Below, one piece after another: positions 1-64,000 of a DNA stretch of 64,000 nucleotides (its first letter is position 1; each line of letters opens with the position of its first letter). Origin of the DNA: Pseudomonas sp. PDNC002 (GTDB lineage: Bacteria; Pseudomonadota; Gammaproteobacteria; Pseudomonadales; Pseudomonadaceae); assembly GCF_016919445.1 (NCBI RefSeq), contig NZ_CP070356.1, positions 3,132,001 to 3,196,000 on the forward strand. The letters are read 5' to 3'. The notes beneath the pieces are model-generated. The model saw nothing but the letters and a program-made list of their open reading frames with translations. It was not told the DNA's origin and did not search any database. Position numbers and translations under genes: made by a program.

Positions 1-162
1 GAATCTGTGAAGGATGAGAAATTCGATGACGGCAGAATATCGAGCGCGGCACGGCGGAAAAACCCGCTCCCGGACAATTGATCCGTGCGTGAGAATCAAG
101 AATGTAAAGGTTTGATTTGCGTCAGGATGACGCAATCTTTCCACCCACAAGGACGCCATCCG

Positions 163-456
163 ATGCACGCCTTCATCCTCCAGGCCCACACCCTTCCGGA
201 AAAATCCCAGGCCTTCGAAGACCTGTTCCGCACCTACCTGACCCCCAGCCGCGCCGAAGACGGTTGCATCCAGTACCACATGCTGCGCGACGTGAATGAT
301 CCGACCCTGTTCACCTTCTTCGAGGTCTGGCAGAGCCGTGAGCACCTGGCCGTGCACAGCGCGCTGCCGCACATGCGTGAGTTCCACGAGCGACGCATGG
401 AATACCTGCGCCGCGATTTCGCCATCCAGGAAGTCGAGGTGATGGACCCGCGCTGA
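163..456 (+). CDS. Putative quinol monooxygenase (ABM domain)
   Basis: This 97-residue protein is one antibiotic-biosynthesis-monooxygenase (ABM) ferredoxin-like fold. It shows the usual pattern of a first strand (MHAFILQAHTLPEK), an E-D-G-C-I-Q-Y segment and the F-F-E-V-W-S-R-E-H-L block followed by H-S-A-L-P-H. Family members such as YgiN act on quinols or similar small aromatics as cofactor-free dimers; the substrate here is unknown. The ATG at 163 has AAGGA about 9 bases upstream. A GTG start at 85 would add 26 residues of non-family sequence and is less likely. No operon partner is visible. Confidence 0.75.
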   Translation: MHAFILQAHTLPEKSQAFEDLFRTYLTPSRAEDGCIQYHMLRDVNDPTLFTFFEVWQSREHLAVHSALPHMREFHERRMEYLRRDFAIQEVEVMDPR

Positions 457-821
457 CCGGGGCCCAGGCCACCGCCTTGTTGCTTCATCGGCAGCAGATG
501 CCAGCCGGCGAGCAGCGAGGCGCGTACCGCCAGCAGGAAGGTAAAGCAGAACGCGGGAATGGGTTTGAGCACTGCGACCTCCCGCCGTGGCTCGGACATT
601 GTTCAGGTGCCTGAGGTGTCCGATAGGTCGGGCGGCATACAATTGCAGTCGGGAGCGCCCTTGCCTTGCGCCAGGCTCCGGGGAAATTTTCCGGCCCGGC
701 AGCGGGCAACTTTTTCCGGAGATTTCCGCCGGCATGCGTCAACGGAACCTGTGCGCGCTGCCCGCAGCCAAATGCCGAGAAATCACGCATCATTGAGCCC
801 TTTCCACCTCCGGAGCCGTCC
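457..821. other. Intergenic stretch, no gene assigned
   Basis: This gap of 365 bases lies between the ABM gene and the CAP-domain gene. On the minus strand a frame entering at 599 encodes a short hydrophobic segment but runs on antisense into the ABM gene. It has no convincing ribosome binding site, so I do not call it. No repeat or terminator hairpin stands out. Confidence 0.4.
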
Positions 822-1670
822 ATGCCCAGCCAGTCGTTCCTCCTGCGCAGCCTGCTGTTGTCGCTCGGCCTGTGTGCCGCCGCTTCCGCCAGTGCGAGCG
901 ATCAGGATCAACTGCTCGAAGCCATCAACGCCTACCGTGGCGATGTGCAGTCCTGCGGCGGAGAGGCGTCCCAGGTACTGCCGCCGCTGTCGCCGGATGC
1001 GCGCCTGGCGCTGCCGGTCTCGGCGGGGGAATGGAAGGCCGCGCTGAACCAGGCCAGCTACCCCATGAGCAGCGTGCGCATGCTCAGCCTGACCGGCCCG
1101 CGCGATGTGACCGCGGCCATGAAGGCCCTGCAGGAAAGCTTCTGCCAGGTCCTGCTCGATCCGCAGTTCGTCGATGTGGGGATCGTCCGCGAAGGCGATG
1201 ACTGGCGCGTACTGCTCGGCCGCCCATTGCTGCAAAGCAAGCTGGGCACCTGGCAGGCCGAGGGGCAGCAGTTGTTGCAGGCGATCAACGCCGCGCGCGG
1301 CAAGGGCCACCAGTGTGGCGGGCAGGCCTTCGGCCCGGCTCCGGCGCTGAGCTGGAACGCCACCCTGGGCGGTACCGCCGAAACCCACAGCCGTGACATG
1401 GCCAACAACAACTACTTCGACCACAAGGGGCGCGACGGCAGCACGCCGGGGGATCGCGCGGAACTGGACGGCTACGCCGGCCAGCGCATCGGCGAGAACA
1501 TCGCTGCGGGGCAAGGCAACGCACAGAAGGTGGTGGACAGTTGGCTGGCCAGCCCCGGCCATTGCGCCAACCTGATGAACCCGCAGTACAGCGAACTGGG
1601 CGCGGCCTACGCGGCGGACCCGAAGAGCGACGCGGGCATCTACTGGACGGCCATGTTCGGCTCGCCCTGA
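822..1670 (+). CDS. Secreted CAP-domain (SCP/PR-1) protein with degenerate duplicate
   Basis: The 282-residue protein begins with a signal peptide (residues 1 to about 24, ending ASASA). The C-terminal half (about 150-282) is a CAP domain with the E-T-H-S-R-D-M-A helix, GENIAAG, and W-L-A-S-P-G-H-C-A-N-L-M, followed by I-Y-W-T. The N-terminal half (about 28-140) looks like a shortened copy: LLEAINAYRG with CGG matches LLQAINAARG with CGG, and FCQVLLDPQF matches HCANLMNPQY, but the His and Glu residues of the CAP cavity are missing. Bacterial CAP proteins are exported and mostly uncharacterised. The ATG at 822 was chosen because it starts the signal peptide. Confidence 0.8.
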   Translation: MPSQSFLLRSLLLSLGLCAAASASASDQDQLLEAINAYRGDVQSCGGEASQVLPPLSPDARLALPVSAGEWKAALNQASYPMSSVRMLSLTGPRDVTAAMKALQESFCQVLLDPQFVDVGIVREGDDWRVLLGRPLLQSKLGTWQAEGQQLLQAINAARGKGHQCGGQAFGPAPALSWNATLGGTAETHSRDMANNNYFDHKGRDGSTPGDRAELDGYAGQRIGENIAAGQGNAQKVVDSWLASPGHCANLMNPQYSELGAAYAADPKSDAGIYWTAMFGSP

Positions 1671-1674
1671 GCCA

Positions 1675-2190
1675 TCAGCGGCTGCCGGCAGCGAGGCCGC
1701 TGGCGCCGCGTTTCACCTTGGCCGCCAGCACCTGCGCCTCGATGGCCTTGAGTGTGGCGCCACCGGCGGGAAACTCGAACACGCCGCTCTCGGCGAGGGT
1801 GCCGACGCGCTCGCCATCGTTCAGGGTGAATTCGACGAAGGCCAGGTGCTCCGACCAGGAACGGTAGCGCCGCACCATGAACAGGCTGTGGCGGGAGCGG
1901 ACCGACTGGATATTCGCCAGCGCGATCCGACGATGGCTGTCGCTGCCGCACAGCACCAGTTCATCGTCGTGGATGAACGCCGGCTGGCTCCGCGCGATCC
2001 GGCCCCACTCCACGGCGAAGCGGCAGCCCAGCAGAAGCAGGACGACGGGGACCGCCGAGAACAGCGTAATCGCACCGCTGGCCAGCTTGATCACGCAGAA
2101 GACGCCGAGTGCGAGGAGAATCAGCAGGGTCATGGCCCGGTAGAAGTGAACGTTGTCGAACTCTGTCTGGGGCAATAAACGGACATCCAT
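1675..2190 (-). CDS. Membrane-anchored PH-like domain protein, unknown function
   Basis: This 171-residue protein has two hydrophobic helices near the N-terminus (about residues 17-36 and 40-57). A soluble beta-rich region follows, with alternating strands such as ELVLCGSDSHRRIAL and HLAFVEFTLNDGERVGTL. This layout matches bacterial PH-like (YcxB or DUF304 type) proteins, but the assignment rests on pattern only. It is convergent with the CAP-domain gene; the stops are four bases apart. No function can be given. Confidence 0.6.
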   Translation of the reverse strand: MDVRLLPQTEFDNVHFYRAMTLLILLALGVFCVIKLASGAITLFSAVPVVLLLLGCRFAVEWGRIARSQPAFIHDDELVLCGSDSHRRIALANIQSVRSRHSLFMVRRYRSWSEHLAFVEFTLNDGERVGTLAESGVFEFPAGGATLKAIEAQVLAAKVKRGASGLAAGSR

Positions 2191-2297
2191 GCTGCATTCT
2201 CCTGCGGCTACTGCGGCGACGTTTCATCAGGCAGAGCTTTTAGCAGAGTACGAGCCGGATGCTGTGCGAGGCAGGTCACAGGGCCGTACCAGCCGGA

Positions 2298-2330
2298 AAA
2301 AGAAAAACCGGCGCCTGGGCGCCGGTTTCT
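2298..2330 (-). terminator. Rho-independent terminator after the ureidoglycine aminohydrolase gene
   Basis: A GC-rich stem (AAACCGGCGCC pairing with GGCGCCGGTTT, short loop) is followed on the minus strand by a T-rich run. It sits 48 bases past the stop of the aminohydrolase gene. Confidence 0.8.
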
Positions 2331-2377
2331 CATGTGCCGCGCGGGAGTCGCAAAGACTTCCCGCCCGAACCTGCCAC

Positions 2378-3214
2378 TCAGTGGGCCTGGTTCAGGGTCA
2401 GGCGCATCTGGCGGTTCACATCCTTGTACAGCAGGTAGCGGAAGCGGCCGGGGCCACCGGAGTAGCAGGCCTGCGGGCAGAAGGCGCGCAGCCACATGAA
2501 GTCGCCGGCTTCCACCTCGACCCAGTCCTGGTTCAGGCGGTAGACCGCCTTGCCTTCCAGCACGTACAGGCCGTGCTCCATCACGTGGGTCTCGGCGAAC
2601 GGAATCACGCCGCCCGGCTCGAAGTTCACGATGTTCACGTGCATGTCATGGCGCATGTCGGCCATGTCGACGAAGCGGGTGGTGCTCCAGCGGCCTTCGG
2701 TATCCGGCATCACCTTCGGCTCGATGTCCTGCTCGTTGGTGACGAAGGCTTCGGGCAGCGGAACGCCGTCGACTTTCTGGTAGTGCTTGCGGATCCAGTG
2801 GAAGCGGGTGTGCTGGCTGCTGGTGTTGCGCACCTTGTAGTCGGCGCCCGGCGGAATGAACGCGTAGCCGCCCGGCTTCATGGTGTGCACTTCGCCCTGC
2901 AGGGTCAGGCTCAGCTCGCCTTCGACGATGAACAGCACCGCCTCGGCGTTGACGTCCTGCTCGGGCTTGTCGCTGCCGCCCTGGGGCGCCAGCTCGACGA
3001 TGTACTGCGAGAAGGTCTCGGCGAAGCCCGACAGCGGGCGGGCGATGACCCACATGCGCATGTTGTCCCAGAAGGGCAGGTGGCTGGTGACGATGTCACG
3101 CATCACGCCCTTGGGGATCACGGCATAGGCTTCGGTGAACATGGCGCGGTCGGTGAGCAGCTCGGTCTGTGCCGGGTGCCCGCCGTGCGGCGCGTAATAG
3201 GTGGATTTGGCCAT
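2378..3214 (-). CDS. allE: (S)-ureidoglycine aminohydrolase (UGHY, AllE/YlbA type)
   Basis: This bicupin enzyme removes ammonia from (S)-ureidoglycine to give (S)-ureidoglycolate in allantoin and purine breakdown. The 278-residue protein has two cupin halves (about 45-130 and 175-260). In the second, E208, H210, H214 and Q248 have exactly the spacing of the manganese ligands of plant UGAH (E235, H237, H241, Q275), which makes the assignment strong. The ATG at 3214 has GAGGAA upstream. The frame stays open for 45 further codons, but these are not cupin-like. A LysR gene lies upstream on the same strand, 177 bases away, and is the natural candidate regulator. Other allantoin genes are not in the window. 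Confidence 0.9.
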   Translation of the reverse strand: MAKSTYYAPHGGHPAQTELLTDRAMFTEAYAVIPKGVMRDIVTSHLPFWDNMRMWVIARPLSGFAETFSQYIVELAPQGGSDKPEQDVNAEAVLFIVEGELSLTLQGEVHTMKPGGYAFIPPGADYKVRNTSSQHTRFHWIRKHYQKVDGVPLPEAFVTNEQDIEPKVMPDTEGRWSTTRFVDMADMRHDMHVNIVNFEPGGVIPFAETHVMEHGLYVLEGKAVYRLNQDWVEVEAGDFMWLRAFCPQACYSGGPGRFRYLLYKDVNRQMRLTLNQAH

Positions 3215-3391
3215 GGGGTAGTTCCTCATTGTTGTCTTGCTGCCCGGCGCGTCTGGCGCCGTGGTGAGCAATTGGTGCAGAGCGGCGCGCTTGTCGGTGC
3301 GCTGGCCGTCGCTGGAAGCCACGATATCCAGCGGAGTGTTCATGCACAAATTAAATGTTGGAATCCGCTGTATTCGATTTTCAAATGCTTG

Positions 3392-4276
3392 TCAGCCTTT
3401 CGTATCCTGCGCCAGAACCCGCGACAGTACCCGCGCCAGCTCCTTCACCATGGGATCGACCGCCGGCCGGTGCAGCATCGCCACTTCGAACACGTCCACC
3501 GAGGGTAGCCCGATATTCTTCGGCAGCACGGCGTGCCCCGCCGTCACCGCGCGCTGCGGCAGCAGGCCGATGCCCATGCCGTCGGCGATGGCCGACTGGA
3601 TGCCGGAGAGACTGGAGCTGGTGAAGCTGATGTGCCAGCGCCGGCCGATGGATTCCAGCGCGGCGATCATCTCGTCGCGGTACACCCCGCGCGGCGGGAA
3701 GGTGACGATGGGCAGCGGGTCCAGTTCGATGCAGGCGTTCTTCGCGCTGTCCACCCAGCGCGTTTTCTCCGGCCAGCAGGCCACCGCCTCGCGGGCGTTC
3801 TGCCGCTGCTTGAGCAGCACCAGGTCCAGCTCGCCGCGGTCGTAGCTGGCGGAAAGGTCGCGGCTCAGCCCGCTGGTGACCTCCAGCTTCACCTGCGGAT
3901 ACGCCCGGTTGAACGCCGCCAACTGCTCGGTGGTACGCCCGGTGGCGAAGTCGTCCGGCACGCCGATGCGCACTGTCAGCGCCACGGTGGCGCCGGACAG
4001 CGCCTCGACCATTTCATCATTCAAGGCCAGCAGCCGCCGCGCATAGCCCAGCAGCGTGCCCCCGGCATCGGTGGGCAGCACATCGCGATTGCCGCGCTCC
4101 AGCAGCCGGTGCCCAGCCATTTCCTCCAGTCGGCGGATCTTCTGGCTGACGGTGGATTGGGTGGAGTGCAACCGCGTCGCCGCCGTGGTGAAGCTGCCGC
4201 AATCGGCCACCGTGACGATGGCACGGAGCAGGTCGAGGTCGAAGAGGCGGGTATTGGGTTTGTCACTGTCGCTCAT
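3392..4276 (-). CDS. LysR-family transcriptional regulator
   Basis: The 294-residue protein has a typical LysR winged helix-turn-helix at about residues 8-66 (LRAIVTVADCGSFTTAATRLHSTQ segment, then S-T-V-S-Q-K-I-R-R-L-E). A periplasmic-binding-like effector domain follows to the C-terminus. Length and layout are normal for the family. It is upstream of, and codirectional with, the ureidoglycine aminohydrolase gene, so ureide-dependent control is a reasonable inference. The effector is unknown. Confidence 0.85.
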   Translation of the reverse strand: MSDSDKPNTRLFDLDLLRAIVTVADCGSFTTAATRLHSTQSTVSQKIRRLEEMAGHRLLERGNRDVLPTDAGGTLLGYARRLLALNDEMVEALSGATVALTVRIGVPDDFATGRTTEQLAAFNRAYPQVKLEVTSGLSRDLSASYDRGELDLVLLKQRQNAREAVACWPEKTRWVDSAKNACIELDPLPIVTFPPRGVYRDEMIAALESIGRRWHISFTSSSLSGIQSAIADGMGIGLLPQRAVTAGHAVLPKNIGLPSVDVFEVAMLHRPAVDPMVKELARVLSRVLAQDTKG

Positions 4277-4396
4277 GGCGGTATTGGTTTTTTGAATGCT
4301 GATGGTGCATTTAACCGTCCGGGCGCCGGACGGGCAATGTATCCATCACCTGAAGGAGCAATTGTCTTTCTCGGGGAAGCCCGTGCCGATGCTTTT

Positions 4397-4525
4397 CCCT
4401 CACCCCAGCCCTGGCTACGCGCCCCGCTCCTGAGGGAGAGGGAGCCGTCCGTGCCCGCTGGCGCCGAAGTTTCATCCTGCACCGAACGGTCCCCTCTCCC
4501 CCTGGGAGAGGGTTAGGGTGAGGGC
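4397..4525. repeat. Palindromic intergenic repeat of the CTCTCCC/GGGAGAGGG family
   Basis: Two facing copies of the CCCTCACCC...CTCTCCC / GGGAGAGGG...GGGTGAGGG motif enclose a GTTTCATCCTGCACCGAAC core. The same family recurs at 11484-11525, 16620-16794, 27998-28256, 39540-39657, 53978-54142, 59281-59329 and 61969-62430. It lies in the 462-base gap 4277-4738, which holds no gene. Confidence 0.8.
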
Positions 4526-4548
4526 CGACCCAAGCGCAGTGGCATCTC

Positions 4549-4625
4549 GTAGCAGCGAGCTTGCTCGCGAACGAGGTTTCCGGCGGTGCCGGCGTTCGGC
4601 GACTCGCGAGCAAGCTCGCTCCTAC
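4549..4625. repeat. REP pair (AGCGAGCTTGCTCGCGA type)
   Basis: An inverted pair of REP sequences, GAGCTTGCTCGCGA and TCGCGAGCAAGCTC, ends in CGCTCCTAC and spans about 77 bp. It is a BIME-like unit common between Pseudomonas genes. Copies of this family recur at 7886-7908, 39384-39460 and 45595-45686. Confidence 0.85.
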
Positions 4626-4738
4626 ACATACGGCCGAAACCTGGCGCGGGTTCATTCCGACACACCGCCAATTTTCCTACCGCGATCTAGACTCCAGAGG
4701 CTGACCATATCCGGGGGATCCACACGGAGAGCGTCACC

Positions 4739-5062
4739 ATGAACCGTCTACCGATATCCCTGCCGGTGCTGGCCGCAGTCGCCGCGTTATCCGGTTGCAT
4801 GAGCAATGAAGAGTTCCTCGCCTCCAACCAGCAGGCCGCGATCAAGGCCACCGAGTCGCGGGCGAAGTTCGAAATGAACTGCGAGGCGGTGACCAGCAGC
4901 GTGCTGTCGAGCAAGGTCACCAGCGTGCGCCGCGCCATGGAGCGTACCGAGTACACCATCGGCGTGCGTGGCTGTAACAAGCAGGTGACCTACATCACCT
5001 ACTGCCTGAATCCGGAAACCTGCAACGCCATCGCCGATACGGCGCGGATGGGGGCGCCGTAA
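4739..5062 (+). CDS. Small outer-membrane-type lipoprotein, unknown function
   Basis: This 107-residue protein has a lipoprotein signal peptide with lipobox L-S-G-C, giving Cys20 as the lipidated residue, followed by M-S-N. The mature part has four further Cys (in MNCEAV, VRGCNKQ, TYCLNPE and TCNAI), suggesting disulfides in the periplasm. The Shine-Dalgarno GGAG lies just before the ATG. I do not recognise a family and no operon partner is evident. Confidence 0.7.
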   Translation: MNRLPISLPVLAAVAALSGCMSNEEFLASNQQAAIKATESRAKFEMNCEAVTSSVLSSKVTSVRRAMERTEYTIGVRGCNKQVTYITYCLNPETCNAIADTARMGAP

Positions 5063-5147
5063 GGTTCGCCGGGGTGGGGAGTTCGTGGTCCATCCTGGAG
5101 TTCTTCCTTGCGCGACTTAGGCGCTTGCGGATCTGCGTACGGCAGCC

Positions 5148-5861
5148 TTATTGATTTCCCGACAATTTCCGCAGGAAGGGGCGAGGGTCCATGGCCATTT
5201 GGCAACCATGGTCTGCCGAGGCGTCCAGCCAGGCCACCAGCCGCTTTGCTGTTTCGGCGTCTTCGGGTTGCTGGGTGCTACCGAGGATGTATTCGGCCTC
5301 GGCTCTGAATTGCGCCTGAGATAGCGCAACGATCTCGGTAGAGCCTGCCCCGAAGCACTGGCTGGCGTCTTGCGGAAAGGGGTAGTAAGCCTGCGCAGGA
5401 TCGCTTCCGGCGAGGGATGATGACAGCGCCCTCAATGCCGCCTGATGTTCGGGACTGGCATCGTCAAACCGAAGATAGGAGCGGTCGCATTTTCTGAAGT
5501 TCATGACCGCGGCAGCCACAAAACCTTTCTCTGCCCAGGACTCCAGCAGCGTGCACGCCTGGCTTCGTTTCCCGGTGTCACTGCCTGGCACATTCAGTAT
5601 GAGCTGCGCCTGGTAGAACGCGGCGGCCGGGTGCCCGAGTTCGGTAGCTTTCTGCAGTTCGGCATTGGCGCTGTCTATCACCACCTCCAGCTTTCCCGCA
5701 GAGAAGCCTTTGCTATCGGAGAGTATCTGCTGGGCTTGCTCCAGGTTTGAACGAGCCTGTTCATAGTGCTGCTCTGCAGCAGGAGAAAGAGTACTGGCGA
5801 ACACCGGAGCACAGTGGATTGCCAAGCCGAAGATGAAAGAAGAGACGTTAAGGGTACGCAT
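5148..5861 (-). CDS. Secreted protein with Sel1-like helical repeats, unknown function
   Basis: The 237-residue protein starts with a signal peptide (MRTLNVSSFIFGLAIHCAPVFA). The rest is helical with alanine and glycine spacing like Sel1/TPR repeats, for example E-L-G-H-P-A-A-A-F-Y-Q-A-Q-L and E-K-G-F-V-A-A-A-V-M. Two or three such repeats are visible. Four Cys remain in the mature protein. The start at 5861 (AAGGAC upstream) was chosen over a 30-codon extension that reads into non-signal sequence. No function is inferred. Confidence 0.65.
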   Translation of the reverse strand: MRTLNVSSFIFGLAIHCAPVFASTLSPAAEQHYEQARSNLEQAQQILSDSKGFSAGKLEVVIDSANAELQKATELGHPAAAFYQAQLILNVPGSDTGKRSQACTLLESWAEKGFVAAAVMNFRKCDRSYLRFDDASPEHQAALRALSSSLAGSDPAQAYYPFPQDASQCFGAGSTEIVALSQAQFRAEAEYILGSTQQPEDAETAKRLVAWLDASADHGCQMAMDPRPFLRKLSGNQ

Positions 5862-5913
5862 GCTGTCCTTGTCATGGGCGGAGTTTTCCGGCGCTAGCTT
5901 GCCAGCTCTCGCC

Positions 5914-6135
5914 TCAATCCAGCCAGCTATGCCATGCCAGGCGAATCGCACCGTCCTGCAGGGGCAGCAGAGTGAGGTTCGGTGCCTGGCGCAGGTCGGT
6001 GACCAGTTGGCTCCAGGCGGCGGAGTCGTCGCTGGGTTCGCGGCGTAGGGTGATGCCGAGGTTCTTCAGGGTGGTTGGGTCTGCCAGCAGGGCGTTCACG
6101 CGGGCGGACAGCTGATTGTAGGTTGCGGCGTGCAT
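5914..6135 (-). CDS. DUF1654-type protein under a LexA box
   Basis: This 73-residue protein resembles the Pseudomonas DUF1654 family: an N-terminal helix with Y-N-Q-L-S-A-R-V-N, then W-S-Q-L-V-T-D-L and the closing L-Q-D-G-A-I-R-L-A-W. The family has no established function that I know. A GGAGG site lies upstream of the ATG. A perfect CTG-N10-CAG motif lies 34 bases before the start codon, so damage-inducible expression is likely. The next minus-strand gene starts 53 bases after its stop and may be co-transcribed. Confidence 0.7.
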   Translation of the reverse strand: MHAATYNQLSARVNALLADPTTLKNLGITLRREPSDDSAAWSQLVTDLRQAPNLTLLPLQDGAIRLAWHSWLD

Positions 6136-6168
6136 GGGAGGCCTCCAGGTCGGGGTGGATGAAAAGTA

Positions 6169-6184
6169 CTGTATGTAAATACAG
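6169..6184 (-). promoter_or_regulatory. LexA (SOS) box
   Basis: CTGTATGTAAATACAG is a perfect CTG-N10-CAG palindrome with an AT-rich centre, matching the gammaproteobacterial LexA consensus. It is 34 bases before the start of the DUF1654-type gene, in the 357-base gap 6136-6492. The rest of that gap shows nothing I can name. Confidence 0.75.
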
Positions 6185-6492
6185 TATTTCTTGTAAAGGC
6201 CTGCGTGACCATCGGTAGTTGGCTCTCTGGCAGTTGTGAAAGGGGGAGGCTCTGGCGCGGTGCTTCGGGAATTGGTGGGGCTCGCTGTGGAGGCGCAGCC
6301 CTTGGGAGCCGTGGGATTTAGGTTTTGTGCGTCTCTATCGTTCTGAAAATGGAACGCTAGAAGTAATTTTTGCCGTCTGGTGGATCAAGGGTGTCGAAAT
6401 TAATCTTTGCTCCATGCAGTGACGCACTGCAGAACGAGTCCAAAACCTCCCGGCAACGCCGGTCCCACTGAAAGCAAATCGAGGATTTCACC

Positions 6493-7122
6493 ATGACCAA
6501 CTTCACCTACAACCGCCTGGACAAAGACAACGCAGCCGTACTGCTGGTCGACCACCAGGCCGGCCTGCTTTCCCTGGTCCGCGATATCGATCCGGACAAG
6601 TTCAAGAACAACGTGCTCGCCCTGGGCGACCTGGCGAAGTTCTTCAACCTGCCGACCATCCTCACCACCAGCTTTGAAACCGGCCCCAACGGCCCGCTGG
6701 TGCCCGAGCTGAAAGCGCAGTTCCCGGACGCGCCGTACATTGCCCGTCCCGGCCAGATCAACGCCTGGGACAACGAGGACTTCGTCAAGGCGGTGAAGGC
6801 CACCGGCAAGAAACAACTGATCATTGCCGGCGTGGTGACCGAAGTCTGCGTGGCGTTCCCGGCGCTGTCGGCCCTGGCCGAAGGTTTCGACGTGTTCGTA
6901 GTGGCGGATGCGTCCGGCACCTTCAACGAGATGACCCGCGACGCTGCCTGGCGCCGGATGGAAGCCGCCGGTGCGCAACTGATGACCTGGTTCGGTGTGG
7001 CCTGTGAGCTGCATCGCGACTGGCGCAACGATATCGAAGGGCTGGCGGCGCTGTTGTCGAACCATATCCCGGACTACCGCAACCTGATGACCAGCTACAG
7101 CGCGCTGACCGCGGGGAAATAA
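6493..7122 (+). CDS. ycaC: YcaC-type isochorismatase-family hydrolase
   Basis: This cysteine hydrolase of the isochorismatase fold has 209 residues; E. coli YcaC has 208. Asp20 in LLVDHQAG and Cys119 in G-V-V-T-E-V-C-V-A-F correspond to catalytic residues of the family. The C-terminal stretch W-F-G-V-A-C-E-L-H-R-D-W-R-N-D is characteristic of YcaC itself. The natural substrate is not established. The gene stands alone and ends in a strong hairpin terminator. Confidence 0.9.
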   Translation: MTNFTYNRLDKDNAAVLLVDHQAGLLSLVRDIDPDKFKNNVLALGDLAKFFNLPTILTTSFETGPNGPLVPELKAQFPDAPYIARPGQINAWDNEDFVKAVKATGKKQLIIAGVVTEVCVAFPALSALAEGFDVFVVADASGTFNEMTRDAAWRRMEAAGAQLMTWFGVACELHRDWRNDIEGLAALLSNHIPDYRNLMTSYSALTAGK

Positions 7123-7137
7123 GCGTCCCCCGGACAT

Positions 7138-7175
7138 AAAAAAACCGGAGCCTCGTGAGAGGCTCCGGTTTTTTG
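7138..7175. terminator. Bidirectional Rho-independent terminator
   Basis: ACCGGAGCCTC pairs with GAGGCTCCGGT. A T run follows on the plus strand and an A run precedes it, so it can serve ycaC (plus) and the small minus-strand gene that ends at 7218. Confidence 0.9.
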
Positions 7176-7217
7176 CTTGAGCGGGTCGGTTCCCGGGAGC
7201 GGGTCGGCCCGCCGGGA

Positions 7218-7412
7218 TCAGCTTGCGGCCTTGATGGGCTCAGGCGCGTCCATCGTCTTGAGCGCCTCCTGCATCACTGGGTCATTGGCGAACCAGCCTT
7301 CCACGGAAAGGCCCAGTGTGGACTCGAGCAGCACGCACACGGCCAGTGCTGCATTGACGCCATCTTCATTGGCTTCGCGGATAGTTCTGTCGATTTCTTT
7401 TCGCAGATTCAT
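7218..7412 (-). CDS. Small conserved-looking protein, unknown function
   Basis: This 64-residue acidic protein begins with a helix (MNLRKEIDRTIREANEDG) and contains a hydrophobic middle (A-A-L-A-V-C-V-L-L-E). An AGGA site lies before the ATG and a shared terminator lies after the stop, both of which support a real gene. I do not recognise a family. Confidence 0.5.
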   Translation of the reverse strand: MNLRKEIDRTIREANEDGVNAALAVCVLLESTLGLSVEGWFANDPVMQEALKTMDAPEPIKAAS

Positions 7413-7885
7413 CGTGTCCTGCCTGTGGGGCTATGCCCTCGGTTAAACATGGGGGCGGTGGGAGGGGGCAAGCTGGAGCTCGGCGCCTGGAGGATTGACC
7501 ATCCATTGCCGCTGCGGGTTCACTTTAGTTCTTATAATCATGGCGGATCTTTCTGATTTAACAATAAGAATCCATCGATCGGCGGCGTTGTGCGCGATGT
7601 CGCGCTTTGCTCGTCCTACGCCATTCTTGCCGTACTTCGGCTAGACGTTTTTCTATCTGAATCAGCTTCTCGGAATCCATCTGCAGCAAACGTGCGCCAC
7701 CAACATGCCGCGCTCGATAGGGTACGGCGTGGACAGGATGAATCGCGTGCCGTGGAATCCTGCATCTGGTGTCCGCAATCGATGGCGTTCGGACGGCGGC
7801 TCCTGGCCTCCATTGCGCGGGATGGCTACAACCGGTGCGGGCTTGCACGCGAACTGTCCAGTAGGGGCGCTGCTGGAAAGTCCTG

Positions 7886-7908
7886 TTCGCGAGCAAGCTC
7901 GCTCCTAC
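7886..7908. repeat. Single REP sequence in a gene-poor gap
   Basis: TTCGCGAGCAAGCTCGCTCC with TAC is one copy of the AGCGAGCTTGCTCGCGA REP family. It lies in the 573-base gap 7413-7985. I see no supported gene there; the open frames lack ribosome binding sites and family features. Confidence 0.7.
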
Positions 7909-7985
7909 CAGTCGGTCCGTCGCCTCGACACTCAGTGCTGGTAAGGCACCCAGGTCACGCCCTGCCACTGCAGCACGGACAGCGA

Positions 7986-8366
7986 TTACGTCGGGCCGCG
8001 TAGGATTCGCCGGCGGGGGTCGCCAAGATCGCTGCGATGCAGGTCGCGCAACGTCGGAATCACCTGCTGCGACAACCACTGCCGCACGCTGCGATTCTCC
8101 GGATGAAAGAAGTGAATCAACGCCGCATACACCGCCGACTCGCTGATCAGCAGCTCATCGACGTAATCGCCGCTGCCGTCGCGCAGCCAGGCGCGGCGGA
8201 ACTGGTCGTCGTCCAGATTGCGCTCCACGCGCTCGGCCAGATGGGGCGAGCCGATCAGCCAGCCCAGGTCGTGGCCGCAGAACCAGCACTGGTCTTCCAG
8301 CAGCGCGGCGCGTAGCAGGCGCTTGTGGCGGATGAATTCGGTGGGGATCAGGACCTCTTCAGACAT
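7986..8366 (-). CDS. Bro-N domain protein (phage antirepressor-like)
   Basis: The 126-residue protein looks like a lone Bro-N domain: W-F-C-G-H-D-L-G-W-L-I-G, then L-D-D-D-Q-F-R-R-A-W, then E-L-L-I-S-E-S-A-V-Y-A-A-L, and F-H-P-E-N-R-S-V-R-Q-W-L with a closing V-I-P-T-L-R-D. Bro-N domains bind DNA in phage antirepressors and baculovirus BRO proteins. No other phage genes are nearby, so it may be a domesticated remnant. The RBS GGAGGTG is strong. Confidence 0.75.
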   Translation of the reverse strand: MSEEVLIPTEFIRHKRLLRAALLEDQCWFCGHDLGWLIGSPHLAERVERNLDDDQFRRAWLRDGSGDYVDELLISESAVYAALIHFFHPENRSVRQWLSQQVIPTLRDLHRSDLGDPRRRILRGPT

Positions 8367-8557
8367 GGCGCACCTCCGGGATGGAGGAGGAAGAGGGCGG
8401 GTACAGCGAAGCGCCTTCGGGGCGAAGACTGGGGGAGAAAGGCATATCCATTACCTCAATGGGTACACCGGTGCTTTCGGGAGCAGTATTGCCGCTACGT
8501 GAAGCGTTTCCTAGGCGCTTGCCGCAACGCTATTGATGGCATGGCGCGCGGCCAATC

Positions 8558-8590
8558 GTAGGGCGCATAACTGCGAAGCAGTTATCCGCC
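8558..8590. repeat. REP element of the RAYT-linked family (copy 1)
   Basis: GTAGGGCGCATAACTGCGAA continues as GCAGTTATCCGCC. It is an imperfect palindrome of the GGCGGATAAC...GTTATNCGCCCTAC family and lies just downstream of the RAYT gene. Confidence 0.85.
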
Positions 8591-8648
8591 GATTTTCTCA
8601 CTGCCGTGCCGAAGCATGAGATATGTGACGAGTTATGAGCCCGCATCC

Positions 8649-8679
8649 GGCGGATAACGCTTCGCGTTATTCGCCCTAC
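8649..8679. repeat. REP element of the RAYT-linked family (copy 2)
   Basis: GGCGGATAACGCTTCGCGTT continues as ATTCGCCCTAC. It has inverted orientation to copy 1, so the two form a BIME-like pair within the 335-base gap 8367-8701. Confidence 0.9.
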
Positions 8680-8701
8680 AAGTGCGTTGGTTTCGGCGGA
8701 T

Positions 8702-9235
8702 TTACCTCCGCTCTGCCGCCCGCACATCCAACGACAAGTCGCCCGCCCAGTCGTCGGTGTAAATGCCTTCGGCCACCGCACGGTGGAATGTGGAGTACGG
8801 CCAATCCTTCACCGCCGTCACCCAACCGTGTTTAACCGGGTTGATGTGGATGTAATCGAAGTGCCGCTGGTAGTCCGTTTCATCACGGATCAGATGTTCC
8901 CAGTAGCGTGGCTGCCAAATGCCGCGCTCGCCGCGCGTTTGTTGCTCAATGCTCCGTGGTTCGCCATGAGGAATGCGCCGAGCGAAACCGGATTTGATGA
9001 CCTTCCAGCGTGTGGCGAAATCCGCGTCACCCGGTGGCAGCGTCCACAGGCAATGCATGTGCTCGGGGAGCACGACCCAGGCATCAATCTGGAAAGGGTG
9101 GTTGCGTTTGGTCTGGGCGATGACGCGGCGCAGCAGATTGATTTCATGGGTGAGGAGGCTGGAGCGCCGGTCACGTAACGTGACCGTGAAGAAGTAGGTG
9201 CCGCCCCGTACCCAGGCGCGTCGATAGTTCGGCAT
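8702..9235 (-). CDS. REP-associated tyrosine transposase (RAYT)
   Basis: This 177-residue protein is of the Y1/HUH family related to IS200/IS605 TnpA. The metal-binding motif HMH is at 61-63 (V-V-L-P-E-H-M-H-C-L-W), and the likely nucleophile is Tyr130 in H-F-D-Y-I-H-I-N-P-V-K-H-G-W. RAYTs cut single-stranded REP DNA and are thought to spread REP elements. REP copies on both sides (8558-8590, 8649-8679, 9282-9313) and a further pair at 57313-57393 share one sequence and are its likely substrates. The ATG at 9235 follows GGAGG; a GTG two codons earlier would overlap that site. Confidence 0.92.
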   Translation of the reverse strand: MPNYRRAWVRGGTYFFTVTLRDRRSSLLTHEINLLRRVIAQTKRNHPFQIDAWVVLPEHMHCLWTLPPGDADFATRWKVIKSGFARRIPHGEPRSIEQQTRGERGIWQPRYWEHLIRDETDYQRHFDYIHINPVKHGWVTAVKDWPYSTFHRAVAEGIYTDDWAGDLSLDVRAAERR

Positions 9236-9281
9236 TGGCACCTCCGGGCTCGGTTGGAGTTTGGAGGGTAGCTTGGGGAAT

Positions 9282-9313
9282 CGGCGGATAACGCGGGGCG
9301 TTATTCGCCCTAC
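9282..9313. repeat. REP element of the RAYT-linked family (copy 3)
   Basis: CGGCGGATAACGCGGGGCGT continues as TATTCGCCCTAC. It lies 47 bases upstream of the RAYT start. Confidence 0.9.
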
Positions 9314-9344
9314 AGAAATTTCAGCCGTTACTTAGTGTTCAAGA

Positions 9345-9995
9345 TCATCGCGAGCGGCAGTTCACGGCTGATTTTCCTTCGGAAAGATGTTTTAGCTTTT
9401 TTGCACTATGGTACGGCCAGTTGATCGAAGAAAATGCTAAGGCACCAAAGAGAAGTACAACGGAAAGAGTGGATAGGGCGAAAAAAGTTAATGGGTTCAT
9501 CTCTTTAGAGGCAAAGGCGTAGAACGCTATTGCGGCGACTATGGCAGCGTAGCTTCCGATTAATAAGCTTATTGTTGATATTATAATTCTGCCGATGATG
9601 TCCCATGCGGATATCTTAAATTTTAATCCGCCATTTTCTATTTTTGTGTACGGCGCTGCACGTCTCAGATCGTGCCAGCCTATATTTTCTTGATGTTTGT
9701 TGTAGAAGGATAGTAGTTTTTCTCTTCTTTCCTTGTTTGCAGTAATGCCATAAATTTTTTTGAAAGCATATTCGGCTATGAGCTCCCGCAATGCTTCTTT
9801 AGTTTCCTTGCTGATTTCTGGGCTTGCTAGTAGGTCCTTTGTTAGGCTGATGTCTTTATCTTTTTTTTCGGAAATATGGGTGTATATTTTGAATGGCTCT
9901 TTTTTTAGGAGGTAAACAATGGCCAAAAAAATGAAGGCTGCCCATATGTTTCCGGCGTTTAAGGTTTTTATAAATTCTTCGAGGATTCTATCCAA
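9345..9995 (-). CDS. AT-rich gene for a membrane protein, unknown function
   Basis: The 216-residue protein has one hydrophobic helix near the N-terminus (N-I-W-A-A-F-I-F-L-A-I-V-Y-L-L), a charged lysine-rich middle and two C-terminal helices (I-I-I-S-T-I-S-L-L-I-G-S-Y-A-A-I-V-A and F-F-A-L-S-T-L-S-V-V-L-L-F-G). Its base and codon use is far more AT-rich than everything around it, which suggests horizontal acquisition. The TTG at 9995 follows AAGGA by seven bases. An ATG at 10079 would place the start before the nrdB terminator hairpin, which is unlikely. I do not recognise a family. Confidence 0.6.
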   Translation of the reverse strand: MDRILEEFIKTLNAGNIWAAFIFLAIVYLLKKEPFKIYTHISEKKDKDISLTKDLLASPEISKETKEALRELIAEYAFKKIYGITANKERREKLLSFYNKHQENIGWHDLRRAAPYTKIENGGLKFKISAWDIIGRIIISTISLLIGSYAAIVAAIAFYAFASKEMNPLTFFALSTLSVVLLFGALAFSSINWPYHSAKKLKHLSEGKSAVNCRSR

Positions 9996-10017
9996 CTTGT
10001 TTTCCTTTTTGGTTGAA

Positions 10018-10048
10018 AATAAAAAGCCCCGCACTAGGCGGGGCTTTT
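10018..10048 (-). terminator. Rho-independent terminator of nrdB
   Basis: AAAAGCCCCGC pairs with GCGGGGCTTTT around CTAGT, followed by T residues on the minus strand. It lies about 90 bases past the nrdB stop. Confidence 0.9.
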
Positions 10049-10133
10049 CGTCTTTCTCATCACTGCCCCAAAAATCCATTTCGGTCTACAGCGTTTCTAA
10101 TGGTCTTGACTTGCGGTGGTGCTACTACTTCCG

Positions 10134-11381
10134 TCAGTCCCAGCTCAGCGCGCCGCCGGTCTGGTACTCGATCACGCGGGTCTCGAAGAAGTTCTTTTCC
10201 TTCTTCAGGTCCATGATTTCGCTCATCCACGGGAACGGGTTGCTGGTGCCCGGGTATTCCTCTTTGAGGCCGATCTGGGTCAGGCGGCGGTTGGCGATGA
10301 ACTTGAGGTAGTCCTCCATCATCGCCGCGTTCATGCCCAGTACGCCGCGCGGCATGGTGTCGCGAGCGTATTCGATCTCCAGCTGGGTGCCCTGGAGGAT
10401 CATCTGGGTGGCCTCGTCCTTCATCTGGGCATCCCACAGGTGCGGGTTTTCGATCTTGATCTGGTTGATCACGTCGATGCCGAAGTTCAGGTGCATGGAT
10501 TCGTCGCGCAGGATGTACTGGAACTGCTCGGCGGTGCCGGTCATCTTGTTGCGGCGGCCCATGGAGAGGATCTGGGTGAAGCCGCAGTAGAAGAAGATGC
10601 CTTCCAGGACGCAGTAGTAGGCGATCAGGTTGCGCAGGAACTGGCGGTCGGTCTCCGGGGTGCCGGTTTCGAACTTCGGATCGGAGATCGAGCGGGTGTA
10701 CTTCAGGCCCCAGGAGGCTTTCTTCGCGACCGAAGGAATCTCGTGGTACATGTTGAAGATTTCGCCTTCATCCATGCCGAGGGATTCGATGCAGTACTGG
10801 TAGGCGTGGGTGTGGATCGCTTCCTCGAAGGCCTGGCGCAGGATGTACTGGCGGCACTCGGGGTTGGTGATCAGGCGGTACACGGCCAGCACCAGGTTGT
10901 TGGCAACCAGGGAGTCGGCAGTGGAGAAGAAGCCTAGGTTGCGCATGACGATGCGGCGTTCGTCTTCGCTGAGGCCGTCCTTGCTCTTCCACAGGGCAAT
11001 GTCGGCGTTCATGTTCACTTCCTGGGGCATCCAGTGGTTGGCACAACCATCCAGATACTTCTGCCAGGCCCAGTCGTACTTGAAGGGTACGAGCTGGTTG
11101 AGGTCGGCGCGGGCGTTGATCATCTGCTTGTCGCCGACTTGTACGCGGGCGGCGGAGCCTTCGAGATCGTCCAGGCCTTCCTGGATGTCCAGGGCGTCGA
11201 GGGCCTGCTTGGCGCGGGCGACGGCGTCGGAGTCGTTGGCGGATACGGCGCGCGCCTCTTCGACGGAGCCAGCGGCGTCGGCGTCGAGTTTGTCAGCGTT
11301 CTGCGCGGCGGCCTGGGCGACTGCCGGGGCGGCCTTGGCTTCGGTGGCGTCTTCTTTGTCGAATTCGTCCCAGCTCAGCAT
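10134..11381 (-). CDS. nrdB: Class Ia ribonucleotide reductase, beta subunit
   Basis: NrdB houses the diferric-tyrosyl radical used by NrdA to reduce ribonucleoside diphosphates. In this 415-residue protein D156, E187 and H190 match iron ligands and Y194 matches the radical tyrosine of E. coli R2 (E-x-x-H-x-x-x-Y in E-A-I-H-T-H-A-Y). A second ligand pair follows in D-E-S-M-H-L-N-F. The first 85 or so residues are an Ala-rich extension. It ends L-S-W-D and starts M-L-S-W-D, a small symmetry. The ATG at 11381 has GGAGAGGA upstream. It is downstream of nrdA, separated by 295 bases containing repeats. Confidence 0.95.
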
Positions 11382-11676
11382 GGGGGTCCTCTCCTGGTGG
11401 GCCGCTCTGTGGCGGCCTGGTGTCTGGTTGCGTGATGGGTGCACGCTAAAGCTTGAATTTGCGGGGAGGGGTCAAGAGCCCCTCTCCCTAACCCTGACTG
11501 CGCGCCCCGCTCCGAAGGGAGAGGGGACTTTGAAGCTGCAGAGTTCTGGCGGTGCCTCGGAGCGAGGCCGCGCTAGGCGCCTGGTAGGTCGGAGCCCCTG
11601 AGCGTACGACTGTACGTGATGGGGGCCGACCTGCCGGGCAACGACGCGCGGACCGTTCCGAGGGCCGCTTACTCCA
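11382..11676. repeat. nrdA-nrdB spacer with hairpin and repeat remnant
   Basis: Positions 11585-11633 form a long imperfect hairpin (TAGGTCGG ... CCGACCTG with GCGTAC/GTACG inside). Positions 11484-11525 carry one copy of the CTCTCCC/GGGAGAGGG repeat family. There is no clear T-run terminator, so nrdB may be partly co-transcribed with nrdA or have its own promoter. Confidence 0.6.
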
Positions 11677-14568
11677 TTACTGGCAGGCTTCGCAGTCCGG
11701 GTTGTCGATGCTGCAAGCCTGCGGTACCGGCGCCGGCTTCGGCTCTGCAGCCGGTGCGGCTTGCAGGCCTTCGTTGCCACCTGCCGACACGGCGTTCAGC
11801 TTGCCGGTGTTGATGGTGGACTTCTCGGTGCTGGTGGCGGCCAGGGCGCGGAGGTAGTAGGTGGTTTTCAGGCCACGGAACCACGCCATGCGGTAGGTCA
11901 CGTCCAGCTTCTTGCCCGAGGCGCCGGCGATGTAGAGGTTCAGGGACTGGGCCTGATCGATCCACTTCTGGCGGCGGCTGGCGGCGTCGACGATCCACTT
12001 GGTCTCGACTTCGAAGGCGGTGGCGTACAGGTCTTTCAGGTCTTGCGGGATGCGCTCGATCTGCTGCACGGAGCCGTCGTAGTACTTCAGGTCGTTGACC
12101 ATGACCGGGTCCCACAGGCCGCGCGCCTTGAGGTCGCGAACCAGGTAGGGGTTGATCACGGTGAACTCGCCGGAGAGGTTCGATTTCACGTACAGGTTCT
12201 GGTAGGTCGGCTCGATGGACTGCGATACGCCGGTGATGTTGGCGATGGTCGCGGTCGGCGCGATGGCCATGATGTTCGAGTTACGGATGCCTTTCTGTAC
12301 GCGAGCACGTACCGGAGCCCAGTCGAGGGATTCGGTCAGGTCGACGTCGATGTACTTCTGGCCACGGGCTTCGATGAGGATCTGCTGGGAGTCCAGCGGC
12401 AGGATGCCCTTGGACCACAGGGAGCCGTCGAAGGTCTCGTAGGCGCCACGCTCGTCGGCCAGGTCACAGGAAGCCTGGATGGCGAAGTAGCTCACCGCCT
12501 CCATGGACTTGTCGGCGAACTCGATGGCCGCGTCGGAGCCGTAGGCGATGTGTTGCAGGTACAGCGCGTCCTGGAAGCCCATGATGCCCAGGCCAACCGG
12601 ACGGTGCTTGAGGTTCGAGTTGCGAGCCTGCGGGACCGAGTAGTAGTTGATGTCGATAACGTTATCGAGCATGCGCACGGCGGTCTTCACGGTCTTCTCG
12701 AGCTTGGCGGTGTCCAGCTTGCCGTCGACGATGTGGTTGACCAGGTTGATCGAGCCCAGGTTGCAGACCGCGATCTCGTCCTTGTTGGTGTTCAGGGTGA
12801 TCTCGGTGCACAGGTTCGAGCTATGGACCACGCCCACGTGCTGCTGCGGGCTGCGCAGGTTGCACGGATCCTTGAAGGTCAGCCACGGGTGGCCGGTCTC
12901 GAAGAGCATGGAGAGCATCTTGCGCCACAGGTCTTTGGCCTGGATGGTCTTGAACAGCTTGATCTTGCCGTACTGGGTCAGGGCTTCGTAGTACTCGTAG
13001 CGCTCTTCGAAGGCCTTGCCGGTGAGGTCGTGCAGGTCCGGTACTTCGGAAGGCGAGAACAGGGTCCACTGGCCGTCGTCGAACACGCGCTTCATGAACA
13101 GGTCGGGAATCCAGTTCGCGGTGTTCATGTCGTGGGTACGGCGGCGGTCGTCACCGGTGTTCTTGCGCAGCTCGATGAACTCTTCGATGTCCATGTGCCA
13201 GGTTTCGAGGTACGCGCAGACGGCGCCCTTGCGCTTGCCACCCTGGTTCACGGCGACGGCGGTGTCGTTCACCACTTTCAGGAACGGGACGACGCCCTGG
13301 GATTTGCCGTTGGTGCCCTTGATGTAGGAGCCCAGCGCGCGCACCGGGGTCCAGTCGTTGCCCAGGCCACCGGCGAATTTCGACAGCATGGCGTTGTCGT
13401 GGATCGCGTTGTAGATGCCCGACAGGTCGTCCGGCACGGTGGTCAGGTAGCAGGAGGACAGCTGCGGACGCAGGGTGCCGGCGTTGAACAGGGTCGGGGT
13501 CGACGACATGTAGTCGAACGAGGAGAGCAGGTTGTAGAACTCGATGGCGCGAGCTTCACGGTCCTTCTCTTCGATGGCCAGGCCCATGGCCACGCGCATG
13601 AAGAAGACCTGCGGCAGTTCGAAACGGATGCCGTCCTTGTGGATGAAGTAGCGGTCGTACAGGGTCTGCAGGCCGAGGTAGGTGAACTGCTGGTCGCGCT
13701 CGTGGTTGATCGCGGCGCCCAGTTTGGCCAGGTCGAACTCTTTCAGCTTGCTGTCGATCAGCTCGAACTCGGAGCCTTTCTCGACGTAGGCGGCCAGGGC
13801 CTTGGCGTAGAGGTCGGCCATCTCGTGGTGAGTGGCGCTCTCGGCCACGCCCAGGAAGCCCAGCGCTTCGGCGCGCAGGGTGTCCATCAGCAGGCGGGCG
13901 GTGACGTAGGAGTAGTTCGGCTCGCGCTCGACCAGGGTACGGGCGGTCATCACCAGGGCGGTGTTGACGTCTTTCTCGGCGACGCCGTCGTACAGGTTCT
14001 TCAGGGTTTCGCGTTCGATCAGGCTGCCATCGACTTCGGCCAGGCCTTCGCAAGCTTCGCGGATGATGGTCTGCAGGCGGCCCATGTCCAGCGGCTGGGT
14101 GCTGCCGTCGGCCTTGGTGATGCGGATGCTCGGGTGCGGCTGGGCGATGTCGCTGGCGGTGCCGGCGTTCTTGCGCTCGTTGGCACGGGCTTCGCGGTAG
14201 ATCACGTAGTCGCGGGCGACTTTCTGCTCGCCGGCGCGCATCAGGGACAGTTCGACCTGGTCCTGGATCTCTTCGATGTGGATGGTGCCACCGGAGGGCA
14301 TGCGGCGCTTGAAGGTCGCGGTGACCTGTTCGGTCAGGCGGCGCACGGTCTCATGGATGCGCGACGAGGCGGCGGCGGTGCCGCCTTCCACGGCGAGGAA
14401 CGCCTTGGTGATGGCTACGGTGATCTTGTCATCGGTGTAGGGAACTACGGTGCCGTTGCGCTTGATCACGCGCAGCTGGCCGGGCGCGGTGGCGGCCAGA
14501 TCCTGTGCGGATTCGGCTGCCTGGGGCGCTACGGCCTGCGGGTTCTCGCGAGTGGTGTCGATTTGCAT
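11677..14568 (-). CDS. nrdA: Class Ia ribonucleotide reductase, alpha subunit
   Basis: The large subunit reduces NDPs to dNDPs. This 963-residue protein is longer than E. coli NrdA because it carries two ATP-cones, at about 32-125 (L-R-V-I-K-R-N-G-T-V-V-P-Y) and about 145-235 (I-R-I-T-K-A-D-G-S-T-Q-P-L). A duplicated ATP-cone is known for P. aeruginosa NrdA and sets dATP regulation. The catalytic barrel follows, and the flexible tail ends C-S-I-D-N-P-D-C-E-A-C-Q with redox cysteines that pass on electrons. The ATG at 14568 follows GGAGA. The 774-base upstream gap carries NrdR-like sites and a DnaA box. Confidence 0.95.
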   Translation of the reverse strand: MQIDTTRENPQAVAPQAAESAQDLAATAPGQLRVIKRNGTVVPYTDDKITVAITKAFLAVEGGTAAASSRIHETVRRLTEQVTATFKRRMPSGGTIHIEEIQDQVELSLMRAGEQKVARDYVIYREARANERKNAGTASDIAQPHPSIRITKADGSTQPLDMGRLQTIIREACEGLAEVDGSLIERETLKNLYDGVAEKDVNTALVMTARTLVEREPNYSYVTARLLMDTLRAEALGFLGVAESATHHEMADLYAKALAAYVEKGSEFELIDSKLKEFDLAKLGAAINHERDQQFTYLGLQTLYDRYFIHKDGIRFELPQVFFMRVAMGLAIEEKDREARAIEFYNLLSSFDYMSSTPTLFNAGTLRPQLSSCYLTTVPDDLSGIYNAIHDNAMLSKFAGGLGNDWTPVRALGSYIKGTNGKSQGVVPFLKVVNDTAVAVNQGGKRKGAVCAYLETWHMDIEEFIELRKNTGDDRRRTHDMNTANWIPDLFMKRVFDDGQWTLFSPSEVPDLHDLTGKAFEERYEYYEALTQYGKIKLFKTIQAKDLWRKMLSMLFETGHPWLTFKDPCNLRSPQQHVGVVHSSNLCTEITLNTNKDEIAVCNLGSINLVNHIVDGKLDTAKLEKTVKTAVRMLDNVIDINYYSVPQARNSNLKHRPVGLGIMGFQDALYLQHIAYGSDAAIEFADKSMEAVSYFAIQASCDLADERGAYETFDGSLWSKGILPLDSQQILIEARGQKYIDVDLTESLDWAPVRARVQKGIRNSNIMAIAPTATIANITGVSQSIEPTYQNLYVKSNLSGEFTVINPYLVRDLKARGLWDPVMVNDLKYYDGSVQQIERIPQDLKDLYATAFEVETKWIVDAASRRQKWIDQAQSLNLYIAGASGKKLDVTYRMAWFRGLKTTYYLRALAATSTEKSTINTGKLNAVSAGGNEGLQAAPAAEPKPAPVPQACSIDNPDCEACQ

Positions 14569-14765
14569 GGGTGGTTGTCTCCACGTTCTCGTAATGGGTT
14601 TGTTGCTGGCACCAGGGGCGCCATTCTCAAAAACAAAGAGTGAAATAAAGAGCGAAAAGAGCGAAAGCCCGCGGCCAGGGCCGCAAGCTGAAAATTCTCT
14701 GGAACAGGGGGGATTGACCCGAAGCGCCTCCCTGGCCCAACTCGGGTCCGGCTTTACGGGCCGGG

Positions 14766-14783
14766 ACCACAATACCTAGTGGT
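14766..14783. promoter_or_regulatory. NrdR-like box A
   Basis: ACCACAATACCTAGTGGT is a near-perfect palindrome resembling NrdR boxes. It lies 198 bases before the nrdA start. It shares 13 or more positions with the site at 15181. NrdR represses nrd genes when dATP is abundant. Confidence 0.6.
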
Positions 14784-15042
14784 GTTGAACGTTACGTTGC
14801 AACACCCGTACCGCATTTCCATCGACATGAATCGCTCCTTGCGGGCAGGGCCGCCTGGCACATCAGTACGTCTGGAATACGTTGTGGTGGAACCGGAGGA
14901 GCCATGGAAAAGGCTCGCGACTTCGACTTTCTTCTTGTGTCCGGTTCACTGTGGCAACCCCAAGATGTAGGGGTATACCGCAACGGGGATACAAGATAAT
15001 GCGCTATGGGGGTGTTTGCAAGGCGGGAGGCAGGGGAAAAGC

Positions 15043-15051
15043 TGTGGATAA
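15043..15051 (-). promoter_or_regulatory. Perfect DnaA box upstream of nrdA
   Basis: The minus strand reads TTATCCACA, the strict DnaA box. E. coli nrdAB is known to have DnaA boxes linking it to replication. Only one perfect copy was noticed here, about 475 bases upstream of nrdA, so a regulatory role is plausible but not shown. Confidence 0.55.
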
Positions 15052-15180
15052 AATGTGCATGGAATGTGGGTGAAGCGGGGTAACTCGCGCCAGCCCGTAT
15101 GGCGTCTGCCTTTCACCGTTCGTCGTGGTCGGCGACAGAATTTTCACACGCTGGGATGGTGCTGCACGGGAAAGAACACT

Positions 15181-15198
15181 ACCACAATATGTAGTGTT
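15181..15198. promoter_or_regulatory. NrdR-like box B
   Basis: ACCACAATATGTAGTGTT matches box A closely. It is 613 bases from nrdA but only 145 bases from the divergent response-regulator start, so which gene it serves is unclear. Confidence 0.55.
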
Positions 15199-15342
15199 TT
15201 TGCCGCAGCAGCTCTTGACCTTTTCGGGCAATCCCTGCTTACGCCACCGGCGTGCGGCGGGTGCGGCAATCTGGCTACAATGCCGGCCGCTTTCGCGGGC
15301 TTTCTATTGGCAGTGCCCGCCCATGGCGCATCAGGAGGCAAG

Positions 15343-16047
15343 GTGGAACAAGAAGCGCGCATTCTCATCGTCGAGGACGACCAGCGATTGGCCGAGCTGA
15401 CCCAGGATTACCTGGAGAGCAACGGCCTGGCGGTGTCCATCGAATCCCATGGCGCGAGGGCGGTGGACCGCGTGCTGGCCGAGCGGCCGGACCTGGTGGT
15501 GCTGGACCTGATGCTGCCGGGGGAGGATGGGCTGTCCATCTGCAAGCGCCTGCGTCCGGATTACGACGGTCCGATCCTGATGCTCACCGCGCGCACCGAC
15601 GACATGGATCAGGTGCAGGGCCTGGAGATGGGCGCTGACGATTACGTGTGCAAGCCGGTGCGCCCGCGTGTGCTGCTGGCGCGCATCCGCGCCCTGCTGC
15701 GCCGCAGCGAGCCGGCCGAGTCGGTGCAGGCGGTCGGCGGCAAGCGCCTGACCTTTGGCAAGCTGGTGATCGACAACGCCATGCGCGAGGCCTGGCTGGA
15801 CGAGCAGACCATCGAGCTGACCAGCGCCGAGTTCGATTTGCTCTGGCTGCTGGCTGCCAACGCCGGGCGCATTCTTTCCCGCGAGGAAATCTTCAACTCC
15901 CTGCGCGGCATCGAGTACGACGGCCAGGACCGCTCCATCGACGTGCGTATCTCGCGCATCCGCCCGAAGATCGGCGACGACCCGATGCACCCGCGCCTGA
16001 TCAAGACGGTGCGCAGCAAGGGCTACCTGTTCGTCGGGGAGCTCTGA
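15343..16047 (+). CDS. rstA: RstA-type OmpR-family response regulator
   Basis: This 234-residue regulator has a receiver domain (acidic pocket E11/D12/D13, phosphorylated Asp55 in V-V-L-D-L-M-L-P-G, conserved Lys in C-K-P-V) and an OmpR-type winged helix (T-S-A-E-F-D-L-L-W-L-L, then R-S-I-D-V-R-I-S-R-I-R). AGGAGG lies four bases before the GTG at 15343, which fixes the start; upstream codons read through intergenic sequence. The GNAT gene follows after three bases and the sensor kinase after that, so the three probably form one unit. The signal is unknown. Confidence 0.88.
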   Translation: MEQEARILIVEDDQRLAELTQDYLESNGLAVSIESHGARAVDRVLAERPDLVVLDLMLPGEDGLSICKRLRPDYDGPILMLTARTDDMDQVQGLEMGADDYVCKPVRPRVLLARIRALLRRSEPAESVQAVGGKRLTFGKLVIDNAMREAWLDEQTIELTSAEFDLLWLLAANAGRILSREEIFNSLRGIEYDGQDRSIDVRISRIRPKIGDDPMHPRLIKTVRSKGYLFVGEL

Positions 16048-16050
16048 GCC

Positions 16051-16605
16051 GTGAGCGCCGTGCCACCGTTCCCCGAGCTGCACGGCGAGCGCTTCCGCCT
16101 GCGCGCCTTCACCGATGCCGACCAGCCGACGGTGTTCCGCGCGCTGTCGCATCCCGAGGTAATCCGCTACTACGGCGTTTCCTACGCGACGCTGGAAGCC
16201 ACCCGCGAGCAGATGGAGTGGTTCGAACGCCTCCATAAGGAAGGCAGTGGTATCTGGTGGGCGATCTGCCGGCCGGAAGCGCCGGAGGAAGTCATCGGCG
16301 GATGCGGCTTCAATAAATGGCTGCCAGCCCATCGACGCCTGTCGTTGGGCTACTGGCTGTTGCCCGAGCACTGGGGGCAGGGCGTGATGAGCGAATGCCT
16401 ACCGGTGATCTGCCGCCATGCTTTCCGAGAAATGAACGTGCATCGCATCGAGGCCGAGGTGGAGCCGGAGAACCTCGCCAGTGGCCGCTTGCTGCTGCGC
16501 CAGGGATTCGTGCTGGAAGGCCGACGCCGCGAGTGCGAGGTGAAGGGCGGTGCGTTCCTCAGCCTGGACTATTACGGGTTGCTCAATGTTGGGGAGGCCG
16601 GGTGA
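16051..16605 (+). CDS. GNAT N-acetyltransferase (RimJ/RimL type)
   Basis: This 184-residue acetyltransferase uses acetyl-CoA. Its N-terminal strand (H-G-E-R-F-R-L-R-A-F-T) and the W-L-L-P-E-H-W-G-Q-G-V-M-S-E motif, which is the CoA-binding Q/RxxGxG/A region, are typical of the RimJ/RimL group. N-V-H-R-I-E-A-E-V-E and N-L-A-S-G-R-L-L-L-R-Q-G-F follow. It starts with GTG three bases after the response regulator stop, which implies translational coupling. The placement between a response regulator and its kinase is unusual. The substrate is unknown. Confidence 0.85.
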   Translation: MSAVPPFPELHGERFRLRAFTDADQPTVFRALSHPEVIRYYGVSYATLEATREQMEWFERLHKEGSGIWWAICRPEAPEEVIGGCGFNKWLPAHRRLSLGYWLLPEHWGQGVMSECLPVICRHAFREMNVHRIEAEVEPENLASGRLLLRQGFVLEGRRRECEVKGGAFLSLDYYGLLNVGEAG

Positions 16606-16619
16606 GTCTCGCGCTCGGG

Positions 16620-16794
16620 CTGGCCCTCACCCCAGCCCTCTCCCAAAGGGAGAGGGGGTCGTCCGTGCCGGCTGCCGGTTCGGTTTCATCCTGCCCGACT
16701 CGATGCCAACCGGGCGGCGCCACTTTAGCGCCGGGCTTCCTGCGCACTCCGAACAGTCCCCTCTCCCTCTGGGAGAGGGCTAGGGTGAGGGAGC
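16620..16794. repeat. Facing CTCTCCC/GGGAGAGGG repeats inside the operon
   Basis: Two copies in opposite orientation, CCCTCACCCCAGCCCTCTCC and its mirror ending GGGCTAGGGTGAGGG, flank a variant core. They separate the GNAT and kinase genes of the same operon. Confidence 0.85.
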
Positions 16795-16831
16795 TCTTCA
16801 ATAGCGCCGAACCCACCCGGAATTCCCCCCG

Positions 16832-18457
16832 ATGAAATCCATCTTCCTGCGCATCTACGGCGGCATGCTGCTGACCCTGGTGGCCGTCGCCGCGCTGGCC
16901 GTGCTGACGCTGCACCTGGTCAACGACGTGCGCGGCGAACGCTATCGCGAGGACCTGGCCCGCGGCACTTTCCGCCTGATGGCGGACGAGTTGCTGCCCA
17001 TGAGCGAAGTGGATCGCAAGCGTGCACTGAGCCAGTGGAGCCGCCTGCTGGGCATTCCGCTCAAGCTCACCAGCCTGGACGCGCTGGGCATGGAAGGGCG
17101 CAGCCGGGCGCGGCTGATGAATGATCAGGTGCTGGTACAGGCCGGCGCGCCCCATGAAGTGAAGGTGATGACCCAGGTGAGCGCGGCGGAAGGGCTGATC
17201 CTCACCGGCGAGGTGGAGCAGGTCAGCGAACAGCTGGCGCGCGCCACTATCTATTTGCTGATGGATGAGCTCAAGCGCTACCCGGCCAGCGAGCAGCCCT
17301 ATCATCTGGCGCGCATCGTCCGTGACAAGCGCTTCGGCTTTGAAGTGCACCTGCTGCGCCTGAAGGAGGTCGACCTCGACGACGACCAGAGCCGCCGGGT
17401 GGAGGAGGGCGATACGGTGATGGCGCTGGGCAAGGGCGGCGACTCGATCCGCGTGCTCTCGGGCATCCTCGACACGCCCTGGGTGCTGGAGCTGGGGCCG
17501 ATCTACCAGATGAACCCGTACCCGCCGCAGTTGCTGACGATCATCGTGGTCGTCGCGCTGACGCTCATCGGCCTGACCCTGTACCTGTTGATCAGCGGGC
17601 TGGAGCAGCGCTTGCGCAGTCTTGAATCCGCCGCCACGCGCATCGCCCGCGGCAGCCTGGACACCCGTGTGGAAGTGCGCGGCGCAGACTCCATCGGCCG
17701 CCTCGCGGGGGCTTTCAACCACATGGCCGAGCAGTTGCACCTGTTGCTGACGGTGCAGCGCGAGCTGGTGCGCGCGGTGTCCCACGAGCTGCGCACGCCG
17801 GTGGCGCGGCTGCGCTTCGGGCTGGAGATGATCGAGTCCGCCGAAACGGAGAAAGCGCGGCGCAAGTACATGGAAGGCATGGACGGCGATATCCAGGACC
17901 TCGACCAACTGGTGGACGAGATGCTCACCTACGCGCGCCTGGAGCAGGGTTCGCCGGCTCTGGCCTATCAGCGCATCGAGCTGGGCGCGCTGGTGGAACA
18001 GGTGGTGTCGGAGATCGCTCCGCTGCGCCGGGAGATCACCGTCACCTGCGAGCCCGGTTCGCTGGTGCCGTTCGACCAGGGCAGTTGGATCGAGGCCGAG
18101 CCGCGCTACCTGCACCGCGCCTTGCAGAACCTGATGACCAATGCGCTGCGCTATGCCGAAGGGCGGGTGCGGGTGAGTTACCGGGTGAGCGTGGACCGCT
18201 GCCAGGTGGACGTCGAAGACGACGGCCCCGGTGTGCCGGAAGCGCAGTGGCCTCGCTTGTTCCAACCCTTCTTCCGCGCCGATGACAGCCGGGCGCGGGT
18301 CACGGGTGGGCATGGGCTGGGGCTTTCCATCGTGCGGCGGATCATCCACTGGCACGGCGGCCGCGCGCAGATCGCCAAGAGCGAAGTGCTGGGTGGCGCG
18401 TGCTTCACGCTGATGTGGCCACGCCGCCAGGCACCGACGGTCGAAGACAATATTTGA
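16832..18457 (+). CDS. rstB: RstB-type sensor histidine kinase
   Basis: This 541-residue kinase has a transmembrane helix at the N-terminus (about 9-30) and a periplasmic sensor of some 200 residues. A second membrane helix lies near residue 230 (L-L-T-I-I-V-V-V-A-L-T-L-I-G-L), then a HAMP linker and the HisKA box with phospho-acceptor His318 in V-S-H-E-L-R-T-P-V-A-R-L. The ATPase domain has the N box (N-L-M-T-N-A-L-R-Y), D-D-G-P-G-V and G-H-G-L-G-L-S-I-V. It is the presumed partner of the response regulator two genes upstream. An RstB-like name is by overall pattern; the ligand is unknown. Confidence 0.88.
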   Translation: MKSIFLRIYGGMLLTLVAVAALAVLTLHLVNDVRGERYREDLARGTFRLMADELLPMSEVDRKRALSQWSRLLGIPLKLTSLDALGMEGRSRARLMNDQVLVQAGAPHEVKVMTQVSAAEGLILTGEVEQVSEQLARATIYLLMDELKRYPASEQPYHLARIVRDKRFGFEVHLLRLKEVDLDDDQSRRVEEGDTVMALGKGGDSIRVLSGILDTPWVLELGPIYQMNPYPPQLLTIIVVVALTLIGLTLYLLISGLEQRLRSLESAATRIARGSLDTRVEVRGADSIGRLAGAFNHMAEQLHLLLTVQRELVRAVSHELRTPVARLRFGLEMIESAETEKARRKYMEGMDGDIQDLDQLVDEMLTYARLEQGSPALAYQRIELGALVEQVVSEIAPLRREITVTCEPGSLVPFDQGSWIEAEPRYLHRALQNLMTNALRYAEGRVRVSYRVSVDRCQVDVEDDGPGVPEAQWPRLFQPFFRADDSRARVTGGHGLGLSIVRRIIHWHGGRAQIAKSEVLGGACFTLMWPRRQAPTVEDNI

Positions 18458-18578
18458 CCTTGAAGTCAAAAAATGCAGAATGCTGCGGTGCCATCACAGG
18501 CTGATGGCGTCCGCCGCGTTGCTCTGCATCTTCCCTCAGTGAAACAGCTCTCTTAATGGGTATTGCAGAGTCACCGGT

Positions 18579-18606
18579 ATCGTTATGTAATTTTTGCTAT
18601 AACGAG
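18579..18606. promoter_or_regulatory. ModE-like operator in a convergent gap
   Basis: Half sites CGTTAT (from 18581) and ATAACG (to 18604) are separated by 12 bases and flanked by further matches (ATCG at the left end). This is the same half sites and 24-base length as the E. coli modA operator as I remember it. It lies in 18458-18656, between the ends of the kinase gene and the mop gene, not before modA. Confidence 0.55.
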
Positions 18607-18656
18607 CGCTGGCGGCAGGGCGGCCGGGCCGGTCAGCGACAGGCCCGCGCAGGGTT

Positions 18657-19085
18657 TCAGGCAGGAACACCGAGGATCACATGGGACGCTTTGATCACTG
18701 CAGTCGCCTTCACGCCAACCACCAGGCCGAGCTCGCTGACCGCATCGCGGGTGACCACGGCAACCACTTCGGTGCCGCCGGGCAGGCCCAGCACCACCTC
18801 GGCATTCACCGCACCGTCGGTGACCGATTTCACCGTGCCGCTCAGGCAGTTGCGGGCGGACAGGCGGATGTCCTCGGCCTCGGTCATCAGCATCACCCAG
18901 GGCGCCTTGACCAGCGCAATGACGTCCTTGCCCTGGGCCAGGCCCAGGCTCTTCACGCTTTCCTCGGTGACGATCGCCACCAGCTCGCTGCCGCCGGGCA
19001 GGGCGACCACGACTTCCGCGTTGACCGCACCGTTGCGCAGTTGCTTGACGCTGCCCTTGAAGACGTTGCGTGCACTGACCTTCAT
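18657..19085 (-). CDS. Di-mop molybdate-binding protein
   Basis: The 142-residue cytoplasmic protein is two mop/TOBE domains in tandem. M-K-V-S-A-R-N-V-F-K-G-S-V opens the first, and I-R-L-S-A-R-N-C-L-S-G-T-V opens the second at about residue 75. Each is followed by G-A-V-N-A-E-V-V and a L-P-G-G-x-E-V/L-V-A strand. Such ModG-type proteins bind several molybdate or tungstate ions and may buffer them. It is divergent from modABC. The start at 19085 follows AGGAGAG; an 18-codon extension is not domain sequence. Confidence 0.85.
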   Translation of the reverse strand: MKVSARNVFKGSVKQLRNGAVNAEVVVALPGGSELVAIVTEESVKSLGLAQGKDVIALVKAPWVMLMTEAEDIRLSARNCLSGTVKSVTDGAVNAEVVLGLPGGTEVVAVVTRDAVSELGLVVGVKATAVIKASHVILGVPA

Positions 19086-19179
19086 GAACTGACTCTCCTG
19101 GACCGTTTTGAATGGCCGGCTTCTCGCCGGACGTAACACGGGGCTGAACCGAGTTTATAGACCAGTCCTGACGATTTGA

Positions 19180-19968
<789 letters not shown>

Positions 19969-20001
19969 TGCTCTTCAACTAGGTAGAAGTAAGGAAGCGC
20001 G

Positions 20002-20682
20002 ATGCCCCTCACGCAGGAGGATTTCCTGGCCATCCGGCTCACCATCGAGCTGGCCGCCCTGAGCACCCTGATCCTCCTGCTGATCGGCACGCCGATCGCC
20101 TGGTGGCTGTCGCGCACCCGCTCCTGGCTGAAAGGTCCGCTGGGAGCGGTGGTGGCGCTGCCGCTGGTGCTGCCGCCCACGGTGATCGGCTTCTACCTGC
20201 TGATCACCATGGGCCCCAATGGCTTCATCGGTCACGCCACCGAGAGCCTGGGCCTGGGGCGTTTGCCCTTCACCTTCGCCGGGCTCGTGGTGGGCTCGGT
20301 GTTCTATTCGCTGCCCTTCGTGGTGCAGCCGTTGCAGAACGCCTTCGAGGCGATCGGCGACAAACCACTGGAGGCCGCCGCGACCTTGCGCGCGAGCCCG
20401 CTGGATACCTTCTTTTCTGTGGTCGTGCCGCTGGCGCGGCCTGGCTTCATCACCGCCAGCATCCTCGGCTTCGCTCACACGGTGGGTGAGTTCGGCGTGG
20501 TGCTGATGATTGGCGGCAACATTCCGGGGAAGACCCGCGTGGTGTCGGTGCAGATCTTCGATCACGTCGAGGCCATGGAGTATGCCCAGGCGCACTGGCT
20601 GGCCGGCGGCATGGTGATTTTCTCCTTCTTCGTCCTGCTGGCGCTCTACGCGAGCCGCCGCGGCCGTTCGGCCTGGGCCTGA
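20002..20682 (+). CDS. modB: Molybdate ABC transporter permease
   Basis: This 226-residue inner-membrane permease has about five membrane helices. It contains the loop that contacts the ATPase, [15 protein letters not shown] followed by V-V-V-P-L-A-R-P-G. It lies 33 bases after modA with AAGGA before the ATG, and two bases or less separate it from modC, so the three are one operon. Confidence 0.95.
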
Positions 20683-20689
20683 GGTGGGC

Positions 20690-21793
20690 ATGCAGCAAGA
20701 GACTCCCGTGCGCGCCATCGAGGCCCGGTTCCAGATTGCCTATTCGGGCTTCAGCCTGGACGTCGACCTGCAGTTGCCGGGCAAGGGCGTGACCGCGCTG
20801 TTCGGCCATTCCGGTTCTGGCAAGACCACCTGCCTGCGCTGCGTGGCGGGCCTTGAGCGCGCCCCGCTCGGTCGGTTGGTGGTGAATGGCGAGGTCTGGC
20901 AGGACAGCGCGGCTGGTGTATTCCTGCCGCCGCACAAGCGGGCGCTGGGCTATGTGTTCCAGGACGCCAACTTGTTCGAGCACCTGTCGGTGAAGCGCAA
21001 CCTCACCTACGGGATGAAGCGCGTGCCGCGCGACGAGCATCGCGTCGAGCTGAAACAGGCCACCGAGCTGCTGGGGATTGGCCATCTGCTGGAGCGCATG
21101 CCGGGACACTTGTCCGGTGGCGAACGCCAGCGCGTCGGCATGGCGCGCGCGTTGCTGACCAGCCCGCGCCTGCTGCTGATGGACGAGCCACTGGCGGCAC
21201 TGGACCTGAAGCGCAAGGCGGAAATCCTCCCGTACCTGGAGCGCCTGCACGATGAGCTGGATATCCCGATCCTCTACGTCAGCCACTCGCCGGATGAAGT
21301 GGCGCGGCTGGCCGATCACCTGGTGCTGCTGGACCAGGGCAAGGCGATTGCCAGTGGCCCGGTGATGGAAACCCTGGCGCGCACCGACCTGCCGATTTCC
21401 CACCTGGAAGATGCCGGTGTCGTGATCGACGGCCACGTGGTTTCCCACGATGCTGACTACGGCCTGCTGACCCTGGCTCTACCGCATTGCGAGCAGCGCA
21501 TCCGCCTGGCTCACGCGCCAATGGAAAAGGGCAGGGCGCTGCGCATCAAGGTGCAGGCGCGGGACGTCAGCCTGAGCCTGGAGCCGGCGGCCCACAGCAG
21601 CATCCTCAACGTACTGCCGGCGACCGTGGTCGAGATCGTGCCGACGGACAATCCGGCGCATCGGCTGGTGAAGCTCGACGTGGCCGGCACGCCAGTGCTG
21701 GCCAGGATCACCCGCTATTCCCACGACCAGCTAGGCCTGCATGCCGGGCAGGCGGTATGGGCGCAGATCAAGTCGGTGGCGTTGCTAGCCTGA
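20690..21793 (+). CDS. modC: Molybdate ABC transporter ATPase
   Basis: This 367-residue ATPase drives molybdate import. It has Walker [10 protein letters not shown], signature [12 protein letters not shown], and Walker [13 protein letters not shown]. It ends in a C-terminal mop/TOBE domain (about 295-365) like those of the divergent di-mop protein. The ATG at 20690 was chosen; a GTG six bases earlier is an alternative. It is followed by a 143-bp tandem repeat array. Confidence 0.95.
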
Positions 21794-21802
21794 TCTGCTC
21801 TA

Positions 21803-22471
21803 TGTAGGAGCGGAACTTTTCCGCGATCACCGCGATAGCGGTGCAAGGTCCTGGGTGCCGGCCTGGCGGCCGGGTCGCGGAGAAGCTCCGCTCCTACAAA
21901 AGAGGACGGGGCGCACCGGCCCTCCCGGCTTGCATGGGTGTTCCATGTAGGAGCGGAACTTTTCCGCGATCACCGCGATAGCGGTGCAACGTGCTGGGTA
22001 CCGGCCTGGCGGCCGGGTCTCGGAGAAGCTCCGCTCCTACAAAAGAGGAAGGGGCGCACCGGCCCTCCCGACTCACATGGATGCTCTATGTAGGAGCGGA
22101 ACTTTTCCGCGATCACCGCGATAGCGGTGCAACGTCTTGGGTACCGGCCTGGCGGCCGGGTCGCGGAGAAGCTCCGCTCCTACAAAAGAGGGCGGGGCGC
22201 ACCTGCCCTCCCGGCTTGCATGGGTGTTCCATGTAGGAGCGGAACTTTTCCGCGATCACCGCGATAGCGGTGCAACGTCTTGGGCCGCCGGTCTGGCGGC
22301 CGGGTCGCGGAGAAGCTCCGCTCCTACAAAAGAGGAAGGGGCGCACCGGCCTTCCCGGCTCACATGGGTGTTCCATGTAGGAGCGGAACTTTTCCGCGAT
22401 CACCGCGATAGCGGTGCAATGCCCTGGGTACCGGCCTGGCGGCCGGGTCGCGGAGAAGCTCCGCTCCTACA
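21803..22471. repeat. Tandem array: five units of 143 bp built on a REP-like hairpin
   Basis: Units begin with TGTAGGAGCGGAACTTTTCC at 21803, 21946, 22089, 22232 and 22376. Each holds a short hairpin (TCACCGCGATAGCGGTG), a CCGGCCTGGCGGCCGGG hairpin, and the closing GGAGAAGCTCCGCTCCTAC. Linkers of about 50 bases vary slightly. The array fills most of the 727-base gap 21794-22520, which holds no gene. Confidence 0.95.
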
Positions 22472-22474
22472 AAA

Positions 22475-22505
22475 GAAGAAGGGCGGCCACTGGCCGCCCT
22501 TCTTC
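22475..22505 (-). terminator. Rho-independent terminator of the OprD-type porin gene
   Basis: GAAGAAGGGCGGCCA pairs with TGGCCGCCCTTCTTC. On the minus strand a T-rich run follows. It lies 16 bases past the porin stop. Confidence 0.85.
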
Positions 22506-22520
22506 GATTCACGCAGTGCC

Positions 22521-23894
22521 TTACAGCAGCGGAATGGTGTAGCTGACGATCAGGCGGTTCTCGTCCTGGTCACGCTGGCTGGGCACGCCCGGGGTGGATG
22601 CCGCCGGCAGGCCGCTGCGCATGGCGGCGTTCTTCCAGGCCAGGCCCAGGCCCCTGAAGGTGCCTTCCGGGACCACGTAGCCCAGCGCGATATCGCGTTC
22701 CCACTCGCCCTTGTCGCCGGCCTTGGTGTCGATGTTGTCGGCGTTCAGGTAGAGCACGCTGAAGGTCAGGCCCGGCACGCCGAGGTCGGCGAAGTCGTAG
22801 GCATAGCGACCGATCCAGGTGCGCTCGCCAGCGCGGTTGAACTTCAGCAATTGGGCGTCGGAGATCAGGTAGGTGCTGGTGCCTTCGCCGTCGCCGCGGT
22901 TCAGGTAGGGGAAGTCGCTGTCGCCGGTCAGCACCTGGTAGCCGGCGCCGATGCTGTGGCCGCCCAGGGCATAGGTGAACATGCCGCTGTAGACGTTGTT
23001 GTCCACTTCGCCCTTGAGACTGTTGCCGCCGTAGTAGCCGCTGCTGACGTAGCCGTCGGCGCGACCGGAGGCGCTGCCATTCTTGCCGTCGGAATCGCTG
23101 ATGAAGACGCGAATATCGGACTTCAGGGTGCCCGGACCGATACCCCAGTTGTGCACGAGGCCCAGGTAGTTCTGCTTGTAGAAGTTGTCCAGCTCGCCGT
23201 AGTAGTACGACAGGGTCAGGTTCTTGGTCGCCTTGTAGTCGCCGCCGGCGAAGTAGAACTTGTTGCTGTCGCGGGAGCTGGCGCTGCTGCCGTTGGCGCC
23301 AGCGATGGACATGCTGCGCCAGTCGGTGGAGTTGCGGCCCTTGGTGTGGGTCAGCTGGCCGCCGGTCAGGGTCAGGTTGTCGATGTCGGTGGAGGTGACC
23401 TGGCCACCTTCGTAGGTCATCGGCAGCAGGCGGGCATCGTTGTAGACCACCACCGGCAGCTTGGGCTGCAGGGTGCCGTAGCGGAATTCGGTCTTGGAGA
23501 TCTTCGCCTTGGCGGTCATGCCGAGGCTGCTGAACTCATCCACCGCGCTGCCGTCGCTTTCCAGCGGGAAGATGGTGCCCGGCTGGCGATCGATGCCGGC
23601 CTTGCCGGATCTGCCGCCACCGTCCAGGCGCACGCCGAGCAGACCCAGCGCGTCGACGCCGAAGCCCACGGTGCCCTGGGTGAAGCCCGAGGAGTAGTTG
23701 AGCATGAAGCCCTGGCCCCACTCTTCCTGCTTGCTGGGCGAAGCGGTGCCGTTGCGGTTGTCGGTGTTGATGTAGAAGTTGCGCAGGGTCAGGCTGGCCT
23801 TGCTGTCCTCGATGAAGCCGCCGGCGTGGGCCGATTGCGCAATGAGGCCGAGCGAGCTGGCCGCAATGGCGAGCGCCAGGGTATTTCTGGTCAT
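22521..23894 (-). CDS. OprD-family outer-membrane porin
   Basis: OprD-type porins form 18-strand channels for small carboxylates, aromatics or amino acids. The 457-residue precursor has a signal peptide (ending Q-S-A-H-A), the family opening G-F-I-E-D-S-K-A-S-L-T-L-R-N-F-Y-I-N, repeated beta-strands, and the closing I-V-S-Y-T-I-P-L-L. W-G-Q-G-F-M-L and G-I-G-P-G-T-L-K-S-D are typical. It is probably in the OccK or OccD group, but substrate cannot be read from the sequence. An AAAAAGAA motif before the start suggests Crc/Hfq control. Confidence 0.9.
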   Translation of the reverse strand: MTRNTLALAIAASSLGLIAQSAHAGGFIEDSKASLTLRNFYINTDNRNGTASPSKQEEWGQGFMLNYSSGFTQGTVGFGVDALGLLGVRLDGGGRSGKAGIDRQPGTIFPLESDGSAVDEFSSLGMTAKAKISKTEFRYGTLQPKLPVVVYNDARLLPMTYEGGQVTSTDIDNLTLTGGQLTHTKGRNSTDWRSMSIAGANGSSASSRDSNKFYFAGGDYKATKNLTLSYYYGELDNFYKQNYLGLVHNWGIGPGTLKSDIRVFISDSDGKNGSASGRADGYVSSGYYGGNSLKGEVDNNVYSGMFTYALGGHSIGAGYQVLTGDSDFPYLNRGDGEGTSTYLISDAQLLKFNRAGERTWIGRYAYDFADLGVPGLTFSVLYLNADNIDTKAGDKGEWERDIALGYVVPEGTFRGLGLAWKNAAMRSGLPAASTPGVPSQRDQDENRLIVSYTIPLL

Positions 23895-23915
23895 TTACGT
23901 TGCTCCGATGGTCAT

Positions 23916-23923
23916 TTCTTTTT
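23916..23923 (-). promoter_or_regulatory. Candidate Crc/Hfq (catabolite repression) motif
   Basis: AAAAAGAA on the minus strand fits AANAANAA, the Hfq/Crc target in Pseudomonas mRNAs. It lies about 22 bases upstream of the porin start codon. The motif is short, so the call is tentative. Confidence 0.35.
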
Positions 23924-24087
23924 GTGGGGACCCCAAGCGCCAGACGTTGTCGTTTGGCTGTATAGGATTCTATATATCGGTAGGCCTGCTGACGATTCCT
24001 CTGAAGGCAAACTCTGAGGATCAAAATAGGTAGAGGGCGTCTGGGCGGCGTGCATGACGCCAAATTCTGACTTTTAAGTCAAGACTT

Positions 24088-24810
24088 TCAGTTGAGTCTG
24101 TCAGAAGAAGGGATGGCGACCAGGCTCAGCAAGCGGTCATCGAACAGGCTGAATTGCCCGTCGATTTCCTTACCGTGATGCCACTCCCCCGACAGATCGG
24201 TGAGCAGCCGCAGGCGTGCGTGGCCACCGGCGGACCAACTGACCAGCTCGGCGTGCTCGAAGTAGAAACGCTTGCGCACCAGCGGGAACAGGGCCTTGAA
24301 CAGGCTTTCCTTGAGGGAAAAGGTGAGGGTGACCTGTAGTGCGGCCTGCTGTGGATCGAGGCGTGCCAGTTCATTGGGCGTGAGGATTTCTCCGGCGAGG
24401 CGTTCGGCACGCGCGGTTTCCAGACGGTTCTCGATGTCCAGGCCGAGCCCGCGCCATTGGCTGTCGCGTGCGACGATCGCCGCGGCCCAGCCGTCGCCAT
24501 GGGTGATCGAGCCGCAGAAACCGGCCGGCCAGACCGGTGCACGCTCTTCGTCCGTCCCCGGCACCCAGGTGCCCGCGCCTGCCGCCAGCAGCGCCGCGCG
24601 GGCGCAGAGACGCCCGGCAAGGTACTCGGCCTGACGCTTGGCGACGGAGCGCTGGATATTGGCCGGTGCCTCGACCTTGCTCAGGGCGAAATCCCCGGCC
24701 TGCAGGCGCTGGCGGTCGAAGCGGGTGCTGCGCAGCTGGCAGCCGTCCAGGGGCGTGGGCAGGGGCCAATCGGCGTCAAGCGGGGTGCAGAATTCGGGAA
24801 GGGCGGTCAT
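24088..24810 (-). CDS. pcpS: 4'-phosphopantetheinyl transferase (EntD/PcpS type)
   Basis: This enzyme moves phosphopantetheine from CoA to carrier proteins of fatty-acid and siderophore synthesis. It has 240 residues; P. aeruginosa PcpS has 242. Key motifs are W-P-A-G-F-C-G-S-I-T-H, G-L-G-L-D-I-E (magnesium-binding Asp and Glu) and F-S-L-K-E-S-L-F-K-A. The ATG at 24810 gives the family length; an upstream start at 24843 would add 11 residues. It is a single-gene unit, as in P. aeruginosa where this is the sole PPTase by established work. Confidence 0.9.
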   Translation of the reverse strand: MTALPEFCTPLDADWPLPTPLDGCQLRSTRFDRQRLQAGDFALSKVEAPANIQRSVAKRQAEYLAGRLCARAALLAAGAGTWVPGTDEERAPVWPAGFCGSITHGDGWAAAIVARDSQWRGLGLDIENRLETARAERLAGEILTPNELARLDPQQAALQVTLTFSLKESLFKALFPLVRKRFYFEHAELVSWSAGGHARLRLLTDLSGEWHHGKEIDGQFSLFDDRLLSLVAIPSSDRLN

Positions 24811-24894
24811 GGGAGCATTCTGCCGCGCCAGAACGTGGCTCACCAGTCACGCGGCACTTACATTCGTTTGCAAACCTTCACCAAAGGCGTACGG

Positions 24895-25037
24895 ATTCGT
24901 CCGACAAGCTTTGTCACACTGCGCGCCGCGTTCCCCAAGGGACGCAGGTGAGGTTGTTGTTGGAGTGCCGCCAAGGCGGGCTCTGACTTTTACACTTGAT
25001 TGAGTGCGGGAGCCCGAATGGGCTCCCGTTTTTTATT
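24895..25037 (+). ncRNA. Candidate small RNA ending in an orphan terminator
   Basis: The plus-strand gap between the divergently placed ends of pcpS and the hydrolase gene has no coding frame with a ribosome binding site, yet it ends in a strong Rho-independent terminator (25007-25037). A short transcript starting somewhere near 24890-24960 is the simplest explanation. The 5' end and promoter are not determined. Confidence 0.3.
25007..25037 (+). terminator. Orphan plus-strand terminator
   Basis: CGGGAGCCCGAATGGGCTCC with CG, then TTTTTTATT. The T run lies on the plus strand only, and no plus-strand gene precedes it for several kilobases. Confidence 0.85.
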
Positions 25038-25048
25038 GCGCGGCGTTT

Positions 25049-25849
25049 TTACTGCGCGTCGGGTTTCACGTCGAAGATTTCCTTGAAGAACGCCTGCAGG
25101 TCCGCCCAGGACTTCTGGTCGGCGGTCTTGTCGTAGCCCACGTCCAGGCCATGGCCCTTGTGCATGTCGGCGTCAGGGTTGGTGAAGCTGTGCTTCGCGC
25201 CCGGTTGTACCACCAGCTTGTAGTCGGCCTTGGCGTTGTCCATCTCGCTCTTGAAGGCGGCCACGCTTTCGGCGGGCACCAGGGTGTCGGCGCCGCCGTG
25301 CTCGACCAGGATCTTCGCCTTGATCGCCCCCGGTTGCGCCGGCGTATCGGTCGCCAGGACGCCGTGGAAGCTCGCCACGCCGGCCAGCGGCAGGCCGGCG
25401 CGGGCCATGTCCAGCACCACCTTGCCGCCGAAGCAGTAGCCGATCGCGGCGATCTTGCTCGGGTCGGTCTGTGGCTGTTTCTTCAGCAGTTCGAGGCCGG
25501 CCTGGAAGCGCGCCTTGGCGGCATCGGCGTTCTTCAGCGCCTCGGCCATGAAAGCCTTGGCGTCGTTGGGATGGTCGGTGTGCTTGCCGTCGCCGTACAT
25601 GTCGATGGCCAGTGCGCTGTAGCCCAGCGCGGCGAGGTCACGGGCGCGGCGCTTGGCGTAGTCGTTCAGCCCCCAGAATTCATGGACGACGATGACGCCG
25701 GGACGAATGCCGGACTTGGCGTCGTCGTAGGCGAAGTAGCCGATCATTTTCGTGCCGTCAGTGGATTCGTAAGGAATCTCCTGGGTCTTGATGGCGGCTG
25801 AGGCGCTGGCCGCGAAGGCGAACAGCAACAAAGCGGTGAGCAGGCGCAT
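25049..25849 (-). CDS. Exported dienelactone hydrolase family protein
   Basis: This alpha/beta hydrolase of 266 residues has a signal peptide (MRLLTALLLFAFAASASA). The nucleophile is Cys139 in A-I-G-Y-C-F-G-G-K-V, with the acid in L-V-E-H-G-G-A-D-T-L and the His in G-A-K-H-S-F, the Cys-Asp-His triad of the family. V-V-H-E-F-W-G-L-N-D is the usual oxyanion region. Periplasmic location is implied by the signal. The substrate is unknown; classic members open dienelactones in chlorocatechol degradation. Confidence 0.85.
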   Translation of the reverse strand: MRLLTALLLFAFAASASAAIKTQEIPYESTDGTKMIGYFAYDDAKSGIRPGVIVVHEFWGLNDYAKRRARDLAALGYSALAIDMYGDGKHTDHPNDAKAFMAEALKNADAAKARFQAGLELLKKQPQTDPSKIAAIGYCFGGKVVLDMARAGLPLAGVASFHGVLATDTPAQPGAIKAKILVEHGGADTLVPAESVAAFKSEMDNAKADYKLVVQPGAKHSFTNPDADMHKGHGLDVGYDKTADQKSWADLQAFFKEIFDVKPDAQ

Positions 25850-26022
25850 GATGAATCTCCGTGGCGATGGTCGTTGGGGGGAGCCTTAAACAATAGTCAT
25901 ATCCAGGCCGATGGTGGGCACGCATGCGTCACAACCGCTCAAGCGCGCGGATGGCGGATGAAAAGTGCGATAGCCTCGTCTACCCTTGCGCCCATGTTCC
26001 GTCCCCGCGAAGCGATAGGCCG

Positions 26023-26694
26023 ATGTTGGACCTGAGCACCTGGAATCTGACCATCCCCCAGCGCGGCCCGGCCGCGACCATCTCCACGGCGAGACTGGGC
26101 CGTGACTACGAGAGCCCGTATTTCCACCGCAGCGCCAACGGCGTGGAGTTCTGGGTGCCGGTGAACGGCGCCCACACCTCGGGCAGCGAGTATCCGCGCA
26201 CCGAACTGCGCGAGACCAAGCCCGATGGCCGGTTGCACACCTGGCGCTATCCGTTGGCGGATAACCTGATGGTCGCCACCCTGCGGGTCGAGTCGGTGCC
26301 TTCCAGTCGGCGCATGGTGATCGGACAGATCCACAGCAATGGCAGCGGTAGTGCCGAGGCGTTGCCGCTGGTCAAGCTGGTCTATCAGCAGCGCCTGGAC
26401 AAGGCGCGGGTACAGGCGCTGGTTCGCGATCGGCCCGATGACATCACCACACGGACCTATACCGTCTACGATGGCATTCCGCTGGGCGAGTCCTTCACCT
26501 ACCGGCTGGGTGTTTCCACCAGTGGTGTGCTGAGCGTGCAGGTGAACGAGGGCCACGTCAGCCAGCAACTGGACACCCAATGGGCCTATCAGGGCCTGTA
26601 TTTCAAGGCAGGCCTCTACCTGCAGGACAATCGCGGCCCGGCCACCGAGGGCGGGCGCGCCACCTTCACCGATCTGAGCATTCGACACCAATGA
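26023..26694 (+). CDS. Polysaccharide lyase family 7 alginate lyase
   Basis: The 223-residue protein has all three PL7 signatures: R-T-E-L-R-E (59-64), Q-I-H (102-104) and Y-F-K-A-G-L-Y-L-Q (193-201). His104 and Tyr193 and/or Tyr199 are the expected catalytic region. PL7 enzymes cleave alginate by beta-elimination. No signal peptide is visible, so it may act in the cytoplasm or leave by another route; the PAO1 counterpart next to pcpS is the same size as I remember it. The ATG overlaps nothing upstream; the stop overlaps the start of the next gene (ATGA). Confidence 0.88.
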   Translation: MLDLSTWNLTIPQRGPAATISTARLGRDYESPYFHRSANGVEFWVPVNGAHTSGSEYPRTELRETKPDGRLHTWRYPLADNLMVATLRVESVPSSRRMVIGQIHSNGSGSAEALPLVKLVYQQRLDKARVQALVRDRPDDITTRTYTVYDGIPLGESFTYRLGVSTSGVLSVQVNEGHVSQQLDTQWAYQGLYFKAGLYLQDNRGPATEGGRATFTDLSIRHQ

Positions 26695-27899
26695 AGATTT
26701 CCTCCATCGCCTCGCGCGCGTCTCTCGCCCTGTCCCTGCTGCTGCCGGTGGCGTTCGCGCAGGCCGCGCCGGGCGATGATTTCGGCGCCTGCATGAATCG
26801 CCTGCAGGGAGCCGCCCAGGCCAAGGGCGTCAGTGCTGCCAGCTTTGCGCAGTTCACCAAAGGCTTGCAGCCGGACATGACTGTGCTGCCGCTGCTGGAT
26901 GCCCAGCCCGAATTCACCACGCCGATCTGGGATTACCTGGCCGGGCTGGTGGACGAACAGCGCGTCGCTGACGGCAAGGCCCGCATGGCCGAACACGCCG
27001 ATCTGCTGCGCAAGGTCGCCGCGCGTTACCAGGTCGACCCCGCCACGGTGGTGGCCGTGTGGGGCGTGGAGAGCGATTACGGCCGCATCACCGGCAAGCG
27101 CCCGTTGCTGGTGTCGCTGTCGACATTGTCCTGCTACGGGCGCCGTCAGTCGTTCTTCCAGGGCGAGTTCATCGCCACCCTGAAGCTGCTGCAGCAGGGC
27201 GATATCCGCGACAGCGGCATCACCGGCTCCTGGGCCGGCGCCTTCGGCCAGACGCAGTTCATGCCCTCGACCTATGCGCGTATCGCCGAGGACTTCGACG
27301 GCGATGGTCACCGTGATCTGGTGGGCAGCACCGCCGATGCGCTGGCGTCCACCGCCAACTACCTGCGCAAGGCCGGCTGGCGCGAAGGGCAGCCCTGGGG
27401 CTACGAGGTGAAGTTGCCGGCGGGGTTCGATGCCTCGCTCGCCGGGCGCACCAAGCGCCGGGCGTTGTCCGACTGGACCAGCCGTGGCGTGAAGCGCATC
27501 GACGGCAAGCCGATTCCCAGCCTCGACTCCAAGGCCGCCATCCTGCTGCCGGCGGGGGCGAACGGGCCGGCCTTCCTGGTGCTGCGCAACTATGACGCGA
27601 TCTATTCCTACAACGCGGCGGAAAGCTATGCGCTGGCCATCGCCTTGCTGTCCGACCGCCTGCGCGGCGAGCCGGGCCTGCGCACGCCCTGGCCGACCGA
27701 CGATCCGGGCCTGAGCCGGGCGCAGCGCAAGGAGCTGCAGGAGCTGCTGATCCAGCGCGGCTACGATATCGGCAAGCCCGACGGCATGATTGGCGATGTG
27801 ACGCGCAAGGCGATCCAGCAGGAGCAGAACAAGCTGGGCCTGACGCCGGCGGATGGGCGTGCGGGGCAGAAGATTTTGAAGGCGCTGAAGGGGAGCTGA
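26691..27899 (+). CDS. sltB2: Lytic murein transglycosylase (MltB family) with peptidoglycan-binding domain
   Basis: This enzyme cleaves peptidoglycan glycan strands to 1,6-anhydromuropeptides. The 402-residue precursor has a signal peptide without a lipobox (ending A-F-A-Q-A-A) and the MltB catalytic domain with Glu127 in V-W-G-V-E-S-D-Y-G. It continues with G-S-W-A-G-A-F-G-Q-T-Q-F-M-P-S and a C-terminal PG_binding_1 domain (about 345-400). It starts in an ATGA overlap with the alginate lyase gene, implying coupling of the two. A soluble periplasmic location is expected. Confidence 0.9.
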   Translation: MKISSIASRASLALSLLLPVAFAQAAPGDDFGACMNRLQGAAQAKGVSAASFAQFTKGLQPDMTVLPLLDAQPEFTTPIWDYLAGLVDEQRVADGKARMAEHADLLRKVAARYQVDPATVVAVWGVESDYGRITGKRPLLVSLSTLSCYGRRQSFFQGEFIATLKLLQQGDIRDSGITGSWAGAFGQTQFMPSTYARIAEDFDGDGHRDLVGSTADALASTANYLRKAGWREGQPWGYEVKLPAGFDASLAGRTKRRALSDWTSRGVKRIDGKPIPSLDSKAAILLPAGANGPAFLVLRNYDAIYSYNAAESYALAIALLSDRLRGEPGLRTPWPTDDPGLSRAQRKELQELLIQRGYDIGKPDGMIGDVTRKAIQQEQNKLGLTPADGRAGQKILKALKGS

Positions 27900-27918
27900 C
27901 AGCGCGTTGCTGAGCAAC

Positions 27919-27950
27919 GAAGCCCCGGCCTTGGCCGGGGCTTTTCTTTT
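27919..27950 (+). terminator. Rho-independent terminator of the PL7-transglycosylase operon
   Basis: AAGCCCCGGCC pairs with GGCCGGGGCTT, followed by TTCTTTT. It starts 20 bases after the stop. Confidence 0.9.
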
Positions 27951-27997
27951 GTGCCGCGAACCGCTGAGTCGAGTGTTGTCAGGGAGTCCGCGCCTAC

Positions 27998-28256
27998 GTC
28001 CCCCTCACCCCAGCCCTCTCCCTCAGGGAGAGGGGGCAGTCCGAGCCGACTGACGCGAAGGTTTCATCTTGCACCGAACGATCCCCTCTCCCCCTGGGAG
28101 AGGGGGCAGTCCGAGCCGACTGACGCGAAGGTTTCATCTTGCACCGAACGATCCCCTCTCCCTCAGGGAGAGGGGGCAGTCCGAGTCGACTGACGCGAAG
28201 GTTTCATCTTGCACCGAACGATCCCCTCTCCCCCTGGGAGAGGGTTAGGGTGAGGG
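27998..28256. repeat. Tandem array with 70-bp period (CTCTCCC/GGGAGAGGG family)
   Basis: The segment CAGTCCGAGCCGACTGACGC starts at 28037, 28107 and 28177. Each unit closes with TTGCACCGAACGATCCCCTC, between the outer CCCTCACCCC and GGGTGAGGG ends. It fills most of the 422-base gap 27900-28321. A lone half REP (GTAGGAGCGAACTCTGTCCG) follows near 28280. Confidence 0.9.
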
Positions 28257-28321
28257 CCGCCCCAAGCGCAGAGGTATCTCGTAGGAGCGAACTCTGTCCG
28301 CGGTTGGGGTTCAGGCAAGGC

Positions 28322-28921
28322 TCATTCCCACCCCTTCACCCCCGTCATGTCCGGGAGGTGGTGGGCGATGCCCTTGTGGCAGTCGATGCACGTCGCCTCG
28401 CCCGAGGCCAGGGCCGTGGAGTGCATCTGCCGGGCGCGCTGGCTCTGGCGGGTGAAGTCCATGAACTGGAAGTTATGGCAGTTGCGACACTCCAGCGAGT
28501 CGTTGGCCTTCAGCCGCGCCCATTCGTGCTCGGCCAGTTCACGACGGTGATCGAGGAATTTCTCCCGCGTGTTGATGGTGCCGAAGATCTTGCCCCAGAC
28601 CTCCTTGGAGGCCTGCATCTTGCGCGCGATCTTGTCGGTCCACTTGTGCGGCACGTGGCAGTCCGGGCAGGTGGCGCGCACACCGGAGCGGTTGGTGTAG
28701 TGGATGGTGTCCTTGAGTTCGGCGAAGACGTTGTCGCGCATTTCGTGGCAGGAGGTGCAGAAGGCTTCGCTGTTGGTCGCTTCCAGCGCGGTGTTGAAAC
28801 CGCCCCAGAAGATGATCCCGGCGATGAACCCGGCCAGCGTCAGGAAGCCCAGGCTGTAGTGCACGCTGGGGCGGCGCAGGACGATCCAGTAGCCCTTGAG
28901 CCAGGCGAACAGAGATTTCAT
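28322..28921 (-). CDS. napC: Tetraheme cytochrome c NapC
   Basis: NapC carries electrons from quinol to NapAB. The 199-residue protein has an N-terminal membrane anchor (about 17-38) and four CXXCH heme sites (CTSCH, CPDCH, CRNCH, CIDCH) in the NapC/NirT pattern. It is the last gene of the minus-strand napEFDABC operon, nine bases after napB. Confidence 0.95.
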
Positions 28922-28930
28922 GGCGCCTCC

Positions 28931-29449
28931 TCAGGGATTGCCGGTCGATGTGCCGTCGGCTTTGCCGGTCGCTTTCCCGGCGGCCGCGTCACGCTGGAGG
29001 ATCTTGTCGATGTCCTCGAAGGTGTTGCCCACCAGCGGTTGCACATCCTTCTGCGGCACATGGCATTGCACGCAGAAGTAGCGCCGTGGCGCGACGGCGG
29101 CGAGGGCCTGGCCGTCGCGGTCCATGTAGTGGGTGATGCTGATCATCGGCGCCTGCACCCGCGCGCTGTTCGCGCGGCTATGGCACGACAGGCACTTGTT
29201 GGAGTTGGTGTCGATACGGTAGCCGGCGATGGTGTGGGGGATGGTCGGTGGCTGCTCGGGATAGGCCCGCTCGCGGCGGATGTCCTTGTTCTCGTCGTTG
29301 GCCAGCGGCGGCGCCGGGCGGTCCTCGGCGATGGTGCCGCCGGGGCGGCGGCCATCCGGCGCCGGGGCGTCCAGCGGATAGTTCACCTCGGCGGCCAGGG
29401 CCGGCAGGGCGAGCAGCATCAGCAGCAGGGTAGGGATCGTCTTGTTCAT
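28931..29449 (-). CDS. napB: Diheme cytochrome c NapB
   Basis: This small electron-transfer subunit of periplasmic nitrate reductase has 172 residues. It has a signal peptide (ending L-P-A-L-A-A) and two CXXCH sites, CLSCH and CVQCH, with the conserved distant His ligands. It starts ten bases after napA. Confidence 0.95.
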   Translation of the reverse strand: MNKTIPTLLLMLLALPALAAEVNYPLDAPAPDGRRPGGTIAEDRPAPPLANDENKDIRRERAYPEQPPTIPHTIAGYRIDTNSNKCLSCHSRANSARVQAPMISITHYMDRDGQALAAVAPRRYFCVQCHVPQKDVQPLVGNTFEDIDKILQRDAAAGKATGKADGTSTGNP

Positions 29450-29459
29450 CGCGCGCTCC

Positions 29460-31964
29460 TCAGGCCAGGCTGACCAGTTCGATGCGCACCGCGCATTTCT
29501 TGTAGTCGGTCTGCTTGGAGATCGGGTCGGTGGCGTCCAGCGTGACCTTGTTGATCAGCTTGTTGGCATCGAAGAAAGGCACGAACACCAGGCCCTGCGG
29601 CGGCTTGTTGCGCCCGCGGGTCTCGATGCGCGCGCGGATTTCGCCACGCCGGCTGATCACCTTCACCTCGCTGCCACGCCGCATCTTCAGCTCGCGCGCA
29701 TCGTCGGGGTGCATGTAGACCACTGCGTCGGGCACCGCCTTGTACAGCTCCGGCACGCGCTGGGTCATCGAGCCGGTGTGCCAGTGTTCGAGCACGCGGC
29801 CGGTGGAGAGCCAGAAGGGATATTCCTTGTCCGGAGCCTCGGCCGGCGGCTCGTAGGGCAGGGCGAAGATGATCGCCTTCTTGTCCGGGTAGCCATAGAA
29901 CTGCACGCCGCTGCCGGCGGTGACATAGGGGTCGTAGCCCTCCCGGTAGCGCCAGAGGGTTTCCTTGCCGTTCACCACCGGCCAGCGCAGGCCGCGCGCC
30001 TCGTGGTAGGCGTCGAAGGGCGCGAGGTCGTGACCGTGGCCGCGACCGAAACTGGCGTATTCCTCGAACAGGCCCTTCTGGATATAGAAACCGAAGGCCT
30101 TGGCCTCGTCGTTCTCGAAGCCCTTGGCGATCTCCTCGCTGCCGAAGGCGTCGACCTGGCCGTTCTTGAAGAGCACCTCGTAGAGCGTCTTGCCCTTGAG
30201 CTGCGGCGCCTTGGCCAGCAGCTCCGCGGGCCAGACCTCGTCGGTGGTGAAGCGCTTGGAGAATTCCACCAGTTGCCAGAGGTCGGACTTCGCCTCGCCC
30301 GGCGCCTTCACCAGTTGGTGCCAGAACTGCGTGCGGCGTTCGGCGTTGCCGAAGGCGCCTTCCTTCTCCACCCACATGGCGCTGGGCAGGATCAGGTCGG
30401 CGGCCTGGGCCGAGACCGTGGGGTACACGTCGGAGACGATCACGAAGTTTTCCGGGTTGCGCCACCCCGGCAAGACCTCCTGCATGATGTTCGGCCCGGC
30501 GTGCATGTTGTTGCAGACCTGGGTCCAGTACACGTTGAGCACGCCGTCCTTGAGCATCCGGCTCTGCTGCACGGCGTGGAAGCCGATTTTTTCCTGGATG
30601 GTGCCGGCGGGGAGTTTCCAGATTTTCTCGGCAGTCTCGCGGTGCTTCGGATTGGTCACCACCAGGTCCGCCGGCAGGCGGTGGGCGAAGGTGCCGACCT
30701 CGCGCGCGGTGCCGCAGGCGGACGGCTGGCCGGTGAGCGAGAAGGGACTGTTGCCCGGCTCGCTGATCTTCCCGGTGAGCAAATGGATGTTGTAGATCAG
30801 GTTGTTCGCCCAGACCCCGCGGGTGTGCTGGTTGAAGCCCATGGTCCAGAACGACACCACCTTGCGTTTCGGATCGGCGTACAGCTCGGCCAGGGCCTTC
30901 AGGCGCTCGGCGGGAACGCCGGTTTCCTTGGCCGTGCGCTCCAGCGTGTAGGGTTTGACGAAGGCGGCGAATTCGTCGAAGCCGATGTCGGTCCAGGTGT
31001 TGGCCTTGTCCGCGTTCTTCGCTTTCTGCTCCAGCGGGTTGTCGGGACGCAGGCCGTAGCCGATGTCCTCGGCGCCGTGGGCGAAGCGGGTGTGCTTGTC
31101 GACGAAGTCGCGGTTCACCGCGCCGCTTTCGATGATGTGGTTGGCGATGTAGTTGAGGATGTAGAGGTCGGTCTGCGGCTTGAACACCATGGGGATGTCC
31201 GCCAGGTCGAAGCTGCGATGCTCGAAGGTGGACAGCACGGCCACCTTCACCTGCCCTGCGCTCAGGCGCCGGTCAGTGACCCGCGACCAGAGCACCGGGT
31301 GCATCTCGGCCATGTTCGAGCCCCAGAGCACGAAGGTGTCGGTGGCCTCGATATCGTCGTAGCAGCCCATCGGCTCGTCCATGCCGAAGCTGCGCATGAA
31401 GCCCATCACCGCCGAGGCCATGCAATGCCGCGCGTTGGGGTCGATGTTGTTGCTGCGCAGGCCGGCCTTGAACAGCTTGTTGGCGGCGTAGCCTTCCCAG
31501 ACCGTCCATTGCCCGGAGCCGAACATGCCCACCGAGGTCGGGCCCTTGGCCTTGAGCGCCGCCTTGAACTTCTCGGCCATGATGTCGAAGGCCGCGTCCC
31601 AGCTGATGGGCTGGAACTCGCCCTGCTTGTCGAACTTGCCGTCCTTCATGCGCAGCAACGGGCGGGTCAGGCGGTCGTTGCCGTACATGATCTTCGACAG
31701 GAAGTAGCCCTTCACGCAGTTGATCCCGCGGTTGACCTCGGCCTTGATGTCGCCGTGGGTGGCGACCACCTTGTTGTCGCGGGTGGCGACCATCACGCTG
31801 CAGCCGGTGCCGCAGAAGCGGCAGGGCGCCTTGTTCCAGTCCAGGCGGGTCATGTCCGCCTCGGTGATCAGGTTGGTCGCGGAGCTCAGGATCGGCAGGC
31901 CGGCGGCGGCCGCGGCGATGGCGGCGGCGTTGGCCTTGGCGAACTGGCGGCGGGTCAGGTTCAT
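29460..31964 (-). CDS. napA: Periplasmic nitrate reductase catalytic subunit
   Basis: NapA reduces nitrate to nitrite with bis-MGD molybdenum and one 4Fe-4S cluster. The 834-residue precursor has a Tat signal (T-R-R-Q-F-A-K-A-N), cluster cysteines in [10 protein letters not shown], and the molybdenum-ligand Cys in N-A-R-H-C-M-A-S. Tat export means folding with cofactor before export, assisted by NapD. The start overlaps the napD stop by four bases. It needs molybdate, which ModABC in this window would supply. Confidence 0.97.
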
Positions 31965-32269
31965 CTTGCACCTCCGGCCTGGGCCAGCTCGGGTTGGGGC
32001 TCGATCTGCGGGGCTTCCGGCGACTCGACGACCTCGTGGTAGATCAGCACCGCGTTGAGAACGCCGGGCAGGTTCTGGATGGCATTGAGGTTGTCGAGGA
32101 TGCTTGCCTCGTGGGTCGCTTCCAGCACCACCACCAGCTTTCCTTGCGGGCTCTGCTGGTGGACTTCCAGGTCGGGCAGGCGCAGCAGGTTGGCCTTCAC
32201 GGCCTCCAGCAGCTCCGGACGTGTGTGAACGAGCAGGCTGGCGATCTGGATGCTTTGCGGGTCAGGCAT
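31961..32269 (-). CDS. napD: NapD chaperone for the NapA Tat signal
   Basis: The 102-residue cytoplasmic protein has the NapD fold pattern: [10 protein letters not shown] near the start, [15 protein letters not shown] and [13 protein letters not shown] near the end. It binds the NapA signal peptide and holds it until cofactor loading. The ATG at 32269 follows GAGG and overlaps the napF end by eight bases; a GTG four codons earlier is less well placed. Confidence 0.92.
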
Positions 32270-32738
32270 GGTCGGCCTCACGGGTCAGGTGGATGGCGTT
32301 GCCGGGGCAGGGCGCAACGCAGGCGCCGCAACCGGTGCACAGGGTCGAATCGAGGGCGGGCAGGGAAGGGCCGCCCAACTGCGGGCGAAAGTGGATCGCC
32401 CGGGGTTCGCAGGCATCGTCGCAACTGCGGCAATGGATACCGGCGTGGGCCAGGCAGTGTTCGTCGATCTGCGCGCGCCAGGGGAATGCCTCGCGGTTCA
32501 GGTCGAACAGCTGGGCCTGACAGGCGTGCGCGCAGTCACCACACAGGCTGCAGCCCGAATGGGTGAAGTCCAGCTGCGGATAGCCGCCATCGCCGATGAT
32601 CAACACCTGCTCGGGGCAAGCGTCGACGCAGGCATTGCAGCGCGTGCAGCCTTCGGGGAAATCGCTGGAGGTCCATGGCGGGCGACGTACTTCGGGCGCA
32701 CCGCCCAGGCGCCGCAGCAGGGCGCGACGGGCGAGCAT
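32262..32738 (-). CDS. napF: NapF iron-sulfur protein
   Basis: The 158-residue protein carries three or four ferredoxin-type Cys clusters: C-T-R-C-N-A-C-V-D-A-C-P, C-S-L-C-G-D-C-A-H-A-C, C-R-S-C-D-D-A-C and C-T-G-C-G-A-C-V-A-P-C-P. NapF is cytoplasmic and thought to help NapA maturation. The start M-L-A-R-R-A-L-L-R-R-L at 32738 fits the family; the frame stays open further upstream through napE. Confidence 0.88.
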   Translation of the reverse strand: MLARRALLRRLGGAPEVRRPPWTSSDFPEGCTRCNACVDACPEQVLIIGDGGYPQLDFTHSGCSLCGDCAHACQAQLFDLNREAFPWRAQIDEHCLAHAGIHCRSCDDACEPRAIHFRPQLGGPSLPALDSTLCTGCGACVAPCPGNAIHLTREADHA

Positions 32739-32748
32739 CACGGCGCGG

Positions 32749-32916
32749 CTACGACGGCGGGCCCGGAGGCCCCGCCACCAGCTGGACCATCCAGACGATA
32801 AAGCCGTAGCCACCGACGATGGCCACGGACAACAGGGGGAACAGGCAGATCACGAGGAACAGGAACAGCCGGGTCTCCTTGCCTTTCTCCGTGCCGGGTC
32901 CGGTCTCTTCAGTCAT
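32749..32916 (-). CDS. napE: NapE membrane subunit
   Basis: This 55-residue single-span membrane protein (R-L-F-L-F-L-V-I-C-L-F-P-L-L-S-V and on) ends in a short G-P-P-G-P-P-S tail. It is the first gene of the nap operon, with GGGAGG before the ATG. Its role is unclear even in studied organisms. I saw no convincing Anr or NarL site in the 199-base gap shared with oprH. Confidence 0.88.
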   Translation of the reverse strand: MTEETGPGTEKGKETRLFLFLVICLFPLLSVAIVGGYGFIVWMVQLVAGPPGPPS

Positions 32917-33015
32917 TTGGTCAGCCTCCCGCCAACGACTGGGAATCAGACTAGACCCTGCGCAATGTGTGGGCAAAATCCTACGATCGTTATTCTTTTT
33001 TCATACAGCGCATTC

Positions 33016-33054
33016 GTTCAGCGCTGGTTCAGCGGTACGACAGGTTCGGTTCAG
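33016..33054 (+). promoter_or_regulatory. PhoP box repeats before oprH
   Basis: GTTCAG at 33016-33021 and 33027-33032 are separated by exactly five bases, the spacing of a PhoP box. A third GTTCAG at 33049 keeps the 11-bp phase, with a weak copy (CGACAG) at 33038. This matches autoregulated oprH-phoPQ promoters in P. aeruginosa. Confidence 0.8.
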
Positions 33055-33115
33055 TGCCCCCCTCGTAACCTTCTCTCCGTCAACACATCTACAGACCTCG
33101 GACGGGAGAATCCCC

Positions 33116-33727
33116 ATGAAAATCATGAAGAAAGTCGCCCTCGCCAGCGCCATCCTCGGTGCCAGCATCGCCGCTACCGCGGCCAACGCAGCCGACACTT
33201 TCGTCGGTATGACCTGGGGCGAAACCAGCAACAACATCCAGAAATCCGATGCACTGAACCGCAACCTGAACAATCCCAAGTTCGACAGCGTGATCAACAA
33301 CAGCGGGACCTGGGGCGTTCGCGCCGGCCAGCAGATGGAGCAGGGCCGCTACTACGTGACCTACGAAAACGTTTCCGACACCGAGAACGGCCTGAAGCTG
33401 CGCCAGCAGAACCTGCTCGGCAGCTACGACGCCTTCCTGCCGCTGGGCGACCAGGGCACCAAGCTGTTCGGCGGCGGCACCGCCGGCCTGGTCAAGCTGG
33501 AGCAGGACTCCAAGGGCTACAGCCGCGACAGCGACGTGGGTTACGCCCTCGGTGCGCAAGCCGGTATCCTCCAGGAAATCGGCAAGAACGCCTCCGTGGA
33601 AGGCGGCTACCGTTACCTGCGTACCAACGCGAGTACCGAGATGAGCCCGCACGGTGGCAGCAAGGTCGGGTCCCTCGACCTGCACAGCAGCTCCCAGTTC
33701 TACCTGGGCGCCAACTACAAGTTCTGA
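33116..33727 (+). CDS. oprH: Outer-membrane protein OprH
   Basis: OprH is an eight-strand barrel that stabilises LPS when Mg2+ is low. The 203-residue precursor has a signal peptide (ending T-A-A-N-A-A) and starts the mature chain D-T-F-V-G-M-T-W-G-E. It ends with Y-L-G-A-N-Y-K-F, a C-terminal Phe typical of barrels. It is first in the oprH-phoP-phoQ operon behind repeated PhoP boxes. Confidence 0.95.
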   Translation: MKIMKKVALASAILGASIAATAANAADTFVGMTWGETSNNIQKSDALNRNLNNPKFDSVINNSGTWGVRAGQQMEQGRYYVTYENVSDTENGLKLRQQNLLGSYDAFLPLGDQGTKLFGGGTAGLVKLEQDSKGYSRDSDVGYALGAQAGILQEIGKNASVEGGYRYLRTNASTEMSPHGGSKVGSLDLHSSSQFYLGANYKF

Positions 33728-33783
33728 CCGGTACTGCAACCGGGCCTCGCGCGGCCCGGTTGCCTGACTCAGGGAGCACGCGC

Positions 33784-34461
33784 ATGAAACTGCTGGTGGT
33801 GGAAGACGAGGCGCTGCTGCGCCATCACCTGTATACCCGGCTCGGCGAGCAAGGCCATGTGGTCGATGCCGTGGCCAACGCGGAAGAGGCGCTGTACCGC
33901 GCCAGTGAATACCATCACGACCTAGCGATGATCGATCTCGGGCTACCGGGCATGAGCGGCCTGGACCTGATCCGCGAGTTCCGCAGCCAGGGCAAGACCT
34001 TCCCCATTCTCATCCTTACCGCTCGCGGCAACTGGCAGGACAAGGTCGAAGGCCTGGCCGCCGGCGCCGACGACTACGTGGTCAAACCCTTCCAGTTCGA
34101 GGAGCTGGAGGCTCGCCTGAACGCGCTGCTGCGCCGTTCCAGCGGCTTCGCCCAATCGAGCATCGAGGCTGGCCCGCTGGTGCTGGACACCAACCGCAAA
34201 CAGGCGCTTGTCAACGGCGAATCGCTGCAACTGACCGCCTTCGAATACCGCATCCTCGAGTACCTCATGCGCCATCACCAGCAGGTGGTGGCCAAGGAGC
34301 GCCTGATCGAGCAGCTCTACCCGGATGACGACGAGCGCGACCCGAACGTCATCGAGGTGCTGGTCGGCCGGCTGCGCCGCAAACTGGAGAGCGCCGCGGG
34401 CTTCAAGCCCATCGATACCGTGCGTGGCCAGGGCTACATCTTCAACGAGCTGTGCAAATGA
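33784..34461 (+). CDS. phoP: Response regulator PhoP
   Basis: This OmpR-family regulator of 225 residues has an acidic pocket in V-V-E-D-E-A, phosphorylated Asp51 in L-A-M-I-D-L-G-L-P-G, Lys in V-K-P-F-Q, and a C-terminal winged helix (V-I-E-V-L-V-G-R-L-R-R-K-L). It controls lipid A and Mg2+ adaptation genes. It follows oprH by 56 bases and overlaps phoQ by four. Confidence 0.95.
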   Translation: MKLLVVEDEALLRHHLYTRLGEQGHVVDAVANAEEALYRASEYHHDLAMIDLGLPGMSGLDLIREFRSQGKTFPILILTARGNWQDKVEGLAAGADDYVVKPFQFEELEARLNALLRRSSGFAQSSIEAGPLVLDTNRKQALVNGESLQLTAFEYRILEYLMRHHQQVVAKERLIEQLYPDDDERDPNVIEVLVGRLRRKLESAAGFKPIDTVRGQGYIFNELCK

Positions 34462-35801
34462 TCCGCTCGCTGCGCTTTCGCTTGATGCTCGGCGCGGCGA
34501 TCCTGGCCGTCCTGTTCATGGCGGCCCTGCTACCGGCCCTGCAACGGGCCTTCAGCATCGCGCTGGAGAACGCGATCCAGCAGCGCCTGGCGGCGGACGT
34601 GGCGACCCTGGTGTCGTCGGCGCGCATCGACGGCGATGTGCTGAACATGCCCGAGCATCTGCCGGTGGAAGACTTCAACCTTCCCGAGTCCAAGCTGCTG
34701 GGTTTCATCTACGACCGGACCGGCAAGCTGGTGTGGCGCTCCACGTCGGCCCAGGACGAGAGTGTCGAGTATTCGCCCAAGTACGACGGGATGATCGATG
34801 AGTTCACCCGGATCCGCGATGCCTCCGGCCAGGAGTTCTTCGTCTATGACGTGGAAATCGACCTGCTCGGCGGCAAGCAGGCGGCCTACAGCATTGTCAC
34901 CATGCAACCGGAAAGCGAGTTCCGCGAACTGGTCAGCGGCTTTCGCGAGCAGCTGTACTTCTGGCTCGGCGGTGCGCTGCTGCTGTTGATGGCGATGCTC
35001 TGGCTCGGCCTTGGCTGGGGGCTGCGTTCGATGCGCGGGCTGCGCTCCGAGCTGGACCAGATCGAGGCCGGCGATCGCGAGCGGCTGAGCGACGAGCATC
35101 CCGACGAGATGCTGCGCCTGACCGATTCGGTCAACCGCCTGCTGGAAAGCGAGCGTGCCCAGCGCGAGCGCTATCGCAATTCCCTGGGCGACCTCGCCCA
35201 CAGCCTGAAGACGCCGCTGGCGGTGCTGCAGGGCGTCAGCGAAACCCTCGCCGACCAGCCACAGAACCGCGAGCAGGTGCAGGTGCTGCAGACCCAGATC
35301 GAACGCATGAGCCAGCAGATCGGCTACCAGTTGCAGCGTGCGACGATGCGCAAGAGTGGCCTGGTCCGCCACCGAGCGGCGCTGGAGCCGCTGCTGGACA
35401 CCATCGGCGGCGCGCTGGACAAGGTCTACCGCGACAAGCAGGTGAATCTCGCCCGCGATATCCCGACGGGTTTCGTCCTGCCGCTGGAAAAAGGCGCGTT
35501 GCTGGAAATGCTCGGCAACCTGCTGGAGAACGCCTACCGGCTGTGCCTGACGACGGTGAAGGTCAGCGCGCGGAAGGATGGCCGGATGTTCGAGCTCATC
35601 ATCGAGGACGACGGCCCCGGCGTGCCGGCCAGCCAGCGCGAGCGCATCCTGCAGCGCGGCGAACGCCTGGACACCCAGCACGCTGGCCAGGGCATCGGCA
35701 CGGCGGTGGTGAAGGACATCATCGATAGCTACGACGGTGAGCTGGCGCTGGAGGATTCCGCGCTGGGCGGGGCGTGCTTCCGCATACGCCTGCCGGGTTG
35801 A
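34458..35801 (+). CDS. phoQ: Sensor kinase PhoQ
   Basis: This 447-residue kinase has two membrane helices (about 10-32 and 163-188) and a periplasmic PAS-like sensor between them with acidic patches such as A-Q-D-E-S-V-E-Y. H box L-A-H-S-L-K-T-P-L-A-V-L and ATPase motifs N-L-L-E-N-A-Y and E-D-D-G-P-G-V follow. PhoQ phosphorylates PhoP at low Mg2+ or with cationic peptides. The final codons, G-G-A-C-F-R-I-R-L-P-G and stop, lie within the first unit of a tandem array that repeats them downstream. Confidence 0.95.
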   Translation: MIRSLRFRLMLGAAILAVLFMAALLPALQRAFSIALENAIQQRLAADVATLVSSARIDGDVLNMPEHLPVEDFNLPESKLLGFIYDRTGKLVWRSTSAQDESVEYSPKYDGMIDEFTRIRDASGQEFFVYDVEIDLLGGKQAAYSIVTMQPESEFRELVSGFREQLYFWLGGALLLLMAMLWLGLGWGLRSMRGLRSELDQIEAGDRERLSDEHPDEMLRLTDSVNRLLESERAQRERYRNSLGDLAHSLKTPLAVLQGVSETLADQPQNREQVQVLQTQIERMSQQIGYQLQRATMRKSGLVRHRAALEPLLDTIGGALDKVYRDKQVNLARDIPTGFVLPLEKGALLEMLGNLLENAYRLCLTTVKVSARKDGRMFELIIEDDGPGVPASQRERILQRGERLDTQHAGQGIGTAVVKDIIDSYDGELALEDSALGGACFRIRLPG

Positions 35802-36545
35802 TCGGCAGGCTTTCGTAGGAGCGGATCTTATCCGCGAAATCCCGCAGAAGTGCTTCGCGGACAGGTTCGCTCCTACAAGAGCCGTTCCTGCGTAGTGGGC
35901 GGAGCGTGCTTTCAGCTGCGCCTGCCGGGTTGATCAGTATGCTTTCGTAGGAGCGGATCTTATCCGCGAAATCCCGCAGAAGTGCTTCGCGGACAAGGTC
36001 CGCTCCTACAAGAGCCGTTCCTGCGTAGTGGGCGGGGCGTGCTTCCGCATTCGCCTGCCGGGTTGATCGGCCTGCTTTCGTAGGAGCGGATCTTATCCGC
36101 GAAATCCCGCTGAAGTGCTTCGCGGACAAGGTCCGCTCCTACAAGAGCCGTTCCTGCGTAGTGGGCGGAGCGTGCTTCCGCATTCGCCTGCCGGGTTGAT
36201 CGGCCTGCTTCCGTAGGAGCGGATCTTATCCGCGAAATCCCGCAGAAGCGCTTCGCGGACAAGGTCCGCTCCTACAAGAGCCATTCCTGCGTAGTGGACG
36301 GGCGTGCTTCCGCATTCGCCTGCCGGGTTGATCGGCCTGCCTTCGTAGGAGCGGATCTTATCCGCCAAATCCTGCAGAAGCGCTTCGCGGACAAGGTCCG
36401 CTCCTACAAGAGCTGTTCCTGCGTAGCGGGCGGGGCGTCCTTCCGCATTCGCCTGCCGGGTTGATCGGCCTGCTTCCGTAGGAGCAGATCTTATCCGCGA
36501 CATCCCGCAGAGGGGCTTCGCGGACAAGGTCCGCTCCTACAAGGG
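35765..36545. repeat. Tandem array: six units of 132-133 bp that include the phoQ 3' end
   Basis: REP-like starts GTAGGAGCGGATCTTATCCG occur at 35815, 35947, 36080, 36213, 36345 and 36478. Each unit closes with GCGGACAAGGTCCGCTCCTA. The linker of every unit is a copy of the last 37 bases of phoQ with its stop codon (35765, 35897 and so on). The array fills the 799-base gap 35802-36600. Confidence 0.95.
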
Positions 36546-36600
36546 CCATTCCTGTGTAGTGGGTGGGGCGCGCTCCTGCAGGGCGATGCCTGCCTTCCTT

Positions 36601-37602
36601 TCACTCCCCCTGCTGCGCCCGGTACGCCCCCGGCGTCAGCCCCGTCCATTTCTTGAATGCCCGGTGGAACGCCGACGGTTCGGAGAAGCCGAGCTGGTCG
36701 GCGATGTCCTGGATGGAGTGCTCGTCGCGGCCCAGGTAGTAGATCGCCAGGTCGCGGCGCAACTGATCTTTCAATTCCTGGAAGTTCGGCCCTTCCTCGC
36801 GCAGGTGTCGGCGCAGGGTCTGTGGGCTCATGTGCAGTTGCGCGGCAACCTGCTCCAGGTCCGGCCAGCTGCGGCAGTCGCGGCCGAGCAGGCGGCGAAT
36901 CTGGCTGGTGAGGCTGTCGCCGCCGTCGGGTCGGGCCAGCAGGTCGGCGGGTGAATCCTTGAGGAAGTGCTTGAGCGTGCGTTCGTCCTGCAGCAGCGGC
37001 ATGTCCAGGTAGCGCGCCTGCAGCAGCAGGCTGGTGCTGCCGGCGGAGAAGCGGCGAGGGCAGGGGAAGAGCAGGTCGTACTCGGCCTCGTGTTCGGGAG
37101 CCGGATAGCTGAAGGTGGCTTCCTCCAGGCGGATGCGCTGGCCGATCAGCCAACTGGCCAGGCGATGCCAGATCAGCAGCAGGCTTTCGGCGAGGAAGTG
37201 GTCCGGGTCGCGCAAGTGGGTTTCATCCAGCGTCAGCCGCGCCCGGTCGCCATCGCGCTCCAGATGGATCAGCGGTGCTTCGGGAAACAGGCCGTAGAAC
37301 AGCGACCCCCGCCCCAGCGCCTTCTCCAGCGTGCGGCAGTGGATGATGGCGTTGCACATCATGGCGAAGGTGCCGCGCTTGCTGGGCAGGGCGCCGAAGC
37401 CCATGTACTCGTCGTCGAGCGCCTCCCACAGGCACTGCATCAGGTGGGTGAACTGCGATGGATCGATGCGTGCGCGGGGCTCGTCGAGGATGGCCGGGGC
37501 GATTCCGGCGTCGCGTAGCAGCGCCTGGGTGTTCAGGCCCTTCCGGGCAGCGCCCTGCACGGCAGCGCGGACGAAATGGCTGGCAATGGTGCGTTCACGC
37601 AT
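36601..37602 (-). CDS. AraC-family transcriptional regulator (arabinose-binding-like N-domain)
   Basis: The 333-residue regulator has an N-terminal domain of the type seen in OruR and similar regulators (about 15-195). Its C-terminal pair of helix-turn-helix motifs is at about 235-330 (D-L-E-Q-V-A-A-Q-L-H-M-S-P-Q-T-L-R-R-H-L and S-I-Q-D-I-A-D-Q-L-G-F-S-E-P-S-A-F-H-R-A-F-K-K-W-T-G). The effector is unknown. It lies divergent from dctA across 365 bases, as in PAO1, but dctA is explained by a sigma-54 promoter. Start at 37602 follows AAGGA. Confidence 0.85.
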   Translation of the reverse strand: MRERTIASHFVRAAVQGAARKGLNTQALLRDAGIAPAILDEPRARIDPSQFTHLMQCLWEALDDEYMGFGALPSKRGTFAMMCNAIIHCRTLEKALGRGSLFYGLFPEAPLIHLERDGDRARLTLDETHLRDPDHFLAESLLLIWHRLASWLIGQRIRLEEATFSYPAPEHEAEYDLLFPCPRRFSAGSTSLLLQARYLDMPLLQDERTLKHFLKDSPADLLARPDGGDSLTSQIRRLLGRDCRSWPDLEQVAAQLHMSPQTLRRHLREEGPNFQELKDQLRRDLAIYYLGRDEHSIQDIADQLGFSEPSAFHRAFKKWTGLTPGAYRAQQGE

Positions 37603-37697
37603 GAGCGGTCCTTGTTGTTCTGACCGCGTATCCAACGGCTGCGCGGCAATCCCGATCAAACCTGACCGGGGTTCTACAATCTACGGTACGAAGGCCG

Positions 37698-37754
37698 TGG
37701 CGGATACCCGCCAGAGGGCGGGAAATCCGCCAGGGTGAAGGCGGGAATCCGCCA
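37698..37754 (+). promoter_or_regulatory. Three inverted-repeat activator sites upstream of dctA (DctD-type UAS)
   Basis: TGGCGGATACCCGCCA (37698-37713), GGCGGGAAATCCGCCA (37717-37732) and GGCGGGAATCCGCCA (37740-37754) are near-identical palindromes. They lie about 76-147 bases upstream of the sigma-54 promoter, the usual distance for an enhancer-binding protein. DctD is the known activator of dctA. Confidence 0.65.
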
Positions 37755-37829
37755 GATTGGGGCCTTCTCGTGCCGTGACTTTTTGCGGAAGTTATTGAAT
37801 TTAAAGGGATTACTTATTTTTTAAAGGTC

Positions 37830-37845
37830 TGGCACAGCACTTGCC
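37830..37845 (+). promoter_or_regulatory. Sigma-54 promoter of dctA
   Basis: TGGCACAGCACTTGCC has GG and GC separated by ten bases, matching the -24/-12 consensus. It lies 123 bases before the dctA start. Confidence 0.85.
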
Positions 37846-37967
37846 ATAAGCGTTCAAGGCCTGCCTTCGGGCATGCCCTGAAAACAAATTCTCCCACTGC
37901 AGGGAGATAACGCGTTCGGTCTTGCGTTTCCCCATCAGGAGCGCATGCCCGTGAGGACAGAGCTGCC

Positions 37968-39269
37968 ATGACCAAGCAACCCTTCTACAAAAGCCTGTAC
38001 GTGCAGGTACTGATCGCCATCGCCATCGGTATCGCACTCGGCCACTTCTACCCCGACACCGCCAAACTGATGAAGCCGCTGGGCGATGGCTTCGTCAAAC
38101 TGATCAAGATGGCCATCGCGCCGATCATCTTCTGCACCGTGGTAACCGGCATCGCCGGTATGCAGAGCATGAAGGCCGTGGGCAAGACGGGCGGCATGGC
38201 ACTGCTGTACTTCGAAATCGTTTCCACCGTCGCGCTGATCATCGGCCTGGTCGTGGTCAACGTCGTCCAGCCGGGTGCCGGCATGCATGCCGACGTCGCT
38301 ACGCTGACCGCGGAGATGAACAAGAACGCGGCCCTGACCGGGTTCATCGCGTCCGGCGAGAAGCAGAGCACCATCGACTTCTTCATGAACGTCATCCCGA
38401 GCACCGTGGTCGGCGCCTTCGCCAACGGTGACATCCTCCAGGTGCTGTTCTTCTCCGTGCTGTTCGGCTACGCGCTGCACCGCATGGGCGACTACGGCCA
38501 GCCGGTGTTCCAGTTCATCGATCGCATCACCCACGTGATGTTCAACATCATCAACGTGATCATGAAGGTCGCGCCCATCGGTGCCTTCGGCGCCATGGCG
38601 TTCACCATCGGTGCCTACGGCCTCGGTTCGCTGGTGCAACTGGGCCAGTTGATGCTGTGCTTCTACATCACCTGCCTGCTGTTCGTGCTGATCGTGCTGG
38701 GCGGTATCGCCCGCGCCCACGGCTTCAGCATCCTGCGCTTCATCGCCTACATCCGCGAAGAACTGCTGATCGTACTGGGCACCTCGTCCTCCGAGTCGGC
38801 CCTGCCGCGCATGATCGCCAAGATGGAGAAGTTGGGCGCCGACAAGAGCGTCGTCGGCCTGGTGATCCCGACCGGCTACTCGTTCAACCTGGACGGCACC
38901 TCGATCTACCTGACCATGGCCGCCGTGTTCATCGCCCAGGCCACCGACACCCCGATGGATATCACCCACCAGCTGACCCTGCTGGTCGTGCTGCTGATCG
39001 CCTCCAAGGGCGCTGCCGGCGTTACCGGTTCGGGCTTCATCGTGCTGGCCGCCACCCTGTCCGCCGTCGGCCACCTGCCGGTTGCCGGTCTGGCGCTGAT
39101 CCTGGGTATCGACCGCTTCATGTCCGAAGCGCGCGCCTTGACCAACCTGGTCGGCAACGGCGTCGCCACCATCGTGGTCGCCAAGTGGTGCAAGCAGCTG
39201 GACGAGAAGACCCTGTCCGCAGAGCTGGCCGCTGGCCCGGGCAACTCCGCGGAGCTGCAGCCTTCCTGA
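37968..39269 (+). CDS. dctA: C4-dicarboxylate:cation symporter DctA
   Basis: DctA imports succinate, fumarate and malate. The 433-residue membrane protein has eight helices and two re-entrant loops of the DAACS family. Signatures are [15 protein letters not shown] and [14 protein letters not shown], plus [12 protein letters not shown] and [11 protein letters not shown]. Control by RpoN and DctBD is established in P. aeruginosa and supported here by the promoter. Confidence 0.97.
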
Positions 39270-39324
39270 CGGTTTTCCCAACGAGCAATTCGGCCCGGTG
39301 AACGTGAAGCACCGGAGCCTTTCC

Positions 39325-39353
39325 AGCCCGCTCATATGAGCGGGCTTTTTTAT
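39325..39353 (+). terminator. Rho-independent terminator of dctA
   Basis: AGCCCGCTCATATGAGCGGG, then CTTTTTTA. It starts 56 bases after the stop. Confidence 0.92.
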
Positions 39354-39383
39354 GGGCGGGTGGTTGGCGCGGCAGCTCTTTTT

Positions 39384-39460
39384 GCAGGAGCGGGCTTGCT
39401 CGCGAACGGTTTCCCGGCAGCTCCGGAGCTGGGCGGGTTCGCGAGCAGGCTCGCTCCTAC
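39384..39460. repeat. REP pair (GAGCTTGCTCGCGA family)
   Basis: The left arm holds GGGCTTGCTCGCGAAC and the right arm GTTCGCGAGCAGGCTC with CGCTCCTAC; a short CAGCTCCGGAGCTG hairpin lies in the middle. It lies in the 505-base gap 39270-39774. Confidence 0.85.
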
Positions 39461-39539
39461 AACGTTGGCTGGTGGATCGGCCATACCCGGCGAGCGCAGG
39501 AGTAACTGTCTTCCTGGGGTTAGCCCGTGCCTGCGATGT

Positions 39540-39657
39540 TCCCTCACCCTAACCCTCTCCCAGAGGGAGAGGGGACCGTTCAATGCAGGATGAAGCCTTG
39601 GTGTCAGCCGGCGCAGACGGCTCCCTCTCCCCCTGGGAGAGGGCTGGGGTGAGGGCC
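39540..39657. repeat. Facing CTCTCCC/GGGAGAGGG repeats
   Basis: CCCTCACCCTAACCCTCTCC faces GGAGAGGGCTGGGGTGAGGG around a core with GTTCAATGCAGGATGAAGCC. It belongs to the same family as 4397-4525. The rest of the gap up to cyaB has a run of ten G at about 39683. Confidence 0.85.
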
Positions 39658-39774
39658 GGCCCAAGCACAGAAATACACCGTAGGGGGGGGGGACTCCGTC
39701 CGCGATCGGGTGGGCTTCAGCGGGAGGAGGGCGTAGGCGAACGGGGAAACGGATGAGGGGAGAACGCCCAGGGA

Positions 39775-41166
39775 TCAGAGAATGATCTTGTCCTTGAGCT
39801 TCTCCGCCGCCTGCTGCAGCGCCTGGATGACCCGTTCCTTGTCGTAGTTCTGCACGTTGTTGGTGTCCAGGTACATGGAGAAGCCTGGCACCTCGTGCTC
39901 GATGAAGCTGGGGTTGGAGCCCAGGTCGCGGCGGAAGTCGACCACCTGGTAGATCTGCACCGGCTTGCTGAAACCCTTCACCGCGATCTGGCCTTTGTCG
40001 CGGCACATCAGCACGTCCTTCACCAGCGAGTAGGTCTCGTGGCTGATGAGGATTTCCCCGGCTTCCGCGGCGCTTTCCAGGCGGCTGGCGAGGTTCACCT
40101 CGCGGCCGATGATGGTGTAGTCCATGCGTGTGTCGGCGCCGAAGTTGCCCACGGTGCAGTAGCCGGTGTTCAGGCCCATGCGGATTTCCAGCGGCTTGGT
40201 GATGCCCTGGGCGCGCCACTGCTGGCGCATGACCTTCATGTGCTTGCGCATGGCCACGGCCATCGACACGGCCGCCACGGCATCCTTCTTGGCGCCCTGG
40301 GTCGACGGGTCGCCGAAGAACACCATCACGCAGTCGCCGACGAACTTGTCGATGGTGCCGCCGTACTTGAGGGCGATCTTCGACATTTCGTTCAGGTAGT
40401 TGTTGAGCATGTCGGTGAGGGCTTCGGCTTCCAGCTCCTCGGACAGCTCGGTGAAGCCCTTGATGTCGGAGAAGAACACCGTGAGCTTCTTGCGCTGGGT
40501 TTCCAGGCGCACCGTGCGTTTGCCGCTGAAGATCGACTCCCACACTTGTGGCGACAGGTACTTGGCCAGGTTGCTGGCCAGGCGCGCGGCCTTTTCCTGC
40601 TCCAGGGTGATCTCCGAGCGCGCCTGGGCCAGGCGCAGCCCCTGCTGGTGCACGAAGAAGGCGGTGATGCAGATGTACAGGGTGGAGAACAGCACGCTGA
40701 CCAGCGCGACGATGGTCGGCGTGGCGCCCTTGTAGCCAGGGCCGATCAGCGCGGCGGAGAGTACCGACGCGCTCAGCCCCACCAGCAGGGCCAGGCCGAG
40801 GGAGCGCAGGCCGCCGATGATCAGCGCGGAGAAGGCGAGGATCAGCACCAGCATCAGGCTGGGGACCTCCGAGAAACCCATCAGCGTGGTGGCGACGCCG
40901 GCATGCAGGGCGTCGATGAATAGCAGCACCAGGCGGGTGCGCTGCGGGTTGTCGCGCTTGAAGCGGCGGCTGACCTGCTGGGCAAGGTGCGGGTAGAGCA
41001 GGGCGTACGGAATCATCCAGAGGATGTCGTAGCCGAAGTACTTGGCGAAGGTGCCGGCAGTGATGGTCGCGGCGATGGCGATATAGGCCAGCACGCGGGA
41101 ATGGTATTCGCGCAGAGGAACTGGGGTGAGCGGAGTGCTGGGGCGCTCGAGAACGTTAGGCTTCAT
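39775..41166 (-). CDS. cyaB: Class III adenylate cyclase CyaB (MASE2 sensor)
   Basis: CyaB makes cAMP for the Vfr regulon. The 463-residue protein has an N-terminal MASE2 membrane domain (about six helices, residues 25-180) and a C-terminal class III catalytic domain. Metal-binding Asp residues are in F-F-S-D-I-K-G-F-T and F-V-G-D-C-V-M-V-F-F, and a nucleotide-binding segment is G-R-E-V-N-L-A-S-R-L-E. Length matches P. aeruginosa CyaB (about 463). The ATG at 41166 was preferred over a TTG two codons earlier. Confidence 0.93.
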   Translation of the reverse strand: MKPNVLERPSTPLTPVPLREYHSRVLAYIAIAATITAGTFAKYFGYDILWMIPYALLYPHLAQQVSRRFKRDNPQRTRLVLLFIDALHAGVATTLMGFSEVPSLMLVLILAFSALIIGGLRSLGLALLVGLSASVLSAALIGPGYKGATPTIVALVSVLFSTLYICITAFFVHQQGLRLAQARSEITLEQEKAARLASNLAKYLSPQVWESIFSGKRTVRLETQRKKLTVFFSDIKGFTELSEELEAEALTDMLNNYLNEMSKIALKYGGTIDKFVGDCVMVFFGDPSTQGAKKDAVAAVSMAVAMRKHMKVMRQQWRAQGITKPLEIRMGLNTGYCTVGNFGADTRMDYTIIGREVNLASRLESAAEAGEILISHETYSLVKDVLMCRDKGQIAVKGFSKPVQIYQVVDFRRDLGSNPSFIEHEVPGFSMYLDTNNVQNYDKERVIQALQQAAEKLKDKIIL

Positions 41167-41307
41167 GCGCAAGAAACTTCCCTGGTGCGCGTAGGCTCGT
41201 GGCCATTTGCGCGTCTGATTTTGTGGGGAATCTTATTCCATGCGCAGCCCCCGGGCCAGCGGCGGTTCGCCACTCTTCGTCGCGGACCGCCGGTCGTTTC
41301 GGGACCC

Positions 41308-41892
41308 TCAGGCCATGGTGCCGTCGGGCTTCTGGTAGATCGAACGGCGCGGCTGGGCGAAGACCCGACGCAGCATGGGCTCGAAGAACTCCAGCGGCAG
41401 CACTTCGCCCTCCGGATCGAAGGCGGCGGCGTCGTAGCGCGCGCAGAATTCGATGGTCTGCTCGAACTGCGGGTGATCCTTGAACTGCTCGCGCAGGTGC
41501 CGATCCAGGCCCAGGTGATGGAAGAAGTAGTAGCCCTGGAAGATCGCGTGCTTCTCGATCATCCACAGGTTCGCTTCGCTGACGAACGGCTTGAGGATCG
41601 CGGCGGCGATGTCGGCGTGGTTGAACGAGCCGAGGGTGTCGCCGATGTCGTGGAGCAGGGCGCAGACCACGTATTCCTCTTCGCGGCCGTCGCGATGGGC
41701 CAGGGTGGCGGTCTGTAGCGAGTGGGTCAGGCGGTCCACCGGGAAGCCGCCGAAGTCGCCATCGAGCAGGCGCAGGTGGGTCATGATGCGGTCAGGGAGC
41801 AGGGCGGCGTACTGGCCGAAGTCCTTGGCGATGATCGCCCAGTCCTCGGCGGTGCCGTCTTCCATGTGGGTGAAGTTGGCGCGTGCGTTCAT
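41308..41892 (-). CDS. HD-domain phosphohydrolase (PhnZ-like oxygenase group)
   Basis: The 194-residue protein has metal-ligand motifs of an HD domain: T-H-S-L-Q-T-A-T-L-A, L-L-H-D-I-G-D-T-L-G (the HD pair), and N-H-A-D with later E-K-H-A-I-F-Q-G-Y-Y. The E-K-H-x-x-F-Q-x-Y pattern is shared with PhnZ and TmpB-type diiron oxygenases, so it may be an oxygenase rather than a phosphatase. No phosphonate genes are near. Substrate unknown. Confidence 0.75.
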   Translation of the reverse strand: MNARANFTHMEDGTAEDWAIIAKDFGQYAALLPDRIMTHLRLLDGDFGGFPVDRLTHSLQTATLAHRDGREEEYVVCALLHDIGDTLGSFNHADIAAAILKPFVSEANLWMIEKHAIFQGYYFFHHLGLDRHLREQFKDHPQFEQTIEFCARYDAAAFDPEGEVLPLEFFEPMLRRVFAQPRRSIYQKPDGTMA

Positions 41893-42057
41893 CAGGCTGT
41901 GCTCTTGTAGTTGTTGGGTTCGACTGGGGTGGCACCGGTCCAGTCTAGAAGCCTGAGTGGCGCGCGGTAGTGTCCGCAGGGCGCCAGCGGGCTGTCCCGC
42001 TGGGCGCGAATGGCGCGGCATCAGCCGCACGGATGGCGGCTGATGTTCAAGGCGCGC

Positions 42058-42861
42058 TCAGGGGTTCTGCGGATCGTGCCCCAGCGATTGCAGGAACAGC
42101 GAGAACAGCTCCGGCTGCGAGGAGATGTCGAGCTTGTTGTACAGGTGGCGGCGGTGGACCTTGATGGTCTCCGGCGAGATCGCCAGGCGCTCGGCCATGG
42201 CCTTGGAGGAGTAACCCCGCAGGATCAGCCGGGCGATCTCCAACTCGCGCTCGGACAGCACGCCCGCGCCGAAATGGCTCAGGGCATCGCGCACCTGCAC
42301 CGCCACGCCATCGCTGGCACCTGGCAGAAGGCGCTGGCTGCGTTGCTGCCAGTGCTGCGCCATCAGCGCCAGTACCCACGGGCAAAGCATTGCCAGCAGG
42401 CCGGTCTGCTCGCCATCGAACAGCCTGCGCATGCCCAGTGACAGCGACAGCGCGCCCTGGCCGGGGAGCTGGAGGATGAACTGCACCTCGTCTTCGAGCA
42501 CGTTGTCGTGGAAGTAGCTGAGGAAGTATTCGCTCTGGCGGAACTGGTCCGGGGAGATTTCCTCCAGCCGGTACAGCCCGCTGGGCACGCCCTCGCGGCA
42601 GGCCTGGTAGAACGGGTCGAGTTGGTACAGGCCGTCCAGGTAGATGGCCATGGCCGCCGGGCCGGCCGTGGGTTCGGCGTCGTACTCCTCCAGCGCCACC
42701 GGGGTACCGCTGGCCGGGTAGAACATCGCCAGGGCGTTATCGAACGGCAACCACTGGTGCAGCAGCAGGACCAGTTGCTTCCAGAAGCGCGGCTGGCCGA
42801 TCTGCTCGATGGCGCGGCCCAGGTTGGCGTGCATGCCGACTTCGCGGAACAGGGTGTGCAT
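42058..42861 (-). CDS. LuxR-family transcriptional regulator
   Basis: This 267-residue regulator has a C-terminal LuxR helix-turn-helix (about 200-262: L-S-E-R-E-L-E-I-A-R-L-I-L-R-G, then I-S-P-E-T-I-K-V-H-R-R-H-L-Y-N-K-L). The N-terminal domain does not look like an autoinducer domain; W-K-Q-L-V-L-L-L-H-Q-W and similar segments recall a GAF-like fold. It is divergent from the APC permease gene across 206 bases and probably regulates that operon. Confidence 0.85.
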   Translation of the reverse strand: MHTLFREVGMHANLGRAIEQIGQPRFWKQLVLLLHQWLPFDNALAMFYPASGTPVALEEYDAEPTAGPAAMAIYLDGLYQLDPFYQACREGVPSGLYRLEEISPDQFRQSEYFLSYFHDNVLEDEVQFILQLPGQGALSLSLGMRRLFDGEQTGLLAMLCPWVLALMAQHWQQRSQRLLPGASDGVAVQVRDALSHFGAGVLSERELEIARLILRGYSSKAMAERLAISPETIKVHRRHLYNKLDISSQPELFSLFLQSLGHDPQNP

Positions 42862-43067
42862 CCGGGGGCGTTCTCTGAGAGGGGAGGAGTGGGCCCACGG
42901 TTTCCTCCTTTTAACCTGTCGCCGTCAAGGGGGCGTAACCCCAAATGGTGATTGGCCGCCACGCTGGCCATGCCCAGACTGCACCCTACGCAGCGCCCCG
43001 CTCAGAGGGCGCGACAAGGTCTTCGTTCCTGCCTCAGCCATCAATAACAACACGAGGAAACAACGAT

Positions 43068-44432
43068 ATGAGCGCTTCCCCTGCGCCAGCGAGCGCGCTC
43101 AAGCCCAGCCTGGGCGTGCTCGACGTAGTCGCCATCACCGTCTCGGCGGTCACTCCCGCCAGCTCCGTTTTCGTCATCGCTCCCTTCGCCATCCAGCAGG
43201 CCGGCAGCGGCGCCTTCCTGGCGTTCGTCTTCGCCGGCTTCCTGGCCCTGATGTTCGCCTGGTGCTACGCCGAGCTGGGGCGCGCCCACAGCTCCGCCGG
43301 TGGCGAATACGTCTACGCCAAGCGCGTATTCGGCGGGCTCGCCGGCTACGCCACTTTCCTCACCGTACTGGTCTCGCTGCTGTTCATCCCGCCCGTGCTG
43401 GCAACCGGCGCGGCGACCTACCTCAACAACGCCCTGGGGACGAACTTCGACACCCAGACCGTCGCCCTGGTAATCGTCGCTGCCAGCTACGTGCTGGGCA
43501 TCCTGAATATCCGCGTGAATGCCTGGATCACCGGCGTGTTTCTGCTCTGCGAAGTGGCGGCGCTGCTGGTGATCGTGGTGCTCGGCTTCGGCCATGTCAG
43601 CCAGCCGATGAGCGTACTGATGCAGCCGCAGCACATCGACGGCGGGATACTGGCCGCCGCGCCCTGGGCGCTGGTGATCGGCGCCGTGGGTACCGCGCTG
43701 TTCTCCTACAACGGCTTCGGCGGCGCGGTGCTGCTGGCCGAGGACATGAAGTGCGGCGGGCGCAACGTACACCGGGCGGTGATCTGGTCGCTGGTACTGG
43801 TGGTGGCGATCGAGATCGTTCCGCTGACCGCGCTGTTGCTGGGCGCGCCTTCGCTGAAAGACATGATCGCCAGCCCCGATCCGGTTGGCTACCTGCTCAC
43901 CGCCCACGGCAACGAAACGCTGTCGCGGCTGGTCAGCGCCGGCATCTTCCTCTCGGTGTTCAACGCCATCGTCGCCATCGTCATTCAGGTCGGCCGGGTG
44001 ATCTTCAGCAGCGGCCGTGACGAGCTGTGGACGCCGCTGATGAACCGCGCCTTCACCCGCATCCATCCGCGCTGGGAATCGCCGTGGATAGCCACGCTGT
44101 TCCTCGGCGTCCCTTCGGCAGCGCTGAGCTTCAGCTCGAACCTGGAGGAGCTGACCTCCTTCACGGTCCTGCTGCTGGTGATGGTCTACCTGGTGGTGGC
44201 GCTCTGCGCGCTGTTCAGCCGCGTGCTGCGCCGCGACCGCGAGCACCCTTACCGCATGCCGCTGTGGCCGTTGCCGGCGATGCTGGCCGTGGTCGGCGCC
44301 GGTTACCTGTTGCTCAACCTGCTGATGGACGCTTCCTCGCGGGACATCATGATCATTGTCGGGATACTGGCTGTGTCGGTGATTCTCTACAGCACCTACG
44401 GCAAGCTCAGCCCGGCCTTCCAGAAGCTCTGA
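43068..44432 (+). CDS. APC-family amino acid permease
   Basis: This 454-residue transporter has about 12 membrane helices. The first unwound helix motif V-V-A-I-T-V-S-A-V-T-P-A-S-S-V-F and Y-A-E-L-G-R-A-H-S-S-A-G-G-E-Y-V-Y place it in the APC superfamily; F-S-Y-N-G-F-G-G-A-V is in helix 6. It is followed after 28 bases by the beta-aminopeptidase gene, so imported peptides or beta-amino acid compounds are likely substrates. The start at 43068 has GAGGAAA upstream. Confidence 0.88.
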   Translation: MSASPAPASALKPSLGVLDVVAITVSAVTPASSVFVIAPFAIQQAGSGAFLAFVFAGFLALMFAWCYAELGRAHSSAGGEYVYAKRVFGGLAGYATFLTVLVSLLFIPPVLATGAATYLNNALGTNFDTQTVALVIVAASYVLGILNIRVNAWITGVFLLCEVAALLVIVVLGFGHVSQPMSVLMQPQHIDGGILAAAPWALVIGAVGTALFSYNGFGGAVLLAEDMKCGGRNVHRAVIWSLVLVVAIEIVPLTALLLGAPSLKDMIASPDPVGYLLTAHGNETLSRLVSAGIFLSVFNAIVAIVIQVGRVIFSSGRDELWTPLMNRAFTRIHPRWESPWIATLFLGVPSAALSFSSNLEELTSFTVLLLVMVYLVVALCALFSRVLRRDREHPYRMPLWPLPAMLAVVGAGYLLLNLLMDASSRDIMIIVGILAVSVILYSTYGKLSPAFQKL

Positions 44433-44460
44433 AACCCTGTTCGACAACCAAGGAGACAGC

Positions 44461-45564
44461 ATGCGCGCTCGTCAACTCGGCATCACCCTCGGCCTGGGCA
44501 CGCCCGGCGAGTTCAACGCCATCACCGACGTTCCCGGCATCCGCGTCGGCCACAGCACGCTGATAGGCGAGCGCGATGGTCGCGCCGTACGCACCGGGGT
44601 CACGGTGGTCCAGCCGCGCGAGGGGGCGGCACGCCAGCAACCCTGTTTTGCCGGCTGCCATGTGCTCAACGGCAATGGCGACGCCACGGGACTGGAGTGG
44701 ATTCGCGAGGCGGGGCTGCTGACCACGCCCATCGCCATCACCAACACCCACAGCGTGGGCGCGGTGCGCGATGCGCTGATCGCCGCCGAGCATGCCGAGC
44801 TGGCCGACCCGTCCATCTACTGGTGCATGCCGGTGGTGATGGAAACCTATGACGGGCTGCTCAACGACATCTGGGGCCAGCATGTGGGCGCCGAGCAGGT
44901 GCGCGAGGCGCTGGCCGCGGCCGAATCCGGCCCGGTGCGGGAAGGCCCGGTGGGCGGCGGCACGGGGATGATCTGCCACGAGTTCAAGGGCGGCATCGGT
45001 ACGGCCTCGCGCAAGCTGCCGGCGGAGCAGGGCGGCTGGACGGTGGGCGCGCTGGTGCAGGCCAACCACGGCCAGCGCCGCGAGCTGCGGGTGGATGGCT
45101 ATCCGGTCGGGCGTCACCTGGGCGATGTGCCGTCGCCCTTCGCCGAACAGGGCACGCCGGGCATGGGCTCCATCGTGGTGATCCTCGCCACCGACGCGCC
45201 ATTGCTGCCGCACCAGTGCCAGCGCCTGGCGCAACGCGCCTCGCTGGGGATCGCCCGCACCGGCGGCGGGACCGACGATTCCAGCGGCGACATCTTCCTC
45301 GCCTTCGCCACTGGCAACCGCGACCTGCCGCCGGCGGACTACGGGCGCAAGAACCTGCCGTTCGCCACGGCGCTGGAGATGGTCAACAACGACCACATCT
45401 CGCCGCTTTTCGCCGCTGCGGTCGAGGCGGTGGAAGAGGCCATCGTCAATGTGCTGCTGGCCGGCAAGGACATGCGCACCGATGACGGCGTGCTGGTGCC
45501 GGCGCTGACTGGGGAGCGCCTGCTGGCGGCGCTGCGCGAGGTCGGTTGGAAGGGGGAGCGCTAA
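44461..45564 (+). CDS. bapF: P1-family (DmpA/BapF) beta-peptidyl aminopeptidase
   Basis: This Ntn-type hydrolase of 367 residues processes itself between Gly236 and Ser237 (P-G-M-G-S-I-V-V-I-L-A-T-D-A-P-L), freeing Ser237 as nucleophile. Other family blocks are I-T-D-V-P-G-I-R-V-G-H, T-N-T-H-S-V-G and R-T-G-G-G-T-D-D-S-S-G-D. PAO1 BapF, in the same regulator-permease-peptidase setting as I remember, cleaves N-terminal beta-amino acids. It shares an operon with the APC permease. Confidence 0.88.
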   Translation: MRARQLGITLGLGTPGEFNAITDVPGIRVGHSTLIGERDGRAVRTGVTVVQPREGAARQQPCFAGCHVLNGNGDATGLEWIREAGLLTTPIAITNTHSVGAVRDALIAAEHAELADPSIYWCMPVVMETYDGLLNDIWGQHVGAEQVREALAAAESGPVREGPVGGGTGMICHEFKGGIGTASRKLPAEQGGWTVGALVQANHGQRRELRVDGYPVGRHLGDVPSPFAEQGTPGMGSIVVILATDAPLLPHQCQRLAQRASLGIARTGGGTDDSSGDIFLAFATGNRDLPPADYGRKNLPFATALEMVNNDHISPLFAAAVEAVEEAIVNVLLAGKDMRTDDGVLVPALTGERLLAALREVGWKGER

Positions 45565-45594
45565 CCAGCGGTGGTCGGTGGCTGGGTGTCCCCT

Positions 45595-45686
45595 GTAGGA
45601 GCGTGGGGGACGCCTGGTTCTTGCGCGCGAACGGGTTTTCCGGCCGCTCTGGCGCTGGGCGGGTTCGCGAGCAAGCTCGCTCCTAC
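45595..45686. repeat. REP pair (GAGCTTGCTCGCGA family, diverged left arm)
   Basis: The right arm is GTTCGCGAGCAAGCTCGCTC with CTAC. The left arm starts GTAGGAGCG but its stem is altered (TGGGGGACGCCTGGTTCTTG). The unit lies in the 289-base gap after bapF. Confidence 0.75.
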
Positions 45687-45704
45687 AAAGGAAGTCCGTG
45701 CCAT

Positions 45705-45745
45705 GAAAAAAGCCGGAGCTGCTGGGCAGCTCCGGCTTCTTCGTT
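45705..45745. terminator. Terminator between bapF and the sulfate-binding gene
   Basis: AGCCGGAGCTGC pairs with GCAGCTCCGGCT. The T run is strongest on the minus strand, serving the sulfate-binding gene; the plus strand has TTCTTCGTTT and may also stop bapF transcripts. Confidence 0.8.
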
Positions 45746-45748
45746 TGT

Positions 45749-45819
45749 GTAGGAGCGGACTGCGTCCGCGATAGGTCCGCATTGCGCCGGAAGCCATCGC
45801 GGACACAGTCCGCTCCTAC
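45749..45819. repeat. REP-like pair (GTAGGAGCGGAC...GTCCGCTCCTAC family)
   Basis: GTAGGAGCGGACTGCGTCCG and CGCGGACACAGTCCGCTCCT with AC form an inverted pair of the same family as the modC and phoQ arrays. Here it occurs as a single unit. Confidence 0.85.
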
Positions 45820-45853
45820 GCCGCGCCCATCTCTGGCGGCACGGCTCCCCGAA

Positions 45854-46852
45854 TCAGTTCGGGGTATAGATCTGGTCGAACACGCCACCGTCGGCGAAGT
45901 GGGTCTTCTGCACGGTGCGCCAGTCGCCGAAGGTCTTCACCACGGAGAAGAAGTCTACTTTCGGGAAGCGGTCGGAGAACTTGGCCAGCACTTCCGGGTT
46001 GCGCGGGCGCAGGTAGTTGTTCGCCGCGATGGTCTGGCCTTCGTCGGACCACAGGTACTTCAGGTAGGCCTCGGCTTCGGCGCGGGTACCTTTCTTGTCG
46101 ACTACCTTGTCGACCACGGCCACCGGCGGCTCGGCTTCGGCGGAGACGCTCGGGTAGACCACTTCGAAGCCGCCACGGCCGAACTCGCGGGCGATCATCT
46201 CGGCTTCGTTCTCGAAGGTCACCAGCACGTCGCCGATCTGGTTCTGCATGAAGGTGGTGGTCGCCGCGCGGCCGCCGGTATCCAGCACCGGGACGTTCTT
46301 GAACAGCTGGGCGACGAATTCCTTGGCCTTGGCTTCATCGGCGCCGTGCTTCTGCGCGTAGCCCCAGGCGGAGAGATAGGTGTAGCGGCCGTTGCCGGAG
46401 GTCTTGGGGTTCGGTACCACGACCTGCACGCCCGGCTTCACCAGGTCGTTCCAGTCCTTCAGGCCCTTGGGGTTGCCCTTGCGCACGATGAACACGGTGG
46501 CAGAGGTGAACGGCGCGCTGTTGTTCGGCAGGCGGCTGGCCCAGTCCTTCGGCACCAGGCCGCCATTGTCGGCCAGGGCGTCGATGTCGGTGGCCTGGTT
46601 CATGGTGATGACGTCGGCCGGCAGGCCGTCGATCACGGCGCGGGCCTGTTTGCTGGAACCGCCGTGGGACATCTGGATGGTGATCTTCTCGCCTTTCTCG
46701 GCTTGCCAGTGTTTCTGGAAGGCGGCGTTGTAGTCCTTGTAGAAGTCACGCATTACGTCATAGGAGACGTTGAGCAGGGGCTGGGCGGCCTGGGCGGCAG
46801 AGGCCAGGGCAAGGCCGGCGGCCAGCAGCGAGGCGCTGAACAGACGTTTCAC
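45854..46852 (-). CDS. cysP: Periplasmic sulfate-binding protein
   Basis: The 332-residue precursor has a signal peptide (ending A-S-A-A-Q-A). Family motifs are L-L-N-V-S-Y-D-V-M-R-D-F-Y, M-S-H-G-G-S-S-K-Q-A-R-A-V (sulfate contacts) and N-P-K-T-S-G-N-G-R-Y. It delivers sulfate or thiosulfate to the CysTWA importer, whose genes are not beside it here. It may also be named sbp; the two are hard to separate by eye. Its terminator is at 45705-45745. Confidence 0.9.
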   Translation of the reverse strand: MKRLFSASLLAAGLALASAAQAAQPLLNVSYDVMRDFYKDYNAAFQKHWQAEKGEKITIQMSHGGSSKQARAVIDGLPADVITMNQATDIDALADNGGLVPKDWASRLPNNSAPFTSATVFIVRKGNPKGLKDWNDLVKPGVQVVVPNPKTSGNGRYTYLSAWGYAQKHGADEAKAKEFVAQLFKNVPVLDTGGRAATTTFMQNQIGDVLVTFENEAEMIAREFGRGGFEVVYPSVSAEAEPPVAVVDKVVDKKGTRAEAEAYLKYLWSDEGQTIAANNYLRPRNPEVLAKFSDRFPKVDFFSVVKTFGDWRTVQKTHFADGGVFDQIYTPN

Positions 46853-46934
46853 GAGCAGTTCCTTTTGGCAGTGTTGTTGGGTGTCGATTATGCCGACAGG
46901 TTATATGGCACTTAAATACTTAAAGGCTATTTGC

Positions 46935-47558
46935 TTATGCGGGGATCAGGGGCCGCAGTTCCCCTTCGAGGTTCTCCCGCGCCTGGGTCTCCCACTCCTG
47001 CCGCAATGACGGGAGCTGGTAGAGCTGCGGCTGGTCGAGCAACTGGCGCAGCACCTTGGCGCGCCCCGCATCGAACAGCGCTTGCGGCACCCACGCATAT
47101 TCGCGGCGCACCGCGGCCTGGTACTCGGCGTAAACGGGCGGGGCGCTCGCGAGAATGGAGAGATCGATGTCCGCCACCAGCGCAGCATCGCCAGCAAGCC
47201 CGCCGGCCTGGTGACAGGTCGCCATGATCAGCTCCCGCAGCGCTTCGCGATGCTGGTCGAGACCGGCCTCGGCGAGCCAATTGCAGGCGAGCGCCGCGCT
47301 GGCGGCCTCGTTGTCCTGGCGTCGGGTGTCATAGATCACGTCGTGCAGCCACAACGCCAGTTCCACCTGGGCCGGTTGCCGGGCCAGGCGCTGCAGACGG
47401 TCCAGGTGGGCCAGGCACGCAAGGATGTGCTGCGTGCTGTGGTAGTGCCGGTCGCTGCCGCCGTAAAGGCGCTCCAGCTCGGCGAAACTGCCCGGCGGCG
47501 GGGCGCCGCCGAGCTGTTGCCAGAGCGATTCCCAGCGCAATGGGTCGAGTGCGCGCAT
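46935..47558 (-). CDS. Predicted metal-dependent HD-type phosphohydrolase
   Basis: This 207-residue protein has H-Y-H-S-T-Q-H-I near residue 40, A-L-W-L-H-D-V-I-Y-D-T (HD pair), E-A-A-S-A-A-L, and I-M-A-T-C-H-Q with D-I-D-L-S-I-L-A, the layout of small HD-superfamily hydrolases. I cannot name a substrate. The ATG at 47558 begins the family N-terminus. Confidence 0.8.
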   Translation of the reverse strand: MRALDPLRWESLWQQLGGAPPPGSFAELERLYGGSDRHYHSTQHILACLAHLDRLQRLARQPAQVELALWLHDVIYDTRRQDNEAASAALACNWLAEAGLDQHREALRELIMATCHQAGGLAGDAALVADIDLSILASAPPVYAEYQAAVRREYAWVPQALFDAGRAKVLRQLLDQPQLYQLPSLRQEWETQARENLEGELRPLIPA

Positions 47559-47630
47559 CGATGCTCCACGAAGGGGAAGGTTGCCCGGCAGCCTAGCAGG
47601 CCGGTCGGGCAATGACTGCCCCCGCAGTCG

Positions 47631-49289
47631 TCAATCCAGCCCGCTGACGTCCAGCTCCTTGGGATACTCGACGCTGAACTTGAAGGTCGTGCTGCGCTTC
47701 TCGCCGGGTTTCAGCTGCCAGTCCCACAGCAGCTTGCCGTCGTCTTCGCGCTTGGCCTCCTGGCCTTCGGGCTCCAGCAGGGCCACCTTGATCTGCTCGT
47801 TGCGCGAGACCGGAAGCTGGTCCTTGAACTGCAGGTGCTGCTCGGTCTTGTGGTTGTTCTGCGCGTCGATGCGGAACTCGTAGGTGATGCGCTTGCGGCC
47901 GCCGGTGAGGCCGGTGTAGTCGGTGTAACGGTTGACCAGCTTGCGCTTGATCGACATGGCCTCGTCGCCGCCCAGCGCCAGCTCGAAGGTCTCGCCCGGC
48001 ATCACCGTGCGCAGCTGGCCGCTGGCGACGAAGGTGTTGCCCAGGTAGGTGTTGAGCGTGCCGGGCAGCAGCGGATAGTCGCTGGCGTTGCGGGTGTCGG
48101 CCTGCAGGTAGGCGGCTTCGCGTAGCGATGGCGTGGCCAGGTAGCGGAAGGTTGCCGGCAGCTTGAACTGGGCGATGGAAACCTTCTGCGAGCTGCCATC
48201 GCTGTTGAGCGTGGCGCGCGCCGGGATGTGGAAGGACGCGCTGGTCATGGCGCCGCTCACGTCGGCGACGGCAACGGGCATTTCCGTCATGGCGTCGACC
48301 AGTGCTTCGTCCTTCATCTCGAAGTTCTGCACCTTCTTGGCTTCCATTGCCATCATCGGTGCGGCGGGCGCGGGCATGGCGCTGGAGTCAAGCATCTTGC
48401 GGCGGTCCATGGCGGTATCCACGATCCATGGCGACAGGGCCGGCACGGCGCTGCCCAGATTGGGCCGCGCGGTGGACAGGGTGAGGTCGACGTCGGTCCA
48501 GTCCTCGCCGCTGCTCTGCCGGACGATGCCCTGGTAGGTCATCTCGATCTTGTCCTCGCCGTCGCGCAGGCGGGCGTCGTAGGCCGGGCGCCAGGAGGCG
48601 TCGTAGAGCGTGTAGCTCAGCTGCAGGCGGACCTGCGCGGGCTTCTCCAGCGCCACGCGGAGGATGGCCCGCTTGTAGTGGGTGCCGTCACCGGCCAGGT
48701 GGCTGCGCTGGTTCCCCAGCTCCTGCTTGCGCTGTTGTAGCTCCTCGCCCTGCTGGTCGAGCTTGCGTTGCTCGTCGAGGATGCGCCCCAGGTTGCCCTC
48801 GCTCATCTGCAGCAGGTTCTTCAGTTCGTCGATGCTCGGCAGGGTCTGGTTCTTGCCCGGCTTTGTGCTGCTGGCCTGGATGTCGGCGAGGAACTGCTTC
48901 TGGTTTTCCAGCACGCTGCCACGGTCGCTGATCTCGCGTTCCTGCCGCTCGATGTCGCGCAGCTGCGCGTCCAGCAGTTGCAGGCGATTGTCCTGCGAAG
49001 GCGGCGATACCTGCGGCGCGCTGCTGACGTCGAGCAGGGTGGCGGCGGCGCTGGCGCTGAGCGAGGCCTGCAGGCTGTTGTCGTCGATGCGCAGGGGCAA
49101 CTGCTCCACGGCGATCTCATGCTGGCCGGCGGGCAACTGCAGAGTAGCGGTGCGGGTGACGATGGCGCGGTCGGTGTAGACCGTGACCGCGCTGATGCGG
49201 CTGTCAGCCACCTGCGGTGCCGCCAGCAGCGGGGTACTGGCCAGCGCGCCGGCCATGGCGAGGATCAGTGGGTGGAGTCGAAAGGGCAT
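47631..49289 (-). CDS. MuiA-like secreted protein (DUF4140/DUF4139)
   Basis: The 552-residue protein has a signal peptide (ending A-S-T-P-L-L-A-A), a DUF4140 domain (I-S-A-V-T-V-Y-T-D-R-A-I-V-T-R), a coiled-coil middle (L-L-D-A-Q-L-R-D-I-E-R-Q-E-R-E and R-K-L-D-Q-Q-G-E-E-L-Q-Q-R), and a DUF4139 domain (Y-D-A-S-W-R-P-A-Y-D-A-R-L to the end). The family is named after a mucoidy inhibitor homologue; its function is not known. It is likely periplasmic. Confidence 0.82.
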   Translation of the reverse strand: MPFRLHPLILAMAGALASTPLLAAPQVADSRISAVTVYTDRAIVTRTATLQLPAGQHEIAVEQLPLRIDDNSLQASLSASAAATLLDVSSAPQVSPPSQDNRLQLLDAQLRDIERQEREISDRGSVLENQKQFLADIQASSTKPGKNQTLPSIDELKNLLQMSEGNLGRILDEQRKLDQQGEELQQRKQELGNQRSHLAGDGTHYKRAILRVALEKPAQVRLQLSYTLYDASWRPAYDARLRDGEDKIEMTYQGIVRQSSGEDWTDVDLTLSTARPNLGSAVPALSPWIVDTAMDRRKMLDSSAMPAPAAPMMAMEAKKVQNFEMKDEALVDAMTEMPVAVADVSGAMTSASFHIPARATLNSDGSSQKVSIAQFKLPATFRYLATPSLREAAYLQADTRNASDYPLLPGTLNTYLGNTFVASGQLRTVMPGETFELALGGDEAMSIKRKLVNRYTDYTGLTGGRKRITYEFRIDAQNNHKTEQHLQFKDQLPVSRNEQIKVALLEPEGQEAKREDDGKLLWDWQLKPGEKRSTTFKFSVEYPKELDVSGLD

Positions 49290-49436
49290 GTGCTCACCTC
49301 GGGGCCTGGAAGGCGACCGGCACTGCGGAACGCCACCATGGCGTCCGTCCATGGCGCTTGTGACGAAGAGAGCACAGGCAACGGGTTGAGCCTGGGTGAA
49401 TTCATGCCGCGATGGGCGACGAACGGTTACCTGGGG

Positions 49437-50288
49437 TCAGCCGCTGGCAGTGTCATCCGCCCTTGGGAACAGCGCGTTGCCGCAGCGCGAGCAGAACGCC
49501 GCTTCGGCCTCGTGGCTGGCCTTGGCGCAGGCCGGGCAGGGCTTGTCCAGTTGCCCTGGCGGGCGCTCCTGGCGCATGGCGTTGTGCAGTTCGGCGCTGA
49601 AGATGCCGGTGGGTACCGCGATGATCGAGTAGCCGGTGAGCATTACCAGGCTGGCGATGGCCTGGCCCAGCGGTGTCTTCGGGGTGATGTCGCCGAAGCC
49701 CACGGTGGTCAGGGTGACGATGGCCCAGTAGATGCCGCGCGGGATGCTGGTGAAGCCGTGCTCCGGGCCTTCGACCACGTACATCAGCGAGCCGAACACC
49801 GTCACCAGGCTCATCACCGAGACGAAGAACACCGTGATCTTCTGCTGGCTGCCGCGCAGCGCGGTGAGCAGGAAGTCGGCCTGGCGCAGGTACTGGCGCA
49901 GCTTGAGGATGCGGAAGATGCGCAGCACCCGCACGATGCGGATCACCAGCAGGTACTGGGCGTTGGGGTAGAAGATGGCGATCACCCCCGGCAGCACCGC
50001 CAGCAGGTCCACCAGCCCGTAGAAGCTCAGGGCGTAGCGCAACGGCTTGGGCGAGCAGTACAGGCGCAGCAGGTACTCGATCAGGAACAGGCCGTTGATC
50101 ACCCACTCGATGTCGCTGAGCAGGCCGCCGTAGGCGTTGCTGATCTCGTCCACGCTGTCGAGGATCACCACCAGCAGGCTGGCGAGGATGACGATCAGCA
50201 GCGCGCTGTCGAAGCGCCGGCCGGCGACCGTGTCGGACTGGAAGATGATGACGTAGAGGCGCTGGCGCCAGCTTTGGGTGTCGGCCAT
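49437..50288 (-). CDS. Voltage-gated potassium channel with C-terminal zinc ribbon
   Basis: This 283-residue channel subunit has six membrane helices. S4 carries regularly spaced Arg (R-I-V-R-V-L-R-I-F-R-I-L-K-L-R), and the pore filter is T-T-V-G-F-G-D. After S6 the tail holds C-P-A-C ... C-S-R-C with about 13 residues between, a zinc-ribbon pattern. Four subunits should form the pore. PAO1 has a similar channel in this neighbourhood. What the zinc ribbon does is unknown. Confidence 0.88.
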   Translation of the reverse strand: MADTQSWRQRLYVIIFQSDTVAGRRFDSALLIVILASLLVVILDSVDEISNAYGGLLSDIEWVINGLFLIEYLLRLYCSPKPLRYALSFYGLVDLLAVLPGVIAIFYPNAQYLLVIRIVRVLRIFRILKLRQYLRQADFLLTALRGSQQKITVFFVSVMSLVTVFGSLMYVVEGPEHGFTSIPRGIYWAIVTLTTVGFGDITPKTPLGQAIASLVMLTGYSIIAVPTGIFSAELHNAMRQERPPGQLDKPCPACAKASHEAEAAFCSRCGNALFPRADDTASG

Positions 50289-50364
50289 GGATGAATCCGC
50301 GAAACGGGTTCAGTCACCTTAGCCGAGATGCGGCGGGGCGGCTGGTGCCGCCCCACCGGGAGGA

Positions 50365-51609
50365 TCAGGCGCGCTCGGTCGCCTGCTGCTCGTCGACGTC
50401 GCCTTCGGCCATGCAGGCCGCGGCGGTGAACAGCACGTCGGTGGAGGAGTTCAGCGCGGTCTCGGCCGAGTCCTGGAGGATACCGATGATGAAGCCGACC
50501 GCCACCACCTGCATCGCCACTTCGCTGGAGATGCCGAACAGGCCGCAGGCCAGCGGGATCAGCAGCAGCGAGCCGCCGGCCACGCCGGATGCGCCGCAGG
50601 CGCAGATCGAGGCGACCACGCTGAGCAGGATGGCGGTGGGCAGGTCCACGGCTATCCCTAAGGTGTGTACCGCCGCCAGGGTCAGCACGCTGATGGTGAT
50701 GGCGGCGCCGGCCATGTTGATGGTTGCGCCCAGCGGGATCGACACCGAGTAGGTGTCCTCGTGCAGACCCAGGCGTTCGCACAGCTGCAGGTTGACCGGG
50801 ATGTTGGCCGCCGAGCTGCGGGTGAAGAAGGCGGTGATGCCGCTCTCGCGCAGGCACATCAGCACCAGCGGGTAAGGGTTGCGACGGATCTTGGCGAAGA
50901 CGATCAGCGGGTTGACCACCAGCGCCACGAACAGCATGCAGCCCAGCAGCACGGCCAGCAGATGCAGGTAGCCGAGCAGGGCGTCGAAGCCGGATTCGGC
51001 GATGGTGCCGGCCACCAGGCCGAAGATGCCCAGCGGGGCGAAGGCGATGACGACGCGGACGATCAGGGTGACGCCGTTGGCCATGTCATCCAGCAGGTCG
51101 CGAGTGGTCTGGCGAGCGTGGCGCAGGGCAATACCCAGGCCGATGGCCCAGGCCAGAATGGCGATGAAGTCCGCCTCCAGCAGCGCCTTCACCGGGTTGG
51201 TGGTGACGCTGAACAGCAGCGAACGCAGCACTTCGCCGATGCCACCGGGCGGGGCGAGTTCGCTGCTGGGCGCATGCAGCACCAGGTTCGACGGGAAGGC
51301 GAAGCTGGCGATCACCGCAACTACCGCGGCGGAGAAGGTGCCGATCAGATAGAGCATCAGGATCGGTCGGATGTGGGTGCGCTGGCCCTGCTTGTGGTTG
51401 GCGATGGAGGCCATCACCAGTACCAGCACCAGGACGGGTGCCACGGCCTTCAGCGCGGAGATGAACAGCTTGCCGAGCAGGCCGACCGCCTGCGCGCCTT
51501 GCGGCCAGAGCACGGCGAGGGCGATGCCGCAGAGCATGCCGATGAAGATCCGCAGGACCAGGCTGGTGCCCTTGAGCCGCTGCAGGAGAGTGGGAGAGGG
51601 AAGCGTCAT
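50365..51609 (-). CDS. sstT: Serine/threonine:Na+ symporter
   Basis: This 414-residue DAACS-family symporter shares hairpin loops with DctA. Blocks are [35 protein letters not shown], and [13 protein letters not shown]. These match SstT, which imports serine and threonine with sodium. It is a single-gene unit. Confidence 0.93.
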
Positions 51610-51813
51610 GACATCGTTCGCTGCGTTGAGTGGGATCGCACCGGAAGCCCGGAAGCGAAAGGGCGCGGATTATGCCGTCTGGAGGCGGCAAATGCGCGGC
51701 TACCCGTCGATTGATCGGTCGAGTTGTGCTTCTTCAGGTGTCAGGTCGCAGTCTGGACGGCTGTGCGTGCGCCGGCATTGATCCATGCCGGTCACGTCGG
51801 AGAAAGCTGGATT

Positions 51814-52650
51814 TCAGCCTAGGTCGGCGAAGGATTCCGGGTCCAGGTCGATACCGGCGACGCGCTGCACGGCGCCGCGCATGGTCACCTGGAAGTCGTC
51901 GTCGACGCGGATGTGCAGCAGCCCACCGGCCAGGTGCAGCTCGATCTGTTCGTCGCACAGGTCTAGCCTGCGCGCCACCGAAGCCGCCGCACAACTGCTG
52001 GTGCCGGAGGACAGCGTGTAGCCGGCGCCGCGCTCCCAGATTTCCACGCGCAGCGCATCGCGGGCTAACCACTGGACGAACTGGACGTTGGTGCGCCGGG
52101 GGAACAGCGGGTGGTTTTCCAGCAATGGGCCGAGGCGGTGGGCCAGCTCGGGGCTGGTCTGTTCGACGAAAACCACGCAGTGCGGGTTGCCCATGGAAAC
52201 GGCGCTGATCTCCAGCGCGAAGCCGTCGATTTCCAGCGGATAGCTCAGCGCCTCGGGGGCATCGACCAGCACCGGAATCCTTGCACAGGCGAACTCGGCG
52301 CGGCCCATGGACACTTCCACGGTGCGGCCTTCATCGGATACCTGGCTGGTGACCGTGCCGCCGGCGGTGACGATGTCGAACGGCTGGTCTGCGACCAATC
52401 CGCAATCCCATAGATAGCGGGAGAAGATGCGCAGGCCGTTGCCGCTCTTCTCCGCTTCCGAGCCGTCCGGGTTGAGGATGCGCAGGCCGAAGGCGCTGTC
52501 GCTGTGATTCGCCAGCAGGATGCCGTCGGAGCCGATGCCGAAGTGGCGGTCGCAGACCCGGCCGATCTGCGCCGGCGTCAGGGCAAAGGGCGCCTTGCCG
52601 GCGTACACCAGATAGTCATTGCCCAGCGCCTGGTATTTCACGAAGTGCAT
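51814..52650 (-). CDS. DapF-like racemase fold with both catalytic Cys replaced by Ser
   Basis: The 278-residue protein matches diaminopimelate epimerase along its length (F-V-K-Y-Q-A-L-G-N-D-Y-L, F-G-I-G-S-D-G, M-G-N-P-H-C-V-V-F, E-R-G-A-G-Y-T-L). In true DapF two Cys do the proton exchange, in C-G-N-G-x-R and A-C-G-T-G. Here these are K-S-G-N-G-L-R (Ser69) and S-S-G-T-S (Ser215). It is therefore unlikely to be the housekeeping DAP epimerase. It might act on another amino acid with Ser chemistry, or bind without catalysis. The next gene downstream on this strand is a separate SstT serine/threonine transporter; a urea-transporter-like gene lies upstream. Confidence 0.85.
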   Translation of the reverse strand: MHFVKYQALGNDYLVYAGKAPFALTPAQIGRVCDRHFGIGSDGILLANHSDSAFGLRILNPDGSEAEKSGNGLRIFSRYLWDCGLVADQPFDIVTAGGTVTSQVSDEGRTVEVSMGRAEFACARIPVLVDAPEALSYPLEIDGFALEISAVSMGNPHCVVFVEQTSPELAHRLGPLLENHPLFPRRTNVQFVQWLARDALRVEIWERGAGYTLSSGTSSCAAASVARRLDLCDEQIELHLAGGLLHIRVDDDFQVTMRGAVQRVAGIDLDPESFADLG

Positions 52651-52683
52651 GGTCGCGGTCCGTCGCCAGTGGAGAGGCCCTGA

Positions 52684-53598
52684 CTATACACGCGGCCCGG
52701 TGCGTTCCGTTCCCTGGCTCAGCAGCGCCTCCAGCACGCGCTGGCCGAGGATCACCAGCCAGCAGGCGAGGATGAACGGCGCGGTGAAGGCGGGCAGGCC
52801 GACCAGCGCGAAGCACGGTTGCAGGAGCACCGCCAGGAGGATGCCGCACAGCGGCGCCAGGGGGCTGCGGAAGCGCAGCGACAGGGCGATACCGGCCAGC
52901 GCACCGTTCAGGCCCAGCAGGCCGGCCTGGGCCGAGGCGGCAGGCAAGTCGAACAGCGGCGCGATGGCCAATGCGCCCGCGGCACCGACCAGCGCCCAGA
53001 ACGCGGCGCGACGATCCGCCAGCAGCAGGCCGAGGGCGATGGTCAGGCCGGCGAGCGGTTCTCCGAGGAAGATCACCTCGCCGAAGCCCAGGGTCGTCGA
53101 GTCCAGCAATGGATTCACCGTGCCGCAGGACAGGCAGGCGGTCGCGGCCGCTGGCGCGAAGCCAAGGGCCTTGCCCAGCGCCACCGACACCCAGCCCAGC
53201 AGCACGAAGGCCGAGGTATAGGCGGGCAGGCCGAAGCGCTGGCGTGACTGCCGCAACAGCACGGCCTGCACCGCCACCGAGGTGAGGATGGCAGCGATGG
53301 TCAGCATCACCAGCCCCAGCGACCACTGGAACACGAAGGGCAGCAGCAGGCCGATGAGTATCGGGCTGTAGTCGTGCAGGCCGGCGTCGATGTCCGCTTG
53401 CGGCTCGCGCACGAAGCGCGCGGTGAGCGGGCCGAGCAGGGCGCCCAGCAAGGCGCCGGGCAGCAGCTGCGGTGCGGACCAGGCGATGGTCAGCAGGAGG
53501 ATCAGGCCGAAGCGTGCGTCAGCCTGCAGGTAGATCTGACCGAAGCCGATCAGCCGGGCGCGGAGCTGATGTTTCCAGGAAAGGGGATTCAGGTGCAT
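52684..53598 (-). CDS. Urea-transporter-family membrane protein
   Basis: This 304-residue protein has about ten membrane helices in two similar halves. I-G-L-L-L-P-F-V-F and L-G-L-N-G-A-L-A-G-I-A-L, and the loops T-L-G-F-G-E-V-I-F-L and P-L-L-D, recall the UT family (PF03253), which passes urea by facilitated diffusion. No urease gene is in view. The stop lies 33 bases before the DapF-like start, so the pair may be co-transcribed. The substrate is uncertain. Confidence 0.65.
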   Translation of the reverse strand: MHLNPLSWKHQLRARLIGFGQIYLQADARFGLILLLTIAWSAPQLLPGALLGALLGPLTARFVREPQADIDAGLHDYSPILIGLLLPFVFQWSLGLVMLTIAAILTSVAVQAVLLRQSRQRFGLPAYTSAFVLLGWVSVALGKALGFAPAAATACLSCGTVNPLLDSTTLGFGEVIFLGEPLAGLTIALGLLLADRRAAFWALVGAAGALAIAPLFDLPAASAQAGLLGLNGALAGIALSLRFRSPLAPLCGILLAVLLQPCFALVGLPAFTAPFILACWLVILGQRVLEALLSQGTERTGPRV

Positions 53599-53719
53599 GT
53601 GGGTACAGGGCAGGTTAAGTGGGGCTCCGCAGCGCTTCGGTAGGTGTGGGGCATCGAGGCCCCATCGACGAGCAGTGCGTGAGCATTCTGTGACGCCGCC
53701 ATACGGGACCGCGCCACGG

Positions 53720-53768
53720 GGTTGGAAAAAGAAAAGAGGCTGCCGGCGGGATCGCCGCCAACAGCCTC
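53720..53768 (-). terminator. Minus-strand Rho-independent terminator
   Basis: GAGGCTG...GGCGG pairs with GCCGCC...CAGCCTC, followed on the minus strand by TTTTCTTTTT. It lies 395 bases beyond the pyk stop, past a repeat and a second hairpin. Confidence 0.8.
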
Positions 53769-53910
53769 AAAGTTCCATGGCCAGCATTGGGAGTTGCTGC
53801 GTGGGGGCCATGGACCGACAAGCATTTGGTGCTCAAGCATTCAATATCAAGGTCAAACCCGGACGGACGGGGACGCGGCCCCGTATTCCCGGCCCCGTCC
53901 GTCCGGGAGT
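53720..53910 (-). ncRNA. Candidate small RNA or structured 3' region after pyk
   Basis: The 564-base gap 53599-54162 has no supported gene. From 53907 down to 53720 on the minus strand there is a perfect 15-bp hairpin (CCCGGACGGACGGGG, arms 53858-53872 and 53893-53907), about 90 unstructured bases, then the terminator above. It could be a small RNA of about 190 bases or the end of the pyk transcript. Confidence 0.25.
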
Positions 53911-53977
53911 GACTCGGTGCGGAGGCACGCGCGTTGGCGTGGCTCCTGAACTCGGTGTTTCTTCTGGCAGCCTGCTT

Positions 53978-54142
53978 TCCCTCACCCCAGCCCTCTCCCA
54001 GGGGGAGAGGGGGCAGATCGGTGTGGCTGTCAGGTTGGTGCTGTCCGGTAAGTCCGCGCAGCACCGTTATTTCAATGAGCGCCTTATCCTGCCGTCGCTC
54101 CGGACGGCCCCCTCTCCCTCCGGGAGAGGGCTGGGGTGAGGG
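53978..54142. repeat. Facing CTCTCCC/GGGAGAGGG repeats after pyk
   Basis: CCCTCACCCCAGCCCTCTCC faces GGAGAGGGCTGGGGTGAGGG with a unique core of about 120 bases. The pyk stop lies 21 bases beyond the right end. Confidence 0.85.
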
Positions 54143-54162
54143 CGCTCTTGTCGTTTTAAAAG

Positions 54163-55593
54163 TTAAGCCTGCAACGCCGGCGCCACCGTCTCGATCCGCA
54201 GCATGTTGGTACTACCCGGCTGCCCGAACGGCACGCCGGCAGTGATCACCACGGTGTCGCCACGGCGCGCCATGCGCTGGGCCAGGGCGATGTCCAGGGC
54301 GGTAGAGCAAATCTCGTCGACGTGGGCGAGTTGCGCGTTGACCACCGAATGGACGCCCCAGGCCACGGTCAGGCGGCGGGCGGATTTCAGTTGCGGCGTG
54401 AGGCTGAGGATCGGTGCCTTGGGCCGCTCGCGGGAGGCGCGCAGGGTCGAGGCACCGGACTCGGTGTAGTTCACCAGCACGGCCACCGGCAGGATGCGGC
54501 TGATCCGGCGGATCGCGCAGCTGATGGCGTCGGAGACGGTGGCGTCCGGCTCCGGGCGGTTGATCTCCAGCGTCGCCTGGTAATCCGGTTCGGCTTCGAC
54601 CTGGCGGATGATCTTCGCCATCATCTCCACCGCTTCACGCGGGTACTGGCCCGAGGCGCTCTCGGCGCTGAGCATCACGCAGTCGGCGCCTTCGCTCACG
54701 GCGTTGGCGACGTCGGTCACTTCGGCGCGGGTCGGCGCCGGGGAGAAGCGCATGGATTCGAGCATCTGGGTCGCCACCACCACCGGGCGGCCGAGCTGGC
54801 GGCAGACCTGGATGATGCGCTTCTGGATACCCGGCACGCTTTCGGCCGGCATCTCCACGCCAAGGTCGCCACGGGCGACCATGATCGCGTCGGACAGGCG
54901 AGCGATGGCTTCGATGGACTGCACCGCCGAAGGCTTCTCGATCTTGGCCATGAGGAACGCTTTGTCGCCGATCAGCGCGCGGGCTTCCTCGATATCTTCG
55001 GGACGCTGCACGAAGGACAGCGCCACCCAGTCCACGCCCAGCTCCAGGCCGAACGTAAGATCTCGGCGGTCCTTGGCGGTCAGCGGGCTGAGCTTGAGCA
55101 CCGCTTCCGGGACGTTGACCCCCTTGCGGTCGGACAGCTCGCCGCTGTTCATCACGCGGGTCTCGATGGCATCGCTGTGGGCGTTGAGCACCTGCAGACG
55201 AATCTTGCCGTCGTCCAGCAGCAGGCTCATGCCCGGTTCCAGCGCCTGGATGATTTCCGGATGGGGCAGCATGACGCGCTGGGCATCGCCCGGTGCGTCG
55301 TTGAGGTCGAGGGTGAAGGTCTGGCCCTTCTCCAACTGGACGGCGCCATCAGCGAAACGGCCCACGCGCAGCTTCGGCCCTTGCAGGTCCATGAGGATGC
55401 CGATGGGGTAGTTCAGCTCGGTTTCCACTTCGCGTACCCAGGCGAAACGCTGGGCGTGGTCGGCGTACTCGCCGTGGCTGAAGTTCAGGCGGAACAGGTT
55501 GGCGCCGGCTTCCACCAATGCGCGGATGTCGTCGCGGCTTTTGATCGCCGGGCCCAGGGTCGCCAGAATCTTTACTTTTTTATCCGGAGTCAT
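54163..55593 (-). CDS. pykF: Pyruvate kinase
   Basis: This enzyme turns phosphoenolpyruvate and ADP into pyruvate and ATP. The 476-residue protein has K-I-L-A-T-L-G-P-A, R-L-N-F-S-H-G, I-G-I-L-M-D-L-Q-G-P-K-L-R, F-L-M-A-K-I-E-K-P and M-V-A-R-G-D-L-G-V-E, then the allosteric C-terminal domain. It is last in the gcl-hyi-glxR-ttuD-pyk row, where it completes the route from glyoxylate to pyruvate. The ATG lies three bases from an inverted-repeat element, and no good Shine-Dalgarno is visible (only GAG). Confidence 0.95.
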   Translation of the reverse strand: MTPDKKVKILATLGPAIKSRDDIRALVEAGANLFRLNFSHGEYADHAQRFAWVREVETELNYPIGILMDLQGPKLRVGRFADGAVQLEKGQTFTLDLNDAPGDAQRVMLPHPEIIQALEPGMSLLLDDGKIRLQVLNAHSDAIETRVMNSGELSDRKGVNVPEAVLKLSPLTAKDRRDLTFGLELGVDWVALSFVQRPEDIEEARALIGDKAFLMAKIEKPSAVQSIEAIARLSDAIMVARGDLGVEMPAESVPGIQKRIIQVCRQLGRPVVVATQMLESMRFSPAPTRAEVTDVANAVSEGADCVMLSAESASGQYPREAVEMMAKIIRQVEAEPDYQATLEINRPEPDATVSDAISCAIRRISRILPVAVLVNYTESGASTLRASRERPKAPILSLTPQLKSARRLTVAWGVHSVVNAQLAHVDEICSTALDIALAQRMARRGDTVVITAGVPFGQPGSTNMLRIETVAPALQA

Positions 55594-55596
55594 AAT

Positions 55597-55863
55597 CAGG
55601 CTCGAATCAGGTGATTTCGTGGCCGCGTTGCTGGGTCAGCGTTCGCCAGGCTAGACGCGGAATGCAGCTAATGGTGTTCCCTTTGCAAATTCCGCAACGA
55701 CGCATGGCGAACGCTGACACGCAACCCGAAGGGACGGGGCCAGCTTGTCGCAGTGCAGCGTTGCTCGTCGGTCATTTGGAATCACCAAATCTCTCTCCTC
55801 GCGCCTCGCCCTGCGACAAGCTGGCCTCCGTCGCGGTCGACGAAATCACCTGATTCGAGCCTG
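55597..55863. mobile_element. 267-bp element with 24-bp perfect terminal inverted repeats and two hairpin arms
   Basis: Terminal inverted repeats lie at 55597-55620 and 55840-55863 (24 of 24). Inside, arm one is GTCAGCGTTCGCCA (55635-55648) paired with 55705-55718. Arm two is GGCCAGCTTGTCGCAG (55738-55753) paired with 55811-55826, tipped by ATTTGGAATCACCAAAT (55774-55790). A single strand would fold as a three-way junction. No transposase is encoded, so it is MITE-like. I do not recognise it. Confidence 0.7.
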
Positions 55864-57127
55864 CATTCTCGAGGACCAGGATGGCGCGGAAGTCGTTGAC
55901 GTTGGTACGGGTAGGCTTGGTGATCACCAGGTCGCCCAGTTCGGCGAAGAAGCCATAGCCGTTGTTGTTGTCGAGCTCGTGCAGCGGATTCAGACCGGCC
56001 TTGAGGGCGCGGCTATAGCTGCACGGACTCATCAGGGCACCGGCGTTGCTTTCCATGCCGTCGATGCCGTCGGTGTCCCCCGCCAGGGCCCAGATGTTCG
56101 GTTCACCTTTCAGGTCGGCGGTGAGGCTGAGGAGAAACTCGGCATTGCGTCCGCCGCGGCCATTGCCGCGCACGGTCACGGTGGTCTCGCCACCGGAGAG
56201 GATCAGGCACGGCGCCTTCAGCGGCTGGCCGTACTTGCGAACCTGCCGGGCGATGCCGGCGTGGACCTTGGCCACTTCGCGGGACTCGCCTTCCAGGTCG
56301 CCCAGGATCAGCGTGGGGATGCCAGCGGCTTCGGCCTTGGCAGCCACCGCGTCGAGGGCATGCTGGGGCGTGGCGATCAGCTTGAAGTGGCTGCGCGACA
56401 GGCATTCGTCGCCGGGCTTTACCGTTTCCGAACGCGGGTCCTCCAGCCAGGCGCGCACATTCGCCGGGACGTCGATGGCGTAGCGCTTGAGGATCGCCAG
56501 GGCGTCGGCGGAGGTAGTCGGGTCGCCCACGGTGGGACCGGAGGCGATCACCGTGGCCTCGTCGCCGGGCACGTCGGAAATCGCGTAGGTGTATACGCTG
56601 GCCGGCCAGCAGGCGCGGGCCAGGCGGCCGCCCTTGATGGCGGAGAGGTGCTTGCGCACGCAGTTCATTTCGCCGATGGCGGCGCCGGATTTCAGCAGGG
56701 CCTTGTTCACGCTGCGCTTGTCGTTGAGGCTGATGCCTTCGGCCGGCAGGGCGAGCAGGGCGGAACCGCCGCCGGAGAGCAGGAAGATCACCCGGTCGCT
56801 CTCGCTCAGGCCGCTGATCAGCTCCAGCACGCGACGGGCAACACGTTCGCCGGCGTCGTCCGGTACCGGGTGCGAGGCTTCCACCACTTCGATGCTGCGG
56901 CACTGCGCGCCGTAGCCGTAGGGCGCGACTACCAGGCCTTCGACCTGGCCGTTCCAGTGTTGCTCGGCGACTTCGGCCATGGCCCCGGCGGCCTTGCCGG
57001 CGCCGATGACGATGGTGCGGCCACCTCTATCGGTGGGCAGGTGCTGCGCCAGTACCTGGGCCGGATGCGCGGCGGCAATGGCAGTGTCGAACAGCTCGCG
57101 CAGGAAGGCGCGTGGGTCCAGGCTCAT
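55772..57127 (-). CDS. ttuD: Hydroxypyruvate reductase / glycerate 2-kinase family (TtuD, MOFRL)
   Basis: TtuD proteins belong to the glycerate 2-kinase (GckA) family, annotated also as hydroxypyruvate reductases; here the protein should handle glycerate made by GlxR. The 451-residue protein has I-G-A-G-K-A-A-G-A-M, L-L-S-G-G-G-S-A-L and S-G-P-T-V-G-D-P, and C-terminal MOFRL blocks S-G-G-E-T-T-V-T-V, G-R-N-A-E-F-L-L and A-G-D-T-D-G-I-D-G. The family end (N-D-F-R-A-I-L-V-L) is followed by about 32 extra residues encoded by the inverted-repeat element. The ATG at 57127 follows GGGAG; one at 57163 after AAGGAG is possible. Confidence 0.88.
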   Translation of the reverse strand: MSLDPRAFLRELFDTAIAAAHPAQVLAQHLPTDRGGRTIVIGAGKAAGAMAEVAEQHWNGQVEGLVVAPYGYGAQCRSIEVVEASHPVPDDAGERVARRVLELISGLSESDRVIFLLSGGGSALLALPAEGISLNDKRSVNKALLKSGAAIGEMNCVRKHLSAIKGGRLARACWPASVYTYAISDVPGDEATVIASGPTVGDPTTSADALAILKRYAIDVPANVRAWLEDPRSETVKPGDECLSRSHFKLIATPQHALDAVAAKAEAAGIPTLILGDLEGESREVAKVHAGIARQVRKYGQPLKAPCLILSGGETTVTVRGNGRGGRNAEFLLSLTADLKGEPNIWALAGDTDGIDGMESNAGALMSPCSYSRALKAGLNPLHELDNNNGYGFFAELGDLVITKPTRTNVNDFRAILVLENAGSNQVISSTATEASLSQGEARGERFGDSK

Positions 57128-57312
57128 GACAGGCTCCCGTGATTCTTGTTGTGGTGTATCCATGGCTCAATCTCCTTGGCAAAGGAGACTCAGCGATGGA
57201 TTCGAACGCCCCGGCCGGCAAGGCCGTGATTCCCACCGGCCGGGTGTTCGAGTCGCTTTGCAGCATGGCGGGCGACGCCACTCCCATAACCTCGCCCGTC
57301 ACCTTGCTCCGT

Positions 57313-57393
57313 GGCGGATAACGCCGTTGGCGTTATGCGCCCTACGTTGGAGTTCTTCGTAGGGCGCATAAAGCGGAACGCTTTATCCGCCGC
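57313..57393. repeat. REP pair of the RAYT-linked family
   Basis: GGCGGATAACGCCGTTGGCG with TTATGCGCCCTAC (57313-57345) and GTAGGGCGCATAAAGCGGAA with CGCTTTATCCGCC (57359-57393) are in opposite orientation, 13 bases apart. They match the copies next to the RAYT gene 48 kb away. They lie between ttuD and glxR, ending three bases before the glxR stop. Confidence 0.92.
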
Positions 57394-57396
57394 CTC

Positions 57397-58287
57397 TCAA
57401 TCCTTGCGGATAGAGAAGTTGGCCATGTGCTCCAGGCCCTTGATCAGGCCGGAGTGGTCCCAGTTGCTGCCGCCGATGGCCGCGCAGGTGCTGAACACTT
57501 GCTGGGCGTTGGCGGTGTTGGGCAGGTTCAGGCCCAGTTCGCGCGCGCCGGCCAGGGCCAGGTTGAGGTCTTTCTGGTGCAGGCTGATGCGGAAGCCCGG
57601 ATCGAAGGTGCCCTTGACCATGCGATCGCCGTGCACTTCGAGGATGCGCGAGGAGGCGAAGCCACCCATCAGCGCTTCACGCACCTTGGCCGGGTCCGCG
57701 CCATTCTTGGCGGCGAACAGCAGGGCTTCGGCGACGGCCTGGATGTTCAGCGCGACGATGATCTGGTTGGCCACCTTGGCGGTCTGGCCATCGCCATTGC
57801 CGCCGACGCGGGTGATGTTCTTGCCCATGGCCTGGAACAGCGGCAGGGCGCGTTCGAAGGTGTTCGGGCAGCCGCCGACCATGATGCTCAGGGACGCGGC
57901 CTTGGCGCCGACTTCACCGCCGGACACCGGGGCGTCCAGGTACTGCGCGCCAGTGGCCTTGATCTTCTCGGCGAAGGTCTTGGTGGCGGTGGGGGAGATC
58001 GAGCTCATGTCGATCACCACCTTGTTCGGGCCCACGCCTTCGGCGATGCCGTCCTTGCGGAACAGCACGTCTTCGACCTGCGGGGTGTCCGGGACCATCA
58101 CGATGATGAACTCGGCTTCCTGGGCGACTTCCTTCGGGTTGGCCAGGCCGATGGCGCCGGCTTCGACCAGAGCGGCAGGCGCTGCGTCGTGGTGGGTGGA
58201 AACGAAGATCTGGTGACCGGCTTTCTGCAGGTTCTGCGCCATGGGCAGGCCCATGATGCCGGTGCCGATGAATCCGATTTTGGCCAT
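57397..58287 (-). CDS. glxR: 2-hydroxy-3-oxopropionate (tartronate semialdehyde) reductase
   Basis: GlxR reduces tartronate semialdehyde to D-glycerate with NAD(P)H. The 296-residue protein has the nucleotide motif I-G-F-I-G-T-G-I-M-G-L-P-M-A at its start, D-A-P-V-S-G-G-E-V-G-A, and catalytic Lys in G-Q-T-A-K-V-A-N-Q. AGGAGA precedes the ATG. It lies in the glyoxylate cluster between hyi and ttuD. Confidence 0.95.
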   Translation of the reverse strand: MAKIGFIGTGIMGLPMAQNLQKAGHQIFVSTHHDAAPAALVEAGAIGLANPKEVAQEAEFIIVMVPDTPQVEDVLFRKDGIAEGVGPNKVVIDMSSISPTATKTFAEKIKATGAQYLDAPVSGGEVGAKAASLSIMVGGCPNTFERALPLFQAMGKNITRVGGNGDGQTAKVANQIIVALNIQAVAEALLFAAKNGADPAKVREALMGGFASSRILEVHGDRMVKGTFDPGFRISLHQKDLNLALAGARELGLNLPNTANAQQVFSTCAAIGGSNWDHSGLIKGLEHMANFSIRKD

Positions 58288-58463
58288 GAGGAATTCTCCT
58301 GGTTGTTCTTGTGAGGCTGGCTGGCGCGGTGCGTACCCACCGCGCCAGCGAGTGGATTGCTACGGGTTTGGCATCAGCCGGATGGCTAGGCGGGGCGCCG
58401 AAGACAGTGCTCTTGCACGGCGAGGCGATCCAACGACGTCATGCGGCCGAGGACAAATCCGTA

Positions 58464-59246
58464 TCAGATGACGTTGTGGCTCTTCAGCCAGCCGAGGCCG
58501 GCTTCGGTGGTGGTCTTGGGCTTGTATTCGCAGCCGACCCAGCCGCGGTAACCGACGCGGTCCAGGTGGTCGAACAGGAAGCGGTAGTTGATCTCGCCGG
58601 TACCCGGCTCGTGGCGGCCGGGGTTGTCGGCCAACTGCACGTGGTTGATCGAGGCGAGGTTCTTCTCGATGGTCCGCGCCAGGTCACCTTCCATGATCTG
58701 CATGTGGTAGATGTCGTACTGCAGGAACAGGTTGGCGCTGCCGACCTTCTCGCGGATGTCCTGGGCCTGCTTGGTGGTCTGCAGGTAGAAGCCGGGAATG
58801 TCGATGGTGTTGATCATTTCCATGACCAGCTTGATGCCCGCGGCTTCGAGCTTGCCGGCCGCGTACTCCAGGTTGTTCAGGAAGGTGTTCTCGATGGTCG
58901 CGCAGTCATAGCCCTGCGGACGGATGCCGGCCAGGCAGTTGACCTGGGTGTTGCCCAGGACCTTGGCGTAGGCGATGGCCTTGTCGACACCGGTGCGGAA
59001 TTCCTCGACGCGGTCCGGGTGGCAGGCGATGCCGCGCTCGCCTTTCGACCAATCGCCCGCCGGAAGGTTGAACAGCACTTGCTCGAGCTTGTTGGCGTCC
59101 AGGCGGGCCTTGATCACCTCGGCCTCGACGTCATACGGGAAGAGGTACTCGACACCGCTGAAACCGGCGCGTGCGGCGGCGTCGAAGCGGTCGAGGAAGT
59201 CCACCTCGGTGAACAGCATGGACAGGTTGGCGCAGAAACGGGGCAT
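58464..59246 (-). CDS. hyi: Hydroxypyruvate isomerase
   Basis: Hyi interconverts hydroxypyruvate and tartronate semialdehyde. The 260-residue TIM barrel has N-L-S-M-L-F-T-E-V, F-S-G-V-E-Y-L-F-P, metal-ligand Glu in L-V-M-E-M-I-N, F-L-Q-Y-D-I-Y-H-M-Q and Y-R-G-W-V-G-C-E-Y-K-P. AAGGAG precedes the ATG at 59246. It lies between gcl and glxR as in the standard glyoxylate operon; a gap of 176 bases follows. Confidence 0.95.
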   Translation of the reverse strand: MPRFCANLSMLFTEVDFLDRFDAAARAGFSGVEYLFPYDVEAEVIKARLDANKLEQVLFNLPAGDWSKGERGIACHPDRVEEFRTGVDKAIAYAKVLGNTQVNCLAGIRPQGYDCATIENTFLNNLEYAAGKLEAAGIKLVMEMINTIDIPGFYLQTTKQAQDIREKVGSANLFLQYDIYHMQIMEGDLARTIEKNLASINHVQLADNPGRHEPGTGEINYRFLFDHLDRVGYRGWVGCEYKPKTTTEAGLGWLKSHNVI

Positions 59247-59280
59247 TGTTTGACTCCTTGATGGCATGTCGCACGAACAG

Positions 59281-59329
59281 CCCCCTCTCCCTTCGGAGCG
59301 GGGCGCGCAGCCAGGGTTGGGGAGAGGGC
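59281..59329. repeat. Single CTCTCCC/GGGAGAGGG repeat between hyi and gcl
   Basis: CCCCTCTCCCTTCGGAGCGG ends in GGTTGGGGAGAGGG. It is one unit of the intergenic family, located in the short gap between two cluster genes. Confidence 0.8.
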
Positions 59330-59362
59330 GTCACCGCGCGCTCCCGAGTTCGGTCCAGCTAA

Positions 59363-61138
59363 TCAGTCCAGCAGCGAGATGGCGGTGGGCGCGTCGACGC
59401 CTTTCAGAGCCAGCTCTTCGAACTCGTTGACCGCGTTGATCTCGGTGCCCATGGAAATGTTGGTGACACGCTCCAGGATGACCTCGACCACCACCGGTAC
59501 ACGGTGCTGCTGCATCAGCTCGCGGGCCTGGGCGAAGGCCGCGCCGATCTGGTTCGGGTCGGATACGCGGATCGCCTTGCAACCCAGACCTTCCACCACG
59601 GCGACGTGGTCGACGCCATAACCGTTGAGCTCCGGCGCGTTGACGTTCTCGAACGCCAGCTGCACGCAGTAGTCGATCTCGAAGCCGCGCTGTGCCTGAC
59701 GGATCAGGCCCAGGTAGGAGTTGTTCACCAGTACGTGGATGTACGGCAGGTTGAACTGCGCACCGGCGGCCAGCTCTTCGATCATGAACTGGAAGTCATA
59801 GTCGCCCGACAGTGCGACGACCTGACGGCTCGGGTCGGCCTTGACCACGCCCAGCGCTGCCGGAATGGTCCAGCCCAGCGGGCCGGCCTGGCCGCAGTTG
59901 ATCCAGTGGCGCGGCTTGTACACGTGCAGGAACTGCGCGCCGGCGATCTGCGACAGACCGATGGTGCTGACGTAGCAGGTGTCCTTGCCGAAGAACTCGT
60001 TCATCTCTTCGTAGACGCGCTGCGGCTTGACCGGCACGTTGTCGAAGTGAGTCTTGCGCTGCATGGTGCGCTTGCGCTCGCGGCAGGATTCGACCCAGGC
60101 GCTGCGGTCCTTGAGCTTGCCGGCGGCTTTCCATTCGCGGGCCACTTCGAGGAACACGTCCAGGGCGGAGCCCGCGTCGGAGACGATGCCCAGGTCCGGG
60201 GTGAATACGCGGCCGATCTGGGTCGGTTCGATGTCCACGTGGACGAACTTGCGGCCAGCGGTATAGACGTCGACCGAACCGGTGTGGCGGTTGGCCCAGC
60301 GGTTGCCGATGCCGAACACCATGTCCGATTCCAGGACGGTGGCGTTGCCGTAGCGGTGCGAGGTCTGCAGGCCGCACATGCCGGCCATCAGCGGGTGATC
60401 GTCGGGGATGGTGCCCCAGCCCATCAGGGTCGGGACCACCGGCACGCCGGTCAGCTCGGCGAATTCCACCAGCTTGTCGGAAGCGTCGGCGTTGATGATG
60501 CCGCCGCCGGCGCAGATCAGCGGACGCTCGGCGTCATTGAGCAGGGCCAGGGCCTTCTCGGCCTGGGCGCGGGTGGCCTTGGGCTTGTTCACCTGCAGCG
60601 GCTCGTAGGCGTCGATGTCGAATTCGATCTCGGCCATCTGCACGTCGAACGGCAGGTCGATCAGCACCGGGCCGGGACGGCCGCTGCGCATTTCGAAGAA
60701 GGCCTTCTGGAAGGCGTAGGGCACCTGGCCCGGCTCCAGCACGGTGGTCGCCCACTTGGTGACCGGCTTGACGATGCTGGTGATGTCCACGGCCTGGAAG
60801 TCTTCCTTGTGCATGCGCGCACGGGGAGCCTGGCCGGTGATGCAGAGGATCGGGATGGAGTCGGCGGAGGCCGAGTACAGGCCAGTGACCATGTCGGTGC
60901 CGGCCGGGCCGGAGGTGCCGATGCAAACGCCGATGTTGCCGGCGTTGGTGCGGGTGTAGCCCTCGGCCATGTGCGAGGCGCCTTCCACGTGGCGGGCCAG
61001 GACGTGATCGATGCCACCGAGTTTCTTCATGGCCGCGTACATGGGGTTGATGGCGGCGCCCGGTACGCCGAAGGCGGTATCGACACCTTCGCGACGCATG
61101 ACGAGTACGGCAGCCTCGATTGCTCTCATTCTGGCCAT
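59363..61138 (-). CDS. gcl: Glyoxylate carboligase
   Basis: Gcl joins two glyoxylates into tartronate semialdehyde with loss of CO2, using ThDP. The 591-residue protein has the three-domain ThDP layout. At residue 51 it has Val (L-A-R-H-V-E-G-A) where related enzymes have the activating Glu; this is the hallmark of Gcl (Val51 in E. coli). The cofactor motif G-D-Y-D-F-Q-F starts the PP-domain metal site. GAGGAAC precedes the ATG. It heads the glyoxylate cluster and diverges from a GlcG-like gene. Confidence 0.96.
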
Positions 61139-61164
61139 ATTTTGTTCCTCGGTTCTTATACTGA

Positions 61165-61397
61165 TTGTGTACAAAAGTTGAGGCGATTCTAGGCAGGCAA
61201 TTCGACGAAGGTCAAGACGGGTTGTATACGAGGGACTGAATGGTCATTTTTCTATGAAAGCGCTCTATTACGGGTCTTTTGACTAAAACCTGAACGTAGG
61301 GTCAAACCATCGTTTGAAAAAATGTATACAAAAATACATGCAGATTGTCCTTTTCAGTTGCTTTGGGTGAGACCTTCGGCTACTAGATTGCGTACAG
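61165..61397. promoter_or_regulatory. Four TTGTNTACAA-type palindromes between gcl and the GlcG-like gene
   Basis: TTGTGTACAA (61165-61174), TTGTATACGA (61222-61231), ATGTATACAA (61322-61331) and TTGCGTACAG (61388-61397) share a TTGNNTACNA pattern typical of GntR-family operators. They fill the 338-base divergent gap, which is also locally AT-rich. The regulator is not identified. Confidence 0.5.
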
Positions 61398-61476
61398 ATT
61401 TCTGATACGCGTGTGTGCAGCATTCATCTGTGCGCACAGCGTGACCCGGCTTATCACCCTTGAAGAGGAAAACCTC

Positions 61477-61908
61477 ATGACCACCCTGAGCCTGGAAACC
61501 GCACTGGACATCACCCGTCACGCCCTGGTCGCCAGCCGCGAGCTGTCCACTGCGCCGCTGACCATCGCCGTGCTGGACGCCGGCGGGCATTTACTGAGCC
61601 TGCAGCGCGAGGACGGCGCGAGCATGCTTCGCCCGCAGATCGCCATCGGCAAGGCGTGGGGGGCGGTGGCGCTGGGCAAGTCGTCGCGCGTGCTGGCGGC
61701 GGACGCTCAGCAGCGCCCGTCGTTCATTGCGGCGGTGAATACGCTGGCGCAAGGCAATGTGGTGCCGGCGCCGGGTGGCGTCTTGATCCGCAATTCGGCG
61801 AACGAAGTGATCGGTGCCATTGGCATCAGCGGCGATGCGTCGGATATCGATGAGCAGTGCGCGATCCGTGGCGTGCAGGCGCTGGGGCTGGTCGCGGACG
61901 CGGGCTGA
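61477..61908 (+). CDS. glcG: GlcG/HbpS-like protein (DUF336)
   Basis: The 143-residue protein is one GlcG/HbpS fold: helix M-T-T-L-S-L-E-T-A-L-D, strand L-T-I-A-V-L-D-A-G-G-H-L-L-S-L-Q-R-E-D-G-A, and G-G-V-L-I-R-N-S-A-N-E-V-I-G-A-I-G-I-S-G. Such proteins sit in glycolate and glyoxylate operons; some bind heme, but the role of GlcG is not established. It diverges from gcl and shares its control region. GAGGAAAA precedes the ATG. Confidence 0.82.
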   Translation: MTTLSLETALDITRHALVASRELSTAPLTIAVLDAGGHLLSLQREDGASMLRPQIAIGKAWGAVALGKSSRVLAADAQQRPSFIAAVNTLAQGNVVPAPGGVLIRNSANEVIGAIGISGDASDIDEQCAIRGVQALGLVADAG

Positions 61909-61968
61909 TCGAAGGAGGGAAGGGCGCGCGCTATTGCGCGCCAGTCTGATATTTCTGCACCCGGGCCG

Positions 61969-62430
61969 CCCTCACCCTAGCCCTCTCCCAGGGGGAGAGG
62001 GGACCGTTCGGCGCAGGGAGAACCCATGGCATCAGCCGGTACGATCAGGTCCTCTCCCAAGGGGAGAGGGGACGGTTCGGTACAGGGAGAGCCCATGGCA
62101 TCAGCCGGTACGATCAGCTCCCTCTCCCAAGGGGAGAGGGGGCGGTTCGGTGCAGGGAGAGCCCATGGCATCAGCCGGTACGATCAGCCCCCTCTCCCAG
62201 GGGGAGAGGGGGCCGTTCGGCGCAGGGAGAGCCCATGGCATCAGCCGGTACGATCAGCCCCTCTCCCAAAGGGAGAGGGGACGGTTCGGTACAGGGAGAG
62301 CCCACGGCATCAGCCGGTACGATCAGCTCCCTCTCCCAAGGGGAGAGGGGACGGTTCGGCGCAGGGAGGGCCCACGGCATCAGCCGGTACGATCAGCCCC
62401 CTCTCCCTGAGGGAGAGGGCTGGGGTGAGG
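61969..62430. repeat. Tandem array with 69-70 bp period (CTCTCCC/GGGAGAGGG family)
   Basis: GGCATCAGCCGGTACGATCA starts at 62028, 62097, 62167, 62237, 62306 and 62376. It alternates with CTCTCCC-N-GGGAGAGGGG hairpins and GGTTCGGTACAGGGAGAGCC linkers. The outer ends CCCTCACCCTAG and GGCTGGGGTGAGGG frame the array. It occupies most of the 581-base gap 61909-62489; the open frames through it are artefacts. Confidence 0.95.
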
Positions 62431-62489
62431 GGTGACTCTGCGACGGACTTCCCGGAGAAGGCAGTTGCCTCTGCAACTGTGCTGTCCGC

Positions 62490-63143
62490 TCAGATCGACA
62501 ACGGCCGCAAACGCCCCTGCGGCTTGTGCTCGTTGCCGTTGTCCGGCGCGGTACCGCGCAGTACCAGGCGGGTAATGGTCTCGGTGGCCGCCTCGAAGTC
62601 CGCATCGCTCAGGCTGGTCTTGCCGGTGACCATGGAGATCTGCCAGTCGAAATCGGCGTAGGTCTGGGTTGCCGCCCAGATGGTGAACAGCAGGTGGTGC
62701 GGGTCCACCGGCGCCAGCAGGCCGCGGTCGATCCAGCTTTGCAGGCAGGCGATGTTGCGCTGGGCCTGCGCATTCAGTTCGTCCAGATATTCCTTGGGCA
62801 GGTGCGGCGCCCCGTGCATCAGCTCGCTGGCGAACACCTTGGAGGCGTGCGGCAGCTCCTGGGAAATCTTCACCTTGGAGCGGATATAGGATCGCAGCGC
62901 CTCGCTCGGCTCGTCGTCCTCGCGGAACGGCGCGGACGCCTGCAGCAAGGGCTCCACCACGCTTTCCAGTACGCAGCGGTAGAGGTTTTCCTTGGACTGG
63001 AAGTAGTAGTAGACGTTGGGCTTGGGCAGCCCGGCGCGAGCGGCGATGTCGCTGGTCTTGGTCGCCGCGAAACCCTTCTCGGCGAATTCCTCGCTGGCTG
63101 CGCGCAGGATCAGGCGCCGGTTACGCTCGCGAATGCTGGTCAT
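62490..63143 (-). CDS. TetR-family transcriptional regulator (RutR-like)
   Basis: The 217-residue repressor has an N-terminal helix-turn-helix (I-L-R-A-A-S-E-E-F-A-E-K-G-F-A-A-T-K-T-S-D-I-A, then P-K-P-N-V-Y-Y-Y-F-Q-S-K-E-N-L-Y). Its ligand domain is of the TetR C-terminal type found in RutR (H-G-A-P-H-L, D-P-H-H-L-L-F-T-I-W-A-A-T-Q-T-Y-A-D-F). RutR-like members bind uracil or related compounds, so a nucleobase-type signal is possible. It diverges from moaA across 192 bases. Confidence 0.85.
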   Translation of the reverse strand: MTSIRERNRRLILRAASEEFAEKGFAATKTSDIAARAGLPKPNVYYYFQSKENLYRCVLESVVEPLLQASAPFREDDEPSEALRSYIRSKVKISQELPHASKVFASELMHGAPHLPKEYLDELNAQAQRNIACLQSWIDRGLLAPVDPHHLLFTIWAATQTYADFDWQISMVTGKTSLSDADFEAATETITRLVLRGTAPDNGNEHKPQGRLRPLSI

Positions 63144-63335
63144 TGGCTGGTCTTCTTTCTTGTATTGCGTGGTCACCAAACTGAGCCGGGCATGGTAGCA
63201 CCGGGCTCTTGAAGCCCTCAACTCAGGCGCCTGCAAGCATTTTCCTGACTCACGGGTCGGTTTTCTGTGTACAGCAGCGTAGTTCTGAGGTATTTCTAGC
63301 GCACTTTCGTTCGGCACCTGCCATCCGGAACCCCC

Positions 63336-64000
63336 ATGTCCGATTCCCAGTTGGTCGACCCCTTCGGTCGACGCATCACCTACCTGCGCCTGTCGGTCAC
63401 CGACCGCTGCGACTTCCGCTGCACCTACTGCATGAGCGAAGACATGCAGTTCCTGCCGCGCGACCAGGTGTTGAGCCTGGAGGAGCTCGAAGCCGTCGCC
63501 GACGCCTTCATCGGCCTGGGCGTGAAGCGCATCCGTATCACCGGCGGCGAGCCGCTGGTGCGCAAAGGCCTGACCAGCCTGCTGGAAAGACTGGGTGCGC
63601 GCCGGGAACTGGACGATCTCTCCATCACCACCAACGGTTCGCAACTGCGCGAGCGCGCGGACGAGCTGCGCGCTGCCGGTGTGCGCCGCCTGAATATCAG
63701 CTTCGACTCCCTGCGCCGCGAGCGCTTCGCCGCCTTTACCCGTTCCGACAAGCTGGAGCAGGTGCTGGACGGTATCGACGCCGCACGGGAAGCCGGCTTC
63801 GATCGCATCAAGCTCAATGCCGTGGTGCAGAAGGGCCGCAACGACGACGAGGTCTGCGACCTGGTGGAGTTTGCCCTGGCCAAGGGCATCGACATCAGCT
63901 TCATCGAAGAGATGCCGCTGGGCAGCGTCAGCAGCCACGAGCGCAAGCAGACGCTGTGCAGCAGCGACGAAGTCCGCGCGCAGCTCGCCGAGCGCTGGCA
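63336..64000 (+). CDS. moaA: GTP 3',8-cyclase MoaA, cut by the window end
   Basis: MoaA is the radical-SAM enzyme that begins molybdopterin synthesis from GTP. The visible 221 residues have the CxxxCxxC cluster (Cys25, Cys29, Cys32 in D-R-C-D-F-R-C-T-Y-C-M), the SAM motif I-T-G-G-E-P-L-V-R-K, and the family N-terminus D-P-F-G-R-R-I-T-Y-L-R-L. The frame is still open at 64000, so the C-terminal cluster is outside. PAO1 has a moaA2 next to the same TetR gene as I remember. Confidence 0.93.
   Translation, partial: MSDSQLVDPFGRRITYLRLSVTDRCDFRCTYCMSEDMQFLPRDQVLSLEELEAVADAFIGLGVKRIRITGGEPLVRKGLTSLLERLGARRELDDLSITTNGSQLRERADELRAAGVRRLNISFDSLRRERFAAFTRSDKLEQVLDGIDAAREAGFDRIKLNAVVQKGRNDDEVCDLVEFALAKGIDISFIEEMPLGSVSSHERKQTLCSSDEVRAQLAERW

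Follow-up and report, generated by a model that had tools for sequence, protein, structure and literature searches.

A dispersed family of probable MITEs of about 266 bp with a conserved three-way fold and IS5-type ends in Pseudomonas and other proteobacteria

Introduction

MITEs are usually known by the ends that they derive from their parent elements, and their middle is regarded as being of little consequence. Among the small repeats treated in the part of a review consulted here, the MITEs RUP, Correia/NEMIS and ERIC are stem-loops of 107–155 bp; RUP is tied to IS630 by common ends, and the effect of ERIC on mRNA is orientation-dependent (Delihas 2007, PMC2229807). The same part presents the CIR repeats of Caulobacter with a two-arm RNA model and a linker (PMC2229807). 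The elements MITEPsy1 and MITEPsy2 of Pseudomonas syringae are 100 and 228 nt long, and the former has been tentatively related to IS5, with CTAG or YTAA as targets; the term ‘secondary structure’ is absent from the portion of that text used here (PMC3189936). The R-families and REPs of P. fluorescens are dispersed, structured, intergenic repeats, which according to the sections consulted prefer a tail-repeat-tail placement (Silby 2009, PMC2718517). REP/REPIN sequences are described, in the part of the source used, as palindromes of 20–40 bp (PMC3733652).

The 267 bases at positions 55597–55863 of the window, the 64-kb stretch of the genome of Pseudomonas sp. PDNC002 that was analysed, are one copy of a dispersed family of ~266 bp. 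The family resembles RUP, Correia/NEMIS and ERIC, as far as these are covered in the part consulted, in its small size, TA ends and stable fold, and it differs from them in its length, three-way fold, occurrence across classes and changing ends (PMC2229807). In the portion of the source used, CIR repeats are shorter (~110 bp) and alphaproteobacterial, and their terminal repeats are unlisted (PMC2229807). The two MITEPsy elements differ in length and have other terminal repeats in the text portion used (PMC3189936). None of the R-families, which span 50–352 bp in the sections consulted, is near 266 bp when compared by listed size rather than by sequence, and in contrast to their placement the present family lies between convergent genes in 7 of 90 sites (PMC2718517). 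Membership of the REP/REPIN group was considered and rejected, because a family of ~266 bp with IS5-type ends does not correspond to palindromes of 20–40 bp. No description of this family was found in the consulted parts of the open-licence PubMed Central literature on such repeats (PMC2718517, PMC2267715, PMC10969869, PMC4853749, PMC4465626, PMC6053426, PMC3189936, PMC2229807).

Also close to the family are the ISPa67-like IS5 elements (NCBIfam transpos_IS5_3), which share with the family the terminal repeats, including the end subtypes TTGACG, TTCCCG and TTGCC, and the TA, usually CTAG, borders. By contrast, they are ~860 bp long and have a gene for a 249-residue transposase in their middle.

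Results and discussion

Architecture of the window copy

The element and its neighbouring genes, the latter with the names pyk and ttuD given in an earlier note on this DNA, are organized as follows.

54163–55593, minus strand: pyk, with its start codon 3 bases from the left end of the element
55597–55863, plus strand: whole element (MITE copy), matching the family model at 55598–55862
55597–55620, plus strand: left terminal inverted repeat, 5′ side of the outer stem, deviating from the family end AGGGTCTGTTGACGTTTCG
55621–55626, plus strand: 5′ side of the inner stem, with its partner at 55833–55838
55627–55725, plus strand: arm one, a 14-bp stem (55635–55648 with 55705–55718) and an apical module
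55725–55733, plus strand: inter-arm CCCGAAGGG, junction CCC/GGG pairs
55733–55832, plus strand: arm two, a 16-bp stem (55738–55753 with 55811–55826) and an apical module
55764–55803, plus strand: 40-nt module in arm two, with near forms known in Gamma- and Zetaproteobacteria
55774–55779 with 55785–55790: small hairpin within arm two
55840–55863, plus strand: right terminal inverted repeat, 3′ side of the outer stem
55772–57163, minus strand: ttuD frame, a mechanical open reading frame that enters the element and has its stop at 55772

The outer inverted repeat (55597–55620 with 55840–55863) is perfect over 24 bp, and it provides the single 24-mer of the window with a perfect inverted partner at most 300 bases away; no such 24-mer arose in any of 20 order-1 Markov simulations. 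The earlier note had described inverted ends that match perfectly over 24 bp, a 14-bp arm one, a 16-bp arm two with a small hairpin at its tip, and the absence of a transposase. The coordinates of the ends were reproduced, both arms and the hairpin were located, and the 267-bp element holds no internal open reading frame of at least 100 amino acids. Both terminal repeats of this copy diverge from the family ends. The folding z-score of the window copy is −11.4 as RNA and −13.8 as DNA, and none of 200 shuffles equals either value.

A search of positions 55000–56500 against Rfam returned nothing at E ≤ 1, and ARAGORN reported 0 tRNA genes in positions 55500–56000. A known Rfam family and a tRNA, including a tRNA-like cloverleaf, were set aside as identities of the element, as neither search gave a match in these ranges. 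A pattern scan of the window copy found no promoter- or terminator-like site inside the element and two terminator-like sites outside it.

Conservation of the three-way fold

The fold comprises the outer stem, the two arms and a small hairpin at the junction. It was evaluated in an alignment of 60 sequences with pairwise identity below 88%, from which 10 of the 70 representatives were omitted because of their odd length. Across the 71 pairs, 95.2% of the cells of these diverse copies are paired, and two-sided changes are present in 65 pairs, in the stems of both arms as well as in the outer and inner stems. The covariation score is 0.570, as opposed to 0.153 in shuffles and 0.083–0.126 when the partners are slid by 1–3 columns. 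The three-arm structure, for which a covariation check had been proposed, is thus supported by compensatory changes that span classes of bacteria. Matching of the ends could by itself account for the covariation of the outer stem, but not for that of the arms. The three junction CCC/GGG pairs hardly vary and are intact in 58, 60 and 60 of the 60 aligned relatives.

Three rival accounts address the upkeep of this fold; all are compatible with mobility, and they may overlap. According to the first, replication errors that copy one arm to the other keep the arms complementary, and the fold itself is unselected. Such quasipalindrome correction requires no function. The two-sided changes (795 cells) far exceed the wobble states, and G-T cells make up 3.5% of the paired cells in the alignment, a low share that leaves room for arm-to-arm copying in DNA. 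However, strand-symmetric copying predicts equal numbers of G-T and A-C cells, whereas the plus strand has ratios of 185:79 in the 134 distinct full copies and 141:56 in the alignment; in arm two alone the ratios are 40:36 and 16:22. Arm copying also does not explain the conservation of loop and junction sequences across classes, and it is an unlikely account of the fold.

The second account is that of a structured RNA carried by transposition and acting on co-transcribed genes. Conserved structure with strong covariation, as in 65 of the 71 pairs of the 60 sequences, is what characterizes a structured RNA. The wobble asymmetry, by contrast, points to the opposite strand, since the G-T excess is on the plus strand and the minus strand is usually the one in gene sense; the flanks of the copies are many and unrelated, and the window copy has no promoter- or terminator-like pattern. 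Together with the evidence on orientation given below, these observations make the RNA account a tentative possibility.

In the third account the functional form of the fold is single-stranded DNA or a cruciform, which draws the two ends close to each other or is recognized in transposition or replication. The apical parts of the two arms are alike in inverted orientation, with a score of 13.0 that is matched by 0.08% of 5000 shuffles, and each half of the element would therefore consist of an end and a module. This likeness and the folding z-score as DNA favour a role of the fold in DNA, but the score of the whole arms in inverted orientation, 17.0 (reached by 1 of 2000 shuffles), is barely above that in direct orientation, 15.0 (9 of 2000 shuffles). 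Considered with the points on IS5 elements and replication forks raised below, a DNA role of this kind is rather improbable.

Fold energy was considered as a determinant of strand choice. Over all 134 copies there is a slight difference in stability in favour of the minus strand (p = 0.03; for arm one, p = 2e-5), and it is absent in the sets of 56 and 15 less similar copies. The candidate was dropped, because the difference was gone once near-identical copies were removed.

Distribution of the family

The window copy used as a query matches 18 of 25 same-genus genomes, and a typical full copy matches 211 of 398 Pseudomonadaceae genomes from 13 of 19 genera; the latter survey scored no more than two candidates in each genome, so that its copy numbers are lower bounds. 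The loci examined contain 187 non-overlapping matches, 162 full and 25 partial, and the partial ones were left out of the full-copy set. The full copies represent 134 distinct sequences, 129 of which span 262–269 bp, and after merging they occupy 111 independent sites. Four plasmid records also match (two of Azotobacter, one of P. aeruginosa and one of Halomonas); a search of phage records with the family gave no match.

In a sample of the phylum, 53 of 398 genomes match, many of them over just ~50 bases of arm two. The pattern of the 40-nt arm-two module matched at least 120 stretches, and the 80 matches listed include sequences from Ca. Thiodiazotropha, Zetaproteobacteria, Salinisphaerales, Gilvimarinus, Halieaceae, Woeseiaceae, Chromatiales, Azotobacter and Pseudomonas. 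A pair of terminal repeats accompanies 55 of the 80 matches listed; 40 of these 55 copies measure 263–269 bases from GGG to CCC, and the 15 others have lengths between 181 and 319 bases, so the length is not always ~266. In the remaining 25 of the 80 matches listed no terminal pair was found, and several of these loci end near the module. One Thiodiazotropha genome contains 84 forward and 86 reverse end sequences.

At a locus of G475, a genome from the family f58 to which the zetaproteobacterial genomes also belong, at least three copies of the arm-two hairpin module are arranged in tandem (L110, positions 1501–1750), and there are no AGGG terminal repeats within this range. Because of these tandem copies, the arm-two module may exist outside MITEs.

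Insertion sites and mobility

Among 25 same-genus genomes, 21 have no insertion at the pyk/ttuD site, two carry the element there (the window genome and G013), and the other two contain a shrunken remnant (G009 and G024). In 18 of the 21 empty-site genomes, visual inspection shows an ATGA in which the stop of ttuD and the start of pyk overlap. In the window (55593–55600 and 55772–55860) the insertion split this overlap and extended the ttuD frame by a new C-terminal tail, the codons of which lie in the element.

The window genome has a second full copy (C1:485562–485826), next to a gene that we take to be selO, and a 99-base partial copy. The second site is empty in 14 genomes, and in G024 it retains a short palindrome of both ends; 9 of the 25 genomes matched only partially and were excluded from this reading.

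Sequences flanking AGGG..CCCT have T on the left and A on the right in 88 of 131 sites, and the borders are exactly CT..AG in 29 of the 131. As TAGGG..CCCTA is itself an inverted repeat, these counts fit a TA duplication without proving it; it is also unproven because TA is present at the insertion place in just 2 of the 14 empty second sites (L221 and L225) and the borders of both copies in the window genome are not clean TA.

Reduced versions of the element were observed as well. Short near-perfect palindromes composed of the two terminal repeats only (L070, positions 1501–1546, in G004; L236, at the second site of G024) are apparently elements minus both arms, and a one-armed version has both terminal repeats (L069, positions 1501–1684, in G028).

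The evidence that the element family is mobile is strong. The earlier note had suggested a non-autonomous mobile element, with a single-strand DNA recombination substrate and a structured RNA regulator of pyk as further candidate roles; the suggestion of mobility agrees with the 111 independent sites, the empty sites at two loci, the TA-like borders and an IS5-family transposase source with the same ends. The copies at unrelated loci and the empty sites in relatives that it proposed to look for were both found, and the contrary outcome, an element confined to pyk/ttuD with broken stems, did not occur. The family has several properties of a MITE, being short and without a transposase gene, and occurring in multiple copies with empty sites.

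IS5 elements as a probable source of movement

The repeat end at contig edges of G033 matches IS5-family genes on plasmids. Of five plasmid copies of such IS5 elements, four carry the end CTAGGGTCTGTTGACGTTTC or a near variant on both sides, at CTAG; one copy is annotated as ISPa67, and the fifth is decayed. Both transposases tested are typed as IS5 by Pfam and NCBIfam. The terminal repeats are common to the family and to autonomous IS5-family elements. The ends of MITE and IS5 match within the record of the Azotobacter plasmid NZ_CP066311.1 (TTGACGTTT) and agree in G076 (TTAACACTA), where the IS is present as seven identical gene copies; in the zetaproteobacterial G598 (TTCACAT, from contig-edge fragments) the ends of the two are similar and non-identical. 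The IS5 elements with the same ends carry a gene, and no three-way interior was seen in them, which speaks against the third account of the fold. In a plasmid of P. avellanae, two tandem IS5 copies have one CTAG common to both (L281, positions 728–2450).

With a cut-off of E ≤ 1e-20, none of the 25 same-genus genomes yielded an ISPa67-like transposase; the same query recovered full copies in G065 and G076. Two IS5 transposase queries gave no match in the genomes from Gilvimarinus and Thiodiazotropha, the latter with 84 forward and 86 reverse end sequences. Movement in the genus of the window, in Thiodiazotropha and in Gilvimarinus would be either past or due to another IS5 element.

An IS630 mover was first suggested by the CTAG targets and by an IS630 copy beside one element in Azotobacter, and it was set aside because the adjoining copy has other ends and because the multi-copy genomes G014 and G022 have no DDE_3 match. 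That IS630, with its different ends, adjoins the MITE on an Azotobacter chroococcum plasmid, apparently at the same TA (L034, positions ~1290–2485). The 5.3-Mb genome G065, from genus g17, which we infer to be Azotobacter-like, has 90 DDE_3 transposase matches.

Orientation relative to neighbouring genes

Neighbouring genes were called by simple scripts rather than taken from annotation, and their co-transcription is presumed. Of the 111 sites, mainly from Pseudomonadaceae, 90 were classified and 21 are unclear. Between genes of the same direction, the plus strand is antisense in 49 sites and sense in 17 (p = 0.0001); another 17 sites are divergent, and the rest are convergent. The bias before the merging of sites was 66:14. 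The site in the window is outside the 90 classified; an initial call had placed it between tandem genes, its plus strand being antisense. Among 39 unmerged elements from other groups, 24 were classified (antisense 14, sense 1, divergent 5, convergent 4; p = 0.001 for 14:1) and 15 are unclear.

At 26 of 110 sites a left-hand gene has its start (CAT) no more than 4 bases away from the left end, as opposed to 13 of 111 sites with a right-hand ATG at most 4 bases from the right end. The excess of start codons is modest, because wrong readings also occur near the ends (ATG left, 15; CAT right, 6). The orientation bias in two separate sets and the more frequent start codons at the left end favour a structured RNA that acts on co-transcribed genes, and the modest size of the excess counts against it.

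A bias in replication strand was considered and rejected, the strand relative to the replication fork being 25:19 in 26 genomes, with origins assumed at contig starts and elements near mid-contig skipped. With the same assumption about origins, this ratio also stands against recognition of the fold in replication.

Proposed origin and significance

The family is probably a MITE that IS5 transposases mobilize in trans and whose folded interior is under selection. Judging from its terminal repeats, an IS5-family transposase would act on them in trans, and the element would have inserted into TA sites, often CTAG. The fold itself would be under selection, because a homologous interior, mostly of ~266 bp, is combined with ends that vary from lineage to lineage, and because the ends resemble those of IS5 elements from the same genome or plasmid in the three cases in which both were read. 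As to the nucleic acid under selection, RNA or single-stranded DNA, the evidence is conflicting. Insertions would persist mainly one way round between co-directional genes; in that orientation, the minus strand of the window would be included in the operon mRNA, where the element is probably a tolerated or useful structured spacer.

A further-reaching proposal, to be taken as speculative, is that the interior may be a selected, inherited unit, a head-to-head doubled RNA or single-stranded DNA module. It would have spread through Gamma- and Zetaproteobacteria by taking successive IS5 ends, with a fixed orientation in operons, and its folded transcript would act on neighbouring genes.

In this family it is the middle that persists across classes, with its fold and for the most part its length, while the ends differ; the insertions, moreover, have an orientation relative to the surrounding genes. 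The idea that a MITE can have a folded nucleic acid as its functional cargo thereby becomes testable, and the family would supply a model for annotating a common repeat that gave no match in Rfam.
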